From positions 3,711 through 67,710 of the forward strand of contig LJSY01000011.1 in assembly GCA_001314805.1 (NCBI GenBank): 64,000 nt of DNA, in the 5' to 3' direction. The stretch is from Rhodobacteraceae bacterium HLUCCO18. GTDB taxonomy: Bacteria; Pseudomonadota; Alphaproteobacteria; Rhodobacterales; Rhodobacteraceae. A program made the position numbers and the translations under genes. Shown piece after piece: positions 1-64,000 of this stretch. The notes beneath the pieces are model-generated. The model saw nothing but the letters and a program-made list of their open reading frames with translations, made no database searches and was not told where the DNA came from. Numbering within the stretch: the first letter of the stretch is position 1; the number at the start of each line of letters is the position of its first letter.

Positions 1-2
1 AC

Positions 3-194
3 CTGAACGGCGAGCCGCTGAGCCTCGAGGCGCTGCCCGCGGCGCTTGCGGTCTTCGAGCCCGAGCCCGACGCCGACGCCGACACGGTCACGCTGCTGGT
101 CACGCTGGATGCCGAGGTCACCTCGCAGGGGCTCGTCGATCTGCTCGTTCTGCTTCAGGGCAAGACCTGGCTTGCCGTTTCGGTTCTGAGCTGA
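3..194 (+). CDS. exbD: ExbD/TolR-family biopolymer transport protein, C-terminal part (5' end off window)
   Basis: Only the last 63 residues are present, in frame from base 3 to the TGA at 192-194. The segment has the alternating hydrophobic and acidic pattern of the periplasmic C-terminal domain of ExbD. It lies 4 bases upstream of a complete second exbD, then tonB, so it is read as the first ExbD subunit of an ExbB-ExbD-ExbD-TonB energiser. ExbD uses the proton gradient to power TonB-dependent outer-membrane receptors. The N-terminal membrane helix cannot be inspected, so the family call rests on context plus a short tail. The exbB gene would be expected just left of the window. Confidence 0.6.
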   Translation: MNGEPLSLEALPAALAVFEPEPDADADTVTLLVTLDAEVTSQGLVDLLVLLQGKTWLAVSVLS

Positions 195-198
195 CGCC

Positions 199-594
199 AT
201 GGCCCTCCCGCCCCTGCCCCCCCGCCGTCGCGCCGAGCCAATGATCGCGCTGATCAACATCGTTTTCCTGATGCTGGTCTTCTTCCTCGTCGCGGCCTCC
301 GTCGCCCCGCCGCTCGACCGCAGGGTGGAATTGGCCGAGGCGTCGCGGATCGAAGGTCGCGCTCCGCCCGATGCGGCGGTCATCCGGGCCGACGGCGCGC
401 TGGTCTATCGCGGGGCCGAGATCACGTCGGAGGCCTATCTGGCGGCGCGCCTGTCCGAGGACAGCGGCACGGTCGCGCTCCGGCTGGTGCCCGACCGGGC
501 ACTGCCGGCCCAGACCCTCGTCGAGATCGCGGGCAGCCTGCGGGCGGCTGGCGCGGGGGAGATCTGGATCGTCACCGAACAGGGGCTGGACTGA
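199..594 (+). CDS. exbD: ExbD/TolR-family protein with Asn in place of the membrane Asp
   Basis: A 131-residue protein with one membrane helix at about residues 15-37 (MIALINIVFLMLVFFLV) followed by a periplasmic domain. This is the normal ExbD layout and length. In E. coli ExbD the helix carries Asp25 in the context LIDVVF, which is essential for proton use; here the equivalent residue is Asn20 (LINIVF). Proton coupling may therefore rest on the other ExbD encoded just upstream, or this copy may be structural. Its TGA overlaps the tonB ATG (ATGA-type junction at 592-596), implying translational coupling. It probably works with TonB to drive the heme receptor at 1695-3722. Confidence 0.85.
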   Translation: MALPPLPPRRRAEPMIALINIVFLMLVFFLVAASVAPPLDRRVELAEASRIEGRAPPDAAVIRADGALVYRGAEITSEAYLAARLSEDSGTVALRLVPDRALPAQTLVEIAGSLRAAGAGEIWIVTEQGLD

Positions 595-1565
595 TGCGGC
601 GGGCGTCCGGGGTGGCGCTCTGTGCCGGGGCGGTGTCGCTCGGCCTTCACGCAAGCGGCCTCGTGGCCCTCGCGCCCGAACCGCCGCAGGCCCTCGCTGG
701 CGGACCGCAGCAACTGGCCATGGTGGGCAACAGTTTCGAGGACGCAGTGGTGGGACGGATCGCACCTTCGGAGACGACGGCCGAGACGGAGCCGCCGGAT
801 GTGTCGGACCGGCTGGAGCCCGTCACAGCCGTGACACCGACCACGGCGAGGGTTGAACCGACGCCGGTTCGCGCGACCGCGCCAGCGGTCGCGACAGCGT
901 CGCAGACGCGACCGGCAGAACCCGCGCCGCGCGTCACGGCAATGTCCCCGGTGACTGACACAGTGACGGCCCCGGTGGTTCCCGGCCTGCCGCGGGTCGC
1001 TCCGACCACGTCGGAGACCGCCCAAACGCCTCCCGCCGAGCCGCCCTCTGCAAGCCCGTCGCCGCAACCCCGGCGGATCGCCGCCCGCCCCGAGCCAACG
1101 GCGCGGACCCCGGACGCCGATACGCCGCGCCCGCTCGCCCGCGCACCCCGGCCTGAGCGCACGGCCGAACGCCCACCCGAACCGCCCCCCGCACCCGCTG
1201 GCAGCGCCGAGCAGACGACGCGGGCCGGGACCGCGGCCGGTCAGGCGCGGGGCAATGCCGCCCAGACCGCGCAGGGCGGCACTGCGCAAAGCGCAAGCGA
1301 CGGCCGTGCGGCGACCAACTACCCACAGGTGGTGAACCGCCGCCTCAGCAGACTGCGCCGCCCGAATGCGCGCTTCAACGGGGCCGCCGTCATCGCCTTC
1401 ACCATCGCGCCCGGAGGCGGCTTCGCGGCGCTGAGCGTCGCGCGCTCCTCGGGCAGTGCCGAATTCGACCGGTTCGCTCTGTCCCATGTTCAGCGCGCGG
1501 CCCCTTTCCCGGCGCCGCCACCGGGCGCGCAACGCAGCTTCAATGTCACGGTGCAGGGGCGTTGA
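594..1565 (+). CDS. tonB: TonB energy-transducing protein
   Basis: A 323-residue protein with a short N-terminal hydrophobic anchor (about residues 5-27), a long Pro/Ala/Thr/Arg-rich spacer (about 60-230) and a C-terminal TonB domain (about 240-323) beginning NYPQVVNRRLSRLRR. This is the standard TonB layout: the spacer crosses the periplasm and the C-terminal domain grips the TonB box of outer-membrane receptors. The spacer is richer in Arg and Thr than the Pro-Lys/Pro-Glu spacer of E. coli TonB. The start overlaps the stop of exbD by 1 base. Partners are the two upstream ExbD proteins, a presumed ExbB off the left edge, and the downstream heme receptor. Confidence 0.85.
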   Translation: MRRASGVALCAGAVSLGLHASGLVALAPEPPQALAGGPQQLAMVGNSFEDAVVGRIAPSETTAETEPPDVSDRLEPVTAVTPTTARVEPTPVRATAPAVATASQTRPAEPAPRVTAMSPVTDTVTAPVVPGLPRVAPTTSETAQTPPAEPPSASPSPQPRRIAARPEPTARTPDADTPRPLARAPRPERTAERPPEPPPAPAGSAEQTTRAGTAAGQARGNAAQTAQGGTAQSASDGRAATNYPQVVNRRLSRLRRPNARFNGAAVIAFTIAPGGGFAALSVARSSGSAEFDRFALSHVQRAAPFPAPPPGAQRSFNVTVQGR

Positions 1566-1586
1566 ACGCCATGCCGGATGATAATC

Positions 1587-1615
1587 TTGACTAAAACCAT
1601 CGGGAAAAGTAACCG
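1587..1615 (+). promoter_or_regulatory. Candidate promoter of the heme receptor gene
   Basis: TTGACT (1587-1592), 17 bases, then TAACCG (1610-1615) resembles a sigma-70 -35/-10 pair with a weak -10. It lies about 80 bases before the receptor start, in an unusually AT-rich patch (GATAATCTTGACTAAAACC). Iron-dependent repression would be expected here, but I cannot assign the repressor from sequence alone. Confidence 0.35.
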
Positions 1616-1694
1616 GTTGATCTGAAACGCGCGACCCACCCCTCTGGCAGGCCCGCAAAGACCGCGACACGACCTGCAACATGGGGGATGAAAG

Positions 1695-3722
1695 ATGCGC
1701 AGACGCGCCCTTTTTCTGACGACTGCACTCGCCACTCTGGGTGGCGCGGCCGGGGCACAGGACCTCGGCTTCACGCTCGATGCGATCACGCTGGGCACCG
1801 CTTTCCGCGACGATCGCGCCGTGCTCGACACGCCGGTGGCGGCCTCGGTCCGGGGGGCGGAGGATCTCGCCAACCGCCAGGCCGGGGATTTCGAGGACCT
1901 GATCGGCGACATCCCCGGCCTCACCATCGACGGCGGCCCGCGCGGCATCTCGCAGGAGCCCAATATCCGCGGCTTCCGCGACGAACAGATCGTCCTGCGC
2001 TTCGATGGCGGGCGGCTGAATTTCAATCAGGCCCATCGCGGGCGGTTCTTCGTGGACCCCTCCCTCGTGCAGCAGGTCGAGGTGGTGCGCGGCGGCGGCT
2101 CGACGCTTTTCGGGTCGGGCGCGCTCGGTGGCGTGATCTCGGTCGAGACGGTGGATGCCGCCGACCTGCTCCAGCCCGGGCAGACCATGGGCGGGCGCGT
2201 GACGCTCGGCTATTCCTCAAACGGCGCGGAGCCCATGGGCTCCAGCACCGTCTTTGCCGATTACGGCACCGTGGACCTGTTGTTCTCGCTGGCCGCGCGC
2301 AGCGTCACCGCCGATCTGGAAAGCGGCGACGGCACGGCAATCCCGTTTTCGCAGATCGACGCGAGCAACGGCCTGTTCAAGATCGGGCTCGAACCCAACG
2401 CCGACAGCCGCTTCGAACTGAGCTATTCGCTCTATCTCGACGACACGCTGGTTCCGGCGCAGTCGAACGCCAATCCGGGCACAGGCAACCCGGTCGTGGA
2501 TCGCGAGGCCGAGGTTCAGGACCTTCGGCTCAGCTGGGATTTCGCACCGTCAGATGTGGACTGGATCGACGCCTCTGTCCTTTTCTACGCAACGCGGCTC
2601 GACATTACCGAGTCCCGCATCCCGCCGGGCGCACCGCGCCTCGATCAGACGCGCTATGACACATACGGGTTCGAGGTGGTCAACCGGTCCACGCTGGATG
2701 TCGGCGTGCCGGTCGATCTCGTCTACGGGTTCGAGGCCTTTCGCGACACGCAGGAGGGCCTGAGGGACGGCGCGCCGCGACTGGCCTTCCCCGATGCCGA
2801 GGCCACGACGCTGGGCGCCTTCGCGGAGGCCACGATCGGCCTGACCGAGGCGCTCGACCTGATCGCGGGGGTGCGGTTCGACAGTTACGAGCGCGATCCT
2901 AACGACGGGGCGCTCGCCGACGTGTCCGAGCAATTCGTTTCGCCTCGCATCGGCTTCAGCTACCGGCCCGACGAGAACTGGCAGATCTTCGGCAATGTCG
3001 CGCGTGCCTACCGGGCGCCCACGCTGAGCGAGCTCTACAACAGCGGTCTGCATTTTCCCGGCGGCTTCCCCATCAACCCGCCCTTCGACTTCACGCCGGC
3101 CCCCAACAACTTCTTCGTGCCCAACCCGAACCTTCGGCCCGAGGATTCCACGCAGTTCGAGATCGGCACGCGGTTCGACGGTGTCGGCGTATTCGGTGCC
3201 GGCGACAGGCTGAGTTTCTCGGCCAACGCCTATTACGCGACGGTCGAGGATTACATCGACCAGACGGTGAATATCGCCGCGGGGACCACCACCAGCGCGA
3301 ATATCACGAGCGCGACGCTCTGGGGCTTCGAGGCGGAACTCGACTACGATGCCGAGACCTGGTTCGCGGGCGGCGGTCTTTCGATCGCGCGGGGCGAGAA
3401 CGACGCGGGCGGCTGGCTCGGCTCGATCCCGCAGGACCGCCTGACGCTGGAGGGCGGTCTGCGCCCCATCCCCGACTGGGAGCTTGGCGCGCGGGCGACC
3501 TTCGCCGCCGACCAGACCCAGGTGCCGGCCGACGGCACGCCCGGAGAGGGTTACCGGCTGCTGGACCTGTTCGCGACCTGGGCACCCGAAACGGGGCCGC
3601 TGGCCGGGGGCACGGTCCGTTTCGGCGTCGATAACCTCTTCGACGAGCAATACACGATCTATCCCAACGGCCTGCCCCAGACCGGCCGCAGCTTCGAGAT
3701 CTCGGCCACCTTCACCTTCTGA
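1695..3722 (+). CDS. TonB-dependent heme/hemoglobin-type outer-membrane receptor
   Basis: A 675-residue protein with a signal peptide (MRRRALFLTTALATLGGAAGAQ), a plug domain (about 35-155, with the IPGLTIDGG and NIRGF blocks) and a 22-strand barrel ending in Phe (ISATFTF). The barrel contains YRAP (about residue 438) and NPNL (about 478), the FRAP/NPNL-box pair typical of heme and hemoglobin receptors. It therefore belongs to the HmuR/HemR-like group. A GGGGGA ribosome site precedes the ATG. It lies downstream of exbD-exbD-tonB and faces the hmuTUV operon, so it should pass heme across the outer membrane for HmuTUV to import. The two His ligands used by other family members were not mapped. 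Confidence 0.88.
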   Translation: MRRRALFLTTALATLGGAAGAQDLGFTLDAITLGTAFRDDRAVLDTPVAASVRGAEDLANRQAGDFEDLIGDIPGLTIDGGPRGISQEPNIRGFRDEQIVLRFDGGRLNFNQAHRGRFFVDPSLVQQVEVVRGGGSTLFGSGALGGVISVETVDAADLLQPGQTMGGRVTLGYSSNGAEPMGSSTVFADYGTVDLLFSLAARSVTADLESGDGTAIPFSQIDASNGLFKIGLEPNADSRFELSYSLYLDDTLVPAQSNANPGTGNPVVDREAEVQDLRLSWDFAPSDVDWIDASVLFYATRLDITESRIPPGAPRLDQTRYDTYGFEVVNRSTLDVGVPVDLVYGFEAFRDTQEGLRDGAPRLAFPDAEATTLGAFAEATIGLTEALDLIAGVRFDSYERDPNDGALADVSEQFVSPRIGFSYRPDENWQIFGNVARAYRAPTLSELYNSGLHFPGGFPINPPFDFTPAPNNFFVPNPNLRPEDSTQFEIGTRFDGVGVFGAGDRLSFSANAYYATVEDYIDQTVNIAAGTTTSANITSATLWGFEAELDYDAETWFAGGGLSIARGENDAGGWLGSIPQDRLTLEGGLRPIPDWELGARATFAADQTQVPADGTPGEGYRLLDLFATWAPETGPLAGGTVRFGVDNLFDEQYTIYPNGLPQTGRSFEISATFTF

Positions 3723-3747
3723 AGCAGCACGCCGAACGGCAACGGAA

Positions 3748-3779
3748 AACCGCCGCGCGACACCTGTCACGCGGCGGTT
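3748..3779. terminator. Terminator hairpin between convergent heme operons
   Basis: The perfect 10-bp arms AACCGCCGCG (3748-3757) and CGCGGCGGTT (3770-3779) enclose a 12-base loop that can itself pair (GACA/TGTC). On the minus strand the stem runs into TTTTCC, a good intrinsic terminator for the hmu operon. On the plus strand the U tract is weak (GGTTCG), so it may be only partly effective for the receptor transcript. Confidence 0.75.
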
Positions 3780-3804
3780 CGTGTTCGGGCGTCGGGGGCA
3801 GCCT

Positions 3805-4134
3805 TCAGGCCGCGTCCTCCTTGGCGATGTGCTGGATCGGCGAGAAACCCTCGAACTGCGGATGGCCTTCGTAAAGCTTGTTCGGGCCACCCGCATTGGC
3901 ATGGGCCTTGCGGAACTGCGCGGACCGGGTCCAAGCGCGGAACGCCGCTTCGTTTTCCCAGACGGTATGCGAGGCATAGAGGATCGTGCCGTCCTCGCGC
4001 TCGGTGCCCTTCATCATGTGGAACTCGACGAAGCCGTCCATCTCGTTCAGCATCGTGTCGCGGCCCAGCCAGAGCGCCTCGAAGGCCTCGGCGTTCTCGG
4101 GCTTCACGGCGAAGCGGTTCATTGCAAGATACAT
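3805..4134 (-). CDS. IsdG/HmoA-like heme-degrading monooxygenase (ABM fold)
   Basis: A 109-residue protein of the antibiotic-biosynthesis-monooxygenase fold. The heme-oxygenase triad of IsdG/IsdI (Asn7, Trp67, His77) matches Asn6, Trp68 and His78 here, including the spacing. That supports oxidative opening of the heme ring to release iron, rather than quinone or antibiotic chemistry. It is the last gene of the hmuTUV operon, 27 bases after hmuV, with a strong AAAGGAG ribosome site before the ATG. The position fits cytoplasmic processing of heme delivered by HmuTUV. No HmuS or HO-1 type gene is present in the window, so this may be the heme degrader of the locus. Confidence 0.8.
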   Translation of the reverse strand: MYLAMNRFAVKPENAEAFEALWLGRDTMLNEMDGFVEFHMMKGTEREDGTILYASHTVWENEAAFRAWTRSAQFRKAHANAGGPNKLYEGHPQFEGFSPIQHIAKEDAA

Positions 4135-4161
4135 GTCGGTCTCCTTTCAATGGGTTTGGGT

Positions 4162-4947
4162 TCAGCCCGCGCGCCGGGCCATGTGCGGCAGCAGGAAGGT
4201 CGCCGGCGGATCGGGTGCCGCGTTGACGCGCAGGTCACAGCGATAGGCGCGGCTGAGCCGGGCGTCGGTCAGCACCTCCTCCGGCCTGCCCTGCGCCATG
4301 ACGCGGCCCGCCGCCAGCATCGCAACCGAGGCGGCATAGATCGCCGTCAGGTTCAGGTCATGCATCACCGCCACCACGCCGCCGCCGCGCGCGGCGTAGT
4401 CGGCCATGATGTCCATCACCTCGAGCTGGTGGCCAATGTCGAGGCTCGCCACGGGCTCGTCGAGAAACAGCCAGCGCGCGCCGTCGGGGCCCACAGGGTC
4501 CCAGACCTGGTAGAGGACACGGGCAAGCTGCGCACGTTGCTGCTCGCCCCCGGAAAGCTCCTGGTAGAAGCGGCCCTCGAACCCGGCGAGCCCGACGCGG
4601 GCCAGCGCGTCGGAGGCGCGGCTTTCGGGCGCGGGCTCCGCGGCAGCGGTCAGGCCGAGACGCACGATCTCCAGCACTGTGAAGGGAAAGGCGATGCGGC
4701 TGGCCTGCGGCAGCACGCCCCGGCGCGTGGCCAGCTTCCAGCCGGGGATCGCCGTCAGGTCATCCCCATCAAGCGTGATGCGGCCGCGATAGGGAAGGTC
4801 CTGGGTCATCGCGCGCAGAAGCGTCGTCTTGCCCGAGCCGTTGGGCCCCACGATGGCCGTGACCTGCCCCGCCTCCGCGCGGAACTCGACCCCTTCGAGG
4901 ACGCTGTTGCCGGAAAGCGAGACGTGGATGTCGGAGGCGCTCAGCAT
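4162..4947 (-). CDS. hmuV: Heme ABC transporter ATP-binding protein HmuV
   Basis: A 261-residue ABC ATPase of the FecE/BtuD/HmuV type. Walker A GPNGSGKT is at 34-41, signature LSGGE at 131-135, Walker B LFLDEP at 160-165 and the switch His at 186. The stretch VLPQASRIAFPFTV is typical of HmuV. It powers the HmuU permease encoded 4 bases upstream and receives heme from HmuT. The order is hmuT-hmuU-hmuV-heme monooxygenase, all on the minus strand with tiny gaps, indicating one transcript. A siderophore or vitamin B12 ATPase is the alternative, but the receptor and heme monooxygenase around it favour heme. Confidence 0.88.
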   Translation of the reverse strand: MLSASDIHVSLSGNSVLEGVEFRAEAGQVTAIVGPNGSGKTTLLRAMTQDLPYRGRITLDGDDLTAIPGWKLATRRGVLPQASRIAFPFTVLEIVRLGLTAAAEPAPESRASDALARVGLAGFEGRFYQELSGGEQQRAQLARVLYQVWDPVGPDGARWLFLDEPVASLDIGHQLEVMDIMADYAARGGGVVAVMHDLNLTAIYAASVAMLAAGRVMAQGRPEEVLTDARLSRAYRCDLRVNAAPDPPATFLLPHMARRAG

Positions 4948-4951
4948 CGTG

Positions 4952-6034
4952 TCAGAGATCCAGCAGGCTGCGGTTGCGCATCAGGATCCACAGGAAGAAC
5001 GGCCCGCCGAGCGTCGCCGTGACGATCCCGATGGGAAGCTCCGCCGGCGCCACGACGCTCCGCGCGATCATGTCCGCAAGGATCAGCAGGCTCGCCCCCA
5101 GAAGTGCCGCGTTGGGCAGAAGCCAGCGGTGATCGGGCCCGATCATCAGGCGCAACAGATGCGGCACGACGATGCCGATGAAGCCGATGCCGCCCGACAC
5201 CGCGACCGCCGCCCCCGTCGCCGCGGCCACGGTCAGGATCGCGGCGTTCTTCATCTTCTGGACGGGAACGCCGAGATGCGCCGCCGGCCCTTCGCCCAGC
5301 GCCAGACCGTTGAGCGCGCGCGCAAGGAAAGGCGTGGCGACCAGCGCCAGCACGATCAGCGCACCGCCAAGCGCCACCTTGTCCCATGTCGCACCGGCCA
5401 GCGAGCCGAGCCCCCAGAAGGTCAGGTCCCGCAACTCCGCGTCATTGGCCATGTAGATCAGGATGCCCGACAGCGCGCCCGCCAACGCGGCGATGGCGAT
5501 CCCTCCCAGGAGCATAACCGCGACGGAGGTTCGCCCGCGATGGGTCGACATCCGGTAGAGCAGGATCGTGGTCAGCCAGCCGCCCAGAAACGCAGCGACC
5601 GGCACGAGGTAATATCCCAGCGCGTCGCGCAGCGCCAAGGGCAGCATCGCACCCAGAACGATCGCGCCGATGGCGCCAAGACCCGCCCCCGCACCCACGC
5701 CGACCAGTCCCGGGTCGGCCAGCGGGTTGCGGAACAGCCCCTGCATCACGGCCCCCGACACGGCCAGCGCCGCGCCCACAAGAATGCCAAGCGCGAGCCT
5801 TGGCAGACGGATGTCGAAGAGGATGATGGCATCGCGCGCCGCGATCTCCTCGCCGCGCAGAAGCTGACCCAGCACGGGCCAGAGCCGGGTGCCGGAGGCT
5901 CCGGTTCCGAGGCTCAGCACCGAGACGACCGCGAGAAGCACGAGAAGGACGATGGCCATCCGGCGCCCAGCCGCGCGCCTGTCGCCCGCCAGGGCTTTGC
6001 CGCGCCCGGCGGGACTGATCGAGGCGACGGCCAC
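4952..6034 (-). CDS. hmuU: Heme ABC transporter permease HmuU (FecCD family)
   Basis: A 360-residue FecCD-family inner-membrane permease. Hydrophobic helices run through the whole length, about ten as in BtuC/HmuU. The family blocks GAALAVSGAVMQGLFRNPLA (near residue 90) and GGIGFIGIVVPHLLR (near 280) are clear. It starts at GTG and begins 3 bases after the hmuT stop. As a homodimer it would carry heme from HmuT into the cytoplasm using ATP hydrolysed by HmuV. Length and motifs are normal and nothing looks broken. Confidence 0.88.
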   Translation of the reverse strand: MAVASISPAGRGKALAGDRRAAGRRMAIVLLVLLAVVSVLSLGTGASGTRLWPVLGQLLRGEEIAARDAIILFDIRLPRLALGILVGAALAVSGAVMQGLFRNPLADPGLVGVGAGAGLGAIGAIVLGAMLPLALRDALGYYLVPVAAFLGGWLTTILLYRMSTHRGRTSVAVMLLGGIAIAALAGALSGILIYMANDAELRDLTFWGLGSLAGATWDKVALGGALIVLALVATPFLARALNGLALGEGPAAHLGVPVQKMKNAAILTVAAATGAAVAVSGGIGFIGIVVPHLLRLMIGPDHRWLLPNAALLGASLLILADMIARSVVAPAELPIGIVTATLGGPFFLWILMRNRSLLDL

Positions 6035-6037
6035 GGG

Positions 6038-6922
6038 CTAGCCTCGCGCCGGATGGAACGCCTGCGACAGCGCGCGGACCGCCTCGGGCGTGCGCGGCCC
6101 GAAGCCCAGCATCAACAGGCCCGGAAGGCGCGCGATGGCGCCGCTCTCGGCGGCGGGCGTCGCCGAAAGCGCGGGGTGCGCGCGGATCTGGTCGTCGTCC
6201 GCTGCATGGTCGCCCGAACGGTCCATCATCAGGATGACATCGGGACGGGACAGGAGGACAGCCTCGTCGCTCACCTGTTGGTAACCGTCGAAGCCCTCCA
6301 TCGCGTTGACACCGCCGGCCAGCGCGATGATGCCCGCCGCCGACGTGTCATCACCGGCGGCCATGATGCGCCCGCCCTGCATGGACAGGACGAAGAGAAC
6401 GCGGGGCGGTTCCTCCCTTCGTGCGTCGGCGACGGCGCGGTCCAGCCCGGCCTCGACCGCGTTCGCCAGTTCCGCACCCGCCTCCGGCATGCCGAGCGCG
6501 TTCGCCACGATCTCGATCTTGGCGCGGATCGCGGCTCCGTCATATCCTTCGGGCACCGTCACGAAGGGCACGCCCGCGCCCTGCAGGACGTCCACGGCCT
6601 CGACCGGGCCGCTACCCTCGATGGCGAGAATCAGGTCGGGGGAGACCGACAGCACGCCCTCGGGCGACAGCGCGCGCACATAACCGGCGTTCGGCAGGTC
6701 CTCGGCCTCCGGCGGCCATGTCGACGTGGCGTCCCGCGCCACCAGCCTGTCGCCCGCGCCAAGCGCATAGACGATTTCCGTGACCGCCCCGCCCAGCGCG
6801 ACCACGCGCTCAGGCCGGTCCGTGGCGTGGGACGCACCGGCGAACAGGAGGGCGAAGGCGGCAAGCGACCAACCGGCGGTGCGGCCACGTACGAAGTGCG
6901 AAAGCTTGAGAACAAGAGCCAT
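6038..6922 (-). CDS. hmuT: Periplasmic heme-binding protein HmuT
   Basis: A 294-residue solute-binding protein of the helical-backbone class III fold (TroA/BtuF-like). A signal peptide is visible (hydrophobic stretch at about 18-33, cleavage near SHA-TD). The mature part opens RVVALGGAVTEIVYALGAGDRL, as in HmuT/ChuT. It delivers heme from the receptor to HmuUV and is the first gene of the operon. The start at 6922 leaves a rather long n-region (MALVLKLSHFVRGRT), so a slightly later start is possible. A 17-bp dyad lies about 90-105 bases upstream. Confidence 0.85.
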   Translation of the reverse strand: MALVLKLSHFVRGRTAGWSLAAFALLFAGASHATDRPERVVALGGAVTEIVYALGAGDRLVARDATSTWPPEAEDLPNAGYVRALSPEGVLSVSPDLILAIEGSGPVEAVDVLQGAGVPFVTVPEGYDGAAIRAKIEIVANALGMPEAGAELANAVEAGLDRAVADARREEPPRVLFVLSMQGGRIMAAGDDTSAAGIIALAGGVNAMEGFDGYQQVSDEAVLLSRPDVILMMDRSGDHAADDDQIRAHPALSATPAAESGAIARLPGLLMLGFGPRTPEAVRALSQAFHPARG

Positions 6923-7011
6923 GGGTGCCTGCGATCCTATCTCTGCGAGATGTTTTCGATCGCTGGCGCCGCGCGATGGCGCGGATACGCTGGCAGGGCC
7001 GAAGCCTATCT

Positions 7012-7028
7012 CCGAGTCAATTACTCGG
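7012..7028. promoter_or_regulatory. Candidate operator upstream of hmuT
   Basis: The inverted repeat CCGAGT-N5-ACTCGG lies 90-106 bases before the hmuT start, inside the gap between znuB and hmuT and in an AT-richer patch (CAATTACTCGGTTTTG). Its place suggests an iron- or heme-responsive repressor site. The regulator cannot be named from sequence. Confidence 0.45.
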
Positions 7029-7081
7029 TTTTGCCCCGTCCGACAACCGCGAGTTTTCCGGAACCGGTGGCCCCGGCGACA

Positions 7082-7876
7082 TCACGTCCGTGTGCGGGTC
7101 CAGCCGAAGGCGCTGAAACCCGCGAAGAGGATCGCGGCGATACAGACGATGGACGGCCCCGCAGGCGTATCCAGCAGGTAGGCGGCGCGCAGCCCGGCCA
7201 CGGCCGACAGGGCGCCGAGGCCGGCGGCGATGAAGGCCATGGCCTCGGGCGTGCGCGCGAGACTGCGCGCGGCCGCCGGCGGGATGATCAGCATCGCGGC
7301 GATCAGCAGAACCCCCACCACCTTGATGGCGACGGCCACGGTGATGGCCAGCGCGACGGTAAGGATCAACTGCTCCTGCCTCGGGTCCATCCCGCTCGCA
7401 TAGGCCAGTTCCTCGTTCAGCGTCGCCGTCAGCAGCGCCGTCCATCGCCACGCGATCAACGCCACGACCAGGGTCGCACCGCCCCAGATCACCAGGAGGT
7501 CGCTGCGTGACACGGCCAGGATATCCCCGAAGAGATAGGCCATCAGGTCGATGCGGACGCCCGACAGGAACGAGACCGCCACGAGACCGAAGGCAAGCGC
7601 CGAATGCGCCAACACCCCCAGAAGCGTGTCCATCGCATAGCCGCGCCCTGCCAGCACCGTCACCGTCACCGCCATGATCAGCGCCACCGCCATCGCGCCC
7701 GCGAAGATCGACATCTCCAGCGCCAGCGACAGCGCCACGCCGAGGATCGCGGCATGCGCGGTGGCATCGCCGAAATAGGCCATGCGCCGCCACACCACGA
7801 AACAGCCCAGTGGCGCCGCGGCAAAGGCGACGCCCACCCCCGCGAGCGTGGCGCGTGTCATGAAATCGTCCAGCAC
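7082..7876 (-). CDS. znuB: Zinc ABC transporter permease ZnuB
   Basis: A 264-residue ABC-3 family membrane protein with about eight to nine helices. It contains the typical opening GVGVAFAAAPLGCFVVWRRM, the GDATAHAAILG block and IIPPAAARSLARTPEAM. It forms the channel of the ZnuABC zinc importer with ZnuC and takes zinc from ZnuA. Its GTG start shares one base with the znuC TAG (TAGTG), so the genes are translationally coupled in zur-znuC-znuB. Manganese transporters share the fold, but the adjacent Zur and His-rich ZnuA point to zinc. Confidence 0.9.
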   Translation of the reverse strand: MLDDFMTRATLAGVGVAFAAAPLGCFVVWRRMAYFGDATAHAAILGVALSLALEMSIFAGAMAVALIMAVTVTVLAGRGYAMDTLLGVLAHSALAFGLVAVSFLSGVRIDLMAYLFGDILAVSRSDLLVIWGGATLVVALIAWRWTALLTATLNEELAYASGMDPRQEQLILTVALAITVAVAIKVVGVLLIAAMLIIPPAAARSLARTPEAMAFIAAGLGALSAVAGLRAAYLLDTPAGPSIVCIAAILFAGFSAFGWTRTRT

Positions 7877-8619
7877 TATTCGGCCGCCTCGTGGCTATGC
7901 GGATGATCATGGTCGTGATCGTGATCGTGATCGTGCCGGTAGAGCGCCAGCGCGCCGCCCGTCCCGGTACCGAAAAGCGCACGGTATTCCGGGGCCGAGG
8001 CGACGGCGGCGGGCGCGCCCTCGCAGCAGACATGCCCGTTGAGGCAGATCACCCGGTCCGACGCGCTCATCACGACGTGCAACTCGTGGCTGATCATCAG
8101 GACCGCGCAGCCGGTTTCCGCACGCACCGCCTCGATCTGGCGGTAGAAGGACGCCGATCCCGGCTGGTCGAGGCCCTGCGTCGCCTCGTCCAGAAGCAGG
8201 ATCTCGGGGTCGTTGATCAGCGCACGCGCCAGCATCACGCGCTGGAACTGCCCACCCGAAAGCTCGGACATCTGCCGCTTGAGCAGGTCCGGCACGCCCG
8301 CCACGTCGAGCGCCGCCTTGCAATCCGCCCGTGTCACCTTGTTGGCCAGCCGCAGGAAACGGTCGACCGTGATCGGAAGCGTCCGGTCGATATGCAGCTT
8401 TTGCGGCACGTAGCCGATGCGCAGCCCGGGCTTGCGCCGCACCCGTCCGGCCGAGGGTTTCGTCGCGCCTATGATCGCGCGCAACAGGCTCGTCTTGCCC
8501 GACCCGTTGGGACCCACGATCGTCACGATCTCCCCCGGTTCGATCTCGAGGCTGACATCGTGCAGGACGCGCTGCGCGCCATAGGTGACGTCGAGATGCT
8601 CGACCGAGATGAGGCTCAT
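7876..8619 (-). CDS. znuC: Zinc ABC transporter ATPase ZnuC with His-Asp C-terminal tail
   Basis: A 247-residue ABC ATPase with Walker A GPNGSGKT at 36-43, signature LSGGQ at 120-124 and Walker B LLLDEA at 141-146. The start chosen is the ATG at 8617-8619 (MSLISVEHLD), which overlaps the zur TGA by 4 bases. Longer in-frame extensions upstream lie inside zur and are not credible. The last 20 residues are a His-Asp repeat (HDHDHDHDHDHPHSHE), a probable zinc-binding tail on the cytoplasmic side. It mirrors the His-Asp loop in ZnuA. It energises ZnuB. Confidence 0.9.
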   Translation of the reverse strand: MSLISVEHLDVTYGAQRVLHDVSLEIEPGEIVTIVGPNGSGKTSLLRAIIGATKPSAGRVRRKPGLRIGYVPQKLHIDRTLPITVDRFLRLANKVTRADCKAALDVAGVPDLLKRQMSELSGGQFQRVMLARALINDPEILLLDEATQGLDQPGSASFYRQIEAVRAETGCAVLMISHELHVVMSASDRVICLNGHVCCEGAPAAVASAPEYRALFGTGTGGALALYRHDHDHDHDHDHPHSHEAAE

Positions 8620-9134
8620 GCGCCCGCCTTTTCCGCGCAGGCGGGGCAGACGCCTTCGGCCTCCACCACGGCGCGTTCGATCTGGAACCCGGCGGCCCGC
8701 GCCGCATCGCCCAACGCGCCCCTGGCCGGGGCCGATTGCGCCTCGGCCACGGCGTCGCAAAGACGGCAGATCATGAAGGCGGGCGAATGCGTCTGTCCGG
8801 GATGGGCGCAGGCGATGAAGGCGTTCAGCCGCTCGATCTTGTGAACGAAGCCATGCTCCACGAGGAAATCGAGCGCCCGGTAGGCCACCGGCGGCTGCGA
8901 TCCGAATCCCGCCTCGTGCAGCAGGTCGAGCACGGCATAGGCGCCAAGCGCACGGTGTTCCTGCAACAGAAGTTCCAGCGTCTTGCGGCGCACCGGCGTC
9001 AGGCGCAGCCCCTCGGCCGCGCAGCGCGCATCGGCGGCGGCGAGGGCCTGATCGACACAGGCGCGGTGATCGTGCTTTTCGAACCCAAGCGGCGGCGCAT
9101 GATCGGCCGGCGCGGCGGGGATATCGCTTGTCAT
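8616..9134 (-). CDS. zur: Zinc uptake regulator Zur (Fur family)
   Basis: A 172-residue Fur-family repressor. A winged-helix DNA-binding domain (about 35-105, with LRLTPVRRKTLELLL) is followed by a dimerisation domain with two CxxC motifs, CRLC (about 120) and CPAC (about 164), which form the structural zinc site of Zur/Fur proteins. Adjacency to znuCB and divergence from znuA identify it as Zur rather than Fur or PerR. With zinc bound it should repress the znu genes and its own operon from the short shared intergenic region. It is the first gene of zur-znuC-znuB and its start codon is only about 45-56 bases from znuA. Confidence 0.9.
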   Translation of the reverse strand: MTSDIPAAPADHAPPLGFEKHDHRACVDQALAAADARCAAEGLRLTPVRRKTLELLLQEHRALGAYAVLDLLHEAGFGSQPPVAYRALDFLVEHGFVHKIERLNAFIACAHPGQTHSPAFMICRLCDAVAEAQSAPARGALGDAARAAGFQIERAVVEAEGVCPACAEKAGA

Positions 9135-9178
9135 GTTATTTCATATCATATATGCGGCTGTTGGTGTTACAAGATCAC
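9132..9178. promoter_or_regulatory. Divergent zur/znuA control region with candidate Zur site
   Basis: This AT-rich stretch lies between the divergent starts. It contains TGTTATTTCATATCATATATG (about 9134-9154) and a second TGTTAC at 9165-9170, resembling the AT-rich dyads bound by alphaproteobacterial Zur. The symmetry is imperfect and the first copy touches the zur start codon. One site could control both directions. The assignment rests mainly on position. Confidence 0.5.
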
Positions 9179-9190
9179 ATGAGGGTTCCG

Positions 9191-10303
9191 ATGTCCAGCA
9201 AGCTCCTCCCGCTCTCCGTCACTGCCGCCCTTCTGGGGGGCACGGCCATGGCGGATGTGCCCAACGTCGCCGTCGATATCGCGCCGGTCCATTCGCTCGT
9301 GGCGCGGGTGATGGACGGGGTCGGCACACCGAGCCTGATCATCCATCCGGGCGCCTCACCCCATGAATACAACCTCCGCCCCTCCGAAGCGGCCGCCCTG
9401 CAGGAGGCGGATCTGGTGTTCTGGATCGGCGAGGATCTGACCCCCTGGATGGCGGATGCGGTCGGAACGCTGGCCGGGGATGCTTCGGTGACGACGCTTC
9501 TGGAGGCCGACGGCACGATCCTTCTGGATTTCCGCGAGGGTGCCTTGTTCGAGGCCCACAGCCACGACCATGGCGGGCATGACGACCACCATCATGACGA
9601 TCACGCCCACGATGACGACGGGCACGATCACGATCATGACGACCATTCGCATGACCATGACCATGACCATGACCATGACCATGACCATGACCATGACCAC
9701 GAAGAACACGCGCATGATGACCATGGACACGAGGATCATGCCCACGACGACCACGGGGATGAGGATCACGGGCATGACGACCATGCGCATGGTGACCACG
9801 ACCCGCACGCCTGGCTCTCGCCCGAGAACGCGCGCATCTGGCTGAATATCATCGCGTCCGAACTGTCGGCGGCAGACCCGGACAATGCCGGGGCGTATTT
9901 TGCCAACGCCGCCGCCGCGCGCGACGAGATGGAGGCCCTGCAGGCCGAGGTCGAAGCGACCCTGGCCCCTGTGCGCGGCGGGCGTTTCATCGTCTTCCAC
10001 GACGCCTACCAATATTTCGAAAGCGCCTTCGACTTTCCCGCATCGGGCGCGATTTCCCTCAGTGACGCCACCGACCCGAGCCCCGCACGGATCGCCGAGA
10101 TCCAGTCTCGCATCGGCGAGGAAGGGATCGACTGCGTTCTGGCGGAACCGCAGTTCAACGAGGCGCTCGTCGTCACCGTGCTGGACGGCACCGATGCGAA
10201 TACGGGCGTGATCGACCCGCTCGGCGCGGAGCTTGCGCCCGGCCCCGATCTCTACCCGCAGGTGATCCGCAACATGGCCGCGACGCTGTCGACCTGCCTG
10301 TGA
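9191..10303 (+). CDS. znuA: Periplasmic zinc-binding protein ZnuA with long His-Asp loop
   Basis: A 370-residue class III (TroA-like) solute-binding protein. The start at 9191 is preferred because GAGGG lies 5 bases upstream and it gives a clean signal peptide (cleavage near AMA-DV); an ATG at 9179 adds only four residues. Zinc-ligand regions visible are PHEY (His58) and DPHAWLSPENA just after the loop. Between them (about residues 122-205) is an 80-residue loop made almost entirely of His, Asp, Gly and Ala, much longer than in E. coli ZnuA. Such loops bind extra zinc and may act as a chaperone or sensor. It hands zinc to ZnuBC, encoded divergently. Confidence 0.9.
   Translation: MSSKLLPLSVTAALLGGTAMADVPNVAVDIAPVHSLVARVMDGVGTPSLIIHPGASPHEYNLRPSEAAALQEADLVFWIGEDLTPWMADAVGTLAGDASVTTLLEADGTILLDFREGALFEAHSHDHGGHDDHHHDDHAHDDDGHDHDHDDHSHDHDHDHDHDHDHDHDHEEHAHDDHGHEDHAHDDHGDEDHGHDDHAHGDHDPHAWLSPENARIWLNIIASELSAADPDNAGAYFANAAAARDEMEALQAEVEATLAPVRGGRFIVFHDAYQYFESAFDFPASGAISLSDATDPSPARIAEIQSRIGEEGIDCVLAEPQFNEALVVTVLDGTDANTGVIDPLGAELAPGPDLYPQVIRNMAATLSTCL
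9650..9697 (+). repeat. Eight perfect CATGAC units in znuA
   Basis: A hexanucleotide microsatellite, CATGAC repeated eight times without a mismatch, in frame and coding (His-Asp)8. The flanking His/Asp codons use mixed CAC/CAT and GAC/GAT, so this block looks recently expanded and able to change length without a frameshift. Confidence 0.95.
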
Positions 10304-10501
10304 CCGGCTAGAGAACTCCGCTTCAGCCCGCCCCGGCGCCGGTGCCCCGGCGCGGGCCGCTCGAAAGCGCCGCGGCGCTCCTCACCTCATCGGTCCCGAT
10401 CTGCTGTCCCCCGCGGGGCATTGCGGGTTATCATCCCCGGACAACCGCGCGCCGGGCGGGTCCCCGCACCGGATCGGCGCGCCCGAGCCGGAGAGTGCAG
10501 G

Positions 10502-11128
10502 ATGAAAGAACCGCGACTGGAAGCCGTCTACAGCGCCGACACCCCCGAAAAGGCCGAAGCCGCCTATGACGGATGGGCCAGCGACTACGACGCCGATCTC
10601 ATGACCATGGGATACCGGCTGCCATGGCATTTCGCGGCCTGCGTGCTGAAACACATCCCCTTCGGCACGGGTCCCGTCCTCGATGCCGGATGCGGCACCG
10701 GGCTTCAGGTGGAACCGCTTCACCTGCTGGGATGGCGCGGGTTCACCGGCATCGACCTTTCGACGGAGATGATGGCCGTCGCCCGCTTGAAGGGTCTTTA
10801 CGACGACCTGCAACAGGTCCGTCTCGGCGGCGACCTGCCCTTTGGGACGGACAGCTTCGCGGCGGCCTTCTGCGTCGGCACCATGACCCCGGGGCACGCG
10901 CCGATCGAAACGCTGGACGAATTGATCCGTGTGACGCGGCCCGGCGGGTTCATCGCCTATTCCCTGCGCCATGACGCGGGACAGGATCCGCATTACCTGT
11001 CCTATCCAAGAAAGCTGCTGGACGCCGGTCGGATACGGTCGGCTTTCGACAGCCCCGAGTTCGCAACGATGCCGCTGGGCGAGCCATCGGTGCGCAACCG
11101 GGTGCATATCTGCGAGGTCATGGCCTGA
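10502..11128 (+). CDS. Class I SAM-dependent methyltransferase
   Basis: A 208-residue protein with the Rossmann-fold SAM site VLDAGCGTGLQ (motif I, about 59-69), the acidic end of strand 2 (TGIDLSTEMM) and the post-motif stretch LIRVTRPGGFIAYSLR (about 140-155). The N-terminal AYDGWASDYDADL is common in small-molecule methyltransferases of this group. The ATG at 10502 is preferred over an upstream frame opening because GGAG lies about 8 bases before it and homology-like sequence begins there. The substrate is not evident. It stands alone between znuA and a lipocalin gene with about 200 and 320 bases of gap, so context does not help. Confidence 0.75.
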   Translation: MKEPRLEAVYSADTPEKAEAAYDGWASDYDADLMTMGYRLPWHFAACVLKHIPFGTGPVLDAGCGTGLQVEPLHLLGWRGFTGIDLSTEMMAVARLKGLYDDLQQVRLGGDLPFGTDSFAAAFCVGTMTPGHAPIETLDELIRVTRPGGFIAYSLRHDAGQDPHYLSYPRKLLDAGRIRSAFDSPEFATMPLGEPSVRNRVHICEVMA

Positions 11129-11447
11129 GCCTGACCTGGGCGAGGGGGGAGGCTGCGCCGCAAGGACCCATCGCTCCGCCGTTTGAGTGAGGGCGACGGG
11201 CGCGCGCGCGGCAGCGGTGGTGGTGATGGTGGTGGCGGCACGCGCCCATGTGGGGCAGTGCGCGACCGGCGGGCATGACTTGACTGTCCTTGACGCAAGG
11301 ACCGACGAGACCAAGATCAGGGTGGATGACGACAGGTATCCACGACGTGTGGCGAATGCCGACCCGCCCCCGCTTGCCGGTGGGTCCCGAACCGGACGCG
11401 CAGGTCGCGGGCGGCCGGCAGTGCCATGTCCGCCGGTCCAGGCTCCG
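11129..11447 (+). other. Gene-free stretch upstream of the lipocalin-like gene
   Basis: About 319 bases without a convincing gene. It holds a GGT-rich simple sequence (about 11214-11234) and one good hairpin, GTCCTTG-ACG-CAAGGAC (11287-11303), which could be a terminator for the methyltransferase gene or part of a promoter. The open frame running through it into the next gene lacks protein-like sequence and is not taken as coding. Confidence 0.5.
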
Positions 11448-12569
11448 ATGACGTGGCTCGCGCGCCTGCGTGTGGGCGGGATCGTCGGGGTCGTGATCCT
11501 CGCCGGGATCGGCAGCGTCCTGCTCGCGCCCCGTGGCGGAGAGACGCCGGCTGCACGCGGCGCCGATCAGGGCCAGGTCATCGAGGCGCTCGTGGCATCG
11601 CTGGACGACGGCCCCAATGGTGCAATCACGGGTCCATGGGATCTTGAACTGCCGCGCGATTACGGCGCGCATCCCGACGCGCCGGCCGAGACATGGAGCG
11701 TCGTGGCGCATCTGACGGACCCCCAAGGCCGGCCTCTTTCCGTCAATCTCGTGCTGACACGCGTGGGCCGCACGCATGGTGGCGATGCAGAGGCGACGCC
11801 CTGGGGTCCCGGTCCGGTCCATATCGCGCAGGCCACGATCAACGCCGCCGACCCCGGCCTGCGCGCCTCGGAGGAACGGATCAGCCGCGCGCGCGGGGCC
11901 GCGGGGCATGATGTGGCGGCAGGTGAGATATGGCTCGACGACTGGACGCTCGAATACGGGACCGATGCGCTGGACCTGACCCTGCGCCTGTCGGATCAGC
12001 TGCTCCGGCTGCGGCTGGAGCCGCGCAAGACGCCGCTCGCGCCGACCGGAGAGGATACGGCCGGTCCGCGCGGCTTCGCGATCCCGCGGCTTGCGGTCAG
12101 CGGAAGCCTCGAGACGGCCGGGACGGTGCTGGAGCTTGGCGGGACCGCGTGGCTCGACAGGCTCTGGGGCGAGATACCCCTTCCCGGCGGGCCGCTGGTC
12201 CGGGACCGTCTGGTGCTGCACCTGTCGGACGGGGCGGAACTGTCGCTTCTGCGGACACGGCGGCGCGACGGGCGCGGCATCGCCACGGTCGACGGCGTTC
12301 TGGTGGGGCCGGACGGGGGCGCGACGCTGCTCGAGGATGGGGCCGTGGACCTGACTTCAGGCCCGCTGCAGGAGGACAGCGCGATGCCGGGATCGTGGCG
12401 CATCGCCGGCGAAGGGCTGGACCTGCGGGTCACCCTTCTTGGCGCATCGGGGCAGGAGGGTTTCGCCCTGCCCGTCCGGGTCGGGCAGCTCGAGGTCGAG
12501 GGCACGCGCCAGGGCATGCCGGTCGAAGGCGCGGGCACGGTCCTCTTGTCCGGGGGTGACGGGACATGA
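11448..12569 (+). CDS. AttH/CrtC-like lipocalin-fold exported protein with altered active-site motif
   Basis: A 373-residue protein with an N-terminal membrane or signal segment (about 5-30) and the twin lipocalin domains of the AttH/carotenoid-hydratase-like superfamily. Recognisable family blocks are ETWSVVAHLTD (normally EWWYxxGHL), AQATINAADPGLRASEERISR, GEIWLDDWTLE and IPRLAVSGSL. The block usually written WxDHEW or WxDREW reads WLDRLWG here, losing the acidic residue, and YSxPRL has lost its aromatics. Catalysis by the usual mechanism is therefore doubtful. AttH proteins normally accompany FtsX-type ABC exporters; here the partner is a diheme cytochrome whose ATG overlaps this TGA. The start is uncertain because only a weak AGG precedes it. 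Confidence 0.65.
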   Translation: MTWLARLRVGGIVGVVILAGIGSVLLAPRGGETPAARGADQGQVIEALVASLDDGPNGAITGPWDLELPRDYGAHPDAPAETWSVVAHLTDPQGRPLSVNLVLTRVGRTHGGDAEATPWGPGPVHIAQATINAADPGLRASEERISRARGAAGHDVAAGEIWLDDWTLEYGTDALDLTLRLSDQLLRLRLEPRKTPLAPTGEDTAGPRGFAIPRLAVSGSLETAGTVLELGGTAWLDRLWGEIPLPGGPLVRDRLVLHLSDGAELSLLRTRRRDGRGIATVDGVLVGPDGGATLLEDGAVDLTSGPLQEDSAMPGSWRIAGEGLDLRVTLLGASGQEGFALPVRVGQLEVEGTRQGMPVEGAGTVLLSGGDGT

Positions 12570-13954
12570 GGGCGCGTGCGGGTCTTTTGATCGCGGCCTG
12601 CCTGCTGGCCGCCGCCTGCCGGGAGGAGGGCACGGACTACCGCTCGGAAACAGGCGTGGTTCCGGCAACCGAACAGCGGCCCGGCGATCCGGAGGCGGGC
12701 TATGCGGCGCTCGTGAACGCGCCCTATGTCTCCTGCGGCATTCCCCATGACGCCTTCACCCGCGTGCTGCCCGAGACCGACCCCGCAGACCTTCTGCCCG
12801 GGCGCGAGGGGCTCAACGCCGAACTGCCTTACGCCTTCACCGCCCATGAAAACGCCGAGGGCGTCACGATCGTGTCGTCCAACTGCCTGACCTGTCACGC
12901 GGCAGAGATCGAAGGCGAGTTGATCGTCGGTCTCGGCAACGAGTTCGCCGATTTCACGCAAGATCCCCGCCGTCTCGTGCTGCAATCGGGCAATTTCGTT
13001 CGCGGCGACGCCGAAACCCGCGCCTGGGAACGCTGGGCCGACCGGGTCGACGGGATCGCGCCCTACATCCGGACGGCGACCGTCGGCGTGAACCCGGCCA
13101 CCAACCTGACCTGGGCGCTCATGGCCCACCGCGACCCCGAGACGCTGGAATGGTCCGCCGAGCCCCTGATGGAGCCGCCGCAGGCCGAACCCCTGCCGAT
13201 CAGCGTGCCGCCCTGGTGGGGGATGCGCGACAAGGAGGCGATGTTCTACACCACGGTCGGGCGCGGCGATCATTCGACCTTCATGCTGCTGGCCTCGATG
13301 CTTTGTGTCGACAGCGTGGAAGAATTCGAAGCGGTGGACGCCTATGCCGACGACATCCGCGCCTATATCGCTTCGCTCGAGGCGCCGGTCTATCCCCACC
13401 CCATCGACGAGGACCGCGCAGCCCTCGGCGCGGCGATCTACGCGCGCGGCTGCGCCACCTGTCACGGGGGTCAGGGGACCGATTATCCCAACCTCGTGGT
13501 CCCGCTGGACGAGATCGGGACCGACGCGGCCTACGCGACGGCGGCCACGGATGGCTCCCGCGACCGGTTCTACGAATGGATCGCGCGCTCGCCCTACGGC
13601 GATGCCGAAAGCGCCGCCCCCGCCCCGGGCTACATCGCGCCGCCGCTGGATGGGGTCTGGGCCACGGCGCCCTACCTGCACAACGGGTCGGTCCCGAGCC
13701 TCGAGACGCTGCTGTCGCCCGAGGACCGGCCGCGCTACTGGCGCCACGTGCTTCCGCGCGCGTATGATCGGGAGGCCGTCGGCTGGCGCTTCGAGGTGCT
13801 CGATGAGGGGCAGGCGGCGGAGCCCGACCCGGAGCTGCGCCGCCGCATCTACGACACCACGCGCCACGGCTACGGCAATGGCGGGCATGTCCATGGCGCG
13901 GACCTCTCGGCGGAGGAGCGGGCGGCGCTGATCGAGTATCTCAAGACGCTTTAG
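12566..13954 (+). CDS. Diheme c-type cytochrome, predicted lipoprotein
   Basis: A 462-residue protein with a lipoprotein signal (LLAAAC, lipid-bearing Cys18) and two heme-binding motifs, CLTCH (107-111) and CATCH (296-300). The C-terminal block APYLHNGSVPSLETLL resembles MauG/cytochrome c peroxidase-like and cytochrome-c oxidase-like dehydrogenase families, where it positions the second heme and its Met or His ligand. It is likely exported and anchored in the periplasm, with a redox role. It is translationally coupled (ATGA) to the upstream lipocalin-like gene, so the two products probably act together, but the substrate is unknown. I see no clear tryptophan-radical or peroxidase-specific signature. 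Confidence 0.7.
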   Translation: MRARAGLLIAACLLAAACREEGTDYRSETGVVPATEQRPGDPEAGYAALVNAPYVSCGIPHDAFTRVLPETDPADLLPGREGLNAELPYAFTAHENAEGVTIVSSNCLTCHAAEIEGELIVGLGNEFADFTQDPRRLVLQSGNFVRGDAETRAWERWADRVDGIAPYIRTATVGVNPATNLTWALMAHRDPETLEWSAEPLMEPPQAEPLPISVPPWWGMRDKEAMFYTTVGRGDHSTFMLLASMLCVDSVEEFEAVDAYADDIRAYIASLEAPVYPHPIDEDRAALGAAIYARGCATCHGGQGTDYPNLVVPLDEIGTDAAYATAATDGSRDRFYEWIARSPYGDAESAAPAPGYIAPPLDGVWATAPYLHNGSVPSLETLLSPEDRPRYWRHVLPRAYDREAVGWRFEVLDEGQAAEPDPELRRRIYDTTRHGYGNGGHVHGADLSAEERAALIEYLKTL

Positions 13955-13986
13955 GCCGATGCTTCCGCATGGGGCAAACGGCGGAA

Positions 13987-14007
13987 CGAGGGGGTTTCAC
14001 CCCCTCG
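13987..14007. terminator. Hairpin between convergent cytochrome and Nit genes
   Basis: The 9-bp arms CGAGGGGGT and ACCCCCTCG enclose a 3-base loop, followed by GCTCCCCCGCGTATTTTTGG. The T5 run 14 bases after the stem is rather far for a classical terminator. The combination of GC hairpin and GTATTTTTGGAAAGATGAAG tail looks like an intergenic element I associate with Rhodobacteraceae; copy number cannot be checked here. Confidence 0.6.
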
Positions 14008-14060
14008 CGCTCCCCCGCGTATTTTTGGAAAGATGAAGGGGACGGGCGCGTGCGGTGGTG

Positions 14061-14898
14061 TCAGACCCGGATCAGCGGCACGTCGCGCCCCGTCTGCAGG
14101 GCGGGGATCTGACGCCGGGCGGCCGCCACGCGCTCGAGGTCGAGATCGACGACGGCGAGCCCCGACGCGTCGCGGCCCAGATCTGCGAGCACCGTGCCCC
14201 AGGGATCGACGGCCAGCGCGTGGCCCCATGTCTCGCGCCCGTCGGCGTGCTGGCCGGCCTGTGCGGCTGCCAGAACGAAGGCTCCCGTCTCGATGGCGCG
14301 GGCGCGGAGCAGCACCTCCCAATGGGCACGGCCGGTGGGCACGGTGAAGGCGGACGGGATGAAGATGAGGCTCACGCCTTCCTGTCCGTAGCGGCGGTAG
14401 AAATAAGGGAAGCGCAGGTCGTAGCAGATCGACAGCCCCCATGGCCCCCATGGCGTGTCGAGCACGACCGCCGCCTCGCCCGGGGCGAAGCGTTTGGACT
14501 CGCCGATGGGCGCCTGCCCCTCGATGGCAACGTCGAAGAGATGCACCTTGTCGTAGGTGGCGCGGATCGTCCCCGTGGCGTCGATGACGGCGGAGTGGTT
14601 CAGGAACCGCCCGTCCGGCGCGAGGACCGGGGTGGAGCCGATGTGAATCCACATCGCGTGTTGCGCGGCAAGATCCCGGCAGGCGGCGATGAACGGGTCG
14701 GACCCGGCCTCGACCACCTGGGTCCGCGCGACCTCGCCGTTGCGGTTCATCAGCCCCGCCACCTCGGGCAGGCACAGAAGCTCCGCCCCCTGCCCCGCCG
14801 CCTGAGCCGCGAGCTCCGCCACCGCGGCAATGTTCGTCTCATGCGTGTCACCCGAGCACATCTGCGCGAGGGCGGCGCGAAGCGTGGGGCGTTGCGGC

Positions 14899-14906
<8 letters not shown>
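14061..14906 (-). CDS. Nit-type carbon-nitrogen hydrolase (deaminated-glutathione amidase-like)
   Basis: A 281-residue nitrilase-superfamily enzyme with the full Glu-Lys-Cys triad: Glu48 (LPEVAG), Lys120 (YDKVHLFD) and Cys161 (ICYDLRFP). The blocks YDKVHLFDV and [22 protein letters not shown] are typical of Nit1/NitFhit-like enzymes, which hydrolyse deaminated glutathione and repair a metabolic side product. It starts at GTG (14904-14906) inside the last codons of glpK, an 8-base overlap, so it is co-translated with glpD-glpK. A link with glycerol use is not obvious. The substrate could instead be another omega-amide. Confidence 0.8.
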
Positions 14907-16383
<1,477 letters not shown>

Positions 16384-16442
16384 GGCGCGGTCTCCCTCCC
16401 CTTACGGACCTCGACCCTATCGCCCCCGTCAGGGGGGGCAAG

Positions 16443-18011
16443 CTACTCCGCCGCCTTTGCGGGCCGTGCCTCCGCCATGAAGGCGTCTATCGCGGCGGTC
16501 TGGTCCTGCGTCAACCGCAGGCCAAGCTTCGAGCGGCGCCAGATCACATCCTCGGCCGTGCGCGCGTATTCGCGCGCCATGAGCCAGCGCAGTTCCGCCT
16601 CGGTGAGCGTGGCACCGAAGTCGCGGCCGAGGTCATCGGCGGTCCTGGCGTCGCCGAGGATCGCCCGCGCCTCGGTCCCGTAGGCGCGCGCGAGGCGGCG
16701 TGCCCAGCGGTCGGACAGGAACGGGTAGTCGGTGCGGAGCCGCGTGACGAGATCGTCGACGCCGTCCACCGCGAAATCGCCGCCCGGAAGTGCGACGCCC
16801 GCCGTCCAGTCGCCACCCGCCTTGGGGAAGAACGGCGTCAGCTTCGCCAGAGCGGCTTCTGCCAGCCGCCGGTAGGTGGTGATCTTGCCGCCGAACACGT
16901 TGAGCAGCGGCGCGCCGGTATCATCGAGCGACAGCACGTAGTCCCGCGTCGCCGCCGTGGCCGAGCTTGCCCCGTCGTCGTAAAGCGGCCGGACGCCCGA
17001 ATAGGTCCAGACGACATCGTCCTCGGTCAGGGTCCGCGCGAAATACTGGCTGGCGAAACGCAGGAGGTAGTCGCGTTCCTCGGGCGTGCAGACGGCGGTT
17101 CCGGGCGGGCCCTGATGCTCCTGATCCGTGGTGCCGATCAGGGTGAAATCGGTCTCGTAGGGGATCGCGAAGATGATCCGCCCGTCGGTGCCCTGGAAGA
17201 AATAGCACTTGTCGTGGTCATAAAGCCGCCGGGTCACGACATGGCTGCCGCGCACGAGGCGGACCTTCTCGGGCGTGTTCTGCCGCGTGACGTTCTGGAT
17301 GATGTCGCCGACCCAGGGCCCTCCCGCGTTCACCAACGCGCGGGCGGTGATCTCTTCGGTCGCGCCGTCGCGGTCCACCGTCACGCGCCACAGATCGCCG
17401 TCGCGCGCGGCACTGACCACGCAGGCGCGGGTCAGGATGCGCGCGCCCCGCGCCTCGGCGTCGCGGGCGTTCAGGACGACAAGGCGCGAATCCTCCACCC
17501 AGCAGTCGGAATATTCGTAGGCCGTGGCGAAGCGGTCCTGCAGCGGCGCGCCCTCGGGCGTTCCCTTCAGCGAGACGCGCGTCGTGGCGGGAAGGATCTT
17601 GCGCCCGCCCATATGGTCATAAAGGAACAGGCCCAGCCGGATCAGCCACGCGGGCCGCCGTCCCTTCATCCACGGCATGACGAAGGACAGAAGCCGAGAC
17701 GTCGGCGTTTCGCTATCGAAGCGCATGTCGGGTGACAGCGGCAGGACGAAACGCATGGGCCAGCTGATATGCGGCATGGCGCGCAGCAGCGTCTCGCGCT
17801 CGATCAGCGCCTCGCGCACGAGGCGAAACTCGAAATACTCGAGGTACCGCAACCCGCCGTGAAACAGCTTCGTCGAGGCCGACGAGGTCGCGCCGGCCAG
17901 ATCGCCCTGCTCGGCCACGCAGACCGACAGGCCCCTGCCGGCCGCGTCCCGCGCGATGCCACAGCCATTGATGCCGCCGCCGATGACGAAGAGGTCGAAA
18001 GGGTCGCTCAT
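16443..18011 (-). CDS. glpD: FAD-dependent glycerol-3-phosphate dehydrogenase GlpD
   Basis: A 522-residue flavoprotein. The dinucleotide-binding motif GGGINGCGIARDAAGRG starts near residue 11, followed by the GlpD blocks SSASTKLFHGGLRYLE (about 42-57) and the C-terminal DAO domain. It is a peripheral inner-membrane enzyme passing electrons from glycerol 3-phosphate to quinone and yielding dihydroxyacetone phosphate. It is the first gene of glpD-glpK-nit. The upstream gap (18012-18100) is AT-rich with repeated CGTTCGTT elements that look like operators of a DeoR-family GlpR, though no glpR gene is in the window. Confidence 0.94.
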   Translation of the reverse strand: MSDPFDLFVIGGGINGCGIARDAAGRGLSVCVAEQGDLAGATSSASTKLFHGGLRYLEYFEFRLVREALIERETLLRAMPHISWPMRFVLPLSPDMRFDSETPTSRLLSFVMPWMKGRRPAWLIRLGLFLYDHMGGRKILPATTRVSLKGTPEGAPLQDRFATAYEYSDCWVEDSRLVVLNARDAEARGARILTRACVVSAARDGDLWRVTVDRDGATEEITARALVNAGGPWVGDIIQNVTRQNTPEKVRLVRGSHVVTRRLYDHDKCYFFQGTDGRIIFAIPYETDFTLIGTTDQEHQGPPGTAVCTPEERDYLLRFASQYFARTLTEDDVVWTYSGVRPLYDDGASSATAATRDYVLSLDDTGAPLLNVFGGKITTYRRLAEAALAKLTPFFPKAGGDWTAGVALPGGDFAVDGVDDLVTRLRTDYPFLSDRWARRLARAYGTEARAILGDARTADDLGRDFGATLTEAELRWLMAREYARTAEDVIWRRSKLGLRLTQDQTAAIDAFMAEARPAKAAE

Positions 18012-18045
18012 GCTGGTCTCCCGTTGCGCGGTTCATCGCAATTGG

Positions 18046-18086
18046 CGTTCGTTATGTCAATTTTCCCGTTCGTTTGTTTTCGTTTT
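18046..18086 (-). promoter_or_regulatory. Candidate GlpR-type operator repeats before glpD
   Basis: CGTTCGTT occurs at 18046-18053 and again at 18067-18074, exactly 21 bases apart (two helical turns), followed by TTTTCGTTTT at 18077-18086. DeoR/GlpR-family repressors bind TTCG-containing repeats, so control of glpD-glpK by such a repressor is plausible. The regulator is not encoded nearby. Confidence 0.5.
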
Positions 18087-18100
18087 TGGCGGTGCTCCGG

Positions 18101-18799
18101 TCAGGACCCCGCGTCCACGCGCGCGATCAGCGCCTCTACCTCCGGACCCAGCGCCTCGACGATCAGCCGCACGCCGTCCGCGTTGGGATGGATGCCGTCG
18201 GGCTGCATGTAGCGGGCCAGTGCGCCCGAGGGGTCGTCCCCCGCCGCCGCGCTCAGGGGCGCGAGAAAGCTGTCGACATGGAGCGCGTCGTATTCGGCCG
18301 CGAGATCGGGATACATCGCATCGAAGGCCGCCTTGTACTCCGGCCCGTAATTGCCCGGCGCCTGCAAGCCGACGAGCAGGACGGGCAGTCCCCGATCCTC
18401 CGCCTCTGCGAGGATACCATCCAGATTCGCCCGGCTGTTCTCCGGCGGCAGCCCGCGCAGCAGGTCATTGCCGCCCAGCGCCACGATCAAAGCGTCCACG
18501 TGATCGCCCAGCGCCCAGCCGAGCCGCGCCAGCCCGCCCGCGGTCGTGTCGCCCGACACGCCGTGGTTCTCGACCGCGACGTCGTGGCCGCGCGCCTCCA
18601 GCCAGCCTTCGAGCTGCGGAACAAGGCCCTGTTCCTCCACCAGCCCGAAACCCTGCGTGAGGCTGTCGCCCAGCGCGACGACCGTGATCTCCTCGGCACA
18701 GGCAGGCAGCGCCAGCCCGATCGCCAGCGCGCCCGCCTTGCCCATCCGCAAGACGGCCCCATATGCCGAGGAGAAAAGTGAACCGAGGCGTTCAGTCAT
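18101..18799 (-). CDS. tesA: TesA-like arylesterase (SGNH/GDSL hydrolase)
   Basis: A 232-residue exported esterase. The SGNH blocks are all present: GDSL with Ser46, Gly near VSGDTTAGG, Asn111 in GGNDLL, and Asp201/His204 in PDGIHPN. The N-terminus holds a hydrophobic export segment (about 19-36); an alternative ATG at 18745 would give a shorter, cleaner signal peptide. TesA-type enzymes hydrolyse thioesters, lysophospholipids or aryl esters in the periplasm. As in E. coli, the gene is divergent from a ybbA/ybbP-type ABC transporter. Here the two ATG codons overlap head to head (CATG at 18797-18800). Confidence 0.82.
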   Translation of the reverse strand: MTERLGSLFSSAYGAVLRMGKAGALAIGLALPACAEEITVVALGDSLTQGFGLVEEQGLVPQLEGWLEARGHDVAVENHGVSGDTTAGGLARLGWALGDHVDALIVALGGNDLLRGLPPENSRANLDGILAEAEDRGLPVLLVGLQAPGNYGPEYKAAFDAMYPDLAAEYDALHVDSFLAPLSAAAGDDPSGALARYMQPDGIHPNADGVRLIVEALGPEVEALIARVDAGS

Positions 18800-19493
18800 G
18801 GAAGATCCTGTTCTGGTGCTCAAGGACGCGCGTCTGACGCTCGACGGCAACGCGGGCGCGGTCGATATTCTGCACGGGATATCGCTTGTCGTGAAGCGGG
18901 GTGAAACGGTCGCGCTGACGGGGCCGTCGGGGTCTGGCAAGTCTTCGCTCCTCATGCTCATGGGTGGCCTCGAACAGGCCACGGCCGGGCAGGTGACGGC
19001 ACTGGGGCGCGATCTGACCACGATGAACGAGGATCAGCTCGCCCGCTTCCGTCGCGATCATATGGGGGTGGTGTTCCAGTCCTTCCACCTTATCCCGACG
19101 ATGACGGCGCTGGAAAACGTCGCAACGCCGCTGGAACTGGCCGGTCACGCCGACGCCTTCGACCGCGCCGAGGCGGAGCTCGAGGCGGTGGGCCTCGCCA
19201 CCCGCGCGCAGCACTATCCCAGCCAGATGTCGGGCGGTGAGCAGCAGCGCGTGGCGCTCGCGCGCGCTGCGGCGGTGCGGCCCGACATCCTGCTGGCCGA
19301 TGAGCCCACGGGCAATCTCGATGGCGCGACCGGCGAGGCGATCATCACGCTTCTCATGGACCTGCGCGACCGGCACGGCGCGACCCTTGTCCTCGTGACC
19401 CACGCGCCGGAACTCGCGGCGCGCTGCGACCGGGAAATCCGGCTGCGCGATGGCCGGATCGCCGATGACGCCATGCGCGAGGCCGCGGAGTGA
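18798..19493 (+). CDS. ybbA: YbbA-like ABC transporter ATPase (LolD/MacB type)
   Basis: A 231-residue ATPase of the LolD/MacB class: Walker A GPSGSGKS (about 42-49), Q-loop VVFQSFHLIPTMTALENV, signature MSGGEQQRVALARA, and LLADEPTGNLD Walker B. It partners the FtsX-like permease encoded next, whose GTG overlaps its TGA by 4 bases. Such pairs act as extrusion or mechanotransmission machines for lipids, lipoproteins or envelope factors rather than as importers. Synteny with tesA follows the E. coli tesA/ybbA/ybbP arrangement; the substrate is not established. GAGG lies 9 bases before the ATG. Confidence 0.85.
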   Translation: MEDPVLVLKDARLTLDGNAGAVDILHGISLVVKRGETVALTGPSGSGKSSLLMLMGGLEQATAGQVTALGRDLTTMNEDQLARFRRDHMGVVFQSFHLIPTMTALENVATPLELAGHADAFDRAEAELEAVGLATRAQHYPSQMSGGEQQRVALARAAAVRPDILLADEPTGNLDGATGEAIITLLMDLRDRHGATLVLVTHAPELAARCDREIRLRDGRIADDAMREAAE

Positions 19494-22015
19494 GCGTCGC
19501 ACTGCGCATCGCCGGCCGGGAACTGCGGGGCGGCCTGCGCGGCTTTCGCATCTTCCTCGCCTGCCTCGCGCTCGGCGTGGCCGCCATCGCCGCCGTGGGC
19601 AGCGTGCGCGAGGCGATACAGGAAGGGCTGAGCCGCGAGGGCGCCACCATCCTCGGCGGCGACGCGGAGATGAGCTTCACCTACCGTTTCGCCTCGGACG
19701 CGGAGCGCGCGCATATGGACCGGATCGCGGAGGAGGTGTCCGAGACGGTCGATTTCCGCTCCATGGTCATCGTGGACCCCGAGGGGGAGCCCGAGCGCGC
19801 CCTGACGCAGGTGCGTGGCGTCGACGGGGCCTATCCGCTTTATGGCGAAGTCGTGCTTGACCCTGCCATGCCGCTCTCGGAGGCGCTGGCGACCGAGACC
19901 CTGCCCGGCATCGTGATGCAGCGCCTCCTCGTGGACCGGCTGGCGCTTGGCATTGGCGATACGGTACGCCTCGGCACGCAGGATTTCGAACTCCGCGCCG
20001 TGCTGGAGAACGAGCCCGACGGGGCCGCGGGCGGTTTTGCCCTCGGTCCGCGCAGCATCGTGCGGCTCGACGCGCTGGAACGCTCCGGCCTGCTTGCACC
20101 CGGCACGCTCTTCGACACGCAATACCGGCTCGCCCTGCCCGAGGATGCGAACCTCCCCGCGCTCGAGGCCGAGGCAGAGGCGCGTTTCGCAGATACCGGC
20201 ATGCGCTGGCGCGATGCGCGCAACGGGGCGCCGGGCGTTCAGGAATTCGTCGACCGGATCGGCGCCTTCCTGGTGCTGGTCGGGCTCGCGGGCCTGGCAG
20301 TCGGCGGTATCGGCGTGTCGGCCGCCGTGCGCGCCTATCTGGATGGCAAGATCGCCACCATCGCCACGCTCAAGACGCTGGGGGCCGAGGGGCGAACGAT
20401 CTTCACCGTCTATTTCGCGCAGATCTGCCTCCTGACACTTGTCGGCGTCGGGATCGGCCTCGTGCTGGGCGCGATCATGCCGCTTGCGCTCGCGCCCTTC
20501 ATCGAGGCGCGGCTGCCGGTGCCGATCGCTGTCTCCGTCTACCCGGCACCGTTGGCGGAGGCGGCGCTTTACGGGCTGCTGACCGCGCTGATCTTCACGC
20601 TCTGGCCGCTGGCCCGGACGCAGCAGGTGCGTGCCGCCGCCCTTTACCGCGATGCGTCGGGGCCGTCGCGCAGCCTTCCGCGGGCGGGCTACCTGCTCGT
20701 GATCGTGCTGCTTGCCGTGGCGCTGGTGGGCTTCGCCGTTCTCTTTTCCGGCATCCCGCAACTGGCGCTCGGCACGGCGGCGGGCATCCTTGGCGCGCTG
20801 CTGCTGCTGGCGCTTTCGGCGCGCGGCATCCGCGCTCTGTCCCGCCGTCTGGCGCGCAGCCGCTGGGTCCGGGGGCGCACCGCGCTTCGCACCGCGCTGG
20901 GTGCCGTCGGCGGCCCGGGGTCCGAGGCGACATCGGTCGTCCTGTCGCTGGGCCTCGGCCTTGCCGTGCTGGCCTCCGTGGGACAGATCGACGCCAACCT
21001 GCGCGCGGCGATCCAGCGCGACCTGCCGCAGGTCGCGCCCTCCTACTTCTTCGTCGACATCCAACCCGACCAGCTGCAGCCCTTCCTCGACCGCGTGGAA
21101 AACGACCCCGCCGTCACCCGCGTCGACACCGCCCCGATGCTGCGCGGCATCATCACGCGCGTCAACGGCGCGCGCGCGACCGACGTGGCCGGCGATCACT
21201 GGGTCATCCAGGGCGACCGGGGCGTGACCTACCTGCAGACCGCGCCGCCCGAGGAGGAGATCATCGATGGCGCGTGGTGGCCCGACGACTATGACGGCCC
21301 GCCGCTGGTGGCCTTCGCCGCGGAGGAAGCGATGGAGATCGGCCTCGGCGTCGGAGACGAGATCACGGTCAACATCCTCGGGCGCGACATCACCGCCACC
21401 ATCGCCGCCCTGCGCGAGGTGGAGTTCGAAAACGCCGGGATCGGATTCATCCTGACCATGTCGCAGAACGCGCTGGCCGGGGCGCCGCACACCCATATCG
21501 CCACCGTCTACGCCGAGGAGGAGGCCGAAGCCGCCATCCTGCGCGACGTCGCGGGCGACGCACCCAACATCACCGCGATCCGCGTGCGCGATGCCATCGA
21601 CCAGGTCGCCGAGGCGCTGCGCAGTCTGGCGGCGGCGACCTCCTACGGGGCGGCAGCGACGCTGATAACCGGTTTCATCGTCCTGATCGGCGCGGCTGCG
21701 GCGGGCGAGCGCGGACGCGTGTTCGAGGCCGCGGTCCTCAAGACCCTCGGCGCGGCGCGCAGCGGCATCCTCGCCAGCTTCGCCCTGCGGTCAGCGTTTC
21801 TGGGGATGGCGGCGGGTCTGGTTGCGATCGCGGCGGGCGCGCTCGGCGGCTGGAGCGTCACGACCTTCGTGATGGACACCACCTACCGGTTCGAACCCGT
21901 CTCGGCGCTGGCCATCGTCATCGGCGGCGCGCTCGCGACCCTTCTGGCCGGGCTGGGCTTTGCCTTGCGGCCGCTGGCGGTGCGCCCGGCGCGCGTTCTC
22001 CGGGCCCAGGATTGA
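19490..22015 (+). CDS. ybbP: YbbP-like FtsX-family ABC transporter permease
   Basis: An 841-residue permease with two FtsX/MacB-type repeats. There is one N-terminal helix, a large periplasmic domain (about 40-250), helices near 255-440, a second periplasmic domain (about 480-720) and three terminal helices. The blocks RAYLDGKIATIATLKTLGA and AAVLKTLGAARSGI are the cytoplasmic contact sites for the ATPase. It starts at GTG, overlapping ybbA. It probably moves or extracts a lipid-like or envelope substrate together with YbbA, with TesA possibly acting on the same material. Length matches the roughly 800-residue YbbP family. Confidence 0.85.
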   Translation: MSVALRIAGRELRGGLRGFRIFLACLALGVAAIAAVGSVREAIQEGLSREGATILGGDAEMSFTYRFASDAERAHMDRIAEEVSETVDFRSMVIVDPEGEPERALTQVRGVDGAYPLYGEVVLDPAMPLSEALATETLPGIVMQRLLVDRLALGIGDTVRLGTQDFELRAVLENEPDGAAGGFALGPRSIVRLDALERSGLLAPGTLFDTQYRLALPEDANLPALEAEAEARFADTGMRWRDARNGAPGVQEFVDRIGAFLVLVGLAGLAVGGIGVSAAVRAYLDGKIATIATLKTLGAEGRTIFTVYFAQICLLTLVGVGIGLVLGAIMPLALAPFIEARLPVPIAVSVYPAPLAEAALYGLLTALIFTLWPLARTQQVRAAALYRDASGPSRSLPRAGYLLVIVLLAVALVGFAVLFSGIPQLALGTAAGILGALLLLALSARGIRALSRRLARSRWVRGRTALRTALGAVGGPGSEATSVVLSLGLGLAVLASVGQIDANLRAAIQRDLPQVAPSYFFVDIQPDQLQPFLDRVENDPAVTRVDTAPMLRGIITRVNGARATDVAGDHWVIQGDRGVTYLQTAPPEEEIIDGAWWPDDYDGPPLVAFAAEEAMEIGLGVGDEITVNILGRDITATIAALREVEFENAGIGFILTMSQNALAGAPHTHIATVYAEEEAEAAILRDVAGDAPNITAIRVRDAIDQVAEALRSLAAATSYGAAATLITGFIVLIGAAAAGERGRVFEAAVLKTLGAARSGILASFALRSAFLGMAAGLVAIAAGALGGWSVTTFVMDTTYRFEPVSALAIVIGGALATLLAGLGFALRPLAVRPARVLRAQD

Positions 22016-22041
22016 GGCAGGGGCGACCCCAGCGACACAAT

Positions 22042-22062
22042 GCGGCGCGCAAACGCCGCTTT
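22042..22062 (+). terminator. Putative terminator after ybbP
   Basis: The stem GCGGCG (22042-22047) and CGCCGC (22054-22059) encloses a CGCAAA loop and is followed by TTTG. It is short but GC-rich and lies 27 bases after the ybbP stop, before the phosphatase gene. Confidence 0.5.
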
Positions 22063-22101
22063 GCCCTTGCCAAGCCGTGACCGAGGGCGCAGGTCAATCA
22101 C

Positions 22102-22914
22102 ATGTTGCGTTCCGTCCGCTCGCTTCTGGGTCGCAAGGACCTCTCCAAGGGCTCACCCGACCTGCCGGAGGAGCCGGGGGATATAGATTGCCCCAAGCCG
22201 GAATTCGCGACCTATGTCGTCGGCGACATCCACGGGCGCGCCGATCTGCTGGAACTGCTGCTGAGCCTCATCGACGCCCATATCGGCGGCACGGCGACAA
22301 CCGACCCGCGGCTGGTATTCGTGGGCGACTACATCGACCACGGCCCCGACAGCGCCGAAACGCTGGCCCGCCTGCGGGAGCTTACGCGCGATTTCGCGTC
22401 GAGCGTGGTGTGCCTGATGGGCAATCACGAACGCATGATGCTCGATTTCCTCACCGATCCCGCAACGCGCGGCCCGCGCTGGCTGCGCGAAGGCGGGGCG
22501 GCGACGCTGTGGAGTTTCCGCATCGATGCCGAGCCCATACTCGCCTCCGGTCGGCCCGAGGATTTCCGCGAGGCGGCCAGACGGCTCGATGCGGCCATGC
22601 CCGAGGGGTTGCGCGACTGGCTCGCCGGTCTCCCGCTCAGCTGGCGGTCGGGCAATCTCTGGGCGGTGCATGCCGGCGCCGACCCGGCCCATCCGATGGA
22701 CGCGCAATCGTCGCGCGTGCTTCTGTGGGGGCACCCGGAATTCGAGGCCGTGCCGCGCGCCGATGGTTCATGGATCGCCTACGGCCATACCGAGATGCAG
22801 CGTCCCGTCTACGAGGACGGGCGCATCGCGCTGGACACCGGGGCGTGGCGCACCGGGCGGCTGACCGCCTGCGCGCTCAGGCCGGACGGTCAGCACGACT
22901 TCCTGCAGACCTGA
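22102..22914 (+). CDS. PPP-family serine/threonine-type metallophosphatase
   Basis: A 270-residue calcineurin-like phosphatase with the ordered PPP motifs GDIHG (41-45), GDYIDHGP (75-82), GNHE (107-110), AVHAG (about 190) and YGHT (about 230). The second motif is usually GDxVDRGP; His replaces the Arg, a change seen in bacterial PrpA/PrpB or Ap4A-phosphatase-like members. The first 30 residues are an extra charged segment. It may dephosphorylate proteins or hydrolyse dinucleoside polyphosphates; sequence alone does not decide. The gene stands alone, converging with the mnh operon whose end is 4 bases away. Confidence 0.78.
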   Translation: MLRSVRSLLGRKDLSKGSPDLPEEPGDIDCPKPEFATYVVGDIHGRADLLELLLSLIDAHIGGTATTDPRLVFVGDYIDHGPDSAETLARLRELTRDFASSVVCLMGNHERMMLDFLTDPATRGPRWLREGGAATLWSFRIDAEPILASGRPEDFREAARRLDAAMPEGLRDWLAGLPLSWRSGNLWAVHAGADPAHPMDAQSSRVLLWGHPEFEAVPRADGSWIAYGHTEMQRPVYEDGRIALDTGAWRTGRLTACALRPDGQHDFLQT

Positions 22915-22918
22915 GCCT

Positions 22919-23248
22919 CTAGCGGCCCAGCTTGCGCTCCGCCTCGGGCTCGATCTTCGTGTTCCACAGCGTGATGCCCGACCGGAACGCGGCGCGCCCG
23001 ATCATGTGGGCCGCCACGGGTGCGGTCATCAGCAGGAACAGGATCGTGGCCACAGCCCGCGAGATGGTCGCCGTGTCGGCGAAATAGACCGCCACGGCCG
23101 CGAGGATGAGGCCCGAGCCAAGCGTTCCCGCCTTCGTCGAGGCGTGCATACGCATCAGCACATCCGGCAGGCGCAAAACGCCCAGCCCCGCGACGAAGCA
23201 GAAAAAGCCGCCCGAGACGACGAGAATCGCCATGATGATCTCGGCCAT
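22919..23248 (-). CDS. mnhG: Na+/H+ antiporter subunit MnhG/MrpG
   Basis: A 109-residue small membrane protein of the MnhG/PhaG family with three predicted helices (about 3-25, 38-58 and 62-85) and the family block GVLRLPDVLMRMHASTKAGTLG. It is the last gene of the seven-gene mnhABCDEFG operon. Its ATG shares one base with the mnhF TAA (TAATG). The Mrp complex needs all small subunits for assembly and exchanges Na+ or K+ for H+ in the inner membrane. Confidence 0.92.
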   Translation of the reverse strand: MAEIIMAILVVSGGFFCFVAGLGVLRLPDVLMRMHASTKAGTLGSGLILAAVAVYFADTATISRAVATILFLLMTAPVAAHMIGRAAFRSGITLWNTKIEPEAERKLGR

Positions 23249-23586
23249 TAAACGCCCTCCCCGTCGGTGTTGCCGGACGCCGGCGCATCGGTGTCCTGTG
23301 GGCGATTGCCCTCGAGCTGGGAGCCGCGCCGCTCCACGTACCGCGCAAGCGCCACCGTCGCCAGAAAGCCCACCAGCGCCAAGACGATCGCCACATCGAC
23401 GAAGGCCGTGTCCTGCGACCGTATGGCGTAGAGCCCGCAGAACGACACGATCAGCACCGTCATCATGTCGAGCGCCACGATCCGGTCCGACAGGCTCGGG
23501 CCCTTGAGCAGCCGCGCGAAGGCGAAGACGACGCCCAGCATCACCAGCACGAAGGATATGTCGAGCGCGGTTTCCAGAATATTCAT
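23248..23586 (-). CDS. mnhF: Na+/H+ antiporter subunit MnhF/MrpF
   Basis: A 112-residue protein with three helices and the MrpF block RLLKGPSLSDRIVALDMM (about 25-42). The last 25 residues are a polar tail rich in Asp, Gly and Asn. That tail is not usual for MrpF and is probably cytoplasmic or disordered. It overlaps mnhG by one base and starts 4 bases after the mnhE stop. It is a structural subunit of the Mrp antiporter, and in some bacteria MrpF is linked to cholate efflux. Confidence 0.92.
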   Translation of the reverse strand: MNILETALDISFVLVMLGVVFAFARLLKGPSLSDRIVALDMMTVLIVSFCGLYAIRSQDTAFVDVAIVLALVGFLATVALARYVERRGSQLEGNRPQDTDAPASGNTDGEGV

Positions 23587-23590
23587 GGGC

Positions 23591-24067
23591 CTACTCCATC
23601 GCCTCGATCACCCAGCGTTCCATTCCGGTCTTGAGCTGCCTGCGGATCTCGTCCGGATCGTCGGCGAACATGGCGTGGATGAAAAGCGTGTTGCAATCCT
23701 CGGTCACGTCCAGCGACAGCGTGCCGGGGGTCAGGGTGATGAGATTGGTGACCAGAAGCACCTCCATCTCCCGATTGACGTCGAGCGGCATCGCGATGAC
23801 GCCGGGGCGCGCCTTGTGCTGGGGTGCGAGAACCTCCCGGACCACCTGCAACGAGCTGACGACTAGCTCGTAAAGGAACAGCACGCAGAGCTTGAACCAC
23901 CGCCAGATCCGCTTGAAATAGAGGCCCGACTCCGGAAAAAGCGACCGCGTGAGATAGAGGCAGGCGAAGCCCAACGCGAAGCCCACAGCCAATCCCGACA
24001 AGGTGAAATTGCCCGTCAGCGCCGCCCAGGCGACGGCGAGCGCAATATTGAGGGCGAAGATGTTCAT
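23591..24067 (-). CDS. mnhE: Na+/H+ antiporter subunit MnhE/MrpE
   Basis: A 158-residue MrpE protein. Two or three N-terminal helices (about 5-40 and 58-75) precede a cytoplasmic domain with the blocks VVREVLAPQHKARPGVIAMPL and NLITLTPGTLSLDV, both diagnostic of the family. The ATG (24065-24067) overlaps the mnhD TGA by 4 bases. A much longer open frame continues upstream through mnhD in the wrong frame and was not used. It serves as an assembly and stability subunit of the Mrp complex. Confidence 0.92.
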   Translation of the reverse strand: MNIFALNIALAVAWAALTGNFTLSGLAVGFALGFACLYLTRSLFPESGLYFKRIWRWFKLCVLFLYELVVSSLQVVREVLAPQHKARPGVIAMPLDVNREMEVLLVTNLITLTPGTLSLDVTEDCNTLFIHAMFADDPDEIRRQLKTGMERWVIEAME

Positions 24068-25611
24068 TCGACTGCCTCCAGTTGCGCGACATCGGCAGGG
24101 TCGGTTGCGATGTCCGGCATTTCCCCCAGGACCGCCACCACGTATTCGGTCGGATCGAGGAGCTGCTCGGCCGAGCGCTCCGCGAAAACCACGAAGGGCT
24201 CGGGGAAGAAGCCGATGATGCAGGTCAGGATAGCAAGCGAAGCGATCGGCACCAGAAGCGCCGCCCTGTCCCGTGCCGTCAGCGCGGTCAGCTTCGGGGA
24301 CAACCCCTCGGGATGCGGTTTCCAGAAAGCGGCGCCCCAGATCTTGGTCATCGAGTAGATCGTGAGCAGGCCCACGATCAGCGCCACCGCCGCGATCCAG
24401 TAAGCCTCGGCATCGAGGGACGCCTTGACCAGCACGTATTTTGCCCAGAACCCGCTGAGCGGCGGGAAACCGGCGAGCGAGAAGGCGGGGATCAGGAACA
24501 GCAGCCCCAGAAGCGGCGCCGTCTTGTAGAGCCCGCCGATTGCCGAAAGATCGGTGGACCCCGCGATGCGCCGCGCCACGCCAGCCACGAGAAACAGGTT
24601 CGCCTTCACGATGATGTGGTGGACGATGTAGAAGACGGCCCCCACGATCGCCAGCGGCGTGAAGAGCGCGAGACCGAGGATCATGTAGCCGATCTGGCTG
24701 ATGATGTGGAACGACAGGATGCGGCGGAAATCGTTCATGGCGGCGGCGCCAAGAACGCCCGTCACCATCGTGAACCCCGCCACCCACAGCAGGATCGTGT
24801 GGGTATAGGCCACGTCCGTGGTGAAGATCAGCGTAAAGACCCGGATCAGCGAATAGACCCCGACCTTGGTCAGAAGCCCCGCGAAGATCGCCGAGACCGC
24901 GAAGGCCGGCGTGTGATAGGAGGCCGGCAGCCAGAAGAACAGCGGGAAGACCGCCGCCTTCACCCCGAAGGCGATCATGAACATGATGGCGATCACGATC
25001 AGCAGGCCGGGATTGTCCACCTGCTGCACGGCGCCGTGCAGGTCGGCCATGTTGAGCGTGCCGGTCATGCCGTAAAGCAGGCCCACCGCCGACAGGAACA
25101 GGATCGTCGAGACGAGGTTGAGCGTCACGTACTTGATCCCGCCGTCCAGCTGCTCGCGCTTGCCGCCGAGGATCAGCAGGCCGAAGGACGAGATCAGCAT
25201 GACCTCGAACCAGACATAGAGGTTGAAGAGGTCCCCGGTCAGGAAGGCCCCGCAGACCCCGGCCAAAAGCACCTGGTAGAGCGCGTGAAAGCCCAGCGTC
25301 TCCTTCGCCTCGTCCACGTCGGCCAGCGCATAGATCGCCACGGCAAGGCCGGTGATGCCGGTGATGACCACCATGACGGCCGACAGAAGGTCGGCCACCA
25401 GAGTGATCCCGAAAGGCGCGGCCCACTGGCCCATCTGCGCGGCCACCACGCCCTCGCGCAGCACCTCCGCCATCAGGAAGCCGGACGCGATCAGCAGACC
25501 CGCCGATCCCGCGACCGACAGCCACCGCCCCTCCGGACCGCGCCGGAACAGGAAGGCCAGAACCGCCGTGGCGAAGGGGATGATGATGGGGGCGGCAAGG
25601 ATCCAGCTCAT
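24064..25611 (-). CDS. mnhD: Na+/H+ antiporter subunit MnhD/MrpD
   Basis: A 515-residue polytopic protein homologous to the proton-pumping subunits NuoL/M/N of complex I, with about 14 helices. Visible family blocks include FNLYVWFEVMLISSFGLLILGG, the Glu-bearing helix that is part of the ion path, and FFIVHH-like and GPPLSGFWAKY-like segments. It forms one of the two antiporter channels together with MnhA. Overlaps of 4 bases at both ends (with mnhC and mnhE) show tight translational coupling. Confidence 0.94.
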   Translation of the reverse strand: MSWILAAPIIIPFATAVLAFLFRRGPEGRWLSVAGSAGLLIASGFLMAEVLREGVVAAQMGQWAAPFGITLVADLLSAVMVVITGITGLAVAIYALADVDEAKETLGFHALYQVLLAGVCGAFLTGDLFNLYVWFEVMLISSFGLLILGGKREQLDGGIKYVTLNLVSTILFLSAVGLLYGMTGTLNMADLHGAVQQVDNPGLLIVIAIMFMIAFGVKAAVFPLFFWLPASYHTPAFAVSAIFAGLLTKVGVYSLIRVFTLIFTTDVAYTHTILLWVAGFTMVTGVLGAAAMNDFRRILSFHIISQIGYMILGLALFTPLAIVGAVFYIVHHIIVKANLFLVAGVARRIAGSTDLSAIGGLYKTAPLLGLLFLIPAFSLAGFPPLSGFWAKYVLVKASLDAEAYWIAAVALIVGLLTIYSMTKIWGAAFWKPHPEGLSPKLTALTARDRAALLVPIASLAILTCIIGFFPEPFVVFAERSAEQLLDPTEYVVAVLGEMPDIATDPADVAQLEAVE

Positions 25612-25973
25612 TTGCCGACCTCTCCCTTGGGTTCGGCGAGCCGCATCTCGTCGGAGTTCAGCGTGCCGAGGTTCTGATAGGTCCGGTACACCAGTGCGAG
25701 CGCGAAGGCGAACAGGCCAAAGCCGATCACGATCGCCGTCAGCACGAGCGCCTGGGGCAGCGCGTTGGCAACGGTCTGGAGCGGGGCGTCGGTGCCCTCG
25801 TGGATCAGCGGCGGCGCTTCCGGTGTCAGGCGACCAGAGACGAAGATCGTAAGGTTCGCCGCATTCGAGATCAGGATCAGACCGAAGAGGAACCTGAGCA
25901 CGTTGCGCGCCAGCATCAGGTGTACCGATGCCGCGACGAGAACGCCGACCATGATGGCAACGAGAAGCTCCAT
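25608..25973 (-). CDS. mnhC: Na+/H+ antiporter subunit MnhC/MrpC
   Basis: A 121-residue NuoK-like subunit with three helices (about 4-24, 28-48 and 72-95) and the family stretch RFLFGLILISNAANLTIFVSG. It links the MnhA and MnhD channels in the Mrp complex, as NuoK does in complex I. The ATG overlaps the mnhB stop by one base (TGATG) and its TGA overlaps the mnhD start by 4 bases. Confidence 0.93.
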   Translation of the reverse strand: MELLVAIMVGVLVAASVHLMLARNVLRFLFGLILISNAANLTIFVSGRLTPEAPPLIHEGTDAPLQTVANALPQALVLTAIVIGFGLFAFALALVYRTYQNLGTLNSDEMRLAEPKGEVGK

Positions 25974-26404
25974 CAGACTTCCTCCTCCAGCGCGAAAACG
26001 AGGGTCAGGATCGACCCGAAAACCACCAGGTAGACCCCGATGTCGAAAACGAGGACCGAACTGATCGGCAGGCCCTTGTCATCGGGATCCGCCGGGTCGG
26101 CGCCGGCGAACCACCATTGGCCGGTGAAGAACGCGTCCCCGAAGAACACCGCGTAGACCCCGGCGGCCAGCGCGATGCCGAGCCCCATCATGGCGATGTT
26201 CTGCGGCTCGTACCGCAACGCGGCGCGCGCGGCCTCGGGCCCGTGGGCCATGGCGTAGAGAACGAAGCCCGTGGCCCCGATCAGTCCGCCGATGAACCCG
26301 CCGCCCGGCAGGTTGTGTCCGCGGAGCATCATGTAGACCGAAAACAGCAGCAGGAGCGCCACCAGAAGCCGCGTCGCGGCGTTGAGAATGATCGAGTTCA
26401 CCAT
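25973..26404 (-). CDS. mnhB: Na+/H+ antiporter subunit MnhB/MrpB
   Basis: A 143-residue MrpB-domain protein with four helices. The blocks [38 protein letters not shown] at the N-terminus are diagnostic (residues about 4-41). It is encoded separately from mnhA, unlike rhizobial phaAB where the two are fused. It begins 1 base after the mnhA stop and overlaps mnhC by 1 base. Confidence 0.93.
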
Positions 26405-26405
26405 C

Positions 26406-28706
26406 TCAGTCGTCCTCCCCGCGCTTCACGCGCCCCGGTCGCTTACCGCGCAGCAGCGCATAGGCCGCCAGCGCCGCGATCACCACGACCGCGATCTCGC
26501 CGAACGTATCCAGCGCGCGGAAGTCCACGAGGATCACGTTGACGATGTTGCGTCCGTAGGCCTCGGGCCAGCTTGCGATCTCGAAATAGTCGGTGATCCG
26601 ACGGTCGATATCGTCCTGCACCACGGCCACGATCACGACGGTAACCAGCGCGCCCACCACCAGCGACAGCGCCGCGTGGCCGGGGCGGCGCTCCTCGTTG
26701 CGCAGCTTGAGGTTCGGCAGCTTCAGCATCGCCACCGCGACGAGCACCACCGTCAGCGTCTCCACCAGAAGCTGCGTGATCGCAACGTCCGGGGCGGAGA
26801 ACATGATGAAGATCAGCGCCACCCCGATGCCCACGACGCCGAGCGACGCCACAGCCGTCATCCGGCTGGAGGTATAGGCCGTCAGGAGCGCACCGCAGGT
26901 GATGAAGACCAGCACGGCCCAGTGCATGAAGACCAGACCGTCGAATGTCGCGGCGAGGTCAAGCACCAAGGGGCCCAGCGCATCCTTGGTCCAGATCGTC
27001 ACGCCCATCCCGATGGCGAGCGTCACGAAGGTGATGACCATGTAGCGCTGCAGCACGCCCGACTGCAGGAGGCGCGTCTGCCATTCCGCCAGCGCCTTCA
27101 GCCCGTCCAGCACACGGTCCCAACCGGGATCGAACTTGATCGGGTTGGCCTCGATGATGCGGGACAGGAGCGCCCGGATGCGGTCGCGCGCGAGGTACAG
27201 CACGAAGCCCACGGCGAAGGTCACCAGCGACAGGATGAAGGCGGCATTGACCTCGCGGAAGAGGTAGAGGTCGACCTCGACGGCGGTCGAGCCGTAGACC
27301 GCCCATGTCGCGGGCGCGACGAGCCACTGCTCCGGCAGGTCGGAGAACAGGCCGAACCACAGGCTGAGGCCCCCCAGGACCAGCGGCCCGACCCACATGG
27401 CCGCCGGTCCCTCGTGGGTGGCGGCGAGCGCCTCGGGCGTGCGTCCGAGGAAGGGGCGCGCGACCGAGATGCCGGCGGCCATGAACATCAGGACCGACGC
27501 CGCGAAGATCGTCCCCGTCACCCAGAGCGACGCGACCTCGAGCTCGAGCCCCGCCTTGTAGAGGAACTCCTTGCCGATGAAGCCGAAGAAAGGCGGGATG
27601 CCGGCCATGGAGATCGCGGCGAGCGCGCCGGCCACGAAGGTGACCGGCATCTTCCGCGCAAGGCCCCTCAGGCGGTCGACCTCACGCGTGCCGGTCTCGT
27701 GATCGACGATGCCGATCATCAGGAACAGCGCCGCCTTGTAGAGCGAATGGACCACGAGAAAGATCATCGCGGCCTTGATCGCCGAGGACGTCCCCGCCCC
27801 GATGAACAGCGTCAGCGCGCCCAGCGCCATCAGCGTCGTGTAGGCCAGCACCTGCTTGATGTCGGTCTGCCGCACGGCCAGCAGGCTCGCGAAGACGGTG
27901 GTGAAACCGCCGGCGACGACCAGCGCCCAGAACCACGGCTCGGTCCCGCCGAGCGTGGGGTTCATCCGCGCCATGAGGTAGACGCCCGCCTTCACCATCG
28001 TCGCCGAATGCAGATAGGCCGAAACCGGCGTGGGCGCCGCCATGGCGTTGGGAAGCCAGAAGTGGAACGGGAACTGCGCCGACTTGGTGAAGGCCCCGGC
28101 GAGGAACAGGATCAGGATCGGGACGTAATGCTCGTGCGCCCGGATCTCGTCTCCCATGGTCAGGATTTCCGACAGCTCGAAGGATCCCGCCGCATTGCCC
28201 AGCAGGATCATCCCCGCCAGAAGCGCGAGGCCGCCCGTGCCGGTCAGCAGCAGCGCCTGCAGCGCCGAGCGACGTGATTTCGCGCTGTCGCTGTCGAAGC
28301 CGATCAGCAGGTAGGAGGAAATCGTCGTCACCTCCCAGAACACGAAAAGCGCGATGAGATTGTCGGACAGGACAAGCCCCAGCATCCCCACCATGAACAG
28401 CAGCAGGAACAGGACGAAGCGCGGGTACTCGGGGTGATTGCCCAGATACCTCGTCGAATAGAGCGTCACCAGCGCGCCGATCCCCGAAATCAGCAGGCCG
28501 AAGGTCAGGCTCAGCCCGTCGATGAGGAACGACAGGCGGATTTCCATCGACGGCACCCAGTCGGTGCCGATGAGAACCTGCTCGCCCGCCGCGACGGGCG
28601 CGAGGAACTGCAGGAACCATACAAAGATCGCCGCCGGGACGAGGACCGAGATCCACCCCGCCGGCCCGCCATAGACGCGCGGCACTTCTGCTCCGGTTTT
28701 CGCCAC
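26406..28706 (-). CDS. mnhA: Na+/H+ antiporter subunit MnhA/MrpA
   Basis: A 766-residue NuoL-like subunit, first of mnhABCDEFG. The GTG at 28704-28706 is chosen as start because AGGGG lies 8 bases upstream and the protein then opens with the first membrane helix ([17 protein letters not shown]). Longer open sequence upstream lies inside the universal stress gene. Key blocks are [16 protein letters not shown] (ion-path Glu), [30 protein letters not shown] (about 220-250) and the C-terminal MrpA/MrpB-like domains (about 610-750). It is the main ion-translocating subunit; Mrp complexes confer Na+ and alkali tolerance. Length is near the 770-800 usual for unfused MrpA. Confidence 0.9.
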
Positions 28707-28783
28707 CCTTGTCGCCCCTGTCCTTCTCGTTTCTTTCTGCGCCCGTTGTCTTTCTGCGCCCGTCTTCCTTCTGCGACCGCGTC

Positions 28784-29746
28784 TCAGCCGCCGTTCAGCG
28801 TGACCGGTGTCTCGAACCCCTCGGGCTTGACCGCGATCACCGAACAGGTCACCGACCTGAGAATGGTCTCCGCCGTGTTGCCCGTGATGAACCCGGCAAG
28901 TCCGGTCCGCCCGACCGTGCCCATGACGATAAGGTCCACATGCCGGGCCCGCGCGTAGTCGGCGATCACGTCGCCCGGATTGCCCTTGAGAAGATGGCTG
29001 TTCGCCTTGGGCACCTGCGGATAATGGGCAAGAAGCCGAAGCAGCCGGTCCTGCGCGCGATCCCGTTCGCGGTCCACCATGCGGTCGATCTCCTCCTGCC
29101 GGCCCGAGGTGTAACGGCCATGGCGCAGTGCATGCTCTTCCGGCAGGTACCACGCATGGGCCACGTGCAGCTCCGCCCTGTCCCGTTCCGCCATGCCGGC
29201 GGCGAGGTCGAGAACCATCCGGTTTAGCCGGTCCCTTGCCGCGTCGTCCGCCGGCGCGGGGTCGACAGCGGCGAGAATGCGGTCGAAGGACCCGTCGCCC
29301 GGCCCCACCAGCATCCAGACCGGGCACGGGCATTTGCGCAGGATGTGCATGTCGAACCCCTTGAGCACGCCCCGCCCATCGGGTGCGGCCGTTGCGCCCT
29401 TGATGACGATGTCGTGCCCCTCGCGCAACACCATGCGGATGACCTCGACGAAGGGAACACCCTGCAGCACCGCCTCCGAGACCTCTACCCCCGCGTCCCG
29501 GGCACGCGCGCCGAACTCGGCCAGACGCCCTCGGTGGTACGCGAGCACGTCTTCGGCGATCTCGGTTCCGCGCGATCCCGTCAGCGCCGTGAGCATGCGC
29601 GCCAGCTCGCCGGGGTTGGAGTCGACCACATCGACAAGCGTCAGCGCAGCCTCGTTCGCTTGCGCGAGGTGAAGCGCACGCTCGAAGGCAACCTCGGCGA
29701 GGCTGTCCTCCGAGAGGACGGCAAGCACGCTTCTGAACTGCTGCAT
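28784..29746 (-). CDS. Tandem-domain universal stress protein (UspA family)
   Basis: A 320-residue protein of two UspA domains (about 1-145 and 155-310). The second has the ATP-binding signature GTVGRTGLAGFITGNTAETILRSV (G-2x-G-9x-G-S/T type) near the C-terminus. The first has a degenerate loop (KGATAAPDGRGVLKGFDMHIL). The start at 29746 follows GGAGGTCAC. It is 77 bases upstream of mnhA on the same strand and may be co-transcribed with the antiporter, fitting a salt or pH stress role. A two-domain Usp beside Mrp genes suggests it senses energy state or ATP, but this is inference. Confidence 0.82.
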   Translation of the reverse strand: MQQFRSVLAVLSEDSLAEVAFERALHLAQANEAALTLVDVVDSNPGELARMLTALTGSRGTEIAEDVLAYHRGRLAEFGARARDAGVEVSEAVLQGVPFVEVIRMVLREGHDIVIKGATAAPDGRGVLKGFDMHILRKCPCPVWMLVGPGDGSFDRILAAVDPAPADDAARDRLNRMVLDLAAGMAERDRAELHVAHAWYLPEEHALRHGRYTSGRQEEIDRMVDRERDRAQDRLLRLLAHYPQVPKANSHLLKGNPGDVIADYARARHVDLIVMGTVGRTGLAGFITGNTAETILRSVTCSVIAVKPEGFETPVTLNGG

Positions 29747-29790
29747 GTGACCTCCGCACATCGTTCCGGCGGACCTACGGCAAGTATTTT

Positions 29791-29803
29791 GATTGGTCCA
29801 ATC
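29791..29803. promoter_or_regulatory. Palindromic operator in the usp/LysR divergent region
   Basis: The perfect dyad GATTGG-T-CCAATC is flanked by CAAGT (29781-29785) and ACTTG (29807-29811), an extended imperfect dyad. It is placed to act on both the usp-mnh operon and the first LysR gene. The same ATTGG/CCAAT half-sites recur in front of the second LysR gene. Confidence 0.6.
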
Positions 29804-29822
29804 GAAACTTGCGGCTAGTTTG

Positions 29823-29837
29823 ATAGAGCAAATCTAT
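29823..29837. promoter_or_regulatory. OxyR-like half-operator ATAG-N7-CTAT
   Basis: ATAGAGCAAATCTAT matches the ATAG-N7-CTAT core known for OxyR binding and has the LysR-type T-N11-A spacing. It lies 14 bases before the TTG start of an OxyR-like gene, an ideal place for autorepression. Confidence 0.6.
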
Positions 29838-29850
29838 AAGGCGCCGGAAC

Positions 29851-30771
29851 TTGCCCAGCCTCCAGCAGCTCAGATACCTCACGCTCATTTCCGAGACGCT
29901 GCATTTTCGCCGCGCGGCGGAGCGGGCGCATGTCACGCAGCCTACGCTTTCGGCGCAGCTCGCCAAGCTCGAGGATGAGCTTGGCGTGCAACTGGTGGAA
30001 CGCTCGCGCGCCCGTGTCGTGATGACGCCCGAGGGCGAGGAGATCGCCAACCGCGCCCGCCGCATCCTCGGCGAGGTCAACGAGATCGCCGAGATCGCAC
30101 GCCGCGGGCAGACCATGCTTTCGGGAACGATCCGCGTCGGTGTCGTCCAGTCGCTCGGCTCCTACTTCCTGCCGCTCGTGATCCCCGATCTGCACACGCG
30201 GTACCCGGATCTGCGCCTTTACGTGCGCGAAGGTCTGGGCGAGGACCTTGCGCGCAGGCTGGAGGAAGGATCGCTCGACCTGCTGTTCTGCCCGCTGCCG
30301 ATCACCGGGTCCGAGTTTGCTGTCGCGCGCCTGTTTCGCGAACCCCTGCTTGCCGTGACCGCGATCGACCACCCCATCGCGCAGATGGACCGCGTGCCCC
30401 CGCACCGGCTGGCGGGCGAGCGGATCCTCACACTGGAGACCGGCCACCGCCTGCACGACCAGGTGCGGCGAATCTCCGAACGGACGGGCGCCGAGATCAG
30501 CCTCGACTACGGCGCCACATCGCTCGACACGATCCGGCAGATGGTGGCCATGAACCTCGGAATTTCGCTTTTGCCGGCGCTGTACGTCCGCTCGGAGGTG
30601 CAGCCGAACCAGATGGTCACCTCGCGCCCGCTGGACGGCCCGCAACCGTTTCGCGCTGTCGGCATGGTCTGGCGGGAGCGCGCCGCCCGGGGGGCCGATT
30701 ACCGCGAGCTGGCGCAGGCAATTCGCCAGATCCTGCGGCAGACGACGCCGGAAGTGACCGTGGTCGATTGA
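29851..30771 (+). CDS. OxyR-like LysR-family regulator lacking the redox cysteines
   Basis: A 306-residue LysR-type regulator with an N-terminal winged HTH (about 3-62) and an OxyR-like effector domain. The C-terminal part aligns with OxyR (ATSLDTIRQMVAMNLGISLLPALYV). At the peroxide-sensing positions, however, it has Arg200 (GHRLHDQ, for Cys199) and Ser209 (for Cys208). It cannot use the OxyR disulfide switch. It starts at TTG with AAGG 9 bases ahead; no ATG in frame gives a full HTH. It is divergent from usp-mnh and is the first of three LysR genes in a row. It may sense another ligand or respond to salt or pH stress. Confidence 0.82.
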   Translation: MPSLQQLRYLTLISETLHFRRAAERAHVTQPTLSAQLAKLEDELGVQLVERSRARVVMTPEGEEIANRARRILGEVNEIAEIARRGQTMLSGTIRVGVVQSLGSYFLPLVIPDLHTRYPDLRLYVREGLGEDLARRLEEGSLDLLFCPLPITGSEFAVARLFREPLLAVTAIDHPIAQMDRVPPHRLAGERILTLETGHRLHDQVRRISERTGAEISLDYGATSLDTIRQMVAMNLGISLLPALYVRSEVQPNQMVTSRPLDGPQPFRAVGMVWRERAARGADYRELAQAIRQILRQTTPEVTVVD

Positions 30772-30824
30772 ACCCGACGGCGACCGGTCGCGAACCCGCG
30801 GTATGTGGCTGCAGAAACCAAAGC

Positions 30825-30875
30825 CCGAGCGACTCTCACCCGGTTGACGGCAGGGACCGTTTGAGAGTCGCTCGG
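30825..30875. other. Perfect 14-bp inverted repeat between LysR genes
   Basis: CCGAGCGACTCTCA (30825-30838) and TGAGAGTCGCTCGG (30862-30875) are exact reverse complements around a 23-base loop that contains a small CGGT/ACCG stem. No U tract follows, so it is not a standard terminator. It could stabilise or attenuate RNA, or encode a small structured RNA. It lies in a 318-base gap (30772-31089) that otherwise holds only the operator listed next. Confidence 0.7.
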
Positions 30876-31010
30876 ATTGGTCACGGTGCAGGTCCGTGAG
30901 CGCTGGAAGGGACAACCGCCAGCACAGCACCGTTACCCGATCGATCCGCGCGTGCCCGCGTCCCGACCAAACCGATACGTCGGTCTGCGTAAATCATTAC
31001 CGTGAGTCGC

Positions 31011-31061
31011 TCATAGGAAAAACACCTTCTGGCCTTCCAATTCCATTGGAAGTTCCTATGA
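31011..31061. promoter_or_regulatory. Nested palindromic operator before the second LysR gene
   Basis: Outer arms TCATAGGAA (31011-31019) and TTCCTATGA (31053-31061) enclose inner arms TTCCAAT (31035-31041) and ATTGGAA (31045-31051). All are perfect. It contains ATTG-N7-CTAT (31045-31059), an OxyR-like half-site. The right edge is 28 bases from the ATG at 31090, consistent with autoregulation by a tetrameric LysR protein. Confidence 0.7.
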
Positions 31062-31089
31062 TTGTGCAACCCCTCTCGGAGTAGACGAC

Positions 31090-32031
31090 ATGCCGAACTC
31101 GATTCCGCCCTTCACGCTCCGCCAACTCCGCTATCTGGTCGCCCTTGAGGACACGCACCATTTCCGCGAAGCCGCCGAAAGCTGCGGCATCTCGCAGCCA
31201 TCCCTGTCGGTTCAGATCAAGACGCTGGAGGATGCCCTTGGCCAGACGCTGGTCGAGCGCGGCCGCGGCCCCGTGCGGCTGACCATGGCCGGACGGGAAG
31301 TGTCTCGGCGCGCACGCGAAATGCTGGATGCGGCGCAGGGCATTCTCGATCTCTCGGTCACGCTGAAATCCGGGCTGGCCGGCACGATCCGCATGGGCAC
31401 CTCCGCCACGCTCGGCCCCTACCTGATGCCCCATGTGGTGGGCGATCTGCACCGCTCGCATCCCGACCTGCGCCTTTACATCCGCGAGGCCACACCCCGC
31501 GAGCTGCTGCGGCAGCTCAGCGACGGCGCGCAGGACCTGATCCTGACGCAGCTGCCGGTGACCGGCGCGGCCCTTCACGTCGCGCGGCTGTTCCGCGAGC
31601 CGCTGTCGGTGGCGATGCCCTCCGATCACGCGCTGAGCGCGAAGGACGGTCTCGACAACGAGGATCTGAGGGATGAAACCATCCTTTCGCTGTCGCCCGC
31701 CTACACGCTCCATGAACAGATTTCGGCGCTGTGCGCCGAGACAGGGGCGCATCTGTCCCGGGACTATGAGGGGACGTCTCTCGACGCGCTGCGGCAAATG
31801 GTGGCCATGGGCATGGGTCTGACATTCCTTCCGGCGCTCTACGTGCGCTCGGAGATCGACGCACGGCCGGCCGGCGACGTGGCGACACGCCCGTTTCGCG
31901 GACGGCGGTTCTCGCGATCGGTCGGCCTCGTGTGGCGGAAGAATACCGGCGCGGCCCCGGCCTATGAACGGCTTGCGAATATCATCCGCGACACCGCGCG
32001 GCGCTTCCCGGAACTGGTGATCGAGGGGTGA
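31090..32031 (+). CDS. Second OxyR-like LysR-family regulator lacking the peroxidatic cysteine
   Basis: A 313-residue LysR regulator, clearly a paralogue of the one just upstream: the same ISQPSLSVQIKTLED HTH style (about 12-70) and the shared GTSLDALRQMVAMGMGLTFLPALYVRSE block. Aligned with OxyR, Cys199 is replaced by Thr206 while the resolving Cys208 is kept as Cys215. A disulfide switch of the OxyR type is therefore not possible. It is preceded by a nested palindrome that fits an autoregulatory operator. Target genes are unknown; the neighbouring LysR genes and usp-mnh are candidates. Confidence 0.82.
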   Translation: MPNSIPPFTLRQLRYLVALEDTHHFREAAESCGISQPSLSVQIKTLEDALGQTLVERGRGPVRLTMAGREVSRRAREMLDAAQGILDLSVTLKSGLAGTIRMGTSATLGPYLMPHVVGDLHRSHPDLRLYIREATPRELLRQLSDGAQDLILTQLPVTGAALHVARLFREPLSVAMPSDHALSAKDGLDNEDLRDETILSLSPAYTLHEQISALCAETGAHLSRDYEGTSLDALRQMVAMGMGLTFLPALYVRSEIDARPAGDVATRPFRGRRFSRSVGLVWRKNTGAAPAYERLANIIRDTARRFPELVIEG

Positions 32032-32078
32032 TGCCCGCCGCCGCCCCCGAGCGCATTGACGCCAAGCGCCGCTCGGTC

Positions 32079-32094
32079 ATCATGGGCCCATGAT
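32079..32094. promoter_or_regulatory. Perfect 16-bp palindrome before the third LysR gene
   Basis: ATCATGGGCCCATGAT is fully symmetric and lies 45-61 bases upstream of the ATG at 32140. The position and symmetry fit an operator, probably for the regulator it precedes. It differs in sequence from the ATTGG-type sites in front of the other two LysR genes. Confidence 0.6.
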
Positions 32095-32139
32095 ACATCC
32101 GCCCGCCGCCCTGACCCGACACACGGAAACCGCCGCCTG

Positions 32140-33102
32140 ATGCCCACCCCTCTCCCGAAAGGTGTGACGCTGCGGGGACTGGAAGTGTTCGAATCGCTTG
32201 CCAGAACCGGGTCGGTCGCGGCCACGGCGGGCGAACTCGGCCTGTCGGCGCCCGCCGTCTCGCAACAGATGAAGAACCTCGCCGGCGCACTGGGGGCGGA
32301 ACTTCTGGACAATTCGCGGCGCCCGATGACGCTGACGCCGGCTGGGCGTGTCTTTCTCCAGCGGACGGCAAGCGCGCTCGACAGTCTGCGCTCGGGGCAC
32401 CGGGATCTCAACGCGCTCGACCTGACGGAGCTTTCGGCGCTTTCCATGGGCATCATCGAGGATTTCGAGAACGAGGTCACCCCGACGCTTGCCGCGCGCC
32501 TGGCCGAGGCCATGAGCCAATGCGCCTTCCGGCTGCAGACCGGCCCGAGCCACGAACTTGCCGCCCGCATCGCCGAGCGCGAACTCGACATCGCCATATG
32601 CGCCGCGCCGGGCGCCGATCCCGCCGGCAGTGTGCCGCATCCGCTGGTGCGCGATCCCTACATTGTCGCCGTCCCGCGCGGAACGCCGCTCGACGAGGGG
32701 CTGTCGGGGCTGTCGCACCTGTCCTTTCTGCGGCGCGACATGGACCAGCTCATGGGCCAGCAGATCGAGACCTATCTGTCGGCCATGAATCTCAACCCGC
32801 AGCACCGGTTCGAGATGGACTCCAACCAGTCGATCAGCGCGCTCGTCGCCTCGGGCACCGGCTGGACGATCACGACGCCGCTCAGCCTGCTCCGGGCCGG
32901 GCGCTTCGCGGGCGGCATCGACGCCCACCCCCTGCCCGGCGCCCCGATCGAGCGGCGGATCGTGCTCTATGCGACCGACGACTGGACCGGTCCGATCCCA
33001 CAGCAGATCGCCACGCTGGCGGGCGAGCTGATCGAGACGCATTTCCTCGCGCCGGGGCTCGAGGCGATGCCTTGGCTGACCGGATCCTTCACGCGGTCCT
33101 GA
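32140..33102 (+). CDS. LysR-family transcriptional regulator
   Basis: A 320-residue LysR regulator with an N-terminal HTH (about 10-70: VAATAGELGLSAPAVSQQMKNLAGALG) and a periplasmic-binding-like effector domain. It is not OxyR-like and differs from the two upstream LysR proteins. The ATG at 32140 is used, since upstream sequence in the same frame is part of the palindrome-bearing gap. It ends 500 bases before acs and is co-directional, so it may control the acetate genes, but this is only positional. The effector is unknown. Confidence 0.78.
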   Translation: MPTPLPKGVTLRGLEVFESLARTGSVAATAGELGLSAPAVSQQMKNLAGALGAELLDNSRRPMTLTPAGRVFLQRTASALDSLRSGHRDLNALDLTELSALSMGIIEDFENEVTPTLAARLAEAMSQCAFRLQTGPSHELAARIAERELDIAICAAPGADPAGSVPHPLVRDPYIVAVPRGTPLDEGLSGLSHLSFLRRDMDQLMGQQIETYLSAMNLNPQHRFEMDSNQSISALVASGTGWTITTPLSLLRAGRFAGGIDAHPLPGAPIERRIVLYATDDWTGPIPQQIATLAGELIETHFLAPGLEAMPWLTGSFTRS

Positions 33103-33602
33103 CCGGCGAGACGGCTTCCGGGTCGGAAAAACGGGTCTGACCGGGCCCGCCCTCGAAAGCTCTGGAACCGCTCGACTTCATGGCGAAATCGTAAATATTT
33201 TTACAACTTCCGCGCCGCAGCGTGAAAATACGAGACATAATCCAAGCGAAGGGATTCGCGACATATTCTTTCGCACCCCCAAAGCTGCGATGGTGACGGC
33301 GTTCACGGATTCGTCATGCGCGTTGCGCAACAGCCGGGCCGGGAACGTACGCGAGCCCTGATCAGGGGCCGCCCGCGAGGGGAACAGGAGCGCGGCGGAC
33401 GAACACCCTGATCAAATGCACGCAGGAGGAGGTTGGGGGAGGCTAACCCGACATCGCAAGGCCCGTTACGGGCGTCCCTTGTCGCGGAACCGCAAACCGG
33501 TCCGCAGCGGGATTGTGGAACGCGTGGGGGCCGAAGGGTCCCGGGGACGGCCGGACGCGCGCCGCTTGAGACATCAGACCGTCGCATCCCGGAGGACATC
33601 CA
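33103..33602 (+). promoter_or_regulatory. Long gene-free leader upstream of acs
   Basis: This 500-base gap has no credible gene. It contains an AT-rich island (about 33185-33260) with a possible TTACAA-N17-GAAAAT promoter. It also has the palindrome TTGCGCAA (33323-33330), the 12-bp palindrome CCCTGATCAGGG (33356-33367) and a second copy of CCCTGATCA exactly 50 bases further on (33406-33414). GGAGG at 33591-33595 is the acs ribosome site. This suggests a long, regulated acs leader; no riboswitch class was recognised. Confidence 0.5.
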
Positions 33603-35546
<1,944 letters not shown>

Positions 35547-35556
35547 GGGCGGGGCG

Positions 35557-36246
35557 ATGAAAGATGTTTCCAGCGACGCGCGCACGGTCAACCTGATCCT
35601 ACTCGGCCCGCCGGGCGCCGGGAAGGGCACGCAGGCGCGTATGCTCATGGACCGCTTCGGCCTCGTGCAACTGTCCACCGGCGATCTGCTGCGGGGCGCC
35701 GTTTCCACCGGGACCGAGGCGGGTCTTGCCGCCAAGGCGGTGATGGAACGGGGCGCGCTCGTGTCCGACGAAATCGTCCTTGCCGTCCTGCGCGAACGGC
35801 TCGACCAGTCGGACGTGGCCGCCGGAACGATCCTCGACGGGTTTCCGCGCACGGCAGCCCAGGCCGAGGCGCTCGACACGCTTCTCGCGGAACGTGGCCA
35901 GAAGATCGACGCGGTCATCAGCCTCGAGGTCGACGATGACGCGATGATCGCGCGCGTGTCGGGTCGCTACACCTGCGCGACCTGCGGCGAGGGCTATCAC
36001 GACAGCTTCAAGCAGCCCGCGACGGACGGGGTCTGCGACAAGTGCGGCGGCAGCGAGATGAAGCGCCGCGCCGACGACAACGCCGAAACGGTTCGCACGC
36101 GGCTCGAGGCCTATCACGCCGACACCGCGCCGCTGATCGACTACTACGCCGCCCGCGGCACACTCACCGCCATTCCCGCAATGGGAGGGATCGGTGACAT
36201 CGCAGAGCGGATGACCGCGATCGTAAGCCCGCTTACGACCGCCTGA
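35557..36246 (+). CDS. adk: Adenylate kinase embedded in the acetate operon
   Basis: A 229-residue long-type adenylate kinase. P-loop GPPGAGKGT is at 17-25, followed by the DGFPRT block and a zinc-finger lid with four cysteines (CATCG ... CDKCG, about 144-168), typical of zinc-type Adk. It converts AMP plus ATP to two ADP. It begins 10 bases after acs, whose reaction releases AMP, so it probably recycles that AMP locally. The first ten residues (MKDVSSDART) extend beyond the usual start. Many bacteria keep adk in the ribosomal operon; a second copy elsewhere in this genome is likely but cannot be seen. Confidence 0.93.
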   Translation: MKDVSSDARTVNLILLGPPGAGKGTQARMLMDRFGLVQLSTGDLLRGAVSTGTEAGLAAKAVMERGALVSDEIVLAVLRERLDQSDVAAGTILDGFPRTAAQAEALDTLLAERGQKIDAVISLEVDDDAMIARVSGRYTCATCGEGYHDSFKQPATDGVCDKCGGSEMKRRADDNAETVRTRLEAYHADTAPLIDYYAARGTLTAIPAMGGIGDIAERMTAIVSPLTTA

Positions 36247-36253
36247 GAGAATT

Positions 36254-36281
36254 CGCCGGCGGGGCCCGGGCCCTGCCGGCG
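36254..36281 (+). other. Strong 28-base palindromic hairpin between adk and the symporter genes
   Basis: The arms CGCCGGC (36254-36260) and GCCGGCG (36275-36281) enclose the palindrome GGGCCCGGGCCC, with only one G-T wobble in the whole stem. There is no U run after it. It may be an RNA-stability or attenuation element separating acs-adk from DUF4212-actP expression. Confidence 0.7.
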
Positions 36282-36339
36282 ATACATGTCGGCCGGGCCA
36301 GGAGGGACCGGTCGGCCTGCACCTAGAAGGGAGAGCCAG

Positions 36340-36597
36340 ATGGCTGAAAACTCTGACAACAACGCGTACTGGGCCGCGAACATCCGCCTGGTCACCATCA
36401 GCCTGGTTATCTGGGCATTGGCATCATACGGCTTCGGCATCCTGCTTCGCCCGCTGATCAGCGGGATCGAGGTGGGCGGAACCGATCTGGGCTTCTGGTT
36501 TGCCCAGCAGGGGTCGATCCTCGTGTTTCTTGTCCTGATCTTCTTCTACGCCTGGCGTATGAACAAGATCGACAAGCAGCATGGCGTGGACGAATAA
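36340..36597 (+). CDS. DUF4212 small subunit of a sodium/solute symporter
   Basis: An 85-residue protein with two membrane helices (about 16-37 and 52-73) and the DUF4212 blocks YWAANIRLVTISLVIWALASYGFGILLRP and LGFWFAQQGSILVFLVLIFFYA. Members of this family are nearly always encoded directly before an ActP-like symporter and are thought to be its small subunit. The ATG at 36340 follows GAAGGGAGAGCC. The next gene starts 15 bases later. Confidence 0.88.
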   Translation: MAENSDNNAYWAANIRLVTISLVIWALASYGFGILLRPLISGIEVGGTDLGFWFAQQGSILVFLVLIFFYAWRMNKIDKQHGVDE

Positions 36598-36612
36598 GGG
36601 GCGAACCAAGTC

Positions 36613-38394
36613 ATGGATCAGACAACACTCAACATCATCGTCGTGGGGCTGTCTTTCGCGCTCTACTTCGCGATCGCGATCTGGGCCCGCGCGGGTTCCA
36701 CATCGGAATTCTATGCCGCCGGACGGGGTGTGAACCCGGTCGTCAACGGCATGGCAACCGCGGCCGACTGGATGTCGGCGGCCTCCTTCATCTCGATGGC
36801 GGGTCTCATCGCCTTCGTCGGCTACACGAACTCCAGCTTCCTGATGGGCTGGACCGGCGGCTACGTGCTGATGGCGATGCTCCTCGCGCCCTACCTGCGC
36901 AAGTTCGGCAAGTACACGGTGCCCGAGTTCATCGGCGACCGCTACTACTCGAACACGGCGCGGGTCGTGGGCGTGATCTGCCTCATCGTGATCTCGGTGA
37001 CCTATGTGATCGGTCAGATGACCGGTGCTGGCGTGGCCTTCTCGCGCTTTCTCGAAGTGAGCTCGTTCTGGGGTCTGATCATCGCCTCGGCGGTCGTGTT
37101 CGTATATGCCGTTCTGGGCGGCATGAAGGGCATCACCTACACGCAGGTGGCGCAGTACTGCGTTCTGATCGTCGCCTACACCATCCCGGCAGTCTTCATC
37201 TCGCTGCAGTTGACCGGCAACCCGATCCCGGGTCTGGGCCTGTTCTCGAACATGGCTCCGGGCGAGGTCGGCGCGGGCGAGCCGTTGCTCGCCACCCTCA
37301 ACGGGCTTCTGGTCGATCTGGGCTTCAACGAGTACACGACGGGTTCGACACCGTTCCTGATGGCGCTCTTCACCCTGTCGCTGATGATCGGCACCGCGGG
37401 TCTGCCGCATGTCATCATCCGCTTCTTCACGGTGCCGAAAGTAGCCGATGCCCGCTGGTCCGCCGGCTGGGCGCTGGTGTTCATCGCGCTGCTGTACCTG
37501 ACGGCCCCGGCCGTGGGGGCCATGGCTCGCCTGAACATCACGACCACCATGTGGCCGCAGGGCATCGAGGGTGAAGCTGTCGCGATCGAAGACCTGCCCG
37601 ACTGGTTCCGCACCTGGGAGGTCACGGGCCTTCTGGGCGTCGAGGACAAGAACGGCGACGGCCGCATCCAGTACTACAACGAAGCTTCCGAAGCCGGTCA
37701 GGCCTTCGCGGCCGAGCGTGGCTACGAGGGCAACGAGCTCGTCACCTTCAACCAGGACATCCTCGTGCTCGCCAACCCCGAGATCGCGCAGCTTCCGGGC
37801 TGGGTCATCGCGCTGATCGCCGCAGGCGGCATCGCGGCGGCACTGTCCACGGCGGCGGGACTTCTGCTGGCCATCTCCTCGGCCATCAGCCACGACCTCA
37901 TCAAATCGGTGATCAACCCCAACATCTCGGAAAAGGGCGAGCTTCTCGCTGCCCGGATCTCGATGGCGGGTGCGATCGTGCTGGCCACCTATCTGGGCCT
38001 CAACCCACCGGGCTTTGCGGCGCAGGTGGTGGCTCTGGCCTTCGGTCTGGCGGCGGCGACGCTGTTCCCGACCCTGATGATGGGGATCTTCTCCAAACGG
38101 ATGAACTCCGCCGGGGCGACCTGGGGGATGCTGGCCGGTCTTATCCTGACCTGCCTCTATCTCTTCACCTACCTCGGCTGGTTCTTCATTCCCGGCACGA
38201 ACATGCTGCCGAACACGGCCGACAACTGGATCCTCGGCATCCCGCCGACCCATTTCGGCCCGATCGGTGCGCTGGCGAACTTCGCGGTCGCCTACTTCGT
38301 GTCGAGGGCGACGGCAGCGCCGCCCGCGCATATCCAGGAGCTCGTCGAGAGCGTCCGGGTCCCGCGCGGTGCCGGTGCCGCATCGGATCACTGA
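36613..38394 (+). CDS. actP: ActP-like cation/acetate symporter (SSS family)
   Basis: A 593-residue sodium:solute symporter with about 13-14 helices. The SSS signature regions are visible in AAGRGVNPVVNGMATAADWMSAASFISMAGLI (about 35-66) and SLMIGTAGLPHVIIRFFTVP (about 256-275). A soluble insert at about 320-375 (EGEAVAIEDLP ... ERGYEGNELVTF) is characteristic of the VC_2705-type subfamily that pairs with DUF4212. It probably imports acetate or another short-chain organic acid with Na+, feeding Acs. A hairpin terminator lies 57-88 bases after its stop. Confidence 0.92.
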   Translation: MDQTTLNIIVVGLSFALYFAIAIWARAGSTSEFYAAGRGVNPVVNGMATAADWMSAASFISMAGLIAFVGYTNSSFLMGWTGGYVLMAMLLAPYLRKFGKYTVPEFIGDRYYSNTARVVGVICLIVISVTYVIGQMTGAGVAFSRFLEVSSFWGLIIASAVVFVYAVLGGMKGITYTQVAQYCVLIVAYTIPAVFISLQLTGNPIPGLGLFSNMAPGEVGAGEPLLATLNGLLVDLGFNEYTTGSTPFLMALFTLSLMIGTAGLPHVIIRFFTVPKVADARWSAGWALVFIALLYLTAPAVGAMARLNITTTMWPQGIEGEAVAIEDLPDWFRTWEVTGLLGVEDKNGDGRIQYYNEASEAGQAFAAERGYEGNELVTFNQDILVLANPEIAQLPGWVIALIAAGGIAAALSTAAGLLLAISSAISHDLIKSVINPNISEKGELLAARISMAGAIVLATYLGLNPPGFAAQVVALAFGLAAATLFPTLMMGIFSKRMNSAGATWGMLAGLILTCLYLFTYLGWFFIPGTNMLPNTADNWILGIPPTHFGPIGALANFAVAYFVSRATAAPPAHIQELVESVRVPRGAGAASDH

Positions 38395-38450
38395 TCCGAC
38401 GGGTCAAGACATACAGGGCCTGCGACACCGCGCGCCCTGTTCAAACCACC

Positions 38451-38482
38451 GGCGCATCCCGAAGACATCGGGGTGCGCCTTT
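38451..38482 (+). terminator. Terminator-like hairpin after actP
   Basis: GGCGCATCCCGA (38451-38462) pairs with TCGGGGTGCGCC (38468-38479) through 12 bp with one T-G wobble, a 5-base loop and a following TTT. It would partly separate acs-adk-actP from the downstream sensory genes. It also overlaps a GTG at 38473, which argues against using that codon as the next gene start. Confidence 0.6.
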
Positions 38483-38499
38483 CCAATCCGGGACATGTC

Positions 38500-40314
38500 A
38501 TGACGGTCGATATCGCCGCCACGCTCGCCAGCACCCACCCCTATGACGTCCTGCCCGAGGATGCCCGGACAGCGCTGGCCGAGGCCATCGACAGCATCGA
38601 CCTCGTCGCGGGCGAGACGGTCTATTCCGTGGGCGAGCCGCAGACGCATCTTTACCTGATCGTGTCGGGCCGCATCGACATCACCGATCCCGACGGCGCG
38701 ATCCTCTCGATCCTGGGGCCGCGCAATTCCTTCGGCGAACGCGGGCTTCTGAAGGACGGCGTCGCCGTCGTCACCGCCAAGGCGTCCGAGGACAGCATGC
38801 TCCTGCGCATTCCCGCCGCGTCCTTCCACGCGCTGATCGCTGAGCATCCGCGCGTCATGCGTTTCTTCGACCGCACGCGACCCGCGCGCTCGCGCCGGCA
38901 GGACATCACCACGATCGCGCTCAGCGACCTGATGACACGCGATCCGCTGACCTGTGCGCCGGACACGCCGTTGATCGAGGCCGCGCGCAAGATGCGGGAA
39001 ATCCATGTCTCCTGCATCATCGCGACCGAGGACGGCGCGGTGCGCGGGATCCTGACGACAGGCGACATCACGTCCCGCGCGGTGGCCGAAGGTCTGTCGC
39101 TCGAGACACCGGTCGCGCAGGTCATGACCGCCGATCCCTCCACCCTGCCGCCGACGGCGCTGGTGGCGGACGTGCTCCACACCATGGTCGAGAAGGGTTT
39201 CACCCACATGCCGGTCGTCGAGGGCGGCAAGCTCGTGGGCATCCTGACCCAGACCGACCTGACGCGGTTCCAAGCCACGTCCTCGGCGGCGCTGATCCAG
39301 GAGATCTCTGCCGCCCCGGACAGCGCGGCCCTTGCGAGGATCGTGGGGCGCATCCCCGAACTTCTGGTGCAGCTGGTCGCGGCGCAGAACCCGCATCAGG
39401 TGGTCACCCGCCTGATCACCGATATCGGCGACGCCACGACGCGGCGGCTTCTGGCGCTGGCCGAGGCAAAGCTCGGGCCGCCGCCGGTGCCCTATCTCTG
39501 GCTTGCCTGCGGGTCTCAGGGGCGGCAGGAACAGACAGGCATCTCGGACCAGGACAATTGCCTGATCCTCGACGACGCCGTGACCCCGCCCGACGACACC
39601 TATTTCGCGGAACTGGCGAAATTCGTCTCCGACGGGCTCGACGAGGCGGGCTATTTCTTTTGTCCCGGCGACATGATGGCGACGAACATCCGCTGGCGGC
39701 AGCCGGCCCGCGTCTGGCGGAAGTACTTCCGCGACTGGATCGCCACGCCCAACCCCGAGGCGCAGATGCTGGCCTCGGTCATGTTCGACCTGCGACCCAT
39801 CGGGGGGCATTTCAGCCTGTTTGCCGACCTGCAGGAGGAGACGCTGGCGCAGGCCTCGAAGAACTCGATCTTCGTGGCGCACATGGTGTCCAACTCGCTC
39901 AAGCATCAGCCGCCGCTGGGCCTGTTCCGCGGCTTCGCGACGGTCCGCTCGGGCGAGCACAAGAACACCATCGACCTCAAGCACAACGGCGTCGTTCCGG
40001 TGACCGATCTGGGCCGGGTCTACGCGCTGAAGGGCCGCCTGACCGAGGTCAACACCCGCGCGCGGCTTGTCGCCGCGATCGAGGCCGGCGCGGTCTCGTC
40101 GGGCGGCGGGCGCGACCTGATCGACGCCTATGACATGATCGCCCAGACCCGGCTGGAACATCAGGCCGCCCAGATCCAGCGCGGCGAGAAGCCGGACAAT
40201 TTCATGACCCCCTCGGACCTCTCGGATTTCGAGCGGAGCCACCTTCGCGACGCCTTCGTCGTCATCAAGACCATGCAGAACGCCGCCGGATCGGGCGGCG
40301 GTTACCTGAACTGA
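38500..40314 (+). CDS. cNMP-binding/CBS/DUF294 nucleotidyltransferase-like signalling protein
   Basis: A 604-residue cytoplasmic protein with a cyclic-nucleotide-binding domain (about 15-125), two CBS domains (about 140-255), a GlnD-like nucleotidyltransferase domain (DUF294, about 285-425, core GSQGRQEQTGISDQDN with the Gly-Ser and Asp-x-Asp pair) and a DUF294 C-terminal domain (about 455-604). This architecture is commonly encoded next to ActP-type symporters and a DnaQ-like exonuclease, as here. It probably senses adenine nucleotides or a cyclic nucleotide and modifies a partner, possibly the symporter; the target is unknown. The ATG at 38500 is preferred to the GTG at 38473. Confidence 0.85.
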   Translation: MTVDIAATLASTHPYDVLPEDARTALAEAIDSIDLVAGETVYSVGEPQTHLYLIVSGRIDITDPDGAILSILGPRNSFGERGLLKDGVAVVTAKASEDSMLLRIPAASFHALIAEHPRVMRFFDRTRPARSRRQDITTIALSDLMTRDPLTCAPDTPLIEAARKMREIHVSCIIATEDGAVRGILTTGDITSRAVAEGLSLETPVAQVMTADPSTLPPTALVADVLHTMVEKGFTHMPVVEGGKLVGILTQTDLTRFQATSSAALIQEISAAPDSAALARIVGRIPELLVQLVAAQNPHQVVTRLITDIGDATTRRLLALAEAKLGPPPVPYLWLACGSQGRQEQTGISDQDNCLILDDAVTPPDDTYFAELAKFVSDGLDEAGYFFCPGDMMATNIRWRQPARVWRKYFRDWIATPNPEAQMLASVMFDLRPIGGHFSLFADLQEETLAQASKNSIFVAHMVSNSLKHQPPLGLFRGFATVRSGEHKNTIDLKHNGVVPVTDLGRVYALKGRLTEVNTRARLVAAIEAGAVSSGGGRDLIDAYDMIAQTRLEHQAAQIQRGEKPDNFMTPSDLSDFERSHLRDAFVVIKTMQNAAGSGGGYLN

Positions 40315-40330
40315 AAGGAACGGCTCCAAC

Positions 40331-40864
40331 GTGTTCTACGCGCTGATCACGGCACTTTTCGCAGGCCTTGCGGGGGCGGGCATCGGCCTCGGCCTGCGGG
40401 CGCTTTCGGGCAAACGCCTGCCCAAGGGGATCATCCCGATCTGCGCGGGTCTGGCCATGCTCGTGGCGACCGTGGGTACGGAATACGCCTGGTATGACGG
40501 CGTCCGCTCGACCATGCCCGAGGACCTCGTGATCGTCTCGGAACGCGAGCAGCAGGCATGGTATCAGCCCTGGACCTTCGTCCGGCCCTGGGTGCGCGGC
40601 TTCATCGGCTATTCACCCTCCGAAACGGTCGAGACGGCGGAAGGCTCGGGCATCTACGTGGTGCAACTGAGAGGGCAGGAACGCTGGCAGCCGCAGGTCA
40701 TACGGCCCAACCTCGTCGATTGCGAGGGCGGCCGGCGCGCCGAGATCCTGCCGGACACGGGGTTCACCGAAACCGGCGAGCCTGTGGGCGTCACATGGCG
40801 CGAGGTGCCGGAAGACGACCCGATCCTGAGCGCCGTCTGCGGTGGAGGAGCCGCGGCCGGCTGA
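40331..40864 (+). CDS. Hypothetical membrane protein between DUF294 and exonuclease genes
   Basis: A 177-residue protein of unrecognised family. Two hydrophobic segments (about 2-26 with a GAGIGLGLRAL motif, and 34-52) are followed by a roughly 120-residue, probably periplasmic, domain rich in Trp and acidic residues (EQQAWYQPWTFVRPWVRGFIG, CEGGRRAEILPDTGF). Two cysteines (about residues 131 and 170) could form a disulfide. It starts at GTG with AAGGAA about 10 bases upstream. It is co-directional and close to the DUF294 gene (16 bases) and the sensor-exonuclease gene (75 bases), so it likely belongs to the same acetate-linked regulatory unit. Function unknown. Confidence 0.6.
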   Translation: MFYALITALFAGLAGAGIGLGLRALSGKRLPKGIIPICAGLAMLVATVGTEYAWYDGVRSTMPEDLVIVSEREQQAWYQPWTFVRPWVRGFIGYSPSETVETAEGSGIYVVQLRGQERWQPQVIRPNLVDCEGGRRAEILPDTGFTETGEPVGVTWREVPEDDPILSAVCGGGAAAG

Positions 40865-40939
40865 AGAACCCCACCCATCCGGCGTTGCGCGACCGTCGGA
40901 CCGGGCCAAGACCAAGGGGCAAGGAGGAGGCCCCGCCAC

Positions 40940-42958
40940 ATGTTCACGACACTCTCGCTGCGTCTGCGCATATTCCTGTTCTTCGCCTTTCTCGCCTGCG
41001 CCACCTCGGGGCTCGCCATCGCGGGGCTTGTGTTGGGCTACGTGCGGCTGGGCGAGGACCACGCGCTGTCGGCCTTCGTCATCGCCGGCGCCATCGCCGT
41101 TCTGGCGATCTTCGCGCTGACCACCTGGGTCTGGGTCCTGTTCGACGAGAACGTCGCCAAACCGGTGGAGCGTCTGGCCGCCGAGATGCGGGCGCGGGCT
41201 CATGCCGAAGTCAACGACGAGATCGACCACGCGCCGGCCAGGTATCTGGGCGATCTGGGCACTGCGGCGGCGGCGGTGGCGTCGAACCTGACCGAGACGC
41301 GCAACGCCATGGCACTCGCGGTGGGTCGGGAAACCGCGCGACTGGCCAGCGAGAAGACACGCCTTGAGACGCTTCTCTCCGAAGTGCCGGACGGTGTTCT
41401 GTTCTGCTCACCGTGGCACACGATCGCGCTTTACAACGGCCATGCGCGCGAAATCCTTGGCAGTTCCGAGGCGTTCGGGCTCAACCGCCCGTTGCGCGGG
41501 CTGTTGCGCATGGCGCCCATCCTGCAAGCCTATGAACGGCTGTTGACCAGGGGCAATGGCACGGATGACGAGGGCGGCACCGACGTTCTGGTCACGACCC
41601 GCGACGGCGCGCGCCTGCTGGAGGCGCGGATGCGTCTGCTGCGGCTGGAGGGACAGGAGACCGAGCACCCGGGCTATGTCCTGACGCTCCGCGACGTCAC
41701 CACGGACATGGCGACGCATCTGGAACGCACGCATCTGCTGGAGACGTTGCTTGGCGGTGTGAAGGAGGCGGTCGCGATCCTGCCGGACGGCGAGGCGGCC
41801 GATGCGCTTGCAACGCTTGCGGCGGAAACCGAACGCCGGAAACGCGCCACCGACACCGGATGGTGGCCGATGGAAAGCCTCGTGGCCGAGGATCTCGGCG
41901 CGGCGCTCGGGGCGCGACTGGCCCGCAAGGGCGTGGCAGTGGCCTGCGAACTTGGGCCGACGATCCTGCGCTGCGACGGGTTCGCGGTGACGCGGCTGCT
42001 GGAGCGGCTGGCGCTCGACTGGGCCGGTCAAGGGGCGGGAGAGCTGACGCTGACGCTCGCCTCCGAAGGCGCGGCGGAGGCGGTGGTCAGCCTCGAGGCG
42101 CGCGGCGACGTGCCGGACAGCGCGACGGTCGCCGGCTGGCTGAAGGAACCGCTATCCCCGGGAATGACCGGTTTCACCGGCGCGGCCGTCTGCGTGGCCC
42201 ATGGCACGTCGGTTGCCCCCGAACCCGCCGGGCCCGGCCGCGCCGCGTTGCGTTTCGCGCTGCCGCTGGCCCGCCCGGAGCCCAGCCGCCCCTACCGCAC
42301 CGTGCTTTACGATTTCGACCTGCTGAACGCGGACATCCCCGACGACCTTGCGGCGGCGAGCCTGCGGGGCCTGTCCTTCGTGGTGTTCGACACCGAAACC
42401 ACCGGCCTCAATCCACAGGTGGACGAGGTCTGCCAGATCGCCGCCGTGCGCGTGGTCAACGGCAAGCTCGTGGAGGGGGAGCGTTTCGACATGCTGGTCA
42501 ACCCGGGCCGCAAGATCCCCGCCGCCTCCACCGCCGTGCACCAGATCACCGACGCGATGGTGGCCGACGCCCCCGGTGTGACCGAGGCGCTGGCGCGGTT
42601 TCACACCTTCGCCGACGGCGCGGTGCTGGTGGCCCATAACGCGCCCTTCGACATGGCTTTCCTGAGGCGGCGCGAGCGCGAGATCGGGCGGCGTTTCGAC
42701 CAGCCCATCCTTGACACGGTGCTCTGTTCGGCGATCCTCTTTGGGCAATCGGCGGAGCACACGCTCGATGCGCTCTGCGAGCGGCTCGGCATCGCCATCC
42801 CGGAGGCCGACCGGCACACCGCGATCGGCGACGCTGTTGGCACGGGCGAGGCGTTTCGCAAGATGATCCCGATGCTCGAAGCGGCAGAACTGCCCAATCT
42901 GGGGGCACTCATCAAGGCTTTCGACCGTCATTCACGGTTGATCGAACACCTCAATTGA
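40940..42958 (+). CDS. Membrane sensor (HAMP/PAS-like) fused to a DnaQ-like 3'-5' exonuclease
   Basis: A 672-residue fusion. Two N-terminal helices (about 8-33 and 38-65) anchor it in the membrane, followed by a HAMP-like coil (about 70-130), a PAS-like domain (about 145-255) and a degenerate histidine-kinase-like middle (about 260-465, with no clear phospho-acceptor His or ATP-binding N/G boxes). The C-terminal 195 residues are a DEDDh exonuclease with every catalytic residue: Asp484, Glu486, Asp571, His626 and Asp631. Such exonucleases are often found beside actP and DUF294 genes. Membrane tethering suggests a signalling or nucleotide-cleaving role rather than replication proofreading. GGAGGAGG precedes the ATG. 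Confidence 0.82.
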   Translation: MFTTLSLRLRIFLFFAFLACATSGLAIAGLVLGYVRLGEDHALSAFVIAGAIAVLAIFALTTWVWVLFDENVAKPVERLAAEMRARAHAEVNDEIDHAPARYLGDLGTAAAAVASNLTETRNAMALAVGRETARLASEKTRLETLLSEVPDGVLFCSPWHTIALYNGHAREILGSSEAFGLNRPLRGLLRMAPILQAYERLLTRGNGTDDEGGTDVLVTTRDGARLLEARMRLLRLEGQETEHPGYVLTLRDVTTDMATHLERTHLLETLLGGVKEAVAILPDGEAADALATLAAETERRKRATDTGWWPMESLVAEDLGAALGARLARKGVAVACELGPTILRCDGFAVTRLLERLALDWAGQGAGELTLTLASEGAAEAVVSLEARGDVPDSATVAGWLKEPLSPGMTGFTGAAVCVAHGTSVAPEPAGPGRAALRFALPLARPEPSRPYRTVLYDFDLLNADIPDDLAAASLRGLSFVVFDTETTGLNPQVDEVCQIAAVRVVNGKLVEGERFDMLVNPGRKIPAASTAVHQITDAMVADAPGVTEALARFHTFADGAVLVAHNAPFDMAFLRRREREIGRRFDQPILDTVLCSAILFGQSAEHTLDALCERLGIAIPEADRHTAIGDAVGTGEAFRKMIPMLEAAELPNLGALIKAFDRHSRLIEHLN

Positions 42959-43014
42959 CCTCGCGCGCGTTCGGGCGCAGGGATTTCCCGTAGAAGAACA
43001 GGAGCGCCAGGACC

Positions 43015-43698
43015 ATGGCCCGCACGCCGCTCTACAAGGCCGCAGAAACCGAAATGATCCGGCGGATCGAAACCGGTGAATGGGAGGTCGGCACGCGCCT
43101 GCCCAACGAATTCGTGCTGGCCGAGGAATTCAAGGTCAGCCAGGGCACCATGCGCCGTGCGCTGATCACGCTCGAGGGGATGGGGCTGTTGAGCCGCAAG
43201 CCCGGGCGCGGAACGATCGTCGCCCGGTCGGGGAAGGCCCCTGCCGGACCGGCAGGCGCCGCGACGGGGCGGCTCGATTTCGAAGGCGCCCCCGTGGAGT
43301 TCGAAATTCACCGCGCGAAATCGGGCCTGAGGGGCGCGACCGAAGCGGAAATGGCACTGTTCGGCACCGGCCGTCTGTCAAGCGTCGAACGATTGCTGAA
43401 GCGCGGCGGCGCGCGGACCGGGATCGAGGAGATCGCCATCCCCGAGAGCCTCGCGCCCGTGCTGGACGAGGACGCGCCTCTGTCGCTGGCCGAGTTCCTG
43501 TCGGCCCACGGGCTGGAGGCGGCCGGCATGACGGAAACGATAAGCGCCGACATCACGTCACTGCCGGAATCCGTGTCGCTGTCCTGCGACCGGCACACCC
43601 CGCTGCTGGTCATCACCCGCACGGCACATGACATGAACGGCGCGGTGATCGCGCGGCAGGTCATGCGCCTGATCGCGGACGGGCTGACCTACGGCTAG
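43015..43698 (+). CDS. GntR-family regulator (HutC/UTRA type)
   Basis: A 227-residue GntR regulator with an N-terminal winged HTH (about 5-70: RLPNEFVLAEEFKVSQGTMRRALITLEGMGLLSRKPGRGTIV) and a C-terminal UTRA ligand-binding domain (about 90-220). It sits 56 bases after the sensor-exonuclease gene on the same strand and may be the local regulator of the acetate module. Alternatively it may control gabD, with which it converges. The two genes share a CTAG in which both TAG stops overlap (43695-43698). The ligand is unknown. Confidence 0.85.
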   Translation: MARTPLYKAAETEMIRRIETGEWEVGTRLPNEFVLAEEFKVSQGTMRRALITLEGMGLLSRKPGRGTIVARSGKAPAGPAGAATGRLDFEGAPVEFEIHRAKSGLRGATEAEMALFGTGRLSSVERLLKRGGARTGIEEIAIPESLAPVLDEDAPLSLAEFLSAHGLEAAGMTETISADITSLPESVSLSCDRHTPLLVITRTAHDMNGAVIARQVMRLIADGLTYG

Positions 43699-45143
43699 AT
43701 CCCGTCGATGCAGACGTATTTCGTGTCCAGGTAATCCTCGAGACCCTGGCTGCCGCCCTCCTTGCCCATGCCGCTTTCCTTCAGGCCGCCAAAGGGTGCC
43801 TCGACCGTGGTGATCAGGCCCGAATTGATGCCGATCATGCCGTATTGCAGCGCATCGTTCAGGCGGAAGGCGCGGCCGAGGTCCCGCGTGTAGACGTAGG
43901 AGGCGAGGCCGAAAACCGTGGCGTTCGCCATGCCGATGGCCTCCTCCTCGGTCTCGAAGCGGAAGACGGGGGCAATCGGCCCGAAGATCTCCTCGGTGGC
44001 GAAGGCCATGTCCTGCGTGGCCCCGGTCAGCACCGTGGGCTGGAAGAACGTGCCGCCCAGCTGGTGGCGCGATCCGCCCAGCGCGACCTCGGCGCCCTTG
44101 GCCTTGGCGTCGTCCAACAGTTCCTCGACCTTGGCGACCGCGTCGGCGTCGATCAGCGGGCCCTGCGCCACGCCGTCTTCGCGCCCGTCGCCGACCTTCA
44201 GCTCCCGCGTTTTCGCCACGAGCTTTTCGACGAAGGCGTCATAGACCCCGGCCTGTACGTAGATGCGGTTGGCGCAGACGCAGGTCTGCCCCGAGTTGCG
44301 GTATTTCGAGACGATGGCGCCCTCGGCCGCCGCATCGAGATCGGCGTCGTCGAAGACGATGAAGGGCGCGTTGCCACCCAGTTCCATCGACACCTTCTTG
44401 ACGGTGTCGGCGGATTGGCGGATCAGCTCCTTACCGACCTCGGTGGAGCCAGTGAAGGTGATCTTGCGCACCTCGTCACGGGCCATCATCGCGCCCGCGA
44501 TGGCGCGGGCCGAACCCGTCACCACGTTCACCGCGCCGGCAGGGTATCCGACCTCCTCGGCCAGGGCCGCCCACGCGAGGCCCGAATAGGGCGTGGCGGT
44601 CGCCGGCTTGGCCACGATCGTGCAACCCACGGCGAGCGCGGGCGCAACCTTGCGGGCCAGCATCGAGGACGGGAAGTTCCACGGCGTGATCATGCCAACG
44701 ACGCCGACGGGATGGCGCGTCACGAGGATGCGCCGGCCATTCACGCCGGGGGGAACGATCTCGCCTTTCGCGCGGCGGGCTTCCTCGGCGAACCAGCGCA
44801 CGTATTGCGCGCCGATGGCGATCTCGCCCTTCGCCTCGGCCAGCGGCTTGCCCATCTCGACGGTCAGAAGCTCCGCCAGCGCCGCCTGGTTGTCCATCAG
44901 CGCGTCGTGCAGCTTCCACAGGAGGCCGACGCGCGTCATCAGGTCCATGCCCGCCAGTTCCGAAAAGGCCGCTGCCGCCGCATCGATGGCGCGCATGGTC
45001 TCGGCCTCGCCGCAGGCCGGGACGGTACCGATGACCTCGCCCGTCGCCGGGTTCGTCACGTCAATGGTCTGCCCGCTGTCTGCGCCGATCCACGCGCCAG
45101 CGACGAAATTCGCCTGTTTCATCCAGGTTTGCCAGTCGGCCAT
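43695..45143 (-). CDS. gabD: NAD(P)-dependent succinate-semialdehyde dehydrogenase
   Basis: A 482-residue aldehyde dehydrogenase, the same length as E. coli GabD. The catalytic residues fall at the same positions, Glu254 (MELGGNAP) and Cys288 (GQTCVC), and Cys290 could form the regulatory disulfide known for SSADH. The NAD(P) pocket TPWNFPSSMLARK is present. It oxidises succinic semialdehyde to succinate, linking GABA and related amines to the TCA cycle. Glutarate semialdehyde is a possible alternative substrate. No GABA transaminase is in the window. The start at the ATG 45141-45143 is unambiguous; longer open sequence upstream runs opposite ugd. Confidence 0.9.
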   Translation of the reverse strand: MADWQTWMKQANFVAGAWIGADSGQTIDVTNPATGEVIGTVPACGEAETMRAIDAAAAAFSELAGMDLMTRVGLLWKLHDALMDNQAALAELLTVEMGKPLAEAKGEIAIGAQYVRWFAEEARRAKGEIVPPGVNGRRILVTRHPVGVVGMITPWNFPSSMLARKVAPALAVGCTIVAKPATATPYSGLAWAALAEEVGYPAGAVNVVTGSARAIAGAMMARDEVRKITFTGSTEVGKELIRQSADTVKKVSMELGGNAPFIVFDDADLDAAAEGAIVSKYRNSGQTCVCANRIYVQAGVYDAFVEKLVAKTRELKVGDGREDGVAQGPLIDADAVAKVEELLDDAKAKGAEVALGGSRHQLGGTFFQPTVLTGATQDMAFATEEIFGPIAPVFRFETEEEAIGMANATVFGLASYVYTRDLGRAFRLNDALQYGMIGINSGLITTVEAPFGGLKESGMGKEGGSQGLEDYLDTKYVCIDGI

Positions 45144-45316
45144 GATCCGCTCCCCCTCGTCATGCAATATCCGGTGCCGGTCGTTTGGCATCTGGCAGCA
45201 AACACCGCAAGGGCCGCCAGCGTTTCCCCGCACGGACCAAACCGTTGTTCGATTGCATGGTTCCCAAGACACCGGTTTTGGACTAAGCAGCGGCCGCGGT
45301 GAAATTCTGTTTGCTG

Positions 45317-45333
45317 CGGTGCAGCTTGCACCG
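45317..45333. promoter_or_regulatory. Dyad upstream of ugd
   Basis: The 7-bp arms CGGTGCA and TGCACCG with a 3-base spacer lie 60-76 bases before the ugd start, in the 249-base gap shared with divergent gabD. It is a plausible operator. The rest of the gap shows nothing else I can name. Confidence 0.45.
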
Positions 45334-45392
45334 GTACACCATGTGACACAGGCGTGGACCGCAGCACGCCAAGGGATTTCCGGAGTTCGCTC

Positions 45393-46736
45393 ATGAAGAT
45401 CACGATGATTGGTACGGGCTATGTCGGCCTGGTGTCCGGGGTCTGCTTCTCGGATTTCGGCCACGACGTGGTCTGCGTCGACAAGGACCCCCGAAAGATC
45501 GAGATGCTGAACGACGGCAAGGTGCCGATCTATGAGCCTGGCCTTGATCAACTGATGGCCAAGAATGTCGAGGCGGGTCGCCTGTCGTTCACCACGGATC
45601 TGCCCAGCGCGGTCGCAGGCGCGGACGCGATCTTCATCGCCGTCGGCACGCCCACGCGGCGCGGTGACGGCCATGCCGACCTGACCTTCGTGATGGCGGC
45701 TGCCGAAGACGTCGCGCGCGCGCTGACGGGCTATGCCGTCATCGTCACCAAGTCGACCGTGCCCGTGGGCACCAATCGCAAGGTCAAACACACGGTCGCC
45801 AAGGCGAACCCCGACGCCGAGTTCGACGTGGCATCCAACCCCGAATTCCTGCGCGAGGGCGCGGCCATCGACGATTTCATGCGGCCCGACCGCGTCGTTG
45901 TCGGCGTGCAGACCGAGCGCGCGGCCGAGGTGATGGCCGAGGTCTACCGCCCGCTTTTCCTGCGCGATTTCCCGATCATCACCACGGATCTCGAATCCGC
46001 CGAGATGATCAAATACGCCGCAAACGCCTTTCTCGCCACCAAGATCACCTTCATCAACGAGATCGCCGCGCTCTGCGAGCGCGTGGGCGCCGATGTCAAG
46101 GAAGTGTCCAAGGGCATGGGCCTCGACGGGCGGATCGGCAACAAGTTCCTGCATGCCGGTCCCGGCTATGGCGGCTCCTGCTTTCCCAAGGACACCAGCG
46201 CGCTGGCCCGGATCGGGCAGGAACACGCCGTCCCGCAAAGCATCGTGGAGACGGTCATCCGCGTGAACGACGGCGTGAAGACCCGGATGATCGAAAAGCT
46301 TCGTGACCTTTGCGACGGATCGTTCAACGGCAAGACGATCGCCGTCCTCGGCGTGACGTTCAAACCCAACACCGACGACATGCGCGACGCGCCGTCGCTC
46401 ACCATCGTGCCGGCGCTTGTGGGCGGGGGTGCCAAGGTTCGCGTTGTCGATCCGCAGGGCGAACGGGAGGGCCGCACGCTGCTGCCCGGGGTGCAGTGGA
46501 ACGACGACCCCTACAAGGCCGCGCAGAATGCCGATCTCGTCGTCATCCTGACCGAATGGAACGAGTTCCGCGCGCTCGACCTCAAGCGGCTGGCCAAGAA
46601 GATGGCGACGCCGCGCATGGCCGATCTGCGCAACATCTATTCGGCGAGGGACGCGCGCCGCGCGGGCTTCGAAGCCTATGACGCCGTGGGCCGCGGCGGG
46701 CTGGAGCCCGACAGCAGCAAGCTCGCCGCCGAGTGA
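45393..46736 (+). CDS. ugd: UDP-glucose 6-dehydrogenase
   Basis: A 447-residue UDP-glucose/GDP-mannose dehydrogenase. The NAD site GTGYVGLVSG is at the N-terminus, the catalytic Cys263 is in GGSCFPKDT, and the C-terminal UDP-binding domain has GVTFKPNTDDMRDAPS. It oxidises UDP-glucose to UDP-glucuronate with two NAD+, for capsule, exopolysaccharide or lipid A sugars. The ATG at 45393 gives the standard start (MKITMIGTGYVG). It stands alone, with no polysaccharide genes around it. The last 20 residues form an extra polar tail. Confidence 0.94.
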   Translation: MKITMIGTGYVGLVSGVCFSDFGHDVVCVDKDPRKIEMLNDGKVPIYEPGLDQLMAKNVEAGRLSFTTDLPSAVAGADAIFIAVGTPTRRGDGHADLTFVMAAAEDVARALTGYAVIVTKSTVPVGTNRKVKHTVAKANPDAEFDVASNPEFLREGAAIDDFMRPDRVVVGVQTERAAEVMAEVYRPLFLRDFPIITTDLESAEMIKYAANAFLATKITFINEIAALCERVGADVKEVSKGMGLDGRIGNKFLHAGPGYGGSCFPKDTSALARIGQEHAVPQSIVETVIRVNDGVKTRMIEKLRDLCDGSFNGKTIAVLGVTFKPNTDDMRDAPSLTIVPALVGGGAKVRVVDPQGEREGRTLLPGVQWNDDPYKAAQNADLVVILTEWNEFRALDLKRLAKKMATPRMADLRNIYSARDARRAGFEAYDAVGRGGLEPDSSKLAAE

Positions 46737-46737
46737 G

Positions 46738-46941
46738 TCATTCGGCGTAGGACCGCGCGGTTTTCAGCAGGTCGCTGACCGTATCGGCATCGCCGATCCG
46801 GTTGGCCATCAACAGGACGAGCCGCGCGTTCAGAGCGTGGCTTTCCGCCTCGGTGAGCCCCTCATGCGCCTTGAGAAGCGCGGCATAGATGTCGTCGCCG
46901 CGCCCGGCGAACCCGCTTGCGTGGATGGTGCGCTCTGGCAT
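46738..46941 (-). CDS. DUF2783 small protein of the homogentisate cluster
   Basis: A 67-residue helical protein (DDIYAALLKAHEGLTEAESHALNARLVLLMANRIGDADTVSDLL) of the DUF2783 family. Members are typically encoded beside the flavin hydroxylase of homogentisate-type clusters. Its start abuts the hydroxylase stop (they share position 46941), so the two are translationally coupled. It may be a small partner of that enzyme; no catalytic residues are evident. It ends one base from the convergent ugd stop. Confidence 0.8.
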   Translation of the reverse strand: MPERTIHASGFAGRGDDIYAALLKAHEGLTEAESHALNARLVLLMANRIGDADTVSDLLKTARSYAE

Positions 46942-48560
46942 CAGACCGCCTCCGTCAGGACAGGCTTGCGGCCGAGCGCCCGGTCCCGCGCCGCCGCGAC
47001 ACCGGCGGCGGTCGGCGTCGCGAAGACGGCTGCCACATGGCCGTCGGGTCGGAAGAGATAGGCCTTCCCCATCCCGTAGCGGCCCAGCGCATAGCCCTCC
47101 ATGTCTCCGAAACAGGGATAGTCATCCGTCCGCTGGGCGATCCCGATTCGGCGGACACCCTCCACATCCGGCAGGCGCACACCGCCGAACCCCACGAGCG
47201 TTAAGGCGCCTTGCACCAGCGAGATCAGCCATGTGTCGCCGACGGGCGCGTCGATGATGGCCGTGCCAGGGCGCACTTGGCCCGACGCGCTGTCGGTCTG
47301 AAGCGGGAACCCCGCGAGCGAACAGGGCCGGGACAGCCGCCCGGAATTGATCAGCTCCCGCGCGAAGGGCTGGTCATGGGCCATGCGCAGCGTCTCGGAC
47401 CGGAACAGCGCCTCGATCGGGGATTTCGGCGTCATGAAGCCGGTCGCGCGAGCGGAATTGAGGATGTTCTCCTCCGCGCCGTGACGGCGTTCCTCGTCGT
47501 AGCTGTCGATCAGGGCGCGCGGCGCCTCGCCGGTGACCACCGCGGCCAGTTTCCAGCCGAGGTTGTCCACGTCCTGTATCCCACCATTGCCGCCCCGCGC
47601 CCCGAAAGGCGACACCACATGTGCGCTATCGCCCGCGAAGATGACCCTGCCATGCACGAAGCGCTCCAGCATCATGCAGCGGAAGCGGTAGACCGACAGC
47701 CAGTCGATGCGGAACGGCTTGTCGCCCACGATGGCGCGGATACGCGGCAACACGCGATCCTCGGTGCCCTCGGCCTCAGGGTCGGCTCCCGTGTCGAGCT
47801 GCAGATCGATCCGGTAGATGTTGTCCGGCTGCTTGTGCAGCAACGCCGACTTGCCGGGGTGGAAGGGCGGGTCGAACCAGAACCAGCGCTCCGGCGTGTC
47901 GCGGTCGCCGAAGGGGCTTTCCTCCATCTCGATATCGCAGATGAGGAACCGCTCCTCGAAGGTCTGACCGCTGAAATCGAGGCCCATGCGCGTCCGGGTC
48001 GGAGAATTCGCGCCGTCGCAGGCCAGCATGTAGTCGGCGTCGAGCGTGTAAGGTCCTTCCGGCGTCTCGACCGTCACGCGAACGCCCTCCCCCCGGTCCT
48101 CGTGATCGGTGACCTTCGACAGGAAGCGGATGTCGATCAGGTCGGGAAACTCCCGCGCGCGGTCGAGCAGGTAGTCCTCGACATAGTATTGCTGCAGGTT
48201 CACGAAGGCGGGATACTTGTGCCCGTCCTCGGGCAGAAGGTCGAAGGCGTAGACCTGCTCGGTCCCGTGGAAATTGCGACCCACTTTCCAGGTCACGCCC
48301 TTCTCCAGCATCCGCTCGCCCACGCCCAGCCGGTCGAAGATCTCGAGCGTGCGCTTGGCCCAGCAGATCGCGCGGGATCCCACGGAGACGACGTTGTTGT
48401 CGTCGAACAGCACGCTCGCCACGCCCCGCTGCGCAAGGTCGATCGCCATGGCCAGCCCGATGGGCCCCGCGCCCACGATCGCGACGGGCGCTTCGGTCTT
48501 GCCACCGTCAAGTTCCGGCGGTCGGACGAAGGGCTGCTCGGTATAGGCGTAGGCTGTCAT
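46941..48560 (-). CDS. FAD-dependent aromatic hydroxylase (MhpA/PheA-like)
   Basis: A 539-residue group A flavoprotein monooxygenase. The FAD dinucleotide motif GAGPIG is at 30-35, a DG-type region follows (about 160-200, ADYMLACDGANSPTRTRMG), and the GD motif VIFAGDSAHVVSPFGARGGNGGIQDVDNLGWKL lies near 345. A C-terminal thioredoxin-like domain is present (about 450-539). It belongs with 3-(3-hydroxyphenyl)propionate and resorcinol-type hydroxylases. Its place after hmgA and an MBL gene suggests it hydroxylates an aromatic acid feeding homogentisate, or a related side pathway. The ATG at 48558-48560 follows GGGGAGGAG. Confidence 0.85.
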   Translation of the reverse strand: MTAYAYTEQPFVRPPELDGGKTEAPVAIVGAGPIGLAMAIDLAQRGVASVLFDDNNVVSVGSRAICWAKRTLEIFDRLGVGERMLEKGVTWKVGRNFHGTEQVYAFDLLPEDGHKYPAFVNLQQYYVEDYLLDRAREFPDLIDIRFLSKVTDHEDRGEGVRVTVETPEGPYTLDADYMLACDGANSPTRTRMGLDFSGQTFEERFLICDIEMEESPFGDRDTPERWFWFDPPFHPGKSALLHKQPDNIYRIDLQLDTGADPEAEGTEDRVLPRIRAIVGDKPFRIDWLSVYRFRCMMLERFVHGRVIFAGDSAHVVSPFGARGGNGGIQDVDNLGWKLAAVVTGEAPRALIDSYDEERRHGAEENILNSARATGFMTPKSPIEALFRSETLRMAHDQPFARELINSGRLSRPCSLAGFPLQTDSASGQVRPGTAIIDAPVGDTWLISLVQGALTLVGFGGVRLPDVEGVRRIGIAQRTDDYPCFGDMEGYALGRYGMGKAYLFRPDGHVAAVFATPTAAGVAAARDRALGRKPVLTEAV

Positions 48561-48645
48561 CGTCTCCTCCCCTTGGTCGCGCGTTATCGCGGGTAGCCCC
48601 CTGCCCCGACCGGGCGACAGCGGCACGAGCATGGCCCATGACGGC

Positions 48646-49596
48646 TTACTCCTGCAGCGCCGCCCACATCTCGGCGTCCCGTTGGGCCGTCCAGATGCGC
48701 GGCGTGTCGATGCCACGCGCCTCGTCATAGGCGCGGGACACGTTGAAGGGCAGACAGTGCTCGTAGATGGCGTAATCGGCGAATTTCGGATCGCAGGCGG
48801 CACGGACCGCGTCCCAGGCATCCTTGAGGCTGCCGCCGCGCGCCGCGACGCGTGCCGCGGGCGCATAGGTCGAGGCCACGAAATCCCGCGTGTTCTCGAT
48901 GGCGGCGGTCACCATCTCGGGCCCCACCAGCGCGTCACCGCGACCGGGCGCGATGGCCTTGGGGCCGACATCCGCGATCACGTCGAGCGTGCCGCCCCAA
49001 TCCCGCAGATGGCCGTCGCCGCAATAGCAGGCCGAGTGATATTCGACGATGTCGCCGGTGAACATGACCTCCGCATCGGGCACCCAGACCACGGCGTCGC
49101 CTGCCGTATGCGCGCGCCCGGGACAGAAGATGTCCACCCGTCGGTTGCCGAGATAGACCGTCATCGCCTCCGAGAATGTGGTGGTGGGCCACGTGAGGCC
49201 GGGGATTTCCTCGTGACCCTCGAAAAGCCGCGGGAAACGGGCGAACTCGCTCTCCCAATCCTCCTGCCCGCGCTCGGCGACCATGGCCCGCGCCGTTTCG
49301 GACATGATGATCTGCCCCGCGCCATAGGCCGAGGCGCCGAGGACGCGCACGGCGTGGTAATGGGTCAGCATGAGGTGGCTGATCGGCTTGTCGGTGACGG
49401 AGCGCACGCACTCGATGACCTTGCGCGCGAGCCGGGGCGTGGCCTGCGCCTCGACGATCATCACGCTGTTGTCGCCGACGATCACGCCGGTGTTGGGATC
49501 GCCCTCGGCGGTGAAGGCATAGAGCCCCGGACCGATCTCGTCGAAGCTGATGGTCTTTTCCGTCAGATCGCCCGCGCTGGCGAAAGCCTTGCTCAT
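48646..49596 (-). CDS. MBL-fold protein with a non-canonical metal motif
   Basis: A 316-residue metallo-beta-lactamase-fold protein. The signature HxHxDH reads HYHAVR here (LTHYHAVRVLGA, about residue 78), losing the Asp and the last His of the first metal site. Later ligands look present: GRAHTAGDAVVW (His about 160) and FTGDIVEYHS (Asp about 178). It may bind one metal or act differently from glyoxalase-like hydrolases. It lies between hmgA and the flavin hydroxylase on the same strand, so a role in aromatic acid breakdown is likely. Substrate unknown. Confidence 0.75.
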   Translation of the reverse strand: MSKAFASAGDLTEKTISFDEIGPGLYAFTAEGDPNTGVIVGDNSVMIVEAQATPRLARKVIECVRSVTDKPISHLMLTHYHAVRVLGASAYGAGQIIMSETARAMVAERGQEDWESEFARFPRLFEGHEEIPGLTWPTTTFSEAMTVYLGNRRVDIFCPGRAHTAGDAVVWVPDAEVMFTGDIVEYHSACYCGDGHLRDWGGTLDVIADVGPKAIAPGRGDALVGPEMVTAAIENTRDFVASTYAPAARVAARGGSLKDAWDAVRAACDPKFADYAIYEHCLPFNVSRAYDEARGIDTPRIWTAQRDAEMWAALQE

Positions 49597-49615
49597 CTCG
49601 TCTCTCCCTTGACGC

Positions 49616-49658
49616 CGGAAAAGCCGGCTTTTCCGTCACGGATTTGCCGGCAAATCCG
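49616..49658. repeat. Twin perfect 20-bp palindromes between hmgA and the MBL gene
   Basis: CGGAAAAGCCGGCTTTTCCG (49616-49635) and CGGATTTGCCGGCAAATCCG (49639-49658) are each fully self-complementary, share the core GCCGGC and are three bases apart. They occupy nearly the whole 67-base intercistronic gap. They could fold as two hairpins in mRNA, setting hmgA apart from the downstream genes, or be copies of a dispersed palindromic repeat. Confidence 0.9.
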
Positions 49659-49663
49659 GGACC

Positions 49664-51025
49664 TCACTTCTTCCCCGGCGTGCCGTCGAATTTCTTGTCC
49701 AGCGACGTCCAGCAGTCGATGTAATCGTCCTGCAACGGCGCCTCCTTGGCGGCGAATTCCGTCAGGTGCTGGGGAAAGCGCGTCTCGAACATGAAGGACA
49801 TCGTGTTGTCGAGCTTGTGGGGCTTCAACTCCGCGTTGGACGCGCCTTCGAAGGCGTCGCGGTCGGGCCCGTGCGGCAGCATCATGTTGTGCAGGGACAT
49901 GCCCCCCGGAGCGAAGCCCTGCGGCTTGGCGTCGTACTGGCCGTAGATGTTGCCCATGAGCTCCGACATGATGTTCTTGTGATACCACGGCGGGCGGAAC
50001 GTGTCCTCCGCCACCATCCAGCGCTCGCGGAACAGCACGAAGTCGATATTGGCCGTGCCGGGAACGCCGGAGGGCGCGGTCAGCACGGTGAAGATCGACG
50101 GATCGGGATGATCGAACAGGATCGCACCGACCGGGCAGTAGGTCGTCAGATCGTATTTCACGGGCGCGTAATTGCCATGCCACGCCACGACGTCGAGCGG
50201 GCTGTGCCCGATCTCGGTCTCGTGGAACTGACCGCACCATTTCACGGTGACGGTGGACGGTACCTCGCGGTCCTCGAAGGCGGCGACGGGTGTCTTGAAA
50301 TCCCGCCGGTTCGCCATGCAGTTGGCCCCGATCGGTCCGCGCCCGGGCAACTCGAACTTCTGCCCGTAATTCTCGCAGACGAAGCCACGCGCGGGCCCTT
50401 CCACGAGCTCGACGCGATAAAGAAGCCCGCGCGGGATGATGGCGATCTCCTGCGGCGCGAGATCGATGATCCCGAGCTCGGTGAAGAACCTGAGCCTGCC
50501 CTCCTGCGGCACGATCAGAAGCTCGCTGTCTGCCGAGTAGAAATAGGCGTCCTCCATCGAGGCGGTCACCAGGTAGATGTGGCTTGCCATGCCCACCTGC
50601 GTGTTCACGTCACCCGCCGTGGTCATCGTGCGCATCCCCGTCAGCCAGGTCAGCGGCTGGTCGGTGTGGGGCACGGGATCCCAGCGGTACTGTCCGAGCG
50701 AGATCACGTCCTCGACCACATGCGGCGCGCTTTTCCAATAGGGCAGACCTATCCTGCGGTAACGGCGGGAATGCTTGACCGAGGGTCGGATGCGGTAGCA
50801 CCACGTCCGCTCGTTCTGATGCGACGGCGCGGTGAAGGCAGTGCCCGAGAGCTGCTCCCCGTAAAGGCCGTAATTGCATTTCTGGGGCGAGTTCATCCCC
50901 TGCGGCAGGGCGTCGGGAAGCGCCTCCGTCTCGAAATCGTTTCCGAAGCCCGGCATGTAGCCGGGATGGGTGCCCTGGCTGCGTTGGTCCTGAACCATGG
51001 GGCGCGAAGGGGATTGATCCGTCAT
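49664..51025 (-). CDS. hmgA: Homogentisate 1,2-dioxygenase
   Basis: A 453-residue enzyme of the cupin-type homogentisate dioxygenase family. It carries typical blocks [45 protein letters not shown]-like at the N-terminus (given here in part) and the iron-site region [14 protein letters not shown] followed by [15 protein letters not shown] near the C-terminus, which supplies the His and Glu ligands. It opens the ring of homogentisate to maleylacetoacetate in tyrosine and phenylalanine breakdown. It is the first gene of hmgA-MBL-hydroxylase-DUF2783, divergent from a MarR regulator. AGGAGA precedes the ATG. No maiA (isomerase) gene is in the window. Confidence 0.95.
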
Positions 51026-51070
51026 CTCGGCCTCTCCTGTTGGCAGACTCGTTGCGACAGGTGATGTCTA

Positions 51071-51088
51071 TGGTTACTTTTGTAACCA
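51071..51088. promoter_or_regulatory. MarR-type operator between hmgA and its regulator
   Basis: TGGTTAC-TTTT-GTAACCA is a perfect 7-bp-arm dyad in the 88-base divergent gap, 46 bases from the hmgA start and 26 from the MarR start. It is the best-placed operator in the window, able to control both genes. Confidence 0.75.
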
Positions 51089-51113
51089 ACAAGCCCGACG
51101 GACGCAAAAACCC

Positions 51114-51545
51114 ATGTCAGACGATGCCGACTTCGAACTGACCGACTTCACACCTTATCTGCTCAATGCCGCCGCCGAAGAGCAGTCCCTGCGCTTTTCG
51201 CGCGTCTACAAGGACCGGTACGGCATGCTGCGAACGGAATGGCGGGTGTTGTTCCATCTCGGCCGCCATGGCGCGATGTCGGCGCGCGAAATCTCGCAGC
51301 GGGCGGGCATCCACAAGACCAAGGTCTCCCGCGCCGTCGCGGCGCTGGAGCGCAAGCGTTTCCTGCAAAGACGGCCCAGCGCGGAGGACCGGCGGGTGGA
51401 GATACTGGAGCTGCGCGGCCCCGGACAGGAGGCCTTCGCCGATCTCTCGAGGGCCGCCGCCGCCCATGAACAGGCCATCGAAGACCGATTGGGCCCAGGC
51501 GCAGTGACCGAGTTGCGCGCCATGCTTCGCACGCTCGCCTCCTAG
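51114..51545 (+). CDS. MarR-family regulator of homogentisate genes
   Basis: A 143-residue MarR protein with a winged HTH (about 48-105: MSAREISQRAGIHKTKVSRAVAALERKRFLQRRPSAEDRRVEILEL). It is divergent from hmgA with a clear palindrome between them, so it is probably an HmgR-type repressor relieved by homogentisate or a related aromatic acid. Its TAG shares the four bases CTAG (51542-51545) with the stop of the convergent ribokinase gene. Confidence 0.85.
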   Translation: MSDDADFELTDFTPYLLNAAAEEQSLRFSRVYKDRYGMLRTEWRVLFHLGRHGAMSAREISQRAGIHKTKVSRAVAALERKRFLQRRPSAEDRRVEILELRGPGQEAFADLSRAAAAHEQAIEDRLGPGAVTELRAMLRTLAS

Positions 51546-52486
51546 GGCGGCGATCCTGTCTCGTCACCGGCGAGCAATGCGTCGATCTCGGCGCGGTCCG
51601 GCATCGACGGCGCCGTGCCAGCGCGCGTCACCGAGATCGCGGCGGTCGCCGTGGCGAAGCGCAGCGCGTCCTCCTGTGACAATCCGTGGGCGAGGGCCGC
51701 CGCGAAGCCGCCGTTGAAGGCGTCGCCCGCGCCGGTCGTCTCGACCACCGGACCGGCCCGCATCGCCGGAACATGGCCCCAGCGCGTGCCGTCGGACCAG
51801 ACGCATCCCTGATCGCCCAGGGTCACGATGCAGGCGCGTCCGACACCACGCGACATGATCTGCCGCGCGGCGGCAGTGGCGCTGTCGGGACCCGACACCT
51901 CGATCCCGCTCAGCGCCGCGGCCTCCGTCTCGTTGGGGGTCACGTAATCGCAGAGCGCCAGCATATCGTCGGCAAGATCGGAGGCCGGTGCGGGGTTGAG
52001 GATCGTCGCCACACCGTTCGCCCTCGCGATCTCGAGGCCCCGCCGCGCGGCCTCCAACGGTTGCTCCAGCTGGGCCACGAAGACTTTTGCCCGCGCGATG
52101 TGCATCTCCTGCATGTCGACATCCTCGGGCGAGATCGTGGCGGCCACGCCGGGGCTGATGATGATCGCGTTGTCGCCGGTGGCATCATCGATGAAGATGA
52201 AGGCGGAGCCGGTCGGACGGTCGCCATGCCGCGTCGCCAGCGCCTCGATCCCCGCCTCCGCCCAGAGCTTCGACGCCATGTCGGCGAATGCATCCTCGCC
52301 AAGCCGCGTGACGAAGCCGACGCGCGCGCCCGCCTTCGCCGCCGCGACCGCCTGGTTCGACCCCTTGCCACCGGGTCCGAGCGCGAAGGACGTTCCGCGG
52401 ATCGTTTCGCCCATGCGGGGCATCCGACTGGCGCGGTGCGACGTGTCGGCCATGAAGACGCCGAGTATGACGACATCGAGTGACAT
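51542..52486 (-). CDS. rbsK: Ribokinase-family sugar kinase
   Basis: A 314-residue PfkB-family kinase. The N-terminal GPGGKGSNQAVAAAKAG (about 38-54) is the ribokinase signature, and GAGDAFNGGFAAAL (about 256-269) holds the catalytic Asp and anion hole. It phosphorylates D-ribose or a close sugar. There is no ribose transporter nearby. It is divergent from a second PfkB kinase 178 bases away. The pair lies between the hmg genes and fahA, looking like an insertion in an aromatic catabolism region. The assignment to ribose rather than another sugar is from the N-terminal motif only. Confidence 0.8.
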   Translation of the reverse strand: MSLDVVILGVFMADTSHRASRMPRMGETIRGTSFALGPGGKGSNQAVAAAKAGARVGFVTRLGEDAFADMASKLWAEAGIEALATRHGDRPTGSAFIFIDDATGDNAIIISPGVAATISPEDVDMQEMHIARAKVFVAQLEQPLEAARRGLEIARANGVATILNPAPASDLADDMLALCDYVTPNETEAAALSGIEVSGPDSATAAARQIMSRGVGRACIVTLGDQGCVWSDGTRWGHVPAMRAGPVVETTGAGDAFNGGFAAALAHGLSQEDALRFATATAAISVTRAGTAPSMPDRAEIDALLAGDETGSPP

Positions 52487-52664
52487 GTCTTTTCGTGTTC
52501 CTCATGCAATGCCGGCGCGTGGCCGCCGAGGCAGCATGTCGCCGCGACCGAACGCTTGCAACCGCCTGTGCGGCCATTCGGGCGACTGTCCGGCCCGGTG
52601 AAGATTGAATGCACGCCAGAGCCGTGGTTTGAGGATCGGGTGCAGTTAACCGGGAGAGGCTGGG

Positions 52665-53597
52665 ATGAGGCTGGACGGACCGATCATCGCCATCGGCGAA
52701 TGCATGATCGAGCTCAGCGATCTCGATGCGGCGGACGGTCGGGTCCGGCTCGGCTTTGCCGGCGACACCTGCAACACGGCGATCTACCTGTCGCGGCTTC
52801 TGGGATCGGAGGGACCGCGGGTGAGTTACGCCACGGCGCTGGGCGACGACGCCCTGTCGGCGCGCATGATCGACGCCTTGCGCGCCGAGGGCCTCGGCAC
52901 CGACATGATCGCACGCCTTCCCGGCAAGCTGCCGGGGATCTATGCCATCGAAGTCGACGCGAAGGGCGAGCGGAGCTTTCGCTACTGGCGCGAGGCCTCC
53001 GCCGCGCGTCAGATGTTATCGGACGGCGGTCTGGACCCGGACCGGCTTGCCCCCTGCGGGATGCTCTACCTGTCGGGCATCACTCTGGCGATCCTGTCCG
53101 ACGCCCAGCGGGAACGCCTTGTGGCGCAGATGCACCGGGCCAGGCAGGCAGGCCGGCAGGTCGCCTATGACGGGAACTATCGCCCGAAGCTCTGGACCTC
53201 ACCCAATGAGGCGCGCCACTGGACGATCCGGGCGCTTGCGGCATCGACGATCGCGCTTCCCTCCATCGACGACGAACTTGCGCTTTTCGCGGATGCGGAC
53301 GAGGCGTCGGCCCTCGACAGGCTCGCGGCCTCGGGCCCGGCGGAAATCGTGCTCAAGCGCGGCAGTCGCGGCCCGGTCGTTGCCGTGTCCGGAGAGCGGA
53401 CGTCACCCCCGTGCCCGGAAGCGGAGCGCGTGGTGGATACGACCGCAGCGGGGGACAGTTTCAACGCGGGCTATATCGCGGCACGCCTGCGCGGGGCCGG
53501 GCCGGTCGAGGCCGCGCGATCGGGCCATGCGCTTGCCTGCCAGGTCATCGGCCATGTGGGCGCGATCCTGCCGCGCGACCTGACGCTGGCACGCTAG
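52665..53597 (+). CDS. kdgK: 2-keto-3-deoxygluconate kinase-like PfkB kinase
   Basis: A 310-residue PfkB kinase. IAIGECMIELSD at the N-terminus, the YWREASAARQML block (about 107-118) and DTTAAGDSFNAGYIAARL (about 260-277, catalytic Asp) are typical of KdgK. It makes 2-keto-3-deoxy-6-phosphogluconate from KDG, feeding the lower Entner-Doudoroff pathway. No KDPG aldolase or uronate genes are adjacent. GGGAG lies about 9 bases before the ATG. Its TAG overlaps the convergent fahA stop in CTAG (53594-53597). Confidence 0.85.
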   Translation: MRLDGPIIAIGECMIELSDLDAADGRVRLGFAGDTCNTAIYLSRLLGSEGPRVSYATALGDDALSARMIDALRAEGLGTDMIARLPGKLPGIYAIEVDAKGERSFRYWREASAARQMLSDGGLDPDRLAPCGMLYLSGITLAILSDAQRERLVAQMHRARQAGRQVAYDGNYRPKLWTSPNEARHWTIRALAASTIALPSIDDELALFADADEASALDRLAASGPAEIVLKRGSRGPVVAVSGERTSPPCPEAERVVDTTAAGDSFNAGYIAARLRGAGPVEAARSGHALACQVIGHVGAILPRDLTLAR

Positions 53598-54868
53598 GGC
53601 TCGCACAGCTCTGGCGCGGGCAGGATCGTACCGCTGCAGGCGCCGAAGCCGATCCGGTAGGGACCGGTGCACATGCCCGTCAGCGTGACGGTGTCCGCAT
53701 CCTCAAGGAATGTCCGCGTACCGCCGTCCACCGAGATCGGCTCCGTCCCGTTCCAGGTCAGTTCGAGCAATGAGCCGCAACTGTCCCGCGTTGGACCCGA
53801 TATGGTGCCCGACCCCAGAAGATCGCCCGCCTCCATCCGGCACCCCGACAGGGTGTGATGCGCCAGCTGCTGCGCCGCCGAGTAGTAGAGCCCCGCGGCA
53901 TTGGTGCGAAGGATCTGCACGGGGGCGCCGCCACGCGGTGCGAGGGTCGCCGTGATCTCGATGTCGAGATTGTTGGGCGTGGCTTCCCGCAGGTAGGGGA
54001 GGAGCGGCCTTTCACGCTCGGGCGCGTCTCGCCGGAACGGTTCAAGCGCCGCGCTCGTGACGACCCACGGGCTGATCGTGGTCGCGAAGGCCTTGGACAG
54101 GAAGGGGCCGAGCGGCTGGTATTCCCACACCTGGATGTCCCGCGCGGACCAGTCGTTGAGCAGAACGTAGCCGAAAATGCTGTCCTGCGCCTCTGCCGTG
54201 CCGATGGGGCGGCCCATCTGCGTGGGCGTGCCCACAAGCGCGCCCAGCTCCACCTCGATGTCCAGTTTTCGCGACGGGCCGACACAGGGGGCGTCGGCAT
54301 CCGGCGCTTTCAGCTGCCCCAGCGGGCGCGTGACCGGCGTGCCCGAGACGACGACGGTCGAGGCGCGGCCATTGTAGCCGATGGGGATATGCAACCAGTT
54401 CGGCAGAAGCGCGTTTTGCGGATCGCGGAACATGCTGCCGACATTGGTCGCGTGTTCGCGGGAGGCGTAGAAATCCGTGAACCCGCCAATCCGGACGGGC
54501 AGATGCATCTCGACCGCGGATTGCGCCACCAGCGGCAGGTCGCGGTCGGACGCGCCGGCATCGAGCATCCGCGCAAGTTTGGCCCTCAGCTTTGTCCACT
54601 CACCGCGTGGCCGCGCCATGAAGGGATTGAGGCACCCCCCGTCAAATATGGGCGCGTCACCGGACGCGATGCGCCCCTGCGCCTCGAGGGCCGTCAGGTC
54701 GAGGATCAGGTCACCGATCGCGACACCCACACGCCTGTCGCCCGCGTTCTCGGAAAACACGCCGAAGGGCAGGTTCTGGATCGAGAAATCGCCATCGGGC
54801 GCGTTGGCGCTTTCGATCCAGCTCCGCCTGGCAGGATCGTGGGTTTCGTCGAGAACCGGGCCTGTCAT
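53594..54868 (-). CDS. fahA: Fumarylacetoacetase
   Basis: A 424-residue fumarylacetoacetate hydrolase with the N-terminal SH3-like domain (about 28-110: FSIQNLPFGVFS) and the FAH catalytic domain. The metal-ligand area DFYASREHATNVGSMFR (about 130-146), the LDIEVELGALVG block and LNDWSARDIQVWEYQPLGPF are diagnostic. It cleaves fumarylacetoacetate to fumarate and acetoacetate, the last step of tyrosine breakdown. It is not next to hmgA: its ATG overlaps the soeC TGA by 4 bases, making it the last gene of the soeABC operon. Open sequence upstream of 54868 belongs to soeC in another frame. Confidence 0.92.
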   Translation of the reverse strand: MTGPVLDETHDPARRSWIESANAPDGDFSIQNLPFGVFSENAGDRRVGVAIGDLILDLTALEAQGRIASGDAPIFDGGCLNPFMARPRGEWTKLRAKLARMLDAGASDRDLPLVAQSAVEMHLPVRIGGFTDFYASREHATNVGSMFRDPQNALLPNWLHIPIGYNGRASTVVVSGTPVTRPLGQLKAPDADAPCVGPSRKLDIEVELGALVGTPTQMGRPIGTAEAQDSIFGYVLLNDWSARDIQVWEYQPLGPFLSKAFATTISPWVVTSAALEPFRRDAPERERPLLPYLREATPNNLDIEITATLAPRGGAPVQILRTNAAGLYYSAAQQLAHHTLSGCRMEAGDLLGSGTISGPTRDSCGSLLELTWNGTEPISVDGGTRTFLEDADTVTLTGMCTGPYRIGFGACSGTILPAPELCEP

Positions 54869-55827
54869 GGCGCCGCGGCCTCCCGCCCGCCGAGCGCCGC
54901 GCCGTAGTAGAGCATCGAGACATGCCGCGCTTCGGCGAAGAACAGCCAGCGCTCGACCAGAACGCCTGCACCGGCCGACAACAGAGCCAGCGGAAGGGCG
55001 ATCAGCGACAGGACCGGCACAAGCGCCGCGATCACCAGGGCCACGAGCGGCAAGGCAAAGAGCAACGCCATCGTCCAGCGCCGCAGACGGCCCGCGTGAC
55101 GCCGCCCGACGGCATAGCCCATCTCGCGCATGACGAAATTGGGCTGCGTGTGCGGCGGGTCGAGCGGGCGAATGCCCGACGCGCCGGGGATGCCGATGGC
55201 CTGTTCCAGCGTGTAGGGCGCGGGGGCGACGTCGATGCGCTGCCAGTAGGTCCATTTCATGAGCGCACCGGCCAGAAGTGCCGCAGCCGCCACAAGCAAC
55301 AGGATCTCCGACCGCTGCCCGAAGGCGACATCGATCGTGGCAAGCAGGAGTGCACCCGTGGCCGCGGCCAGAGCGATGTAGATCGTAGGGACAAGCCCAT
55401 GGTTCCATTCCGGAACCGTGCGCAGCGAGGCATAGATCATGCCGGTGCACCAGAGCGTGACCAGCGCACCCGACACAAGCAGCGCCGCGAACAACCCTGC
55501 GCCCGGCAGCGACCCGGGCAGCAGGAAGACCAGGAACAGGGCCCCCGCAGGCAGATAGGTGGCCACCGCCGCCACGCCTTCGCGCGAAAGCCACGAACTG
55601 CGCCACTGGCTGAAGGCGCGCCAAGCGCGTTCCGGATGACCGAGGTGAAACGTCGACGACAAAAGCCCGAGTGTCACCAGCACGCCGCCGAGCACCAGCG
55701 CCGTGACACTCGGTGCCGCGCGGTCCGGTAATCCGTCCAGAAGGGTTCGCAGGCCCAGCCAGATCCAGAGCCCGTAGCCCGCGCCCGACGCCGTGGTGAA
55801 GAAGATGACGGAATAGGCCGGATGCAT
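54865..55827 (-). CDS. soeC: Sulfite dehydrogenase membrane anchor SoeC (DmsC/NrfD-like)
   Basis: A 320-residue DmsC-family membrane protein with about eight helices. The blocks VTLGLLSSTFHLGHPERAWRAFSQWRSSWLSREG (given here in part, about 52-85) are typical of DMSO-reductase-type anchors, which exchange electrons with quinone. With SoeA and SoeB it forms the membrane-bound, cytoplasm-facing sulfite dehydrogenase known in purple sulfur bacteria and roseobacters, passing electrons from sulfite to the quinone pool. It is encoded 7 bases after soeB and overlaps fahA by 4 bases. Confidence 0.85.
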   Translation of the reverse strand: MHPAYSVIFFTTASGAGYGLWIWLGLRTLLDGLPDRAAPSVTALVLGGVLVTLGLLSSTFHLGHPERAWRAFSQWRSSWLSREGVAAVATYLPAGALFLVFLLPGSLPGAGLFAALLVSGALVTLWCTGMIYASLRTVPEWNHGLVPTIYIALAAATGALLLATIDVAFGQRSEILLLVAAAALLAGALMKWTYWQRIDVAPAPYTLEQAIGIPGASGIRPLDPPHTQPNFVMREMGYAVGRRHAGRLRRWTMALLFALPLVALVIAALVPVLSLIALPLALLSAGAGVLVERWLFFAEARHVSMLYYGAALGGREAAAP

Positions 55828-55834
55828 ACTTGCC

Positions 55835-56581
55835 TCAGTCGCTCAGCCGGTTGTCGATCCAGGCGAACAGACGCTCCAGCCGGTCGCGCGGCGCGCCGAT
55901 CCGGTCCTCGGGAGCGGGCGTCGGGACGATGCCGGCGGTCGCGGGATCGCGCGGAGGAAGGTACTTGTTCACCGGCTTGAAGCCGAATTCTTTCAGAAGA
56001 TCGAAACCGCCCCGTTCGGCCACGTTCCGGGACACGGCGCTGTCGGGGTCGGCCAGATCGCCGAAGGCCCGCGCGCCGGTCGGACAGGCCTTGACGCAGG
56101 CGGGTTCGCGGTCCTCTTCCGGCAGGGTCTCGTTGTAGATGCGGTCCACGCAGAGCGTGCATTTCTTCATGACGCCGTCGTCATGGTCGTATTCCCGCGC
56201 GCCATAGGGGCAGGCCCAGGAACAGAGCTTGCAGCCGATGCAGGTGTCGGGGTTGACCAGAACGATGCCGTCCTCGGCGCGCTTGTAGCTGGCGCCGGTT
56301 GGGCAGACGGTGACGCAGTCGGGTTCCTCGCAATGCAGGCAGGAGCGTGGGAAATGCACCGTGCGGCCGCGGCCATCGATCTCCATCTCGAAACTGTGTA
56401 CGCGGTTGAGGAAGGCGCCCGAGGGGTCGGCGCCATAGGGATCGTGGTCGGTCAGCGGCGCAGAATAGCCGCCCGTGTTCCATTCCTTACAGGAGGTCAC
56501 GCAGGCATGGCAGCCGACGCAGGTGTCGAGGTCGATCACGAGGCCGAGCTTTTTCGGCGTATCTCCGGGAAGACTGGTCAT
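55835..56581 (-). CDS. soeB: Sulfite dehydrogenase iron-sulfur subunit SoeB
   Basis: A 248-residue ferredoxin-like protein with four cysteine clusters for [4Fe-4S] centres. The first is Cys21, 24, 27 and 31 (CVGCHACVTSC); the others follow in CLHCEEPDCVTVC, CIGCKLCSWAC and CTLC ... CVKAC. It relays electrons from the molybdopterin subunit SoeA to the anchor SoeC. The ATG overlaps the soeA TGA by 4 bases. DMSO or thiosulfate reductase electron-transfer subunits look alike; the SoeA sequence is what points to sulfite oxidation. The C-terminal 40 residues are a Pro-rich extension. Confidence 0.87.
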   Translation of the reverse strand: MTSLPGDTPKKLGLVIDLDTCVGCHACVTSCKEWNTGGYSAPLTDHDPYGADPSGAFLNRVHSFEMEIDGRGRTVHFPRSCLHCEEPDCVTVCPTGASYKRAEDGIVLVNPDTCIGCKLCSWACPYGAREYDHDDGVMKKCTLCVDRIYNETLPEEDREPACVKACPTGARAFGDLADPDSAVSRNVAERGGFDLLKEFGFKPVNKYLPPRDPATAGIVPTPAPEDRIGAPRDRLERLFAWIDNRLSD

Positions 56582-59445
56582 GTGCGCTCCACCTCGGGCT
56601 TGCCGTAGGCGAGTTTCGACGGCGCCTCCGGCAGACCGCCTCGGCCGAGCGCCTCGAAGCGCGGCTCGGTCCCGCCCGCGCCATCGGCCTTTTCGATGGA
56701 CACGCGGAGGTCGAACCAAGCCGCCTGCCCCGTGATCGGGTCGGAGTTCGAGTACCTGTAACCTCCGCCCCCGTCGGGCAGAAGTTCTGATATGAGATGA
56801 TTCAGAAGGAACCCCTTCGTCGCCTCGGGCGCGTCCTTGTCGAGACCCCATGCCCCCTTGCGCTTGCCGATGGCGTTCCACGTCCAGACGGTATGCGGAT
56901 TCACCCCGTCCATCAGCCGGACCTGGCATTTCACCCGCCCGAGATGCGACGCGATCCAGACCCAGTCGTCGTCCACGACCCCGATCCGCGCGCCAAGCTC
57001 GCGGTGGACGTAAAGCCTGTTCTCGGCCGTGATCTGCCTGAGCCACGCGTTCTGCGAGCCCCAGGAATGGTACATGTGCATCGGGCGCTGCGTGATGGCG
57101 TGCAGGGGGAAGGCGGCGCTATCCACCATCTCGCCCTCGAAGGGCGGATACCAGAAGGGCAGCGGGTCGAAATGGGTCTCGATCCGGTCACGGGCGCGCT
57201 CGGGCGGCTGGCGGTCTCCATGGCCGCGCGCGGCCAGCCGGAAGCGCTGCAACGGTTCGCAGTAGAGCTGGAAGATCGTGGGCTCGGGCGAAAGCCGGAT
57301 GCCCTTCTCGATGCCCCAGTCGAGATAGCCGCGATTGGCGTGCTTGAAATAGGCGTGTTCCGGCGCGACCGGCTGCACGTGGAAGGCGCCGTTCTCGATG
57401 TAGCGGCTCAACTGGTCGGGGTTTGGCGCGCCGACGCATGTCTCGGTCCCATCCTTGCCGCGCCACCCCGAGAGCGGCCCGATACCCGGCTTGCGCTCGT
57501 GGTTGACCATGTAATCGGGGTAGCCGCCGGGATAGGCGGGGCTGCCATCCTCCTTGACGAAACCCGGCAGGCCCAGCCGCGCGCCAAGGTCGATCAGCAC
57601 GTCCTGGAACCCGCGCACATCGCGGTCGGGCGGGACCACCGGCTGCCGGATCGCGTCGGCGATCATGTCGGGCTCGGATATCGGCCGGTCGAGCAGCGAG
57701 ATGCAGTCCCACCGTTCCAGATAGGTGGTGTCGGGCAGGATCAGGTCGGCATAGGGCACCGTCTCGGAATAATAGGCGTCCGAATAGATGATCTTCGGGA
57801 TCACGTAGTCGCCGTTCTCGTCCGTCGCGGTCAGCGCCTCCAGCGTTCCGGGAACGTTCATCGAGGAATTCCACGCCATGTTCGCCATGTAGAGGAACAG
57901 CACGTCGATACCGTAGGGGTCACGCTTGGCCGCGTTGTTCAGCACCATGTGCATCAGCCCGTGGGCCGACATCGGCGCGTCCCACGAAAACCCCTTGTCG
58001 AGGCGGGAGGGCGCCCCGTCGTCCCCGATCAGAAGGTGCTGCGGCCCGTGCGGGAAACCCAGATGCGGGCCACCCAGAGGCATCTCGGGCTGGATCTCCT
58101 CGGGCAAGCCATGGGGCAGGAGGTTCGGCGGCGTCTGCTTGGGATATGGCGGCTTGTAGCGGAAGCCGCCGGGGCAATCGATGGAGCCGAGCAGGATCTG
58201 CAGGACATGGATCATGCGGCAGGTCTGAAACCCGTTGGAATGGGCCGAGATGCCGCGCATGGCGTGCATGGAGACGGGCCGCCCGATCATCTTGTCGTGC
58301 TTGCGGCCCCAGGCATCGGTCCATGGCCTGTCGAGGGTGATCTCTTCCCTGAAGGCCACATGCGCGATCTCCGCGGCGATGCGGCGGATCTGGTCGGCCG
58401 GGATGCCTGTCGCCCCGGCCACGGCCTCCGGCGTGTAGTCATCGCCAAGATACCTCTCGGCCATCAGTTCGAAGACCGGCCGCGCGCGCCGACCATCCGG
58501 CAACACCCTCGCACCGGTCAGAGCAACCGACAGGTCGCCCGCCTTCCCGCTCACCAGCGCGTCCGCGTCGCGCGACCAGGCCATCGGATTGCCCTCCGCA
58601 TCCCGCGCGAAAAGCCCGTCCTCGGCCGTTCCCGGCGCGTCGATCACCAGCCATGGCGCGTTGGTGTAGCGGATCAGGTAGTCCAGATCGATCTGGCGCG
58701 TCCGGAACAGCTCATGGATCAGCGCGCCCACGAAAAGGCCATCCGTGCTCGGCCGCACGCCCACCCATTCGTCAGCGACGGCGTTGTAGCCCGTCCGCAC
58801 CGGGTTGATCGAAACGATCTTGGCGCCACGTTCCTTCAGCTTGCCGATGCCGATCTTGATGGGGTTGGAGGCATGATCCTCCGCCACGCCGAACAGCAGG
58901 AAATACTTCGTGTGCTCCCAGTCGGGATCGCCGAATTCCCAGAACGCACCACCGAAGGTGTAAAGCCCGCCCGCCGCCATGTTCACCGAACAAAACCCGC
59001 CATGGGCCGCGAAATTGGGCGTGCCGAACTTCATCGCCCAGAACCCGGTCAGGCTCTGGCTCTGGTCGCGCCCGGTGAAGAAGGCGAGGCGTTTGGGGTC
59101 GGTCTTGCGGACCTTGCCCATCCACTCGGTCGCGAGGCTCAACGCCTCCTCCCAGGTGATTTCCTGAAACTCGCCCGACCCGCGCGGACCCACCCGCTTC
59201 ATCGGCGCGCGCAGCCGCGCGGGGGAGCAATGCTGCATGATGCCCGACGCGCCCTTGCCGCAGATTACGCCCTTGTTCAGCGGGTGGTCGCGATTGCCAT
59301 CGATATAACGCACCTCGGCCCGCCCACCGGGCACGTCGCGCAGATACACGTCGATGCCGCAGCGGCAGGCGCACATGTAGCACGTCGTCTTGGCGACCCG
59401 GTCGCCGACCGGCGTGTTCAGATCGATATCGGGCTGCGCTGACAT
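56578..59445 (-). CDS. soeA: Sulfite dehydrogenase molybdopterin subunit SoeA
   Basis: A 955-residue DMSO-reductase-family molybdoenzyme. A [4Fe-4S] site is formed by Cys22, Cys25, Cys29 and Cys62 (CYMCACRC ... CGKG), followed by SoeA-like blocks GRDQSQSLTGFWAMKFGTPN and HGGFCSVNMAAGGLYTFGG, whose Cys is a candidate Mo ligand. There is no Tat signal, which fits the cytoplasm-facing SoeA rather than periplasmic relatives. It oxidises sulfite, for example from taurine or DMSP breakdown, to sulfate. The start at 59445 (MSAQPDID) is chosen from family resemblance; the open frame further upstream overlaps the LysR gene. First of soeA-soeB-soeC-fahA. Confidence 0.87.
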   Translation of the reverse strand: MSAQPDIDLNTPVGDRVAKTTCYMCACRCGIDVYLRDVPGGRAEVRYIDGNRDHPLNKGVICGKGASGIMQHCSPARLRAPMKRVGPRGSGEFQEITWEEALSLATEWMGKVRKTDPKRLAFFTGRDQSQSLTGFWAMKFGTPNFAAHGGFCSVNMAAGGLYTFGGAFWEFGDPDWEHTKYFLLFGVAEDHASNPIKIGIGKLKERGAKIVSINPVRTGYNAVADEWVGVRPSTDGLFVGALIHELFRTRQIDLDYLIRYTNAPWLVIDAPGTAEDGLFARDAEGNPMAWSRDADALVSGKAGDLSVALTGARVLPDGRRARPVFELMAERYLGDDYTPEAVAGATGIPADQIRRIAAEIAHVAFREEITLDRPWTDAWGRKHDKMIGRPVSMHAMRGISAHSNGFQTCRMIHVLQILLGSIDCPGGFRYKPPYPKQTPPNLLPHGLPEEIQPEMPLGGPHLGFPHGPQHLLIGDDGAPSRLDKGFSWDAPMSAHGLMHMVLNNAAKRDPYGIDVLFLYMANMAWNSSMNVPGTLEALTATDENGDYVIPKIIYSDAYYSETVPYADLILPDTTYLERWDCISLLDRPISEPDMIADAIRQPVVPPDRDVRGFQDVLIDLGARLGLPGFVKEDGSPAYPGGYPDYMVNHERKPGIGPLSGWRGKDGTETCVGAPNPDQLSRYIENGAFHVQPVAPEHAYFKHANRGYLDWGIEKGIRLSPEPTIFQLYCEPLQRFRLAARGHGDRQPPERARDRIETHFDPLPFWYPPFEGEMVDSAAFPLHAITQRPMHMYHSWGSQNAWLRQITAENRLYVHRELGARIGVVDDDWVWIASHLGRVKCQVRLMDGVNPHTVWTWNAIGKRKGAWGLDKDAPEATKGFLLNHLISELLPDGGGGYRYSNSDPITGQAAWFDLRVSIEKADGAGGTEPRFEALGRGGLPEAPSKLAYGKPEVERT

Positions 59446-59546
59446 ACGGCGCGCCACTCCTCCCCTTGTCGGGCCGCGGGTAAAACGGCCCCCTCGTGTC
59501 ACGTTAGCGGCGCTTTTCCGAATGCGCGAGGGGGGATTGTTGCGAC

Positions 59547-60404
59547 CTAACGTTGCCCGGCCTCGAGATGGGCACGCAGCGCCTTGAGCGCCTGCCGATA
59601 CGGACCGCGGTGCCGGTTGCGCAGATGCACACAGGCATAGACCGGCTGCGCGATCACCGGCGCGCCGGACACCCGCCGGGCCAGTCCTGCGCGCCCCAGT
59701 TCCATCGCCGTCTGCCGAAGGACATAGGCGCTGCCCCCGAAGGCGGTGAGCAGCCCGCGCACCACGGCATTCTGGCCGCCAGACACCGCGCCCACCGACA
59801 AGGCGGGCAGAAGTGCTGCATGAGCGGCCGAAAAGGCCGGCGCGTAATTGGCAAGAATGTAGCTGTCCGTGCGCACCTCCGCGAGGCGTTCCGCCTCTGT
59901 CGAGACCATGACATAGGCGATCTCGCCCAGCGTTTCGAAATGCAGGTCGTGCTGTGGTTTCGGCGTGTAGAAGATCGCGAGGTCGAGCGCCCCGTTCGCG
60001 ACATCGGAACACATCTGCGCCGAATAATCCGCCTCGACGTAAAGCGCGGTCTGCGGCAGCGCGCCTTGCAGGACCCGGACCCACTCGGCCACGCTGTCGC
60101 CCAGAAGATCGTGCTGGATGCCGATGCGCGCGGTCCGTGCGGCACTGCCCGCGCCCTGCGCATCCTGCAGCCCCGCGCGCCATGCCAGACGCATCGCGCG
60201 GGCGTGCGGCTCGAACCTCAGACCCTCGGTCGTCAGCGCCGTGCCCGCGCGGCTGCGCTCCAGCAGGCGGCAGTTCACGGCGGTCTCCAAGGCCCTGAGC
60301 CGCCCGGAGACGGTCGACTGCGTCACGCCCAGCCGGTCGGCCGTGCGGTTGAAACTGCGCGTGTCGCAGAGATCGAGGAAGGTTTCGATCTGTTCGATAT
60401 TCAT
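59547..60404 (-). CDS. LysR-family regulator next to soe genes
   Basis: A 285-residue LysR protein with an N-terminal HTH (about 3-60: MNIEQIETFLDLCDTRSFNRTADRLGVTQSTVSGRL, quoted in part) and an effector domain. It lies 101 bases upstream of soeA on the same strand and divergent from the FAD/GcvT genes. It could therefore control sulfite oxidation, the dehydrogenase genes, or both. A dyad, GATCGG-N5-CCGATC, in its own upstream region supports autoregulation. The gap before soeA carries an ACGTTAG ... CTAACGT pair (59501-59507 and 59547-59553) that is weaker evidence. The effector is unknown. Confidence 0.82.
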   Translation of the reverse strand: MNIEQIETFLDLCDTRSFNRTADRLGVTQSTVSGRLRALETAVNCRLLERSRAGTALTTEGLRFEPHARAMRLAWRAGLQDAQGAGSAARTARIGIQHDLLGDSVAEWVRVLQGALPQTALYVEADYSAQMCSDVANGALDLAIFYTPKPQHDLHFETLGEIAYVMVSTEAERLAEVRTDSYILANYAPAFSAAHAALLPALSVGAVSGGQNAVVRGLLTAFGGSAYVLRQTAMELGRAGLARRVSGAPVIAQPVYACVHLRNRHRGPYRQALKALRAHLEAGQR

Positions 60405-60430
60405 GGCCCCATCCTCACCGGATTTGTACT

Positions 60431-60447
60431 GATCGGAATTACCGATC
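60431..60447. promoter_or_regulatory. LysR-type operator between the regulator and FAD/GcvT genes
   Basis: The perfect dyad GATCGG-AATTA-CCGATC lies in the 133-base divergent gap, 27-43 bases from the LysR start and 91-107 from the FAD/GcvT start. The surroundings are AT-rich. Position and symmetry fit a LysR binding site acting both ways. Confidence 0.65.
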
Positions 60448-60537
60448 TAAACACATTCAACATCGCGATTGAAGCGCGCCAGGACCGTGGGAATACTCAT
60501 TCCGAAATCGATCGTCCGTCACCGTGGGAGGACAGTC

Positions 60538-62985
60538 ATGGCCGACATTCCCGGGCATGCACGCGTGGTCATCATCGGTGGCGGGGTGGTCGGTGTCTCG
60601 GCGCTTTATCATCTGGCGAAAGCGGGATGGACCGACTGCGTGTTGCTTGAAAAGAACGAGCTGACCGCCGGCTCCACCTGGCACGCGGCGGGCAACGTGC
60701 CGACGTTTTCGACGTCGTGGTCGATCATGAACATGCAGCGCTATTCGACCGAGCTTTATCGGGGGCTGGGCGAGGCGGTCGACTACGCCATGAACTACCA
60801 TGTGACCGGGTCGATCCGGCTGGGTCATTCGGACGAGCGCATGCAGGAATTCGCGCGTGCCCGCGGCATGGGTCTCCACCAGGGGATGAGCCTCGAGATC
60901 CTCGCCCCGGACGAGATCAGGGACAAGTATCCCTTCATCGAGACCCACGACCTGAAGGGTGCGCTTTACGATCCCGCCGATGGCGACATCGACCCGGCGC
61001 AGCTGACGCAGGCCTTGGCCAAGGGCGCGCGCGACCTCGGCGCAACGATCCTGCGCTTCTGCCCGGCGACAGGGGTCAGCCGCGAGAACGGCGAGTGGAT
61101 CGTCCATACCGAAAAGGGCGACATCCGCTGCGAGATCGTGGTGAATGCCGCCGGCTATTACGCCCAGCGCGTGGGCGAGTGGTTCAAGCCCTTCGGCGGG
61201 CGCACCGTGCCGATGATGGTGATGAGCCACCAGTACCTGATCTTCGACGAGGTGCCGGCAGTCCGCGAATGGTCGGCAGAGGTCGGCCACAAGCTGCCGC
61301 TCTTGCGCGATGTGGACGTGTCCTACTACCTCAGGCAGGAGAAGAACGGATTCAACCTCGGCCCCTACGAGCGGACCTGCAGGGCGCATTGGAACGATCC
61401 CTCCGACCCGATGCCGGAGGATTTCAGCTTTCAGCTCTATCCCGACGCGCTCGACCGTCTGTCGGTACAGATCGAGGACAGCATGGCCCGCGTGCCGGTG
61501 CTGGCCGAGGCGGGGCTGGCGAAAACGATCAACGGACCGATCCCCTATACGCCGGATGGCAACCCGCTTCTGGGGCCCATGCCCGGCGTGCCCAACGCCT
61601 TCGAGGCCTGCGTCTTCACCTTCGGCATCGCGCAAGGCGGCGGCGCGGGCAAGGTTCTGGCCGAGTGGATCACCGAGGGCGCGACCGAGTGGGACATGTG
61701 GTCCTGCGATCCGCGCCGCTTCACGGGCTATACCGATCACGAGTATTGCGTGGCCAAGGGGATGGAGGTCTATGGCCATGAATACGGCATGCACTTCCCG
61801 TGGCACCGCTGGCCCGCCGCGCCGGATCGCAGGGTCTCCCCGATCCACGATCTTGTAAAGGAACTTGGTGGCCAGATGGGCGCCTATGCCGGCTGGGAAC
61901 GCGCCAACTGGTTCGCCAAGCCCGGCGACGACACATCCGAGGAAGCGACCCAGACATGGAACCGCGCAGGTCCGTGGGAGCCGCGTATCCGCGAGGAATG
62001 CGAGGCCGTGCGCGACGGTGTCGGCGTGCTGGACCTGCCGGGGTTTTCGCGCTTCCACCTGACCGGCGACGGCGCGGGCGCGTGGCTTTTGAGCAAGATC
62101 GCGGGCGGTCTGCCGAAACCCGGCCGTATCGCGCTGGCCTATTTCCCGGATCATCGCGGCCGCATCCTCACGGAGATGACCATCGCCTGCAACGGCGAGG
62201 ATGATTTCACGCTGATCACCGCGGCGACGGCGCAGTGGCACGATTACGAATGGCTGGCGCGCGACCTGCCCGAGGGGTTGGCGCTTGCCGATCTTTCCGG
62301 CGATCTCTCGACGCTGATCGTGACGGGTCCGCAGGCGCGCGACCTCTTGCATCAGGTGGGCACCGAGGCCGACCTGCACCTGCCATGGCTCAGCCATCAG
62401 TCGGCGGTGGTCGCCGGGCGGCCCTGCACGCTGGCCCGCGTCAGTTTCGCCGGCGAACTGGGCTGGGAGGTGCACGCCGCGAGCGCGGAGATCCCGGCGC
62501 TTTACACGGCGATCCTTGGCGCGGGGGCGAAACCCTTCGGGATGTTCGCGCTCAATTCGCTCAGGATCGAAAAGGGTTATCGCGCCTGGAAGGGCGACCT
62601 TTCCACCGATTACAGCCTGCTCGAAGGCGGGCTCGACCGGTTCATCCGTTTCGACAAGCCGCAGGATTTCCCCGGCAAGGCGGCGCTTCTGGCCGAGAAG
62701 CAGCGGGGCGTGACGAAGCGTTTCGTGACGCTCACCGTGGACGCGGGCGCGGCTGACGCGCCCTACATGTCGACGCTCTGGCATGACGGCGCCGTGGTGG
62801 GCGAGACGACATCGGGCGCATGGGGCTACCGCGTGGGAAGCTCCATCGCGCTCGGCATGCTGCGCGCGGATCTGGCGGTGCCCGGCCATGCGCTGGAGGT
62901 CGATATCTTCGGCGAACGCCGCCCCGCCATCGTGCAGCCCGACGGCCCCCTCTGGGACCCGGGCAACGACCGGCTGAGGGCCTGA
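60538..62985 (+). CDS. FAD-dependent dehydrogenase with GcvT domain (dimethylglycine/sarcosine dehydrogenase family)
   Basis: An 815-residue two-part enzyme. The N-terminal DAO-type FAD domain (about 8-385) has GGGVVG at 14-19 and GSTWHAAG with His49, the position that carries covalent FAD in dimethylglycine dehydrogenase. The C-terminal half (about 425-810) is a GcvT-like folate-binding domain (FAGELGWEVHAAS, ALNSLRIEKGYRAWKGDL). Such enzymes demethylate methylamines and pass the one-carbon unit to tetrahydrofolate; the exact substrate is not evident. The ATG at 60538 follows GGGAGGACAG. A similar gene follows 4 bases later, and the pair is divergent from the soe-linked LysR. Confidence 0.85.
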   Translation: MADIPGHARVVIIGGGVVGVSALYHLAKAGWTDCVLLEKNELTAGSTWHAAGNVPTFSTSWSIMNMQRYSTELYRGLGEAVDYAMNYHVTGSIRLGHSDERMQEFARARGMGLHQGMSLEILAPDEIRDKYPFIETHDLKGALYDPADGDIDPAQLTQALAKGARDLGATILRFCPATGVSRENGEWIVHTEKGDIRCEIVVNAAGYYAQRVGEWFKPFGGRTVPMMVMSHQYLIFDEVPAVREWSAEVGHKLPLLRDVDVSYYLRQEKNGFNLGPYERTCRAHWNDPSDPMPEDFSFQLYPDALDRLSVQIEDSMARVPVLAEAGLAKTINGPIPYTPDGNPLLGPMPGVPNAFEACVFTFGIAQGGGAGKVLAEWITEGATEWDMWSCDPRRFTGYTDHEYCVAKGMEVYGHEYGMHFPWHRWPAAPDRRVSPIHDLVKELGGQMGAYAGWERANWFAKPGDDTSEEATQTWNRAGPWEPRIREECEAVRDGVGVLDLPGFSRFHLTGDGAGAWLLSKIAGGLPKPGRIALAYFPDHRGRILTEMTIACNGEDDFTLITAATAQWHDYEWLARDLPEGLALADLSGDLSTLIVTGPQARDLLHQVGTEADLHLPWLSHQSAVVAGRPCTLARVSFAGELGWEVHAASAEIPALYTAILGAGAKPFGMFALNSLRIEKGYRAWKGDLSTDYSLLEGGLDRFIRFDKPQDFPGKAALLAEKQRGVTKRFVTLTVDAGAADAPYMSTLWHDGAVVGETTSGAWGYRVGSSIALGMLRADLAVPGHALEVDIFGERRPAIVQPDGPLWDPGNDRLRA

Positions 62986-62989
62986 CCCC

Positions 62990-64000
62990 ATGGCCAACCT
63001 CCCCACGCAAACCCGCGCCGTCATCATCGGTGGCGGCGTCTCCGGCTGTTCGGTCGCGTATCATCTGGCGAAACTGGGCTGGACCGACATCGTCCTGCTG
63101 GAACGCAAGCAACTGACCTGCGGCACAACCTGGCACGCCGCCGGTCTGGTGGGGCAGCTGCGCGGCACTCAGAACATGACGCGGCTGGCCAAGTATTCCG
63201 CCGATCTCTACGTCAAGCTCGAGGAAGAGACCGGCGTCGCCACGGGGATGCGGCAGGTGGGCTCCATCTCCATTGGCCTGACCGCCGACCGGCGCGAAGA
63301 GCTTCTGCGGCAGGCCACGCTCGCCCGCGCCTTCGACGTGGAGGTGGGCGAGATTTCCGCCGCCGAGGTCAAGGCCATGTATCCGCATGTGGAGGTCGGC
63401 GATATCACCTGCGCCGTGCATCTTCCCGGCGACGGGCAGTGCGACCCGGCCAATATCGCCATGGCGCTGGCCAAGGGCGCGCGGATGCGCGGCGCACGGA
63501 TCGTGGAGGGCGTGAAGGTCACGGCCGTGACAGACGACGGCAAGCGCGTCACCGGCGTCGATTGGGAGGCGGACGGCGAGACCGGTCACATCGCGGCGGA
63601 CATCGTCATCAACTGCGGTGGCATGTGGGGCCGCGACCTGGCCGCGCGGTCCGGCGTGAGCCTGCCGCTCCACGCCTGCGAGCATTTCTATCTTGTAACA
63701 GAACCCATCGAAGGCCTTGGCCACCTTCCGGTGCTGCGCGTCCCCGACGAATGCGCCTATTACAAGTCCGATGCCGGCAAGATGATGCTGGGCGCGTTCG
63801 AACCCCGCGCGAAACCCTGGGGCATGTCCGGCATCCCCGAGGATTTCTGCTTCGACGCCCTGCCAGAGGATTTCGAGCATTTCGAGCCGATCCTCGACAT
63901 GGCCACCCGGCGCATGCCGATGTTCGAGACGGCGGGCATACATACCTTCTTCAACGGCCCCGAAAGCTTCACCCCCGACGACCGCTACTATCTGGGCGAG
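62990..64000 (+). CDS. Second FAD/GcvT-family dehydrogenase, N-terminal part (3' end off window)
   Basis: The first 337 residues of a protein similar to its upstream neighbour. The FAD motif GGGVSG is at 14-19 and GTTWHAAG with His49 is the probable covalent-FAD position. It resembles sarcosine and dimethylglycine dehydrogenases more closely than the first copy (HAAGLVGQLRGTQNMTRLAKYS). It begins 4 bases after the upstream stop and so is co-transcribed. The GcvT half, if present, lies beyond base 64000. The two tandem copies have diverged and probably act on different N-methyl substrates. Confidence 0.85.
   Translation, partial: MANLPTQTRAVIIGGGVSGCSVAYHLAKLGWTDIVLLERKQLTCGTTWHAAGLVGQLRGTQNMTRLAKYSADLYVKLEEETGVATGMRQVGSISIGLTADRREELLRQATLARAFDVEVGEISAAEVKAMYPHVEVGDITCAVHLPGDGQCDPANIAMALAKGARMRGARIVEGVKVTAVTDDGKRVTGVDWEADGETGHIAADIVINCGGMWGRDLAARSGVSLPLHACEHFYLVTEPIEGLGHLPVLRVPDECAYYKSDAGKMMLGAFEPRAKPWGMSGIPEDFCFDALPEDFEHFEPILDMATRRMPMFETAGIHTFFNGPESFTPDDRYYLGE

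Follow-up and report, generated by a model that had tools for sequence, protein, structure and literature searches.

A DEDDh Exonuclease Fused to a Membrane-Anchored, Sensor-like Protein and Its Pairing with a DUF294 Nucleotidyltransferase

The Locus

The window, by which we mean the whole stretch of 64,000 nucleotides analysed, contains an operon-like run in which the genes for a DUF4212 protein, a VC_2705-family symporter, a DUF294 nucleotidyltransferase, and a conserved 177-residue protein are followed by the gene of a 672-residue exonuclease protein (Table 1). The latter is the last gene of the run, and DUF294 lies two genes upstream of it. No Pfam family was matched by the 177-residue protein. 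Between positions 36000 and 44000, a scan for sigma-70 promoters found none, and a scan for terminators gave four against a mean of 3.4, which is the chance level and is uninformative.

Table 1. Positions of the operon genes and of the parts of the 672-residue protein in the window.
Feature	Position	Strand	Basis
DUF4212 symporter small subunit	36286..36597	+	PF13937 E 3.9e-32; TIGR03647
VC_2705-family sodium/solute symporter, large subunit	36613..38394	+	TIGR03648, 802.7 bits (cut-off 320.75)
cNMP-CBS-DUF294 nucleotidyltransferase, proposed partner	38473..40314	+	Pfam DUF294 and DUF294_C; NTase signature GSQGRQEQTGISDQDN
177-residue conserved operon protein	40331..40864	+	matched in 74 of 80 loci
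672-residue membrane (predicted) pseudo-kinase/exonuclease gene	40940..42958	+	uninterrupted open frame, ATG at 40940, stop at 42958; single frame in each of the 80 relatives kept
Two membrane helices, residues 7-37 and 40-72; periplasmic loop almost absent	40958..41155	+	hydropathy; model
Helical connector, residues 73-140, HAMP-like in layout only	41156..41359	+	model helices to 89 and 105-147
PAS-like domain, residues 141-254	41360..41701	+	PF00989 E 4.5e-4; conserved columns
DHp-like helix pair, residues 255-308	41702..41863	+	models; no His in phospho-acceptor column 272
Degenerate ATPase (CA-like) domain, residues 309-446	41864..42277	+	VIA-align to the PrrB ATP-binding domain
YDFDLL motif, residues 457-462, directly before the exonuclease	42308..42325	+	conserved columns
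DEDDh 3′-5′ exonuclease domain (predicted activity), residues 479-645	42374..42874	+	PF00929; VIA-align

An earlier note on this DNA had placed the gene in an acetate-transport cluster. However, the symporter scores 129.5 bits against the ActP equivalog, far under its cut-off of 1099, and passes that of Na_symport_lg with its 802.7 bits. It is therefore of the VC_2705/DUF4212 type, and the word "acetate" was a guess.

Relatives of the 672-residue protein were collected by a scan of reference genomes, which gave 574 confirmed matches; the best 80 of these were kept, so that close ones were selected. They are mostly from Rhodobacterales, with two each from Rhizobiales and Burkholderiales. Around them, DUF294 was matched at 78 of the 80 loci, the 177-residue protein at 74, the symporter at 71, DUF4212 at 64, and adk at 58, many of the misses being contig ends and a few loci having a weak symporter match (27-28%). 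The downstream GntR gene was matched in only 11 of 80 loci, and thus we place it outside the system. By motif scan, the nucleotidyltransferase signature is present in DUF294 at 75 of the 80 loci; two of the misses are loci without any DUF294 match, and three have a partial DUF294 at a contig end.

Architecture of the Fusion Protein

The exonuclease gene has a steady coding composition, with a third-position GC of 0.78-0.93 in each of ten 67-codon blocks. The sensor and exonuclease parts share one open frame in each of the 80 relatives, the best of the 574, and this is strong evidence that no sequencing error has joined two cistrons. We reject such a join, though in one of 149 Rhodobacteraceae genomes, G419, the two halves are split over two adjoining frames. 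The 672-residue protein is a genuine fusion of a membrane-anchored, sensor-like front half and an apparently intact exonuclease. The two membrane helices described in the earlier note are borne out as well by hydropathy, with hydrophobic segments at residues of about 1-35 and 39-70, and by the structure model, with helices at 7-37 and 40-89.

Conservation counts given out of 81 refer to the window protein plus the 80 relative loci. Two alignments were made, A1 with 61 and A2 with 54 of the 81 sequences; near-duplicates, fragments, and one sequence with unknown residues were left out of both, and two forms without DHp helices were also left out of A2. Mean identity to the window protein is highest in the exonuclease (0.69), followed by the connector (0.58), the PAS part (0.52), and the membrane part (0.50), while the CA-like (0.35) and DHp-like (0.28) parts both drift.

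The exonuclease domain is matched by PF00929 (RNase_T) over residues 481-635 with an E value of 1.4e-36 and 127 bits, the cut-off being 24. Its catalytic residues Asp484, Glu486, Asp571, His626, and Asp631 do not vary in any of the 81 aligned sequences, in agreement with the intact DEDDh exonuclease that had been proposed. By VIA-align, its fold matches the exonuclease part of a PolC-type polymerase (Z 25.3) and Pol III epsilon (Z 22.1), with RNase T, which we take to be a DEDDh enzyme, at Z 18.8. In the YDFDLL motif that precedes the domain, D458, F459, and L461 are each found in 81 of 81 sequences, and the motif is discernible, though altered, in shorter forms without the kinase-like middle. 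The same genome contains a 229-residue frame matching PF01612, the family to which NrnC presumably belongs, and this is another candidate for pGpG degradation. We also considered an anti-phage DEDDh/CBASS protein and rejected it: the PADLOC hits are generic and confined to the exonuclease domain, and the neighbours inspected are adk, the symporter, DUF294, and a GntR regulator.

Of the HAMP/PAS-like regions of the earlier note, PAS has some support and HAMP could not be confirmed. No Pfam HAMP match was found in the 672-residue protein at E values up to 1, and none of 61 members has one at E ≤ 0.01. The Pfam PAS family, on the other hand, matches residues 141-253 with 20.6 bits, slightly under the cut-off of 22.6, and PAS_4 is matched in 39 of the 61 members (E ≤ 0.01). 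The structure model and Foldseek agree with PAS, and among the PAS-like columns, Cys156 is kept in 79 of 81 sequences and Tyr165 and Asn166 in all 81.

The segment between PAS and exonuclease is not matched by HisKA or HATPase_c of Pfam, either in the 672-residue protein (E up to 1) or in the 61 members (E ≤ 0.01). Its fold is nonetheless predicted to be that of a histidine kinase. The full-length model has a mean pLDDT of 86, and its best Foldseek matches include the PAS histidine kinases WalK and blue-light kinase 4gcz, although these whole-chain superpositions have a large rmsd and so indicate domain content only. Since the VIA-align rows for the whole model cover essentially the exonuclease only, residues 254-448 were predicted alone (pLDDT 92). 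All 50 of the listed rows for this model are proteins of the histidine-kinase kind, among which we count, as our own classification, DivL and a bacteriophytochrome, and the matches lie chiefly over the CA part. The best is the PrrB ATP-binding domain, with Z 14.8 and an rmsd of 2.7 over 129 aligned residues; DivL (4q20) reaches Z 12.9. The DHp helices are present in the model, and the structural matches barely cover them.

The residues expected of a working kinase, by contrast, are lost. Among the 81 sequences, residue 272, in the phospho-acceptor column, is Asp 63 times, Glu 11 times, and never His, this column having been placed by an hhalign comparison with one Paracoccus kinase that is collinear but has a probability of 2% and an E value of 0.022. 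The assignment of the middle to kinases relies on the fold, and hhalign was used only for the His column. No column of the N-box stretch (354-363) holds a conserved Asn (at most 2 of 81), and none of the G1-box stretch (384-390) a conserved Asp (at most 15 of 81). An active histidine kinase was accordingly rejected. On the predicted fold and these columns, the middle is a pseudo-histidine kinase, with the kinase fold kept and the catalytic residues gone, much as the degenerate kinase-like middle of the earlier note. A histidine-kinase scaffold with a nuclease as its output is an unusual case.

The kinase-like part is not found in all relatives. DHp-like helices are missing from two Burkholderiales members, the form of Ruegeria TM1040 has 479 residues and is without the kinase-like part, and two other relatives consist only of a hydrophobic N-terminus, as judged by eye, and the exonuclease, in stop-to-stop frames of 319 and 347 residues. 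Among the 149 Rhodobacteraceae genomes, one alignment spans essentially the whole 672-residue protein in 29; for the majority of the remaining 44 that have a match (E ≤ 1e-30), the alignment is limited to the exonuclease and the N-terminal 200-260 residues. Therefore, the core function can do without the kinase-like part, and it is from the layout that we infer a gating of the exonuclease by the sensor half.

Association with DUF294 Nucleotidyltransferases

In the 149 genomes of the family Rhodobacteraceae, searched at E ≤ 1e-30 for the membrane exonuclease and E ≤ 1e-25 for DUF294, the exonuclease was found in 73 and DUF294 in 74; 72 have both and 74 have neither (Fisher p 4.5e-39, not corrected for kinship). 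In 71 of the 72, a distance of 1.6-4.4 kb separates the two matches on a shared contig; in the other, they are on different contigs of a fragmented assembly. A single genome has the exonuclease without DUF294. In the two genomes with DUF294 but no membrane exonuclease, a single frame encodes an exonuclease, two CBS domains, DUF294, and DUF294_C. Such exonuclease-CBS-DUF294 fusions, aligned over the greater part of their length with no stop, are present in 8 of 289 Alphaproteobacteria genomes, with two more containing one stop and one more partly aligned; no plasmid record covered 80% of the fusion (0 of 8 records with a match). DUF294 is thus the tightest, near-constant partner of the membrane exonuclease. 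The literature that we searched, which left most subscription journals outside, yielded no description of an exonuclease-DUF294 fusion or of a membrane- or sensor-fused DEDDh exonuclease.

A wider sample was drawn from 398 Proteobacteria genomes, from which the 30 best-scoring DUF294 places were fetched, not a random draw. Seventeen of these adjoin a stand-alone exonuclease and six show the start of the membrane type. At three places, only the 177-residue protein is in view, and longer stretches reveal a membrane exonuclease at two of them. No exonuclease was found at the last four, longer stretches included. At L096/L119, the operon is present without an exonuclease.

In a tree, a branch with support values of 100/100 divides the stand-alone exonucleases from those of the membrane type; the long DnaQ and exonuclease-NTase branches meet in it, so their placement may be wrong, and with an outgroup of two DnaQ rows the rooting is weak. 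Three stand-alone rows were omitted, being the same genes as three others. Given these separate branches, DUF294 seems to have acquired partners from at least two DEDDh lineages. Within the limits of the weak rooting, this argues for a functional need. The third acidic position is Glu in 12 of the 17 stand-alone partners and Asp in 81 of 81 membrane forms; the chemistry of the stand-alone partners may therefore differ.

Thirteen further loci were inspected, and at 8 of them the membrane exonuclease is accompanied by both a response regulator and a CrbS-like kinase: two Paracoccus plasmids, one Cupriavidus plasmid, and five other genomes. DUF294 is also present in seven of the eight, and one, L167, shows none in its stretch. 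We read the Paracoccus kinase as CrbS-like from its domain matches, HisKA and HATPase_c being over their cut-offs and the symporter-like N-terminus under its own (19.8 against 22.8 bits). The genome of the window organism has a CrbS-like kinase elsewhere, matched at 43% over 8-892. CrbS/R is a carboxylate-sensing circuit of Pseudomonas and Vibrio (PMC5715377, from the part of that article available to us), and co-location with a CrbS-like kinase and response regulator ties the exonuclease protein to this circuit.

A Proposed Role and Its Alternatives

The signalling role suggested in the earlier note holds as far as a sensor-type membrane protein, a constrained and intact DEDDh exonuclease, and a transporter operon are concerned, and finds no support for HAMP and "acetate". 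The note missed the strongest lead, namely DUF294, whose near-constant pairing and occasional fusion with an exonuclease point to a nucleotide add/remove pair.

We propose that the sensor-controlled membrane exonuclease counteracts the attachment of nucleotides by DUF294 and thereby adjusts the use of carboxylates linked to the symporter, and we put the probability of this reading at roughly 0.4. The membrane-anchored sensor, with its PAS domain and dead histidine-kinase core, presumably a dimer, would have the 3′-5′ exonuclease rather than phosphotransfer as its output. DUF294, under the control of its cNMP and CBS domains, would add nucleotides to a target, either an RNA 3′ end or a nucleotidylated protein, and the exonuclease would take them off when the sensor half permits. 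How far the solute of the DUF4212/VC_2705 symporter is used would depend on the balance of the two activities.

For Pseudomonas putida, we take pp_0354 to be of the DUF294 type. In the accessible portion of the study concerned, the exonuclease gene pp_0353 and the CBS-protein gene pp_0354 share an operon, and growth on pyruvate is impaired by deletion of pp_0353 or actP-I but not of pp_0354 (PMC9927547). With 20 mM acetate, deletion of pp_0353, pp_0354, or actP-I caused no defect (PMC9927547, same portion). The asymmetry between pp_0353 and pp_0354 fits an eraser and a writer, because loss of the eraser would lock the target in its modified state while loss of the writer would be harmless.

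As to the target, DUF294_C has been grouped with nucleotidyltransferase proteins of the GlnD/GlnE type (PMC3710099, in the text available). A nuclease can be a de-AMPylase: in the accessible part of one study, RNase Z takes AMP off proteins and RNase T failed to take AMP off an AMPylated protein in vitro (PMC12663964). Protein de-nucleotidylation is thus not general among DEDDh enzymes, and since RNase T did not de-AMPylate the protein, an RNA 3′ end is at least as likely a substrate as a protein. It is tempting to go further and to see the DEDDh exonuclease as the signal-controlled eraser of a mark written by DUF294, that is, of a reversible (oligo)nucleotidylation of which the carboxylate symporter or its small subunit would be the target and which a dead histidine kinase would reset at the membrane. 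This specific version we hold to be doubtful. If true, this would add a new class to the known kinds of reversible transporter regulation, spread across Proteobacteria in three forms: neighbouring genes, sensor fusion, and writer-eraser fusion. DUF294/CBS proteins with exonuclease neighbours are common in Proteobacteria, and with the natural fusions, the presence of both genes in nearly all genomes that have either, and the published growth defect of only one of the two deletions, what was a loose association now yields a specific prediction.

Alternatively, the protein may be a membrane-held enzyme for mRNA or small-RNA decay, whose sensor permits it to shorten the transcripts of central carbon genes or of the symporter operon, DUF294 being merely co-regulated. 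DEDDh enzymes are classical 3′ trimmers of RNA and DNA, and the fold of the domain is near that of RNase T. Decay of mRNA was in fact the speculation offered for pp_0353, whose exonuclease role the authors call unclear in the portion of their article at hand (PMC9927547). This explanation, which leaves both the near-constant pairing with DUF294 and the natural fusions unaccounted for, seems to us rather unlikely, if still worth serious attention.

A second messenger has also to be weighed. DUF294 might make a nucleotide or oligonucleotide signal that the exonuclease degrades, with the sensor setting its level, in which case the second-messenger degradation of the earlier note would survive in a changed form. 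Polymerase-beta-type nucleotidyltransferases make signals in CBASS, and beside the pairing with DUF294, the exonuclease has Cap18 (7t2s, Z 18.0) as a structural neighbour, a protein to which we ascribe a CBASS role. Set against this are the structural matches listed for the output domain, which are nucleic-acid exonucleases, the named neighbours, among which no receptor gene was recognised, and the placing of DUF294_C with the GlnD/GlnE-type group (PMC3710099, available text), the known members of which modify proteins. We consider such a signal distinctly unlikely.

More improbable still is that a CrbS-type histidine kinase has the kinase-like half as its scaffold or dominant-negative partner and the exonuclease is secondary. 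The 8 of 13 loci with a CrbS-like kinase and response regulator, and the kinase elsewhere in the window organism's own genome, would suit such a partner; however, many relatives lose the kinase-like part yet keep the exonuclease, and it is the exonuclease residues that are invariant. Finally, the idea of a conventional exonuclease for DNA repair or proofreading whose membrane anchor is accidental, as might be suggested by a PolC-type exonuclease being the best sequence match among solved structures, hardly merits belief beside a separate DnaQ-like gene in the same genome (a 240-residue frame), a score of 100 bits against the 222.7 required by the NCBIfam dnaQ_proteo equivalog, and the conserved transporter operon.

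Comparison with Known Systems

The exonuclease part of PolC, Pol III epsilon, ExoX, and RNase T have the same fold as the C-terminal domain (Z 25.3 to 18.8) and the same five catalytic residues. The 672-residue protein differs from these enzymes in being fused to membrane, PAS, and pseudo-kinase parts and in lacking a replication or tRNA-maturation setting. Its front half has the TM-helix-PAS-DHp-CA layout and the CA fold of PAS histidine kinases (WalK, YF1-type) and of the pseudo-kinase DivL; in contrast to them, it is without the phospho-acceptor His and the N- and G1-box residues, and its predicted output is an exonuclease.

Pairs of a writer and an eraser, in which nucleotide addition and removal form a regulatory couple, are likewise known in GlnE and in SelO with RNase Z. 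The eraser proposed here would differ from these in its DEDDh exonuclease type, and in the assay mentioned above no AMP was removed by RNase T (PMC12663964, accessible part).

The nearest likeness is in Pseudomonas. The assignment of PA numbers to the individual genes of PA3232-PA3235 is our assumption. In P. aeruginosa PAO1, this cluster goes up on propionate (PMC9765439, available text), and the DUF294/CBS-type protein of P. fluorescens was said still to need detailed characterisation (PMC5715377, available text). Both PP_0353/PP_0354 and PA3232-PA3235, targets of MxtR/ErdR, the CrbS/CrbR homologue, likewise have an RNase_T-family exonuclease, an operon with a CBS protein, and a link to actP/yjcH, as far as the accessible text goes (PMC9927547). 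The Pseudomonas system differs in that its exonuclease is stand-alone, without a membrane or sensor part, and in that ActP takes the place of a VC_2705-type symporter. The P. putida exonuclease is of the stand-alone type by gene order, and that type is the other DEDDh branch in our tree, which was built without PP_0353. An association of an exonuclease, a CBS protein, and a symporter was already known, and the 672-residue protein is a sensor-fused form of its exonuclease.

Conserved residues and operon neighbours

In the PAS-like domain of the membrane exonuclease, Cys156 (window 41405-41407) is kept in 79 of the 81 sequences (window plus the best 80 of 574 relatives), and a Tyr-Asn pair is invariant. 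It is possible that these residues form a cofactor or redox site.

The 177-residue operon protein, which matched no Pfam family, has a counterpart at 74 of the 80 loci, and it also adjoins stand-alone exonucleases (L116, L117). At L119 (genome G259), the operon reads DUF4212-symporter-DUF294-177-residue protein, with no exonuclease match across a 15 kb stretch.

Among the stand-alone exonucleases beside DUF294, the third catalytic Asp is Glu in 12/17 (L095, L098, L099, and other loci); at L118, the last catalytic Asp is also replaced, by Asn. Several alphaproteobacterial families carry a natural fusion in which a single polypeptide combines a DEDDh exonuclease with CBS domains and a DUF294 nucleotidyltransferase.

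Locations of the operon protein, fusions, and kinase
Feature	Location	Strand	Remark
177-residue protein	window 40331-40864		hydrophobic N-terminus (by eye)
Exonuclease-CBS-DUF294 fusion	L160:4509-6776	-	
Exonuclease-CBS-DUF294 fusion	L161:7188-9281	+	
Exonuclease-CBS-DUF294 fusion	L170-L173		
CrbS-like kinase	L177 (contig C33, 27510-30149)		genome of the window

The L177 kinase is 43% identical to the Paracoccus kinase, which adjoins a membrane exonuclease in its own genome.
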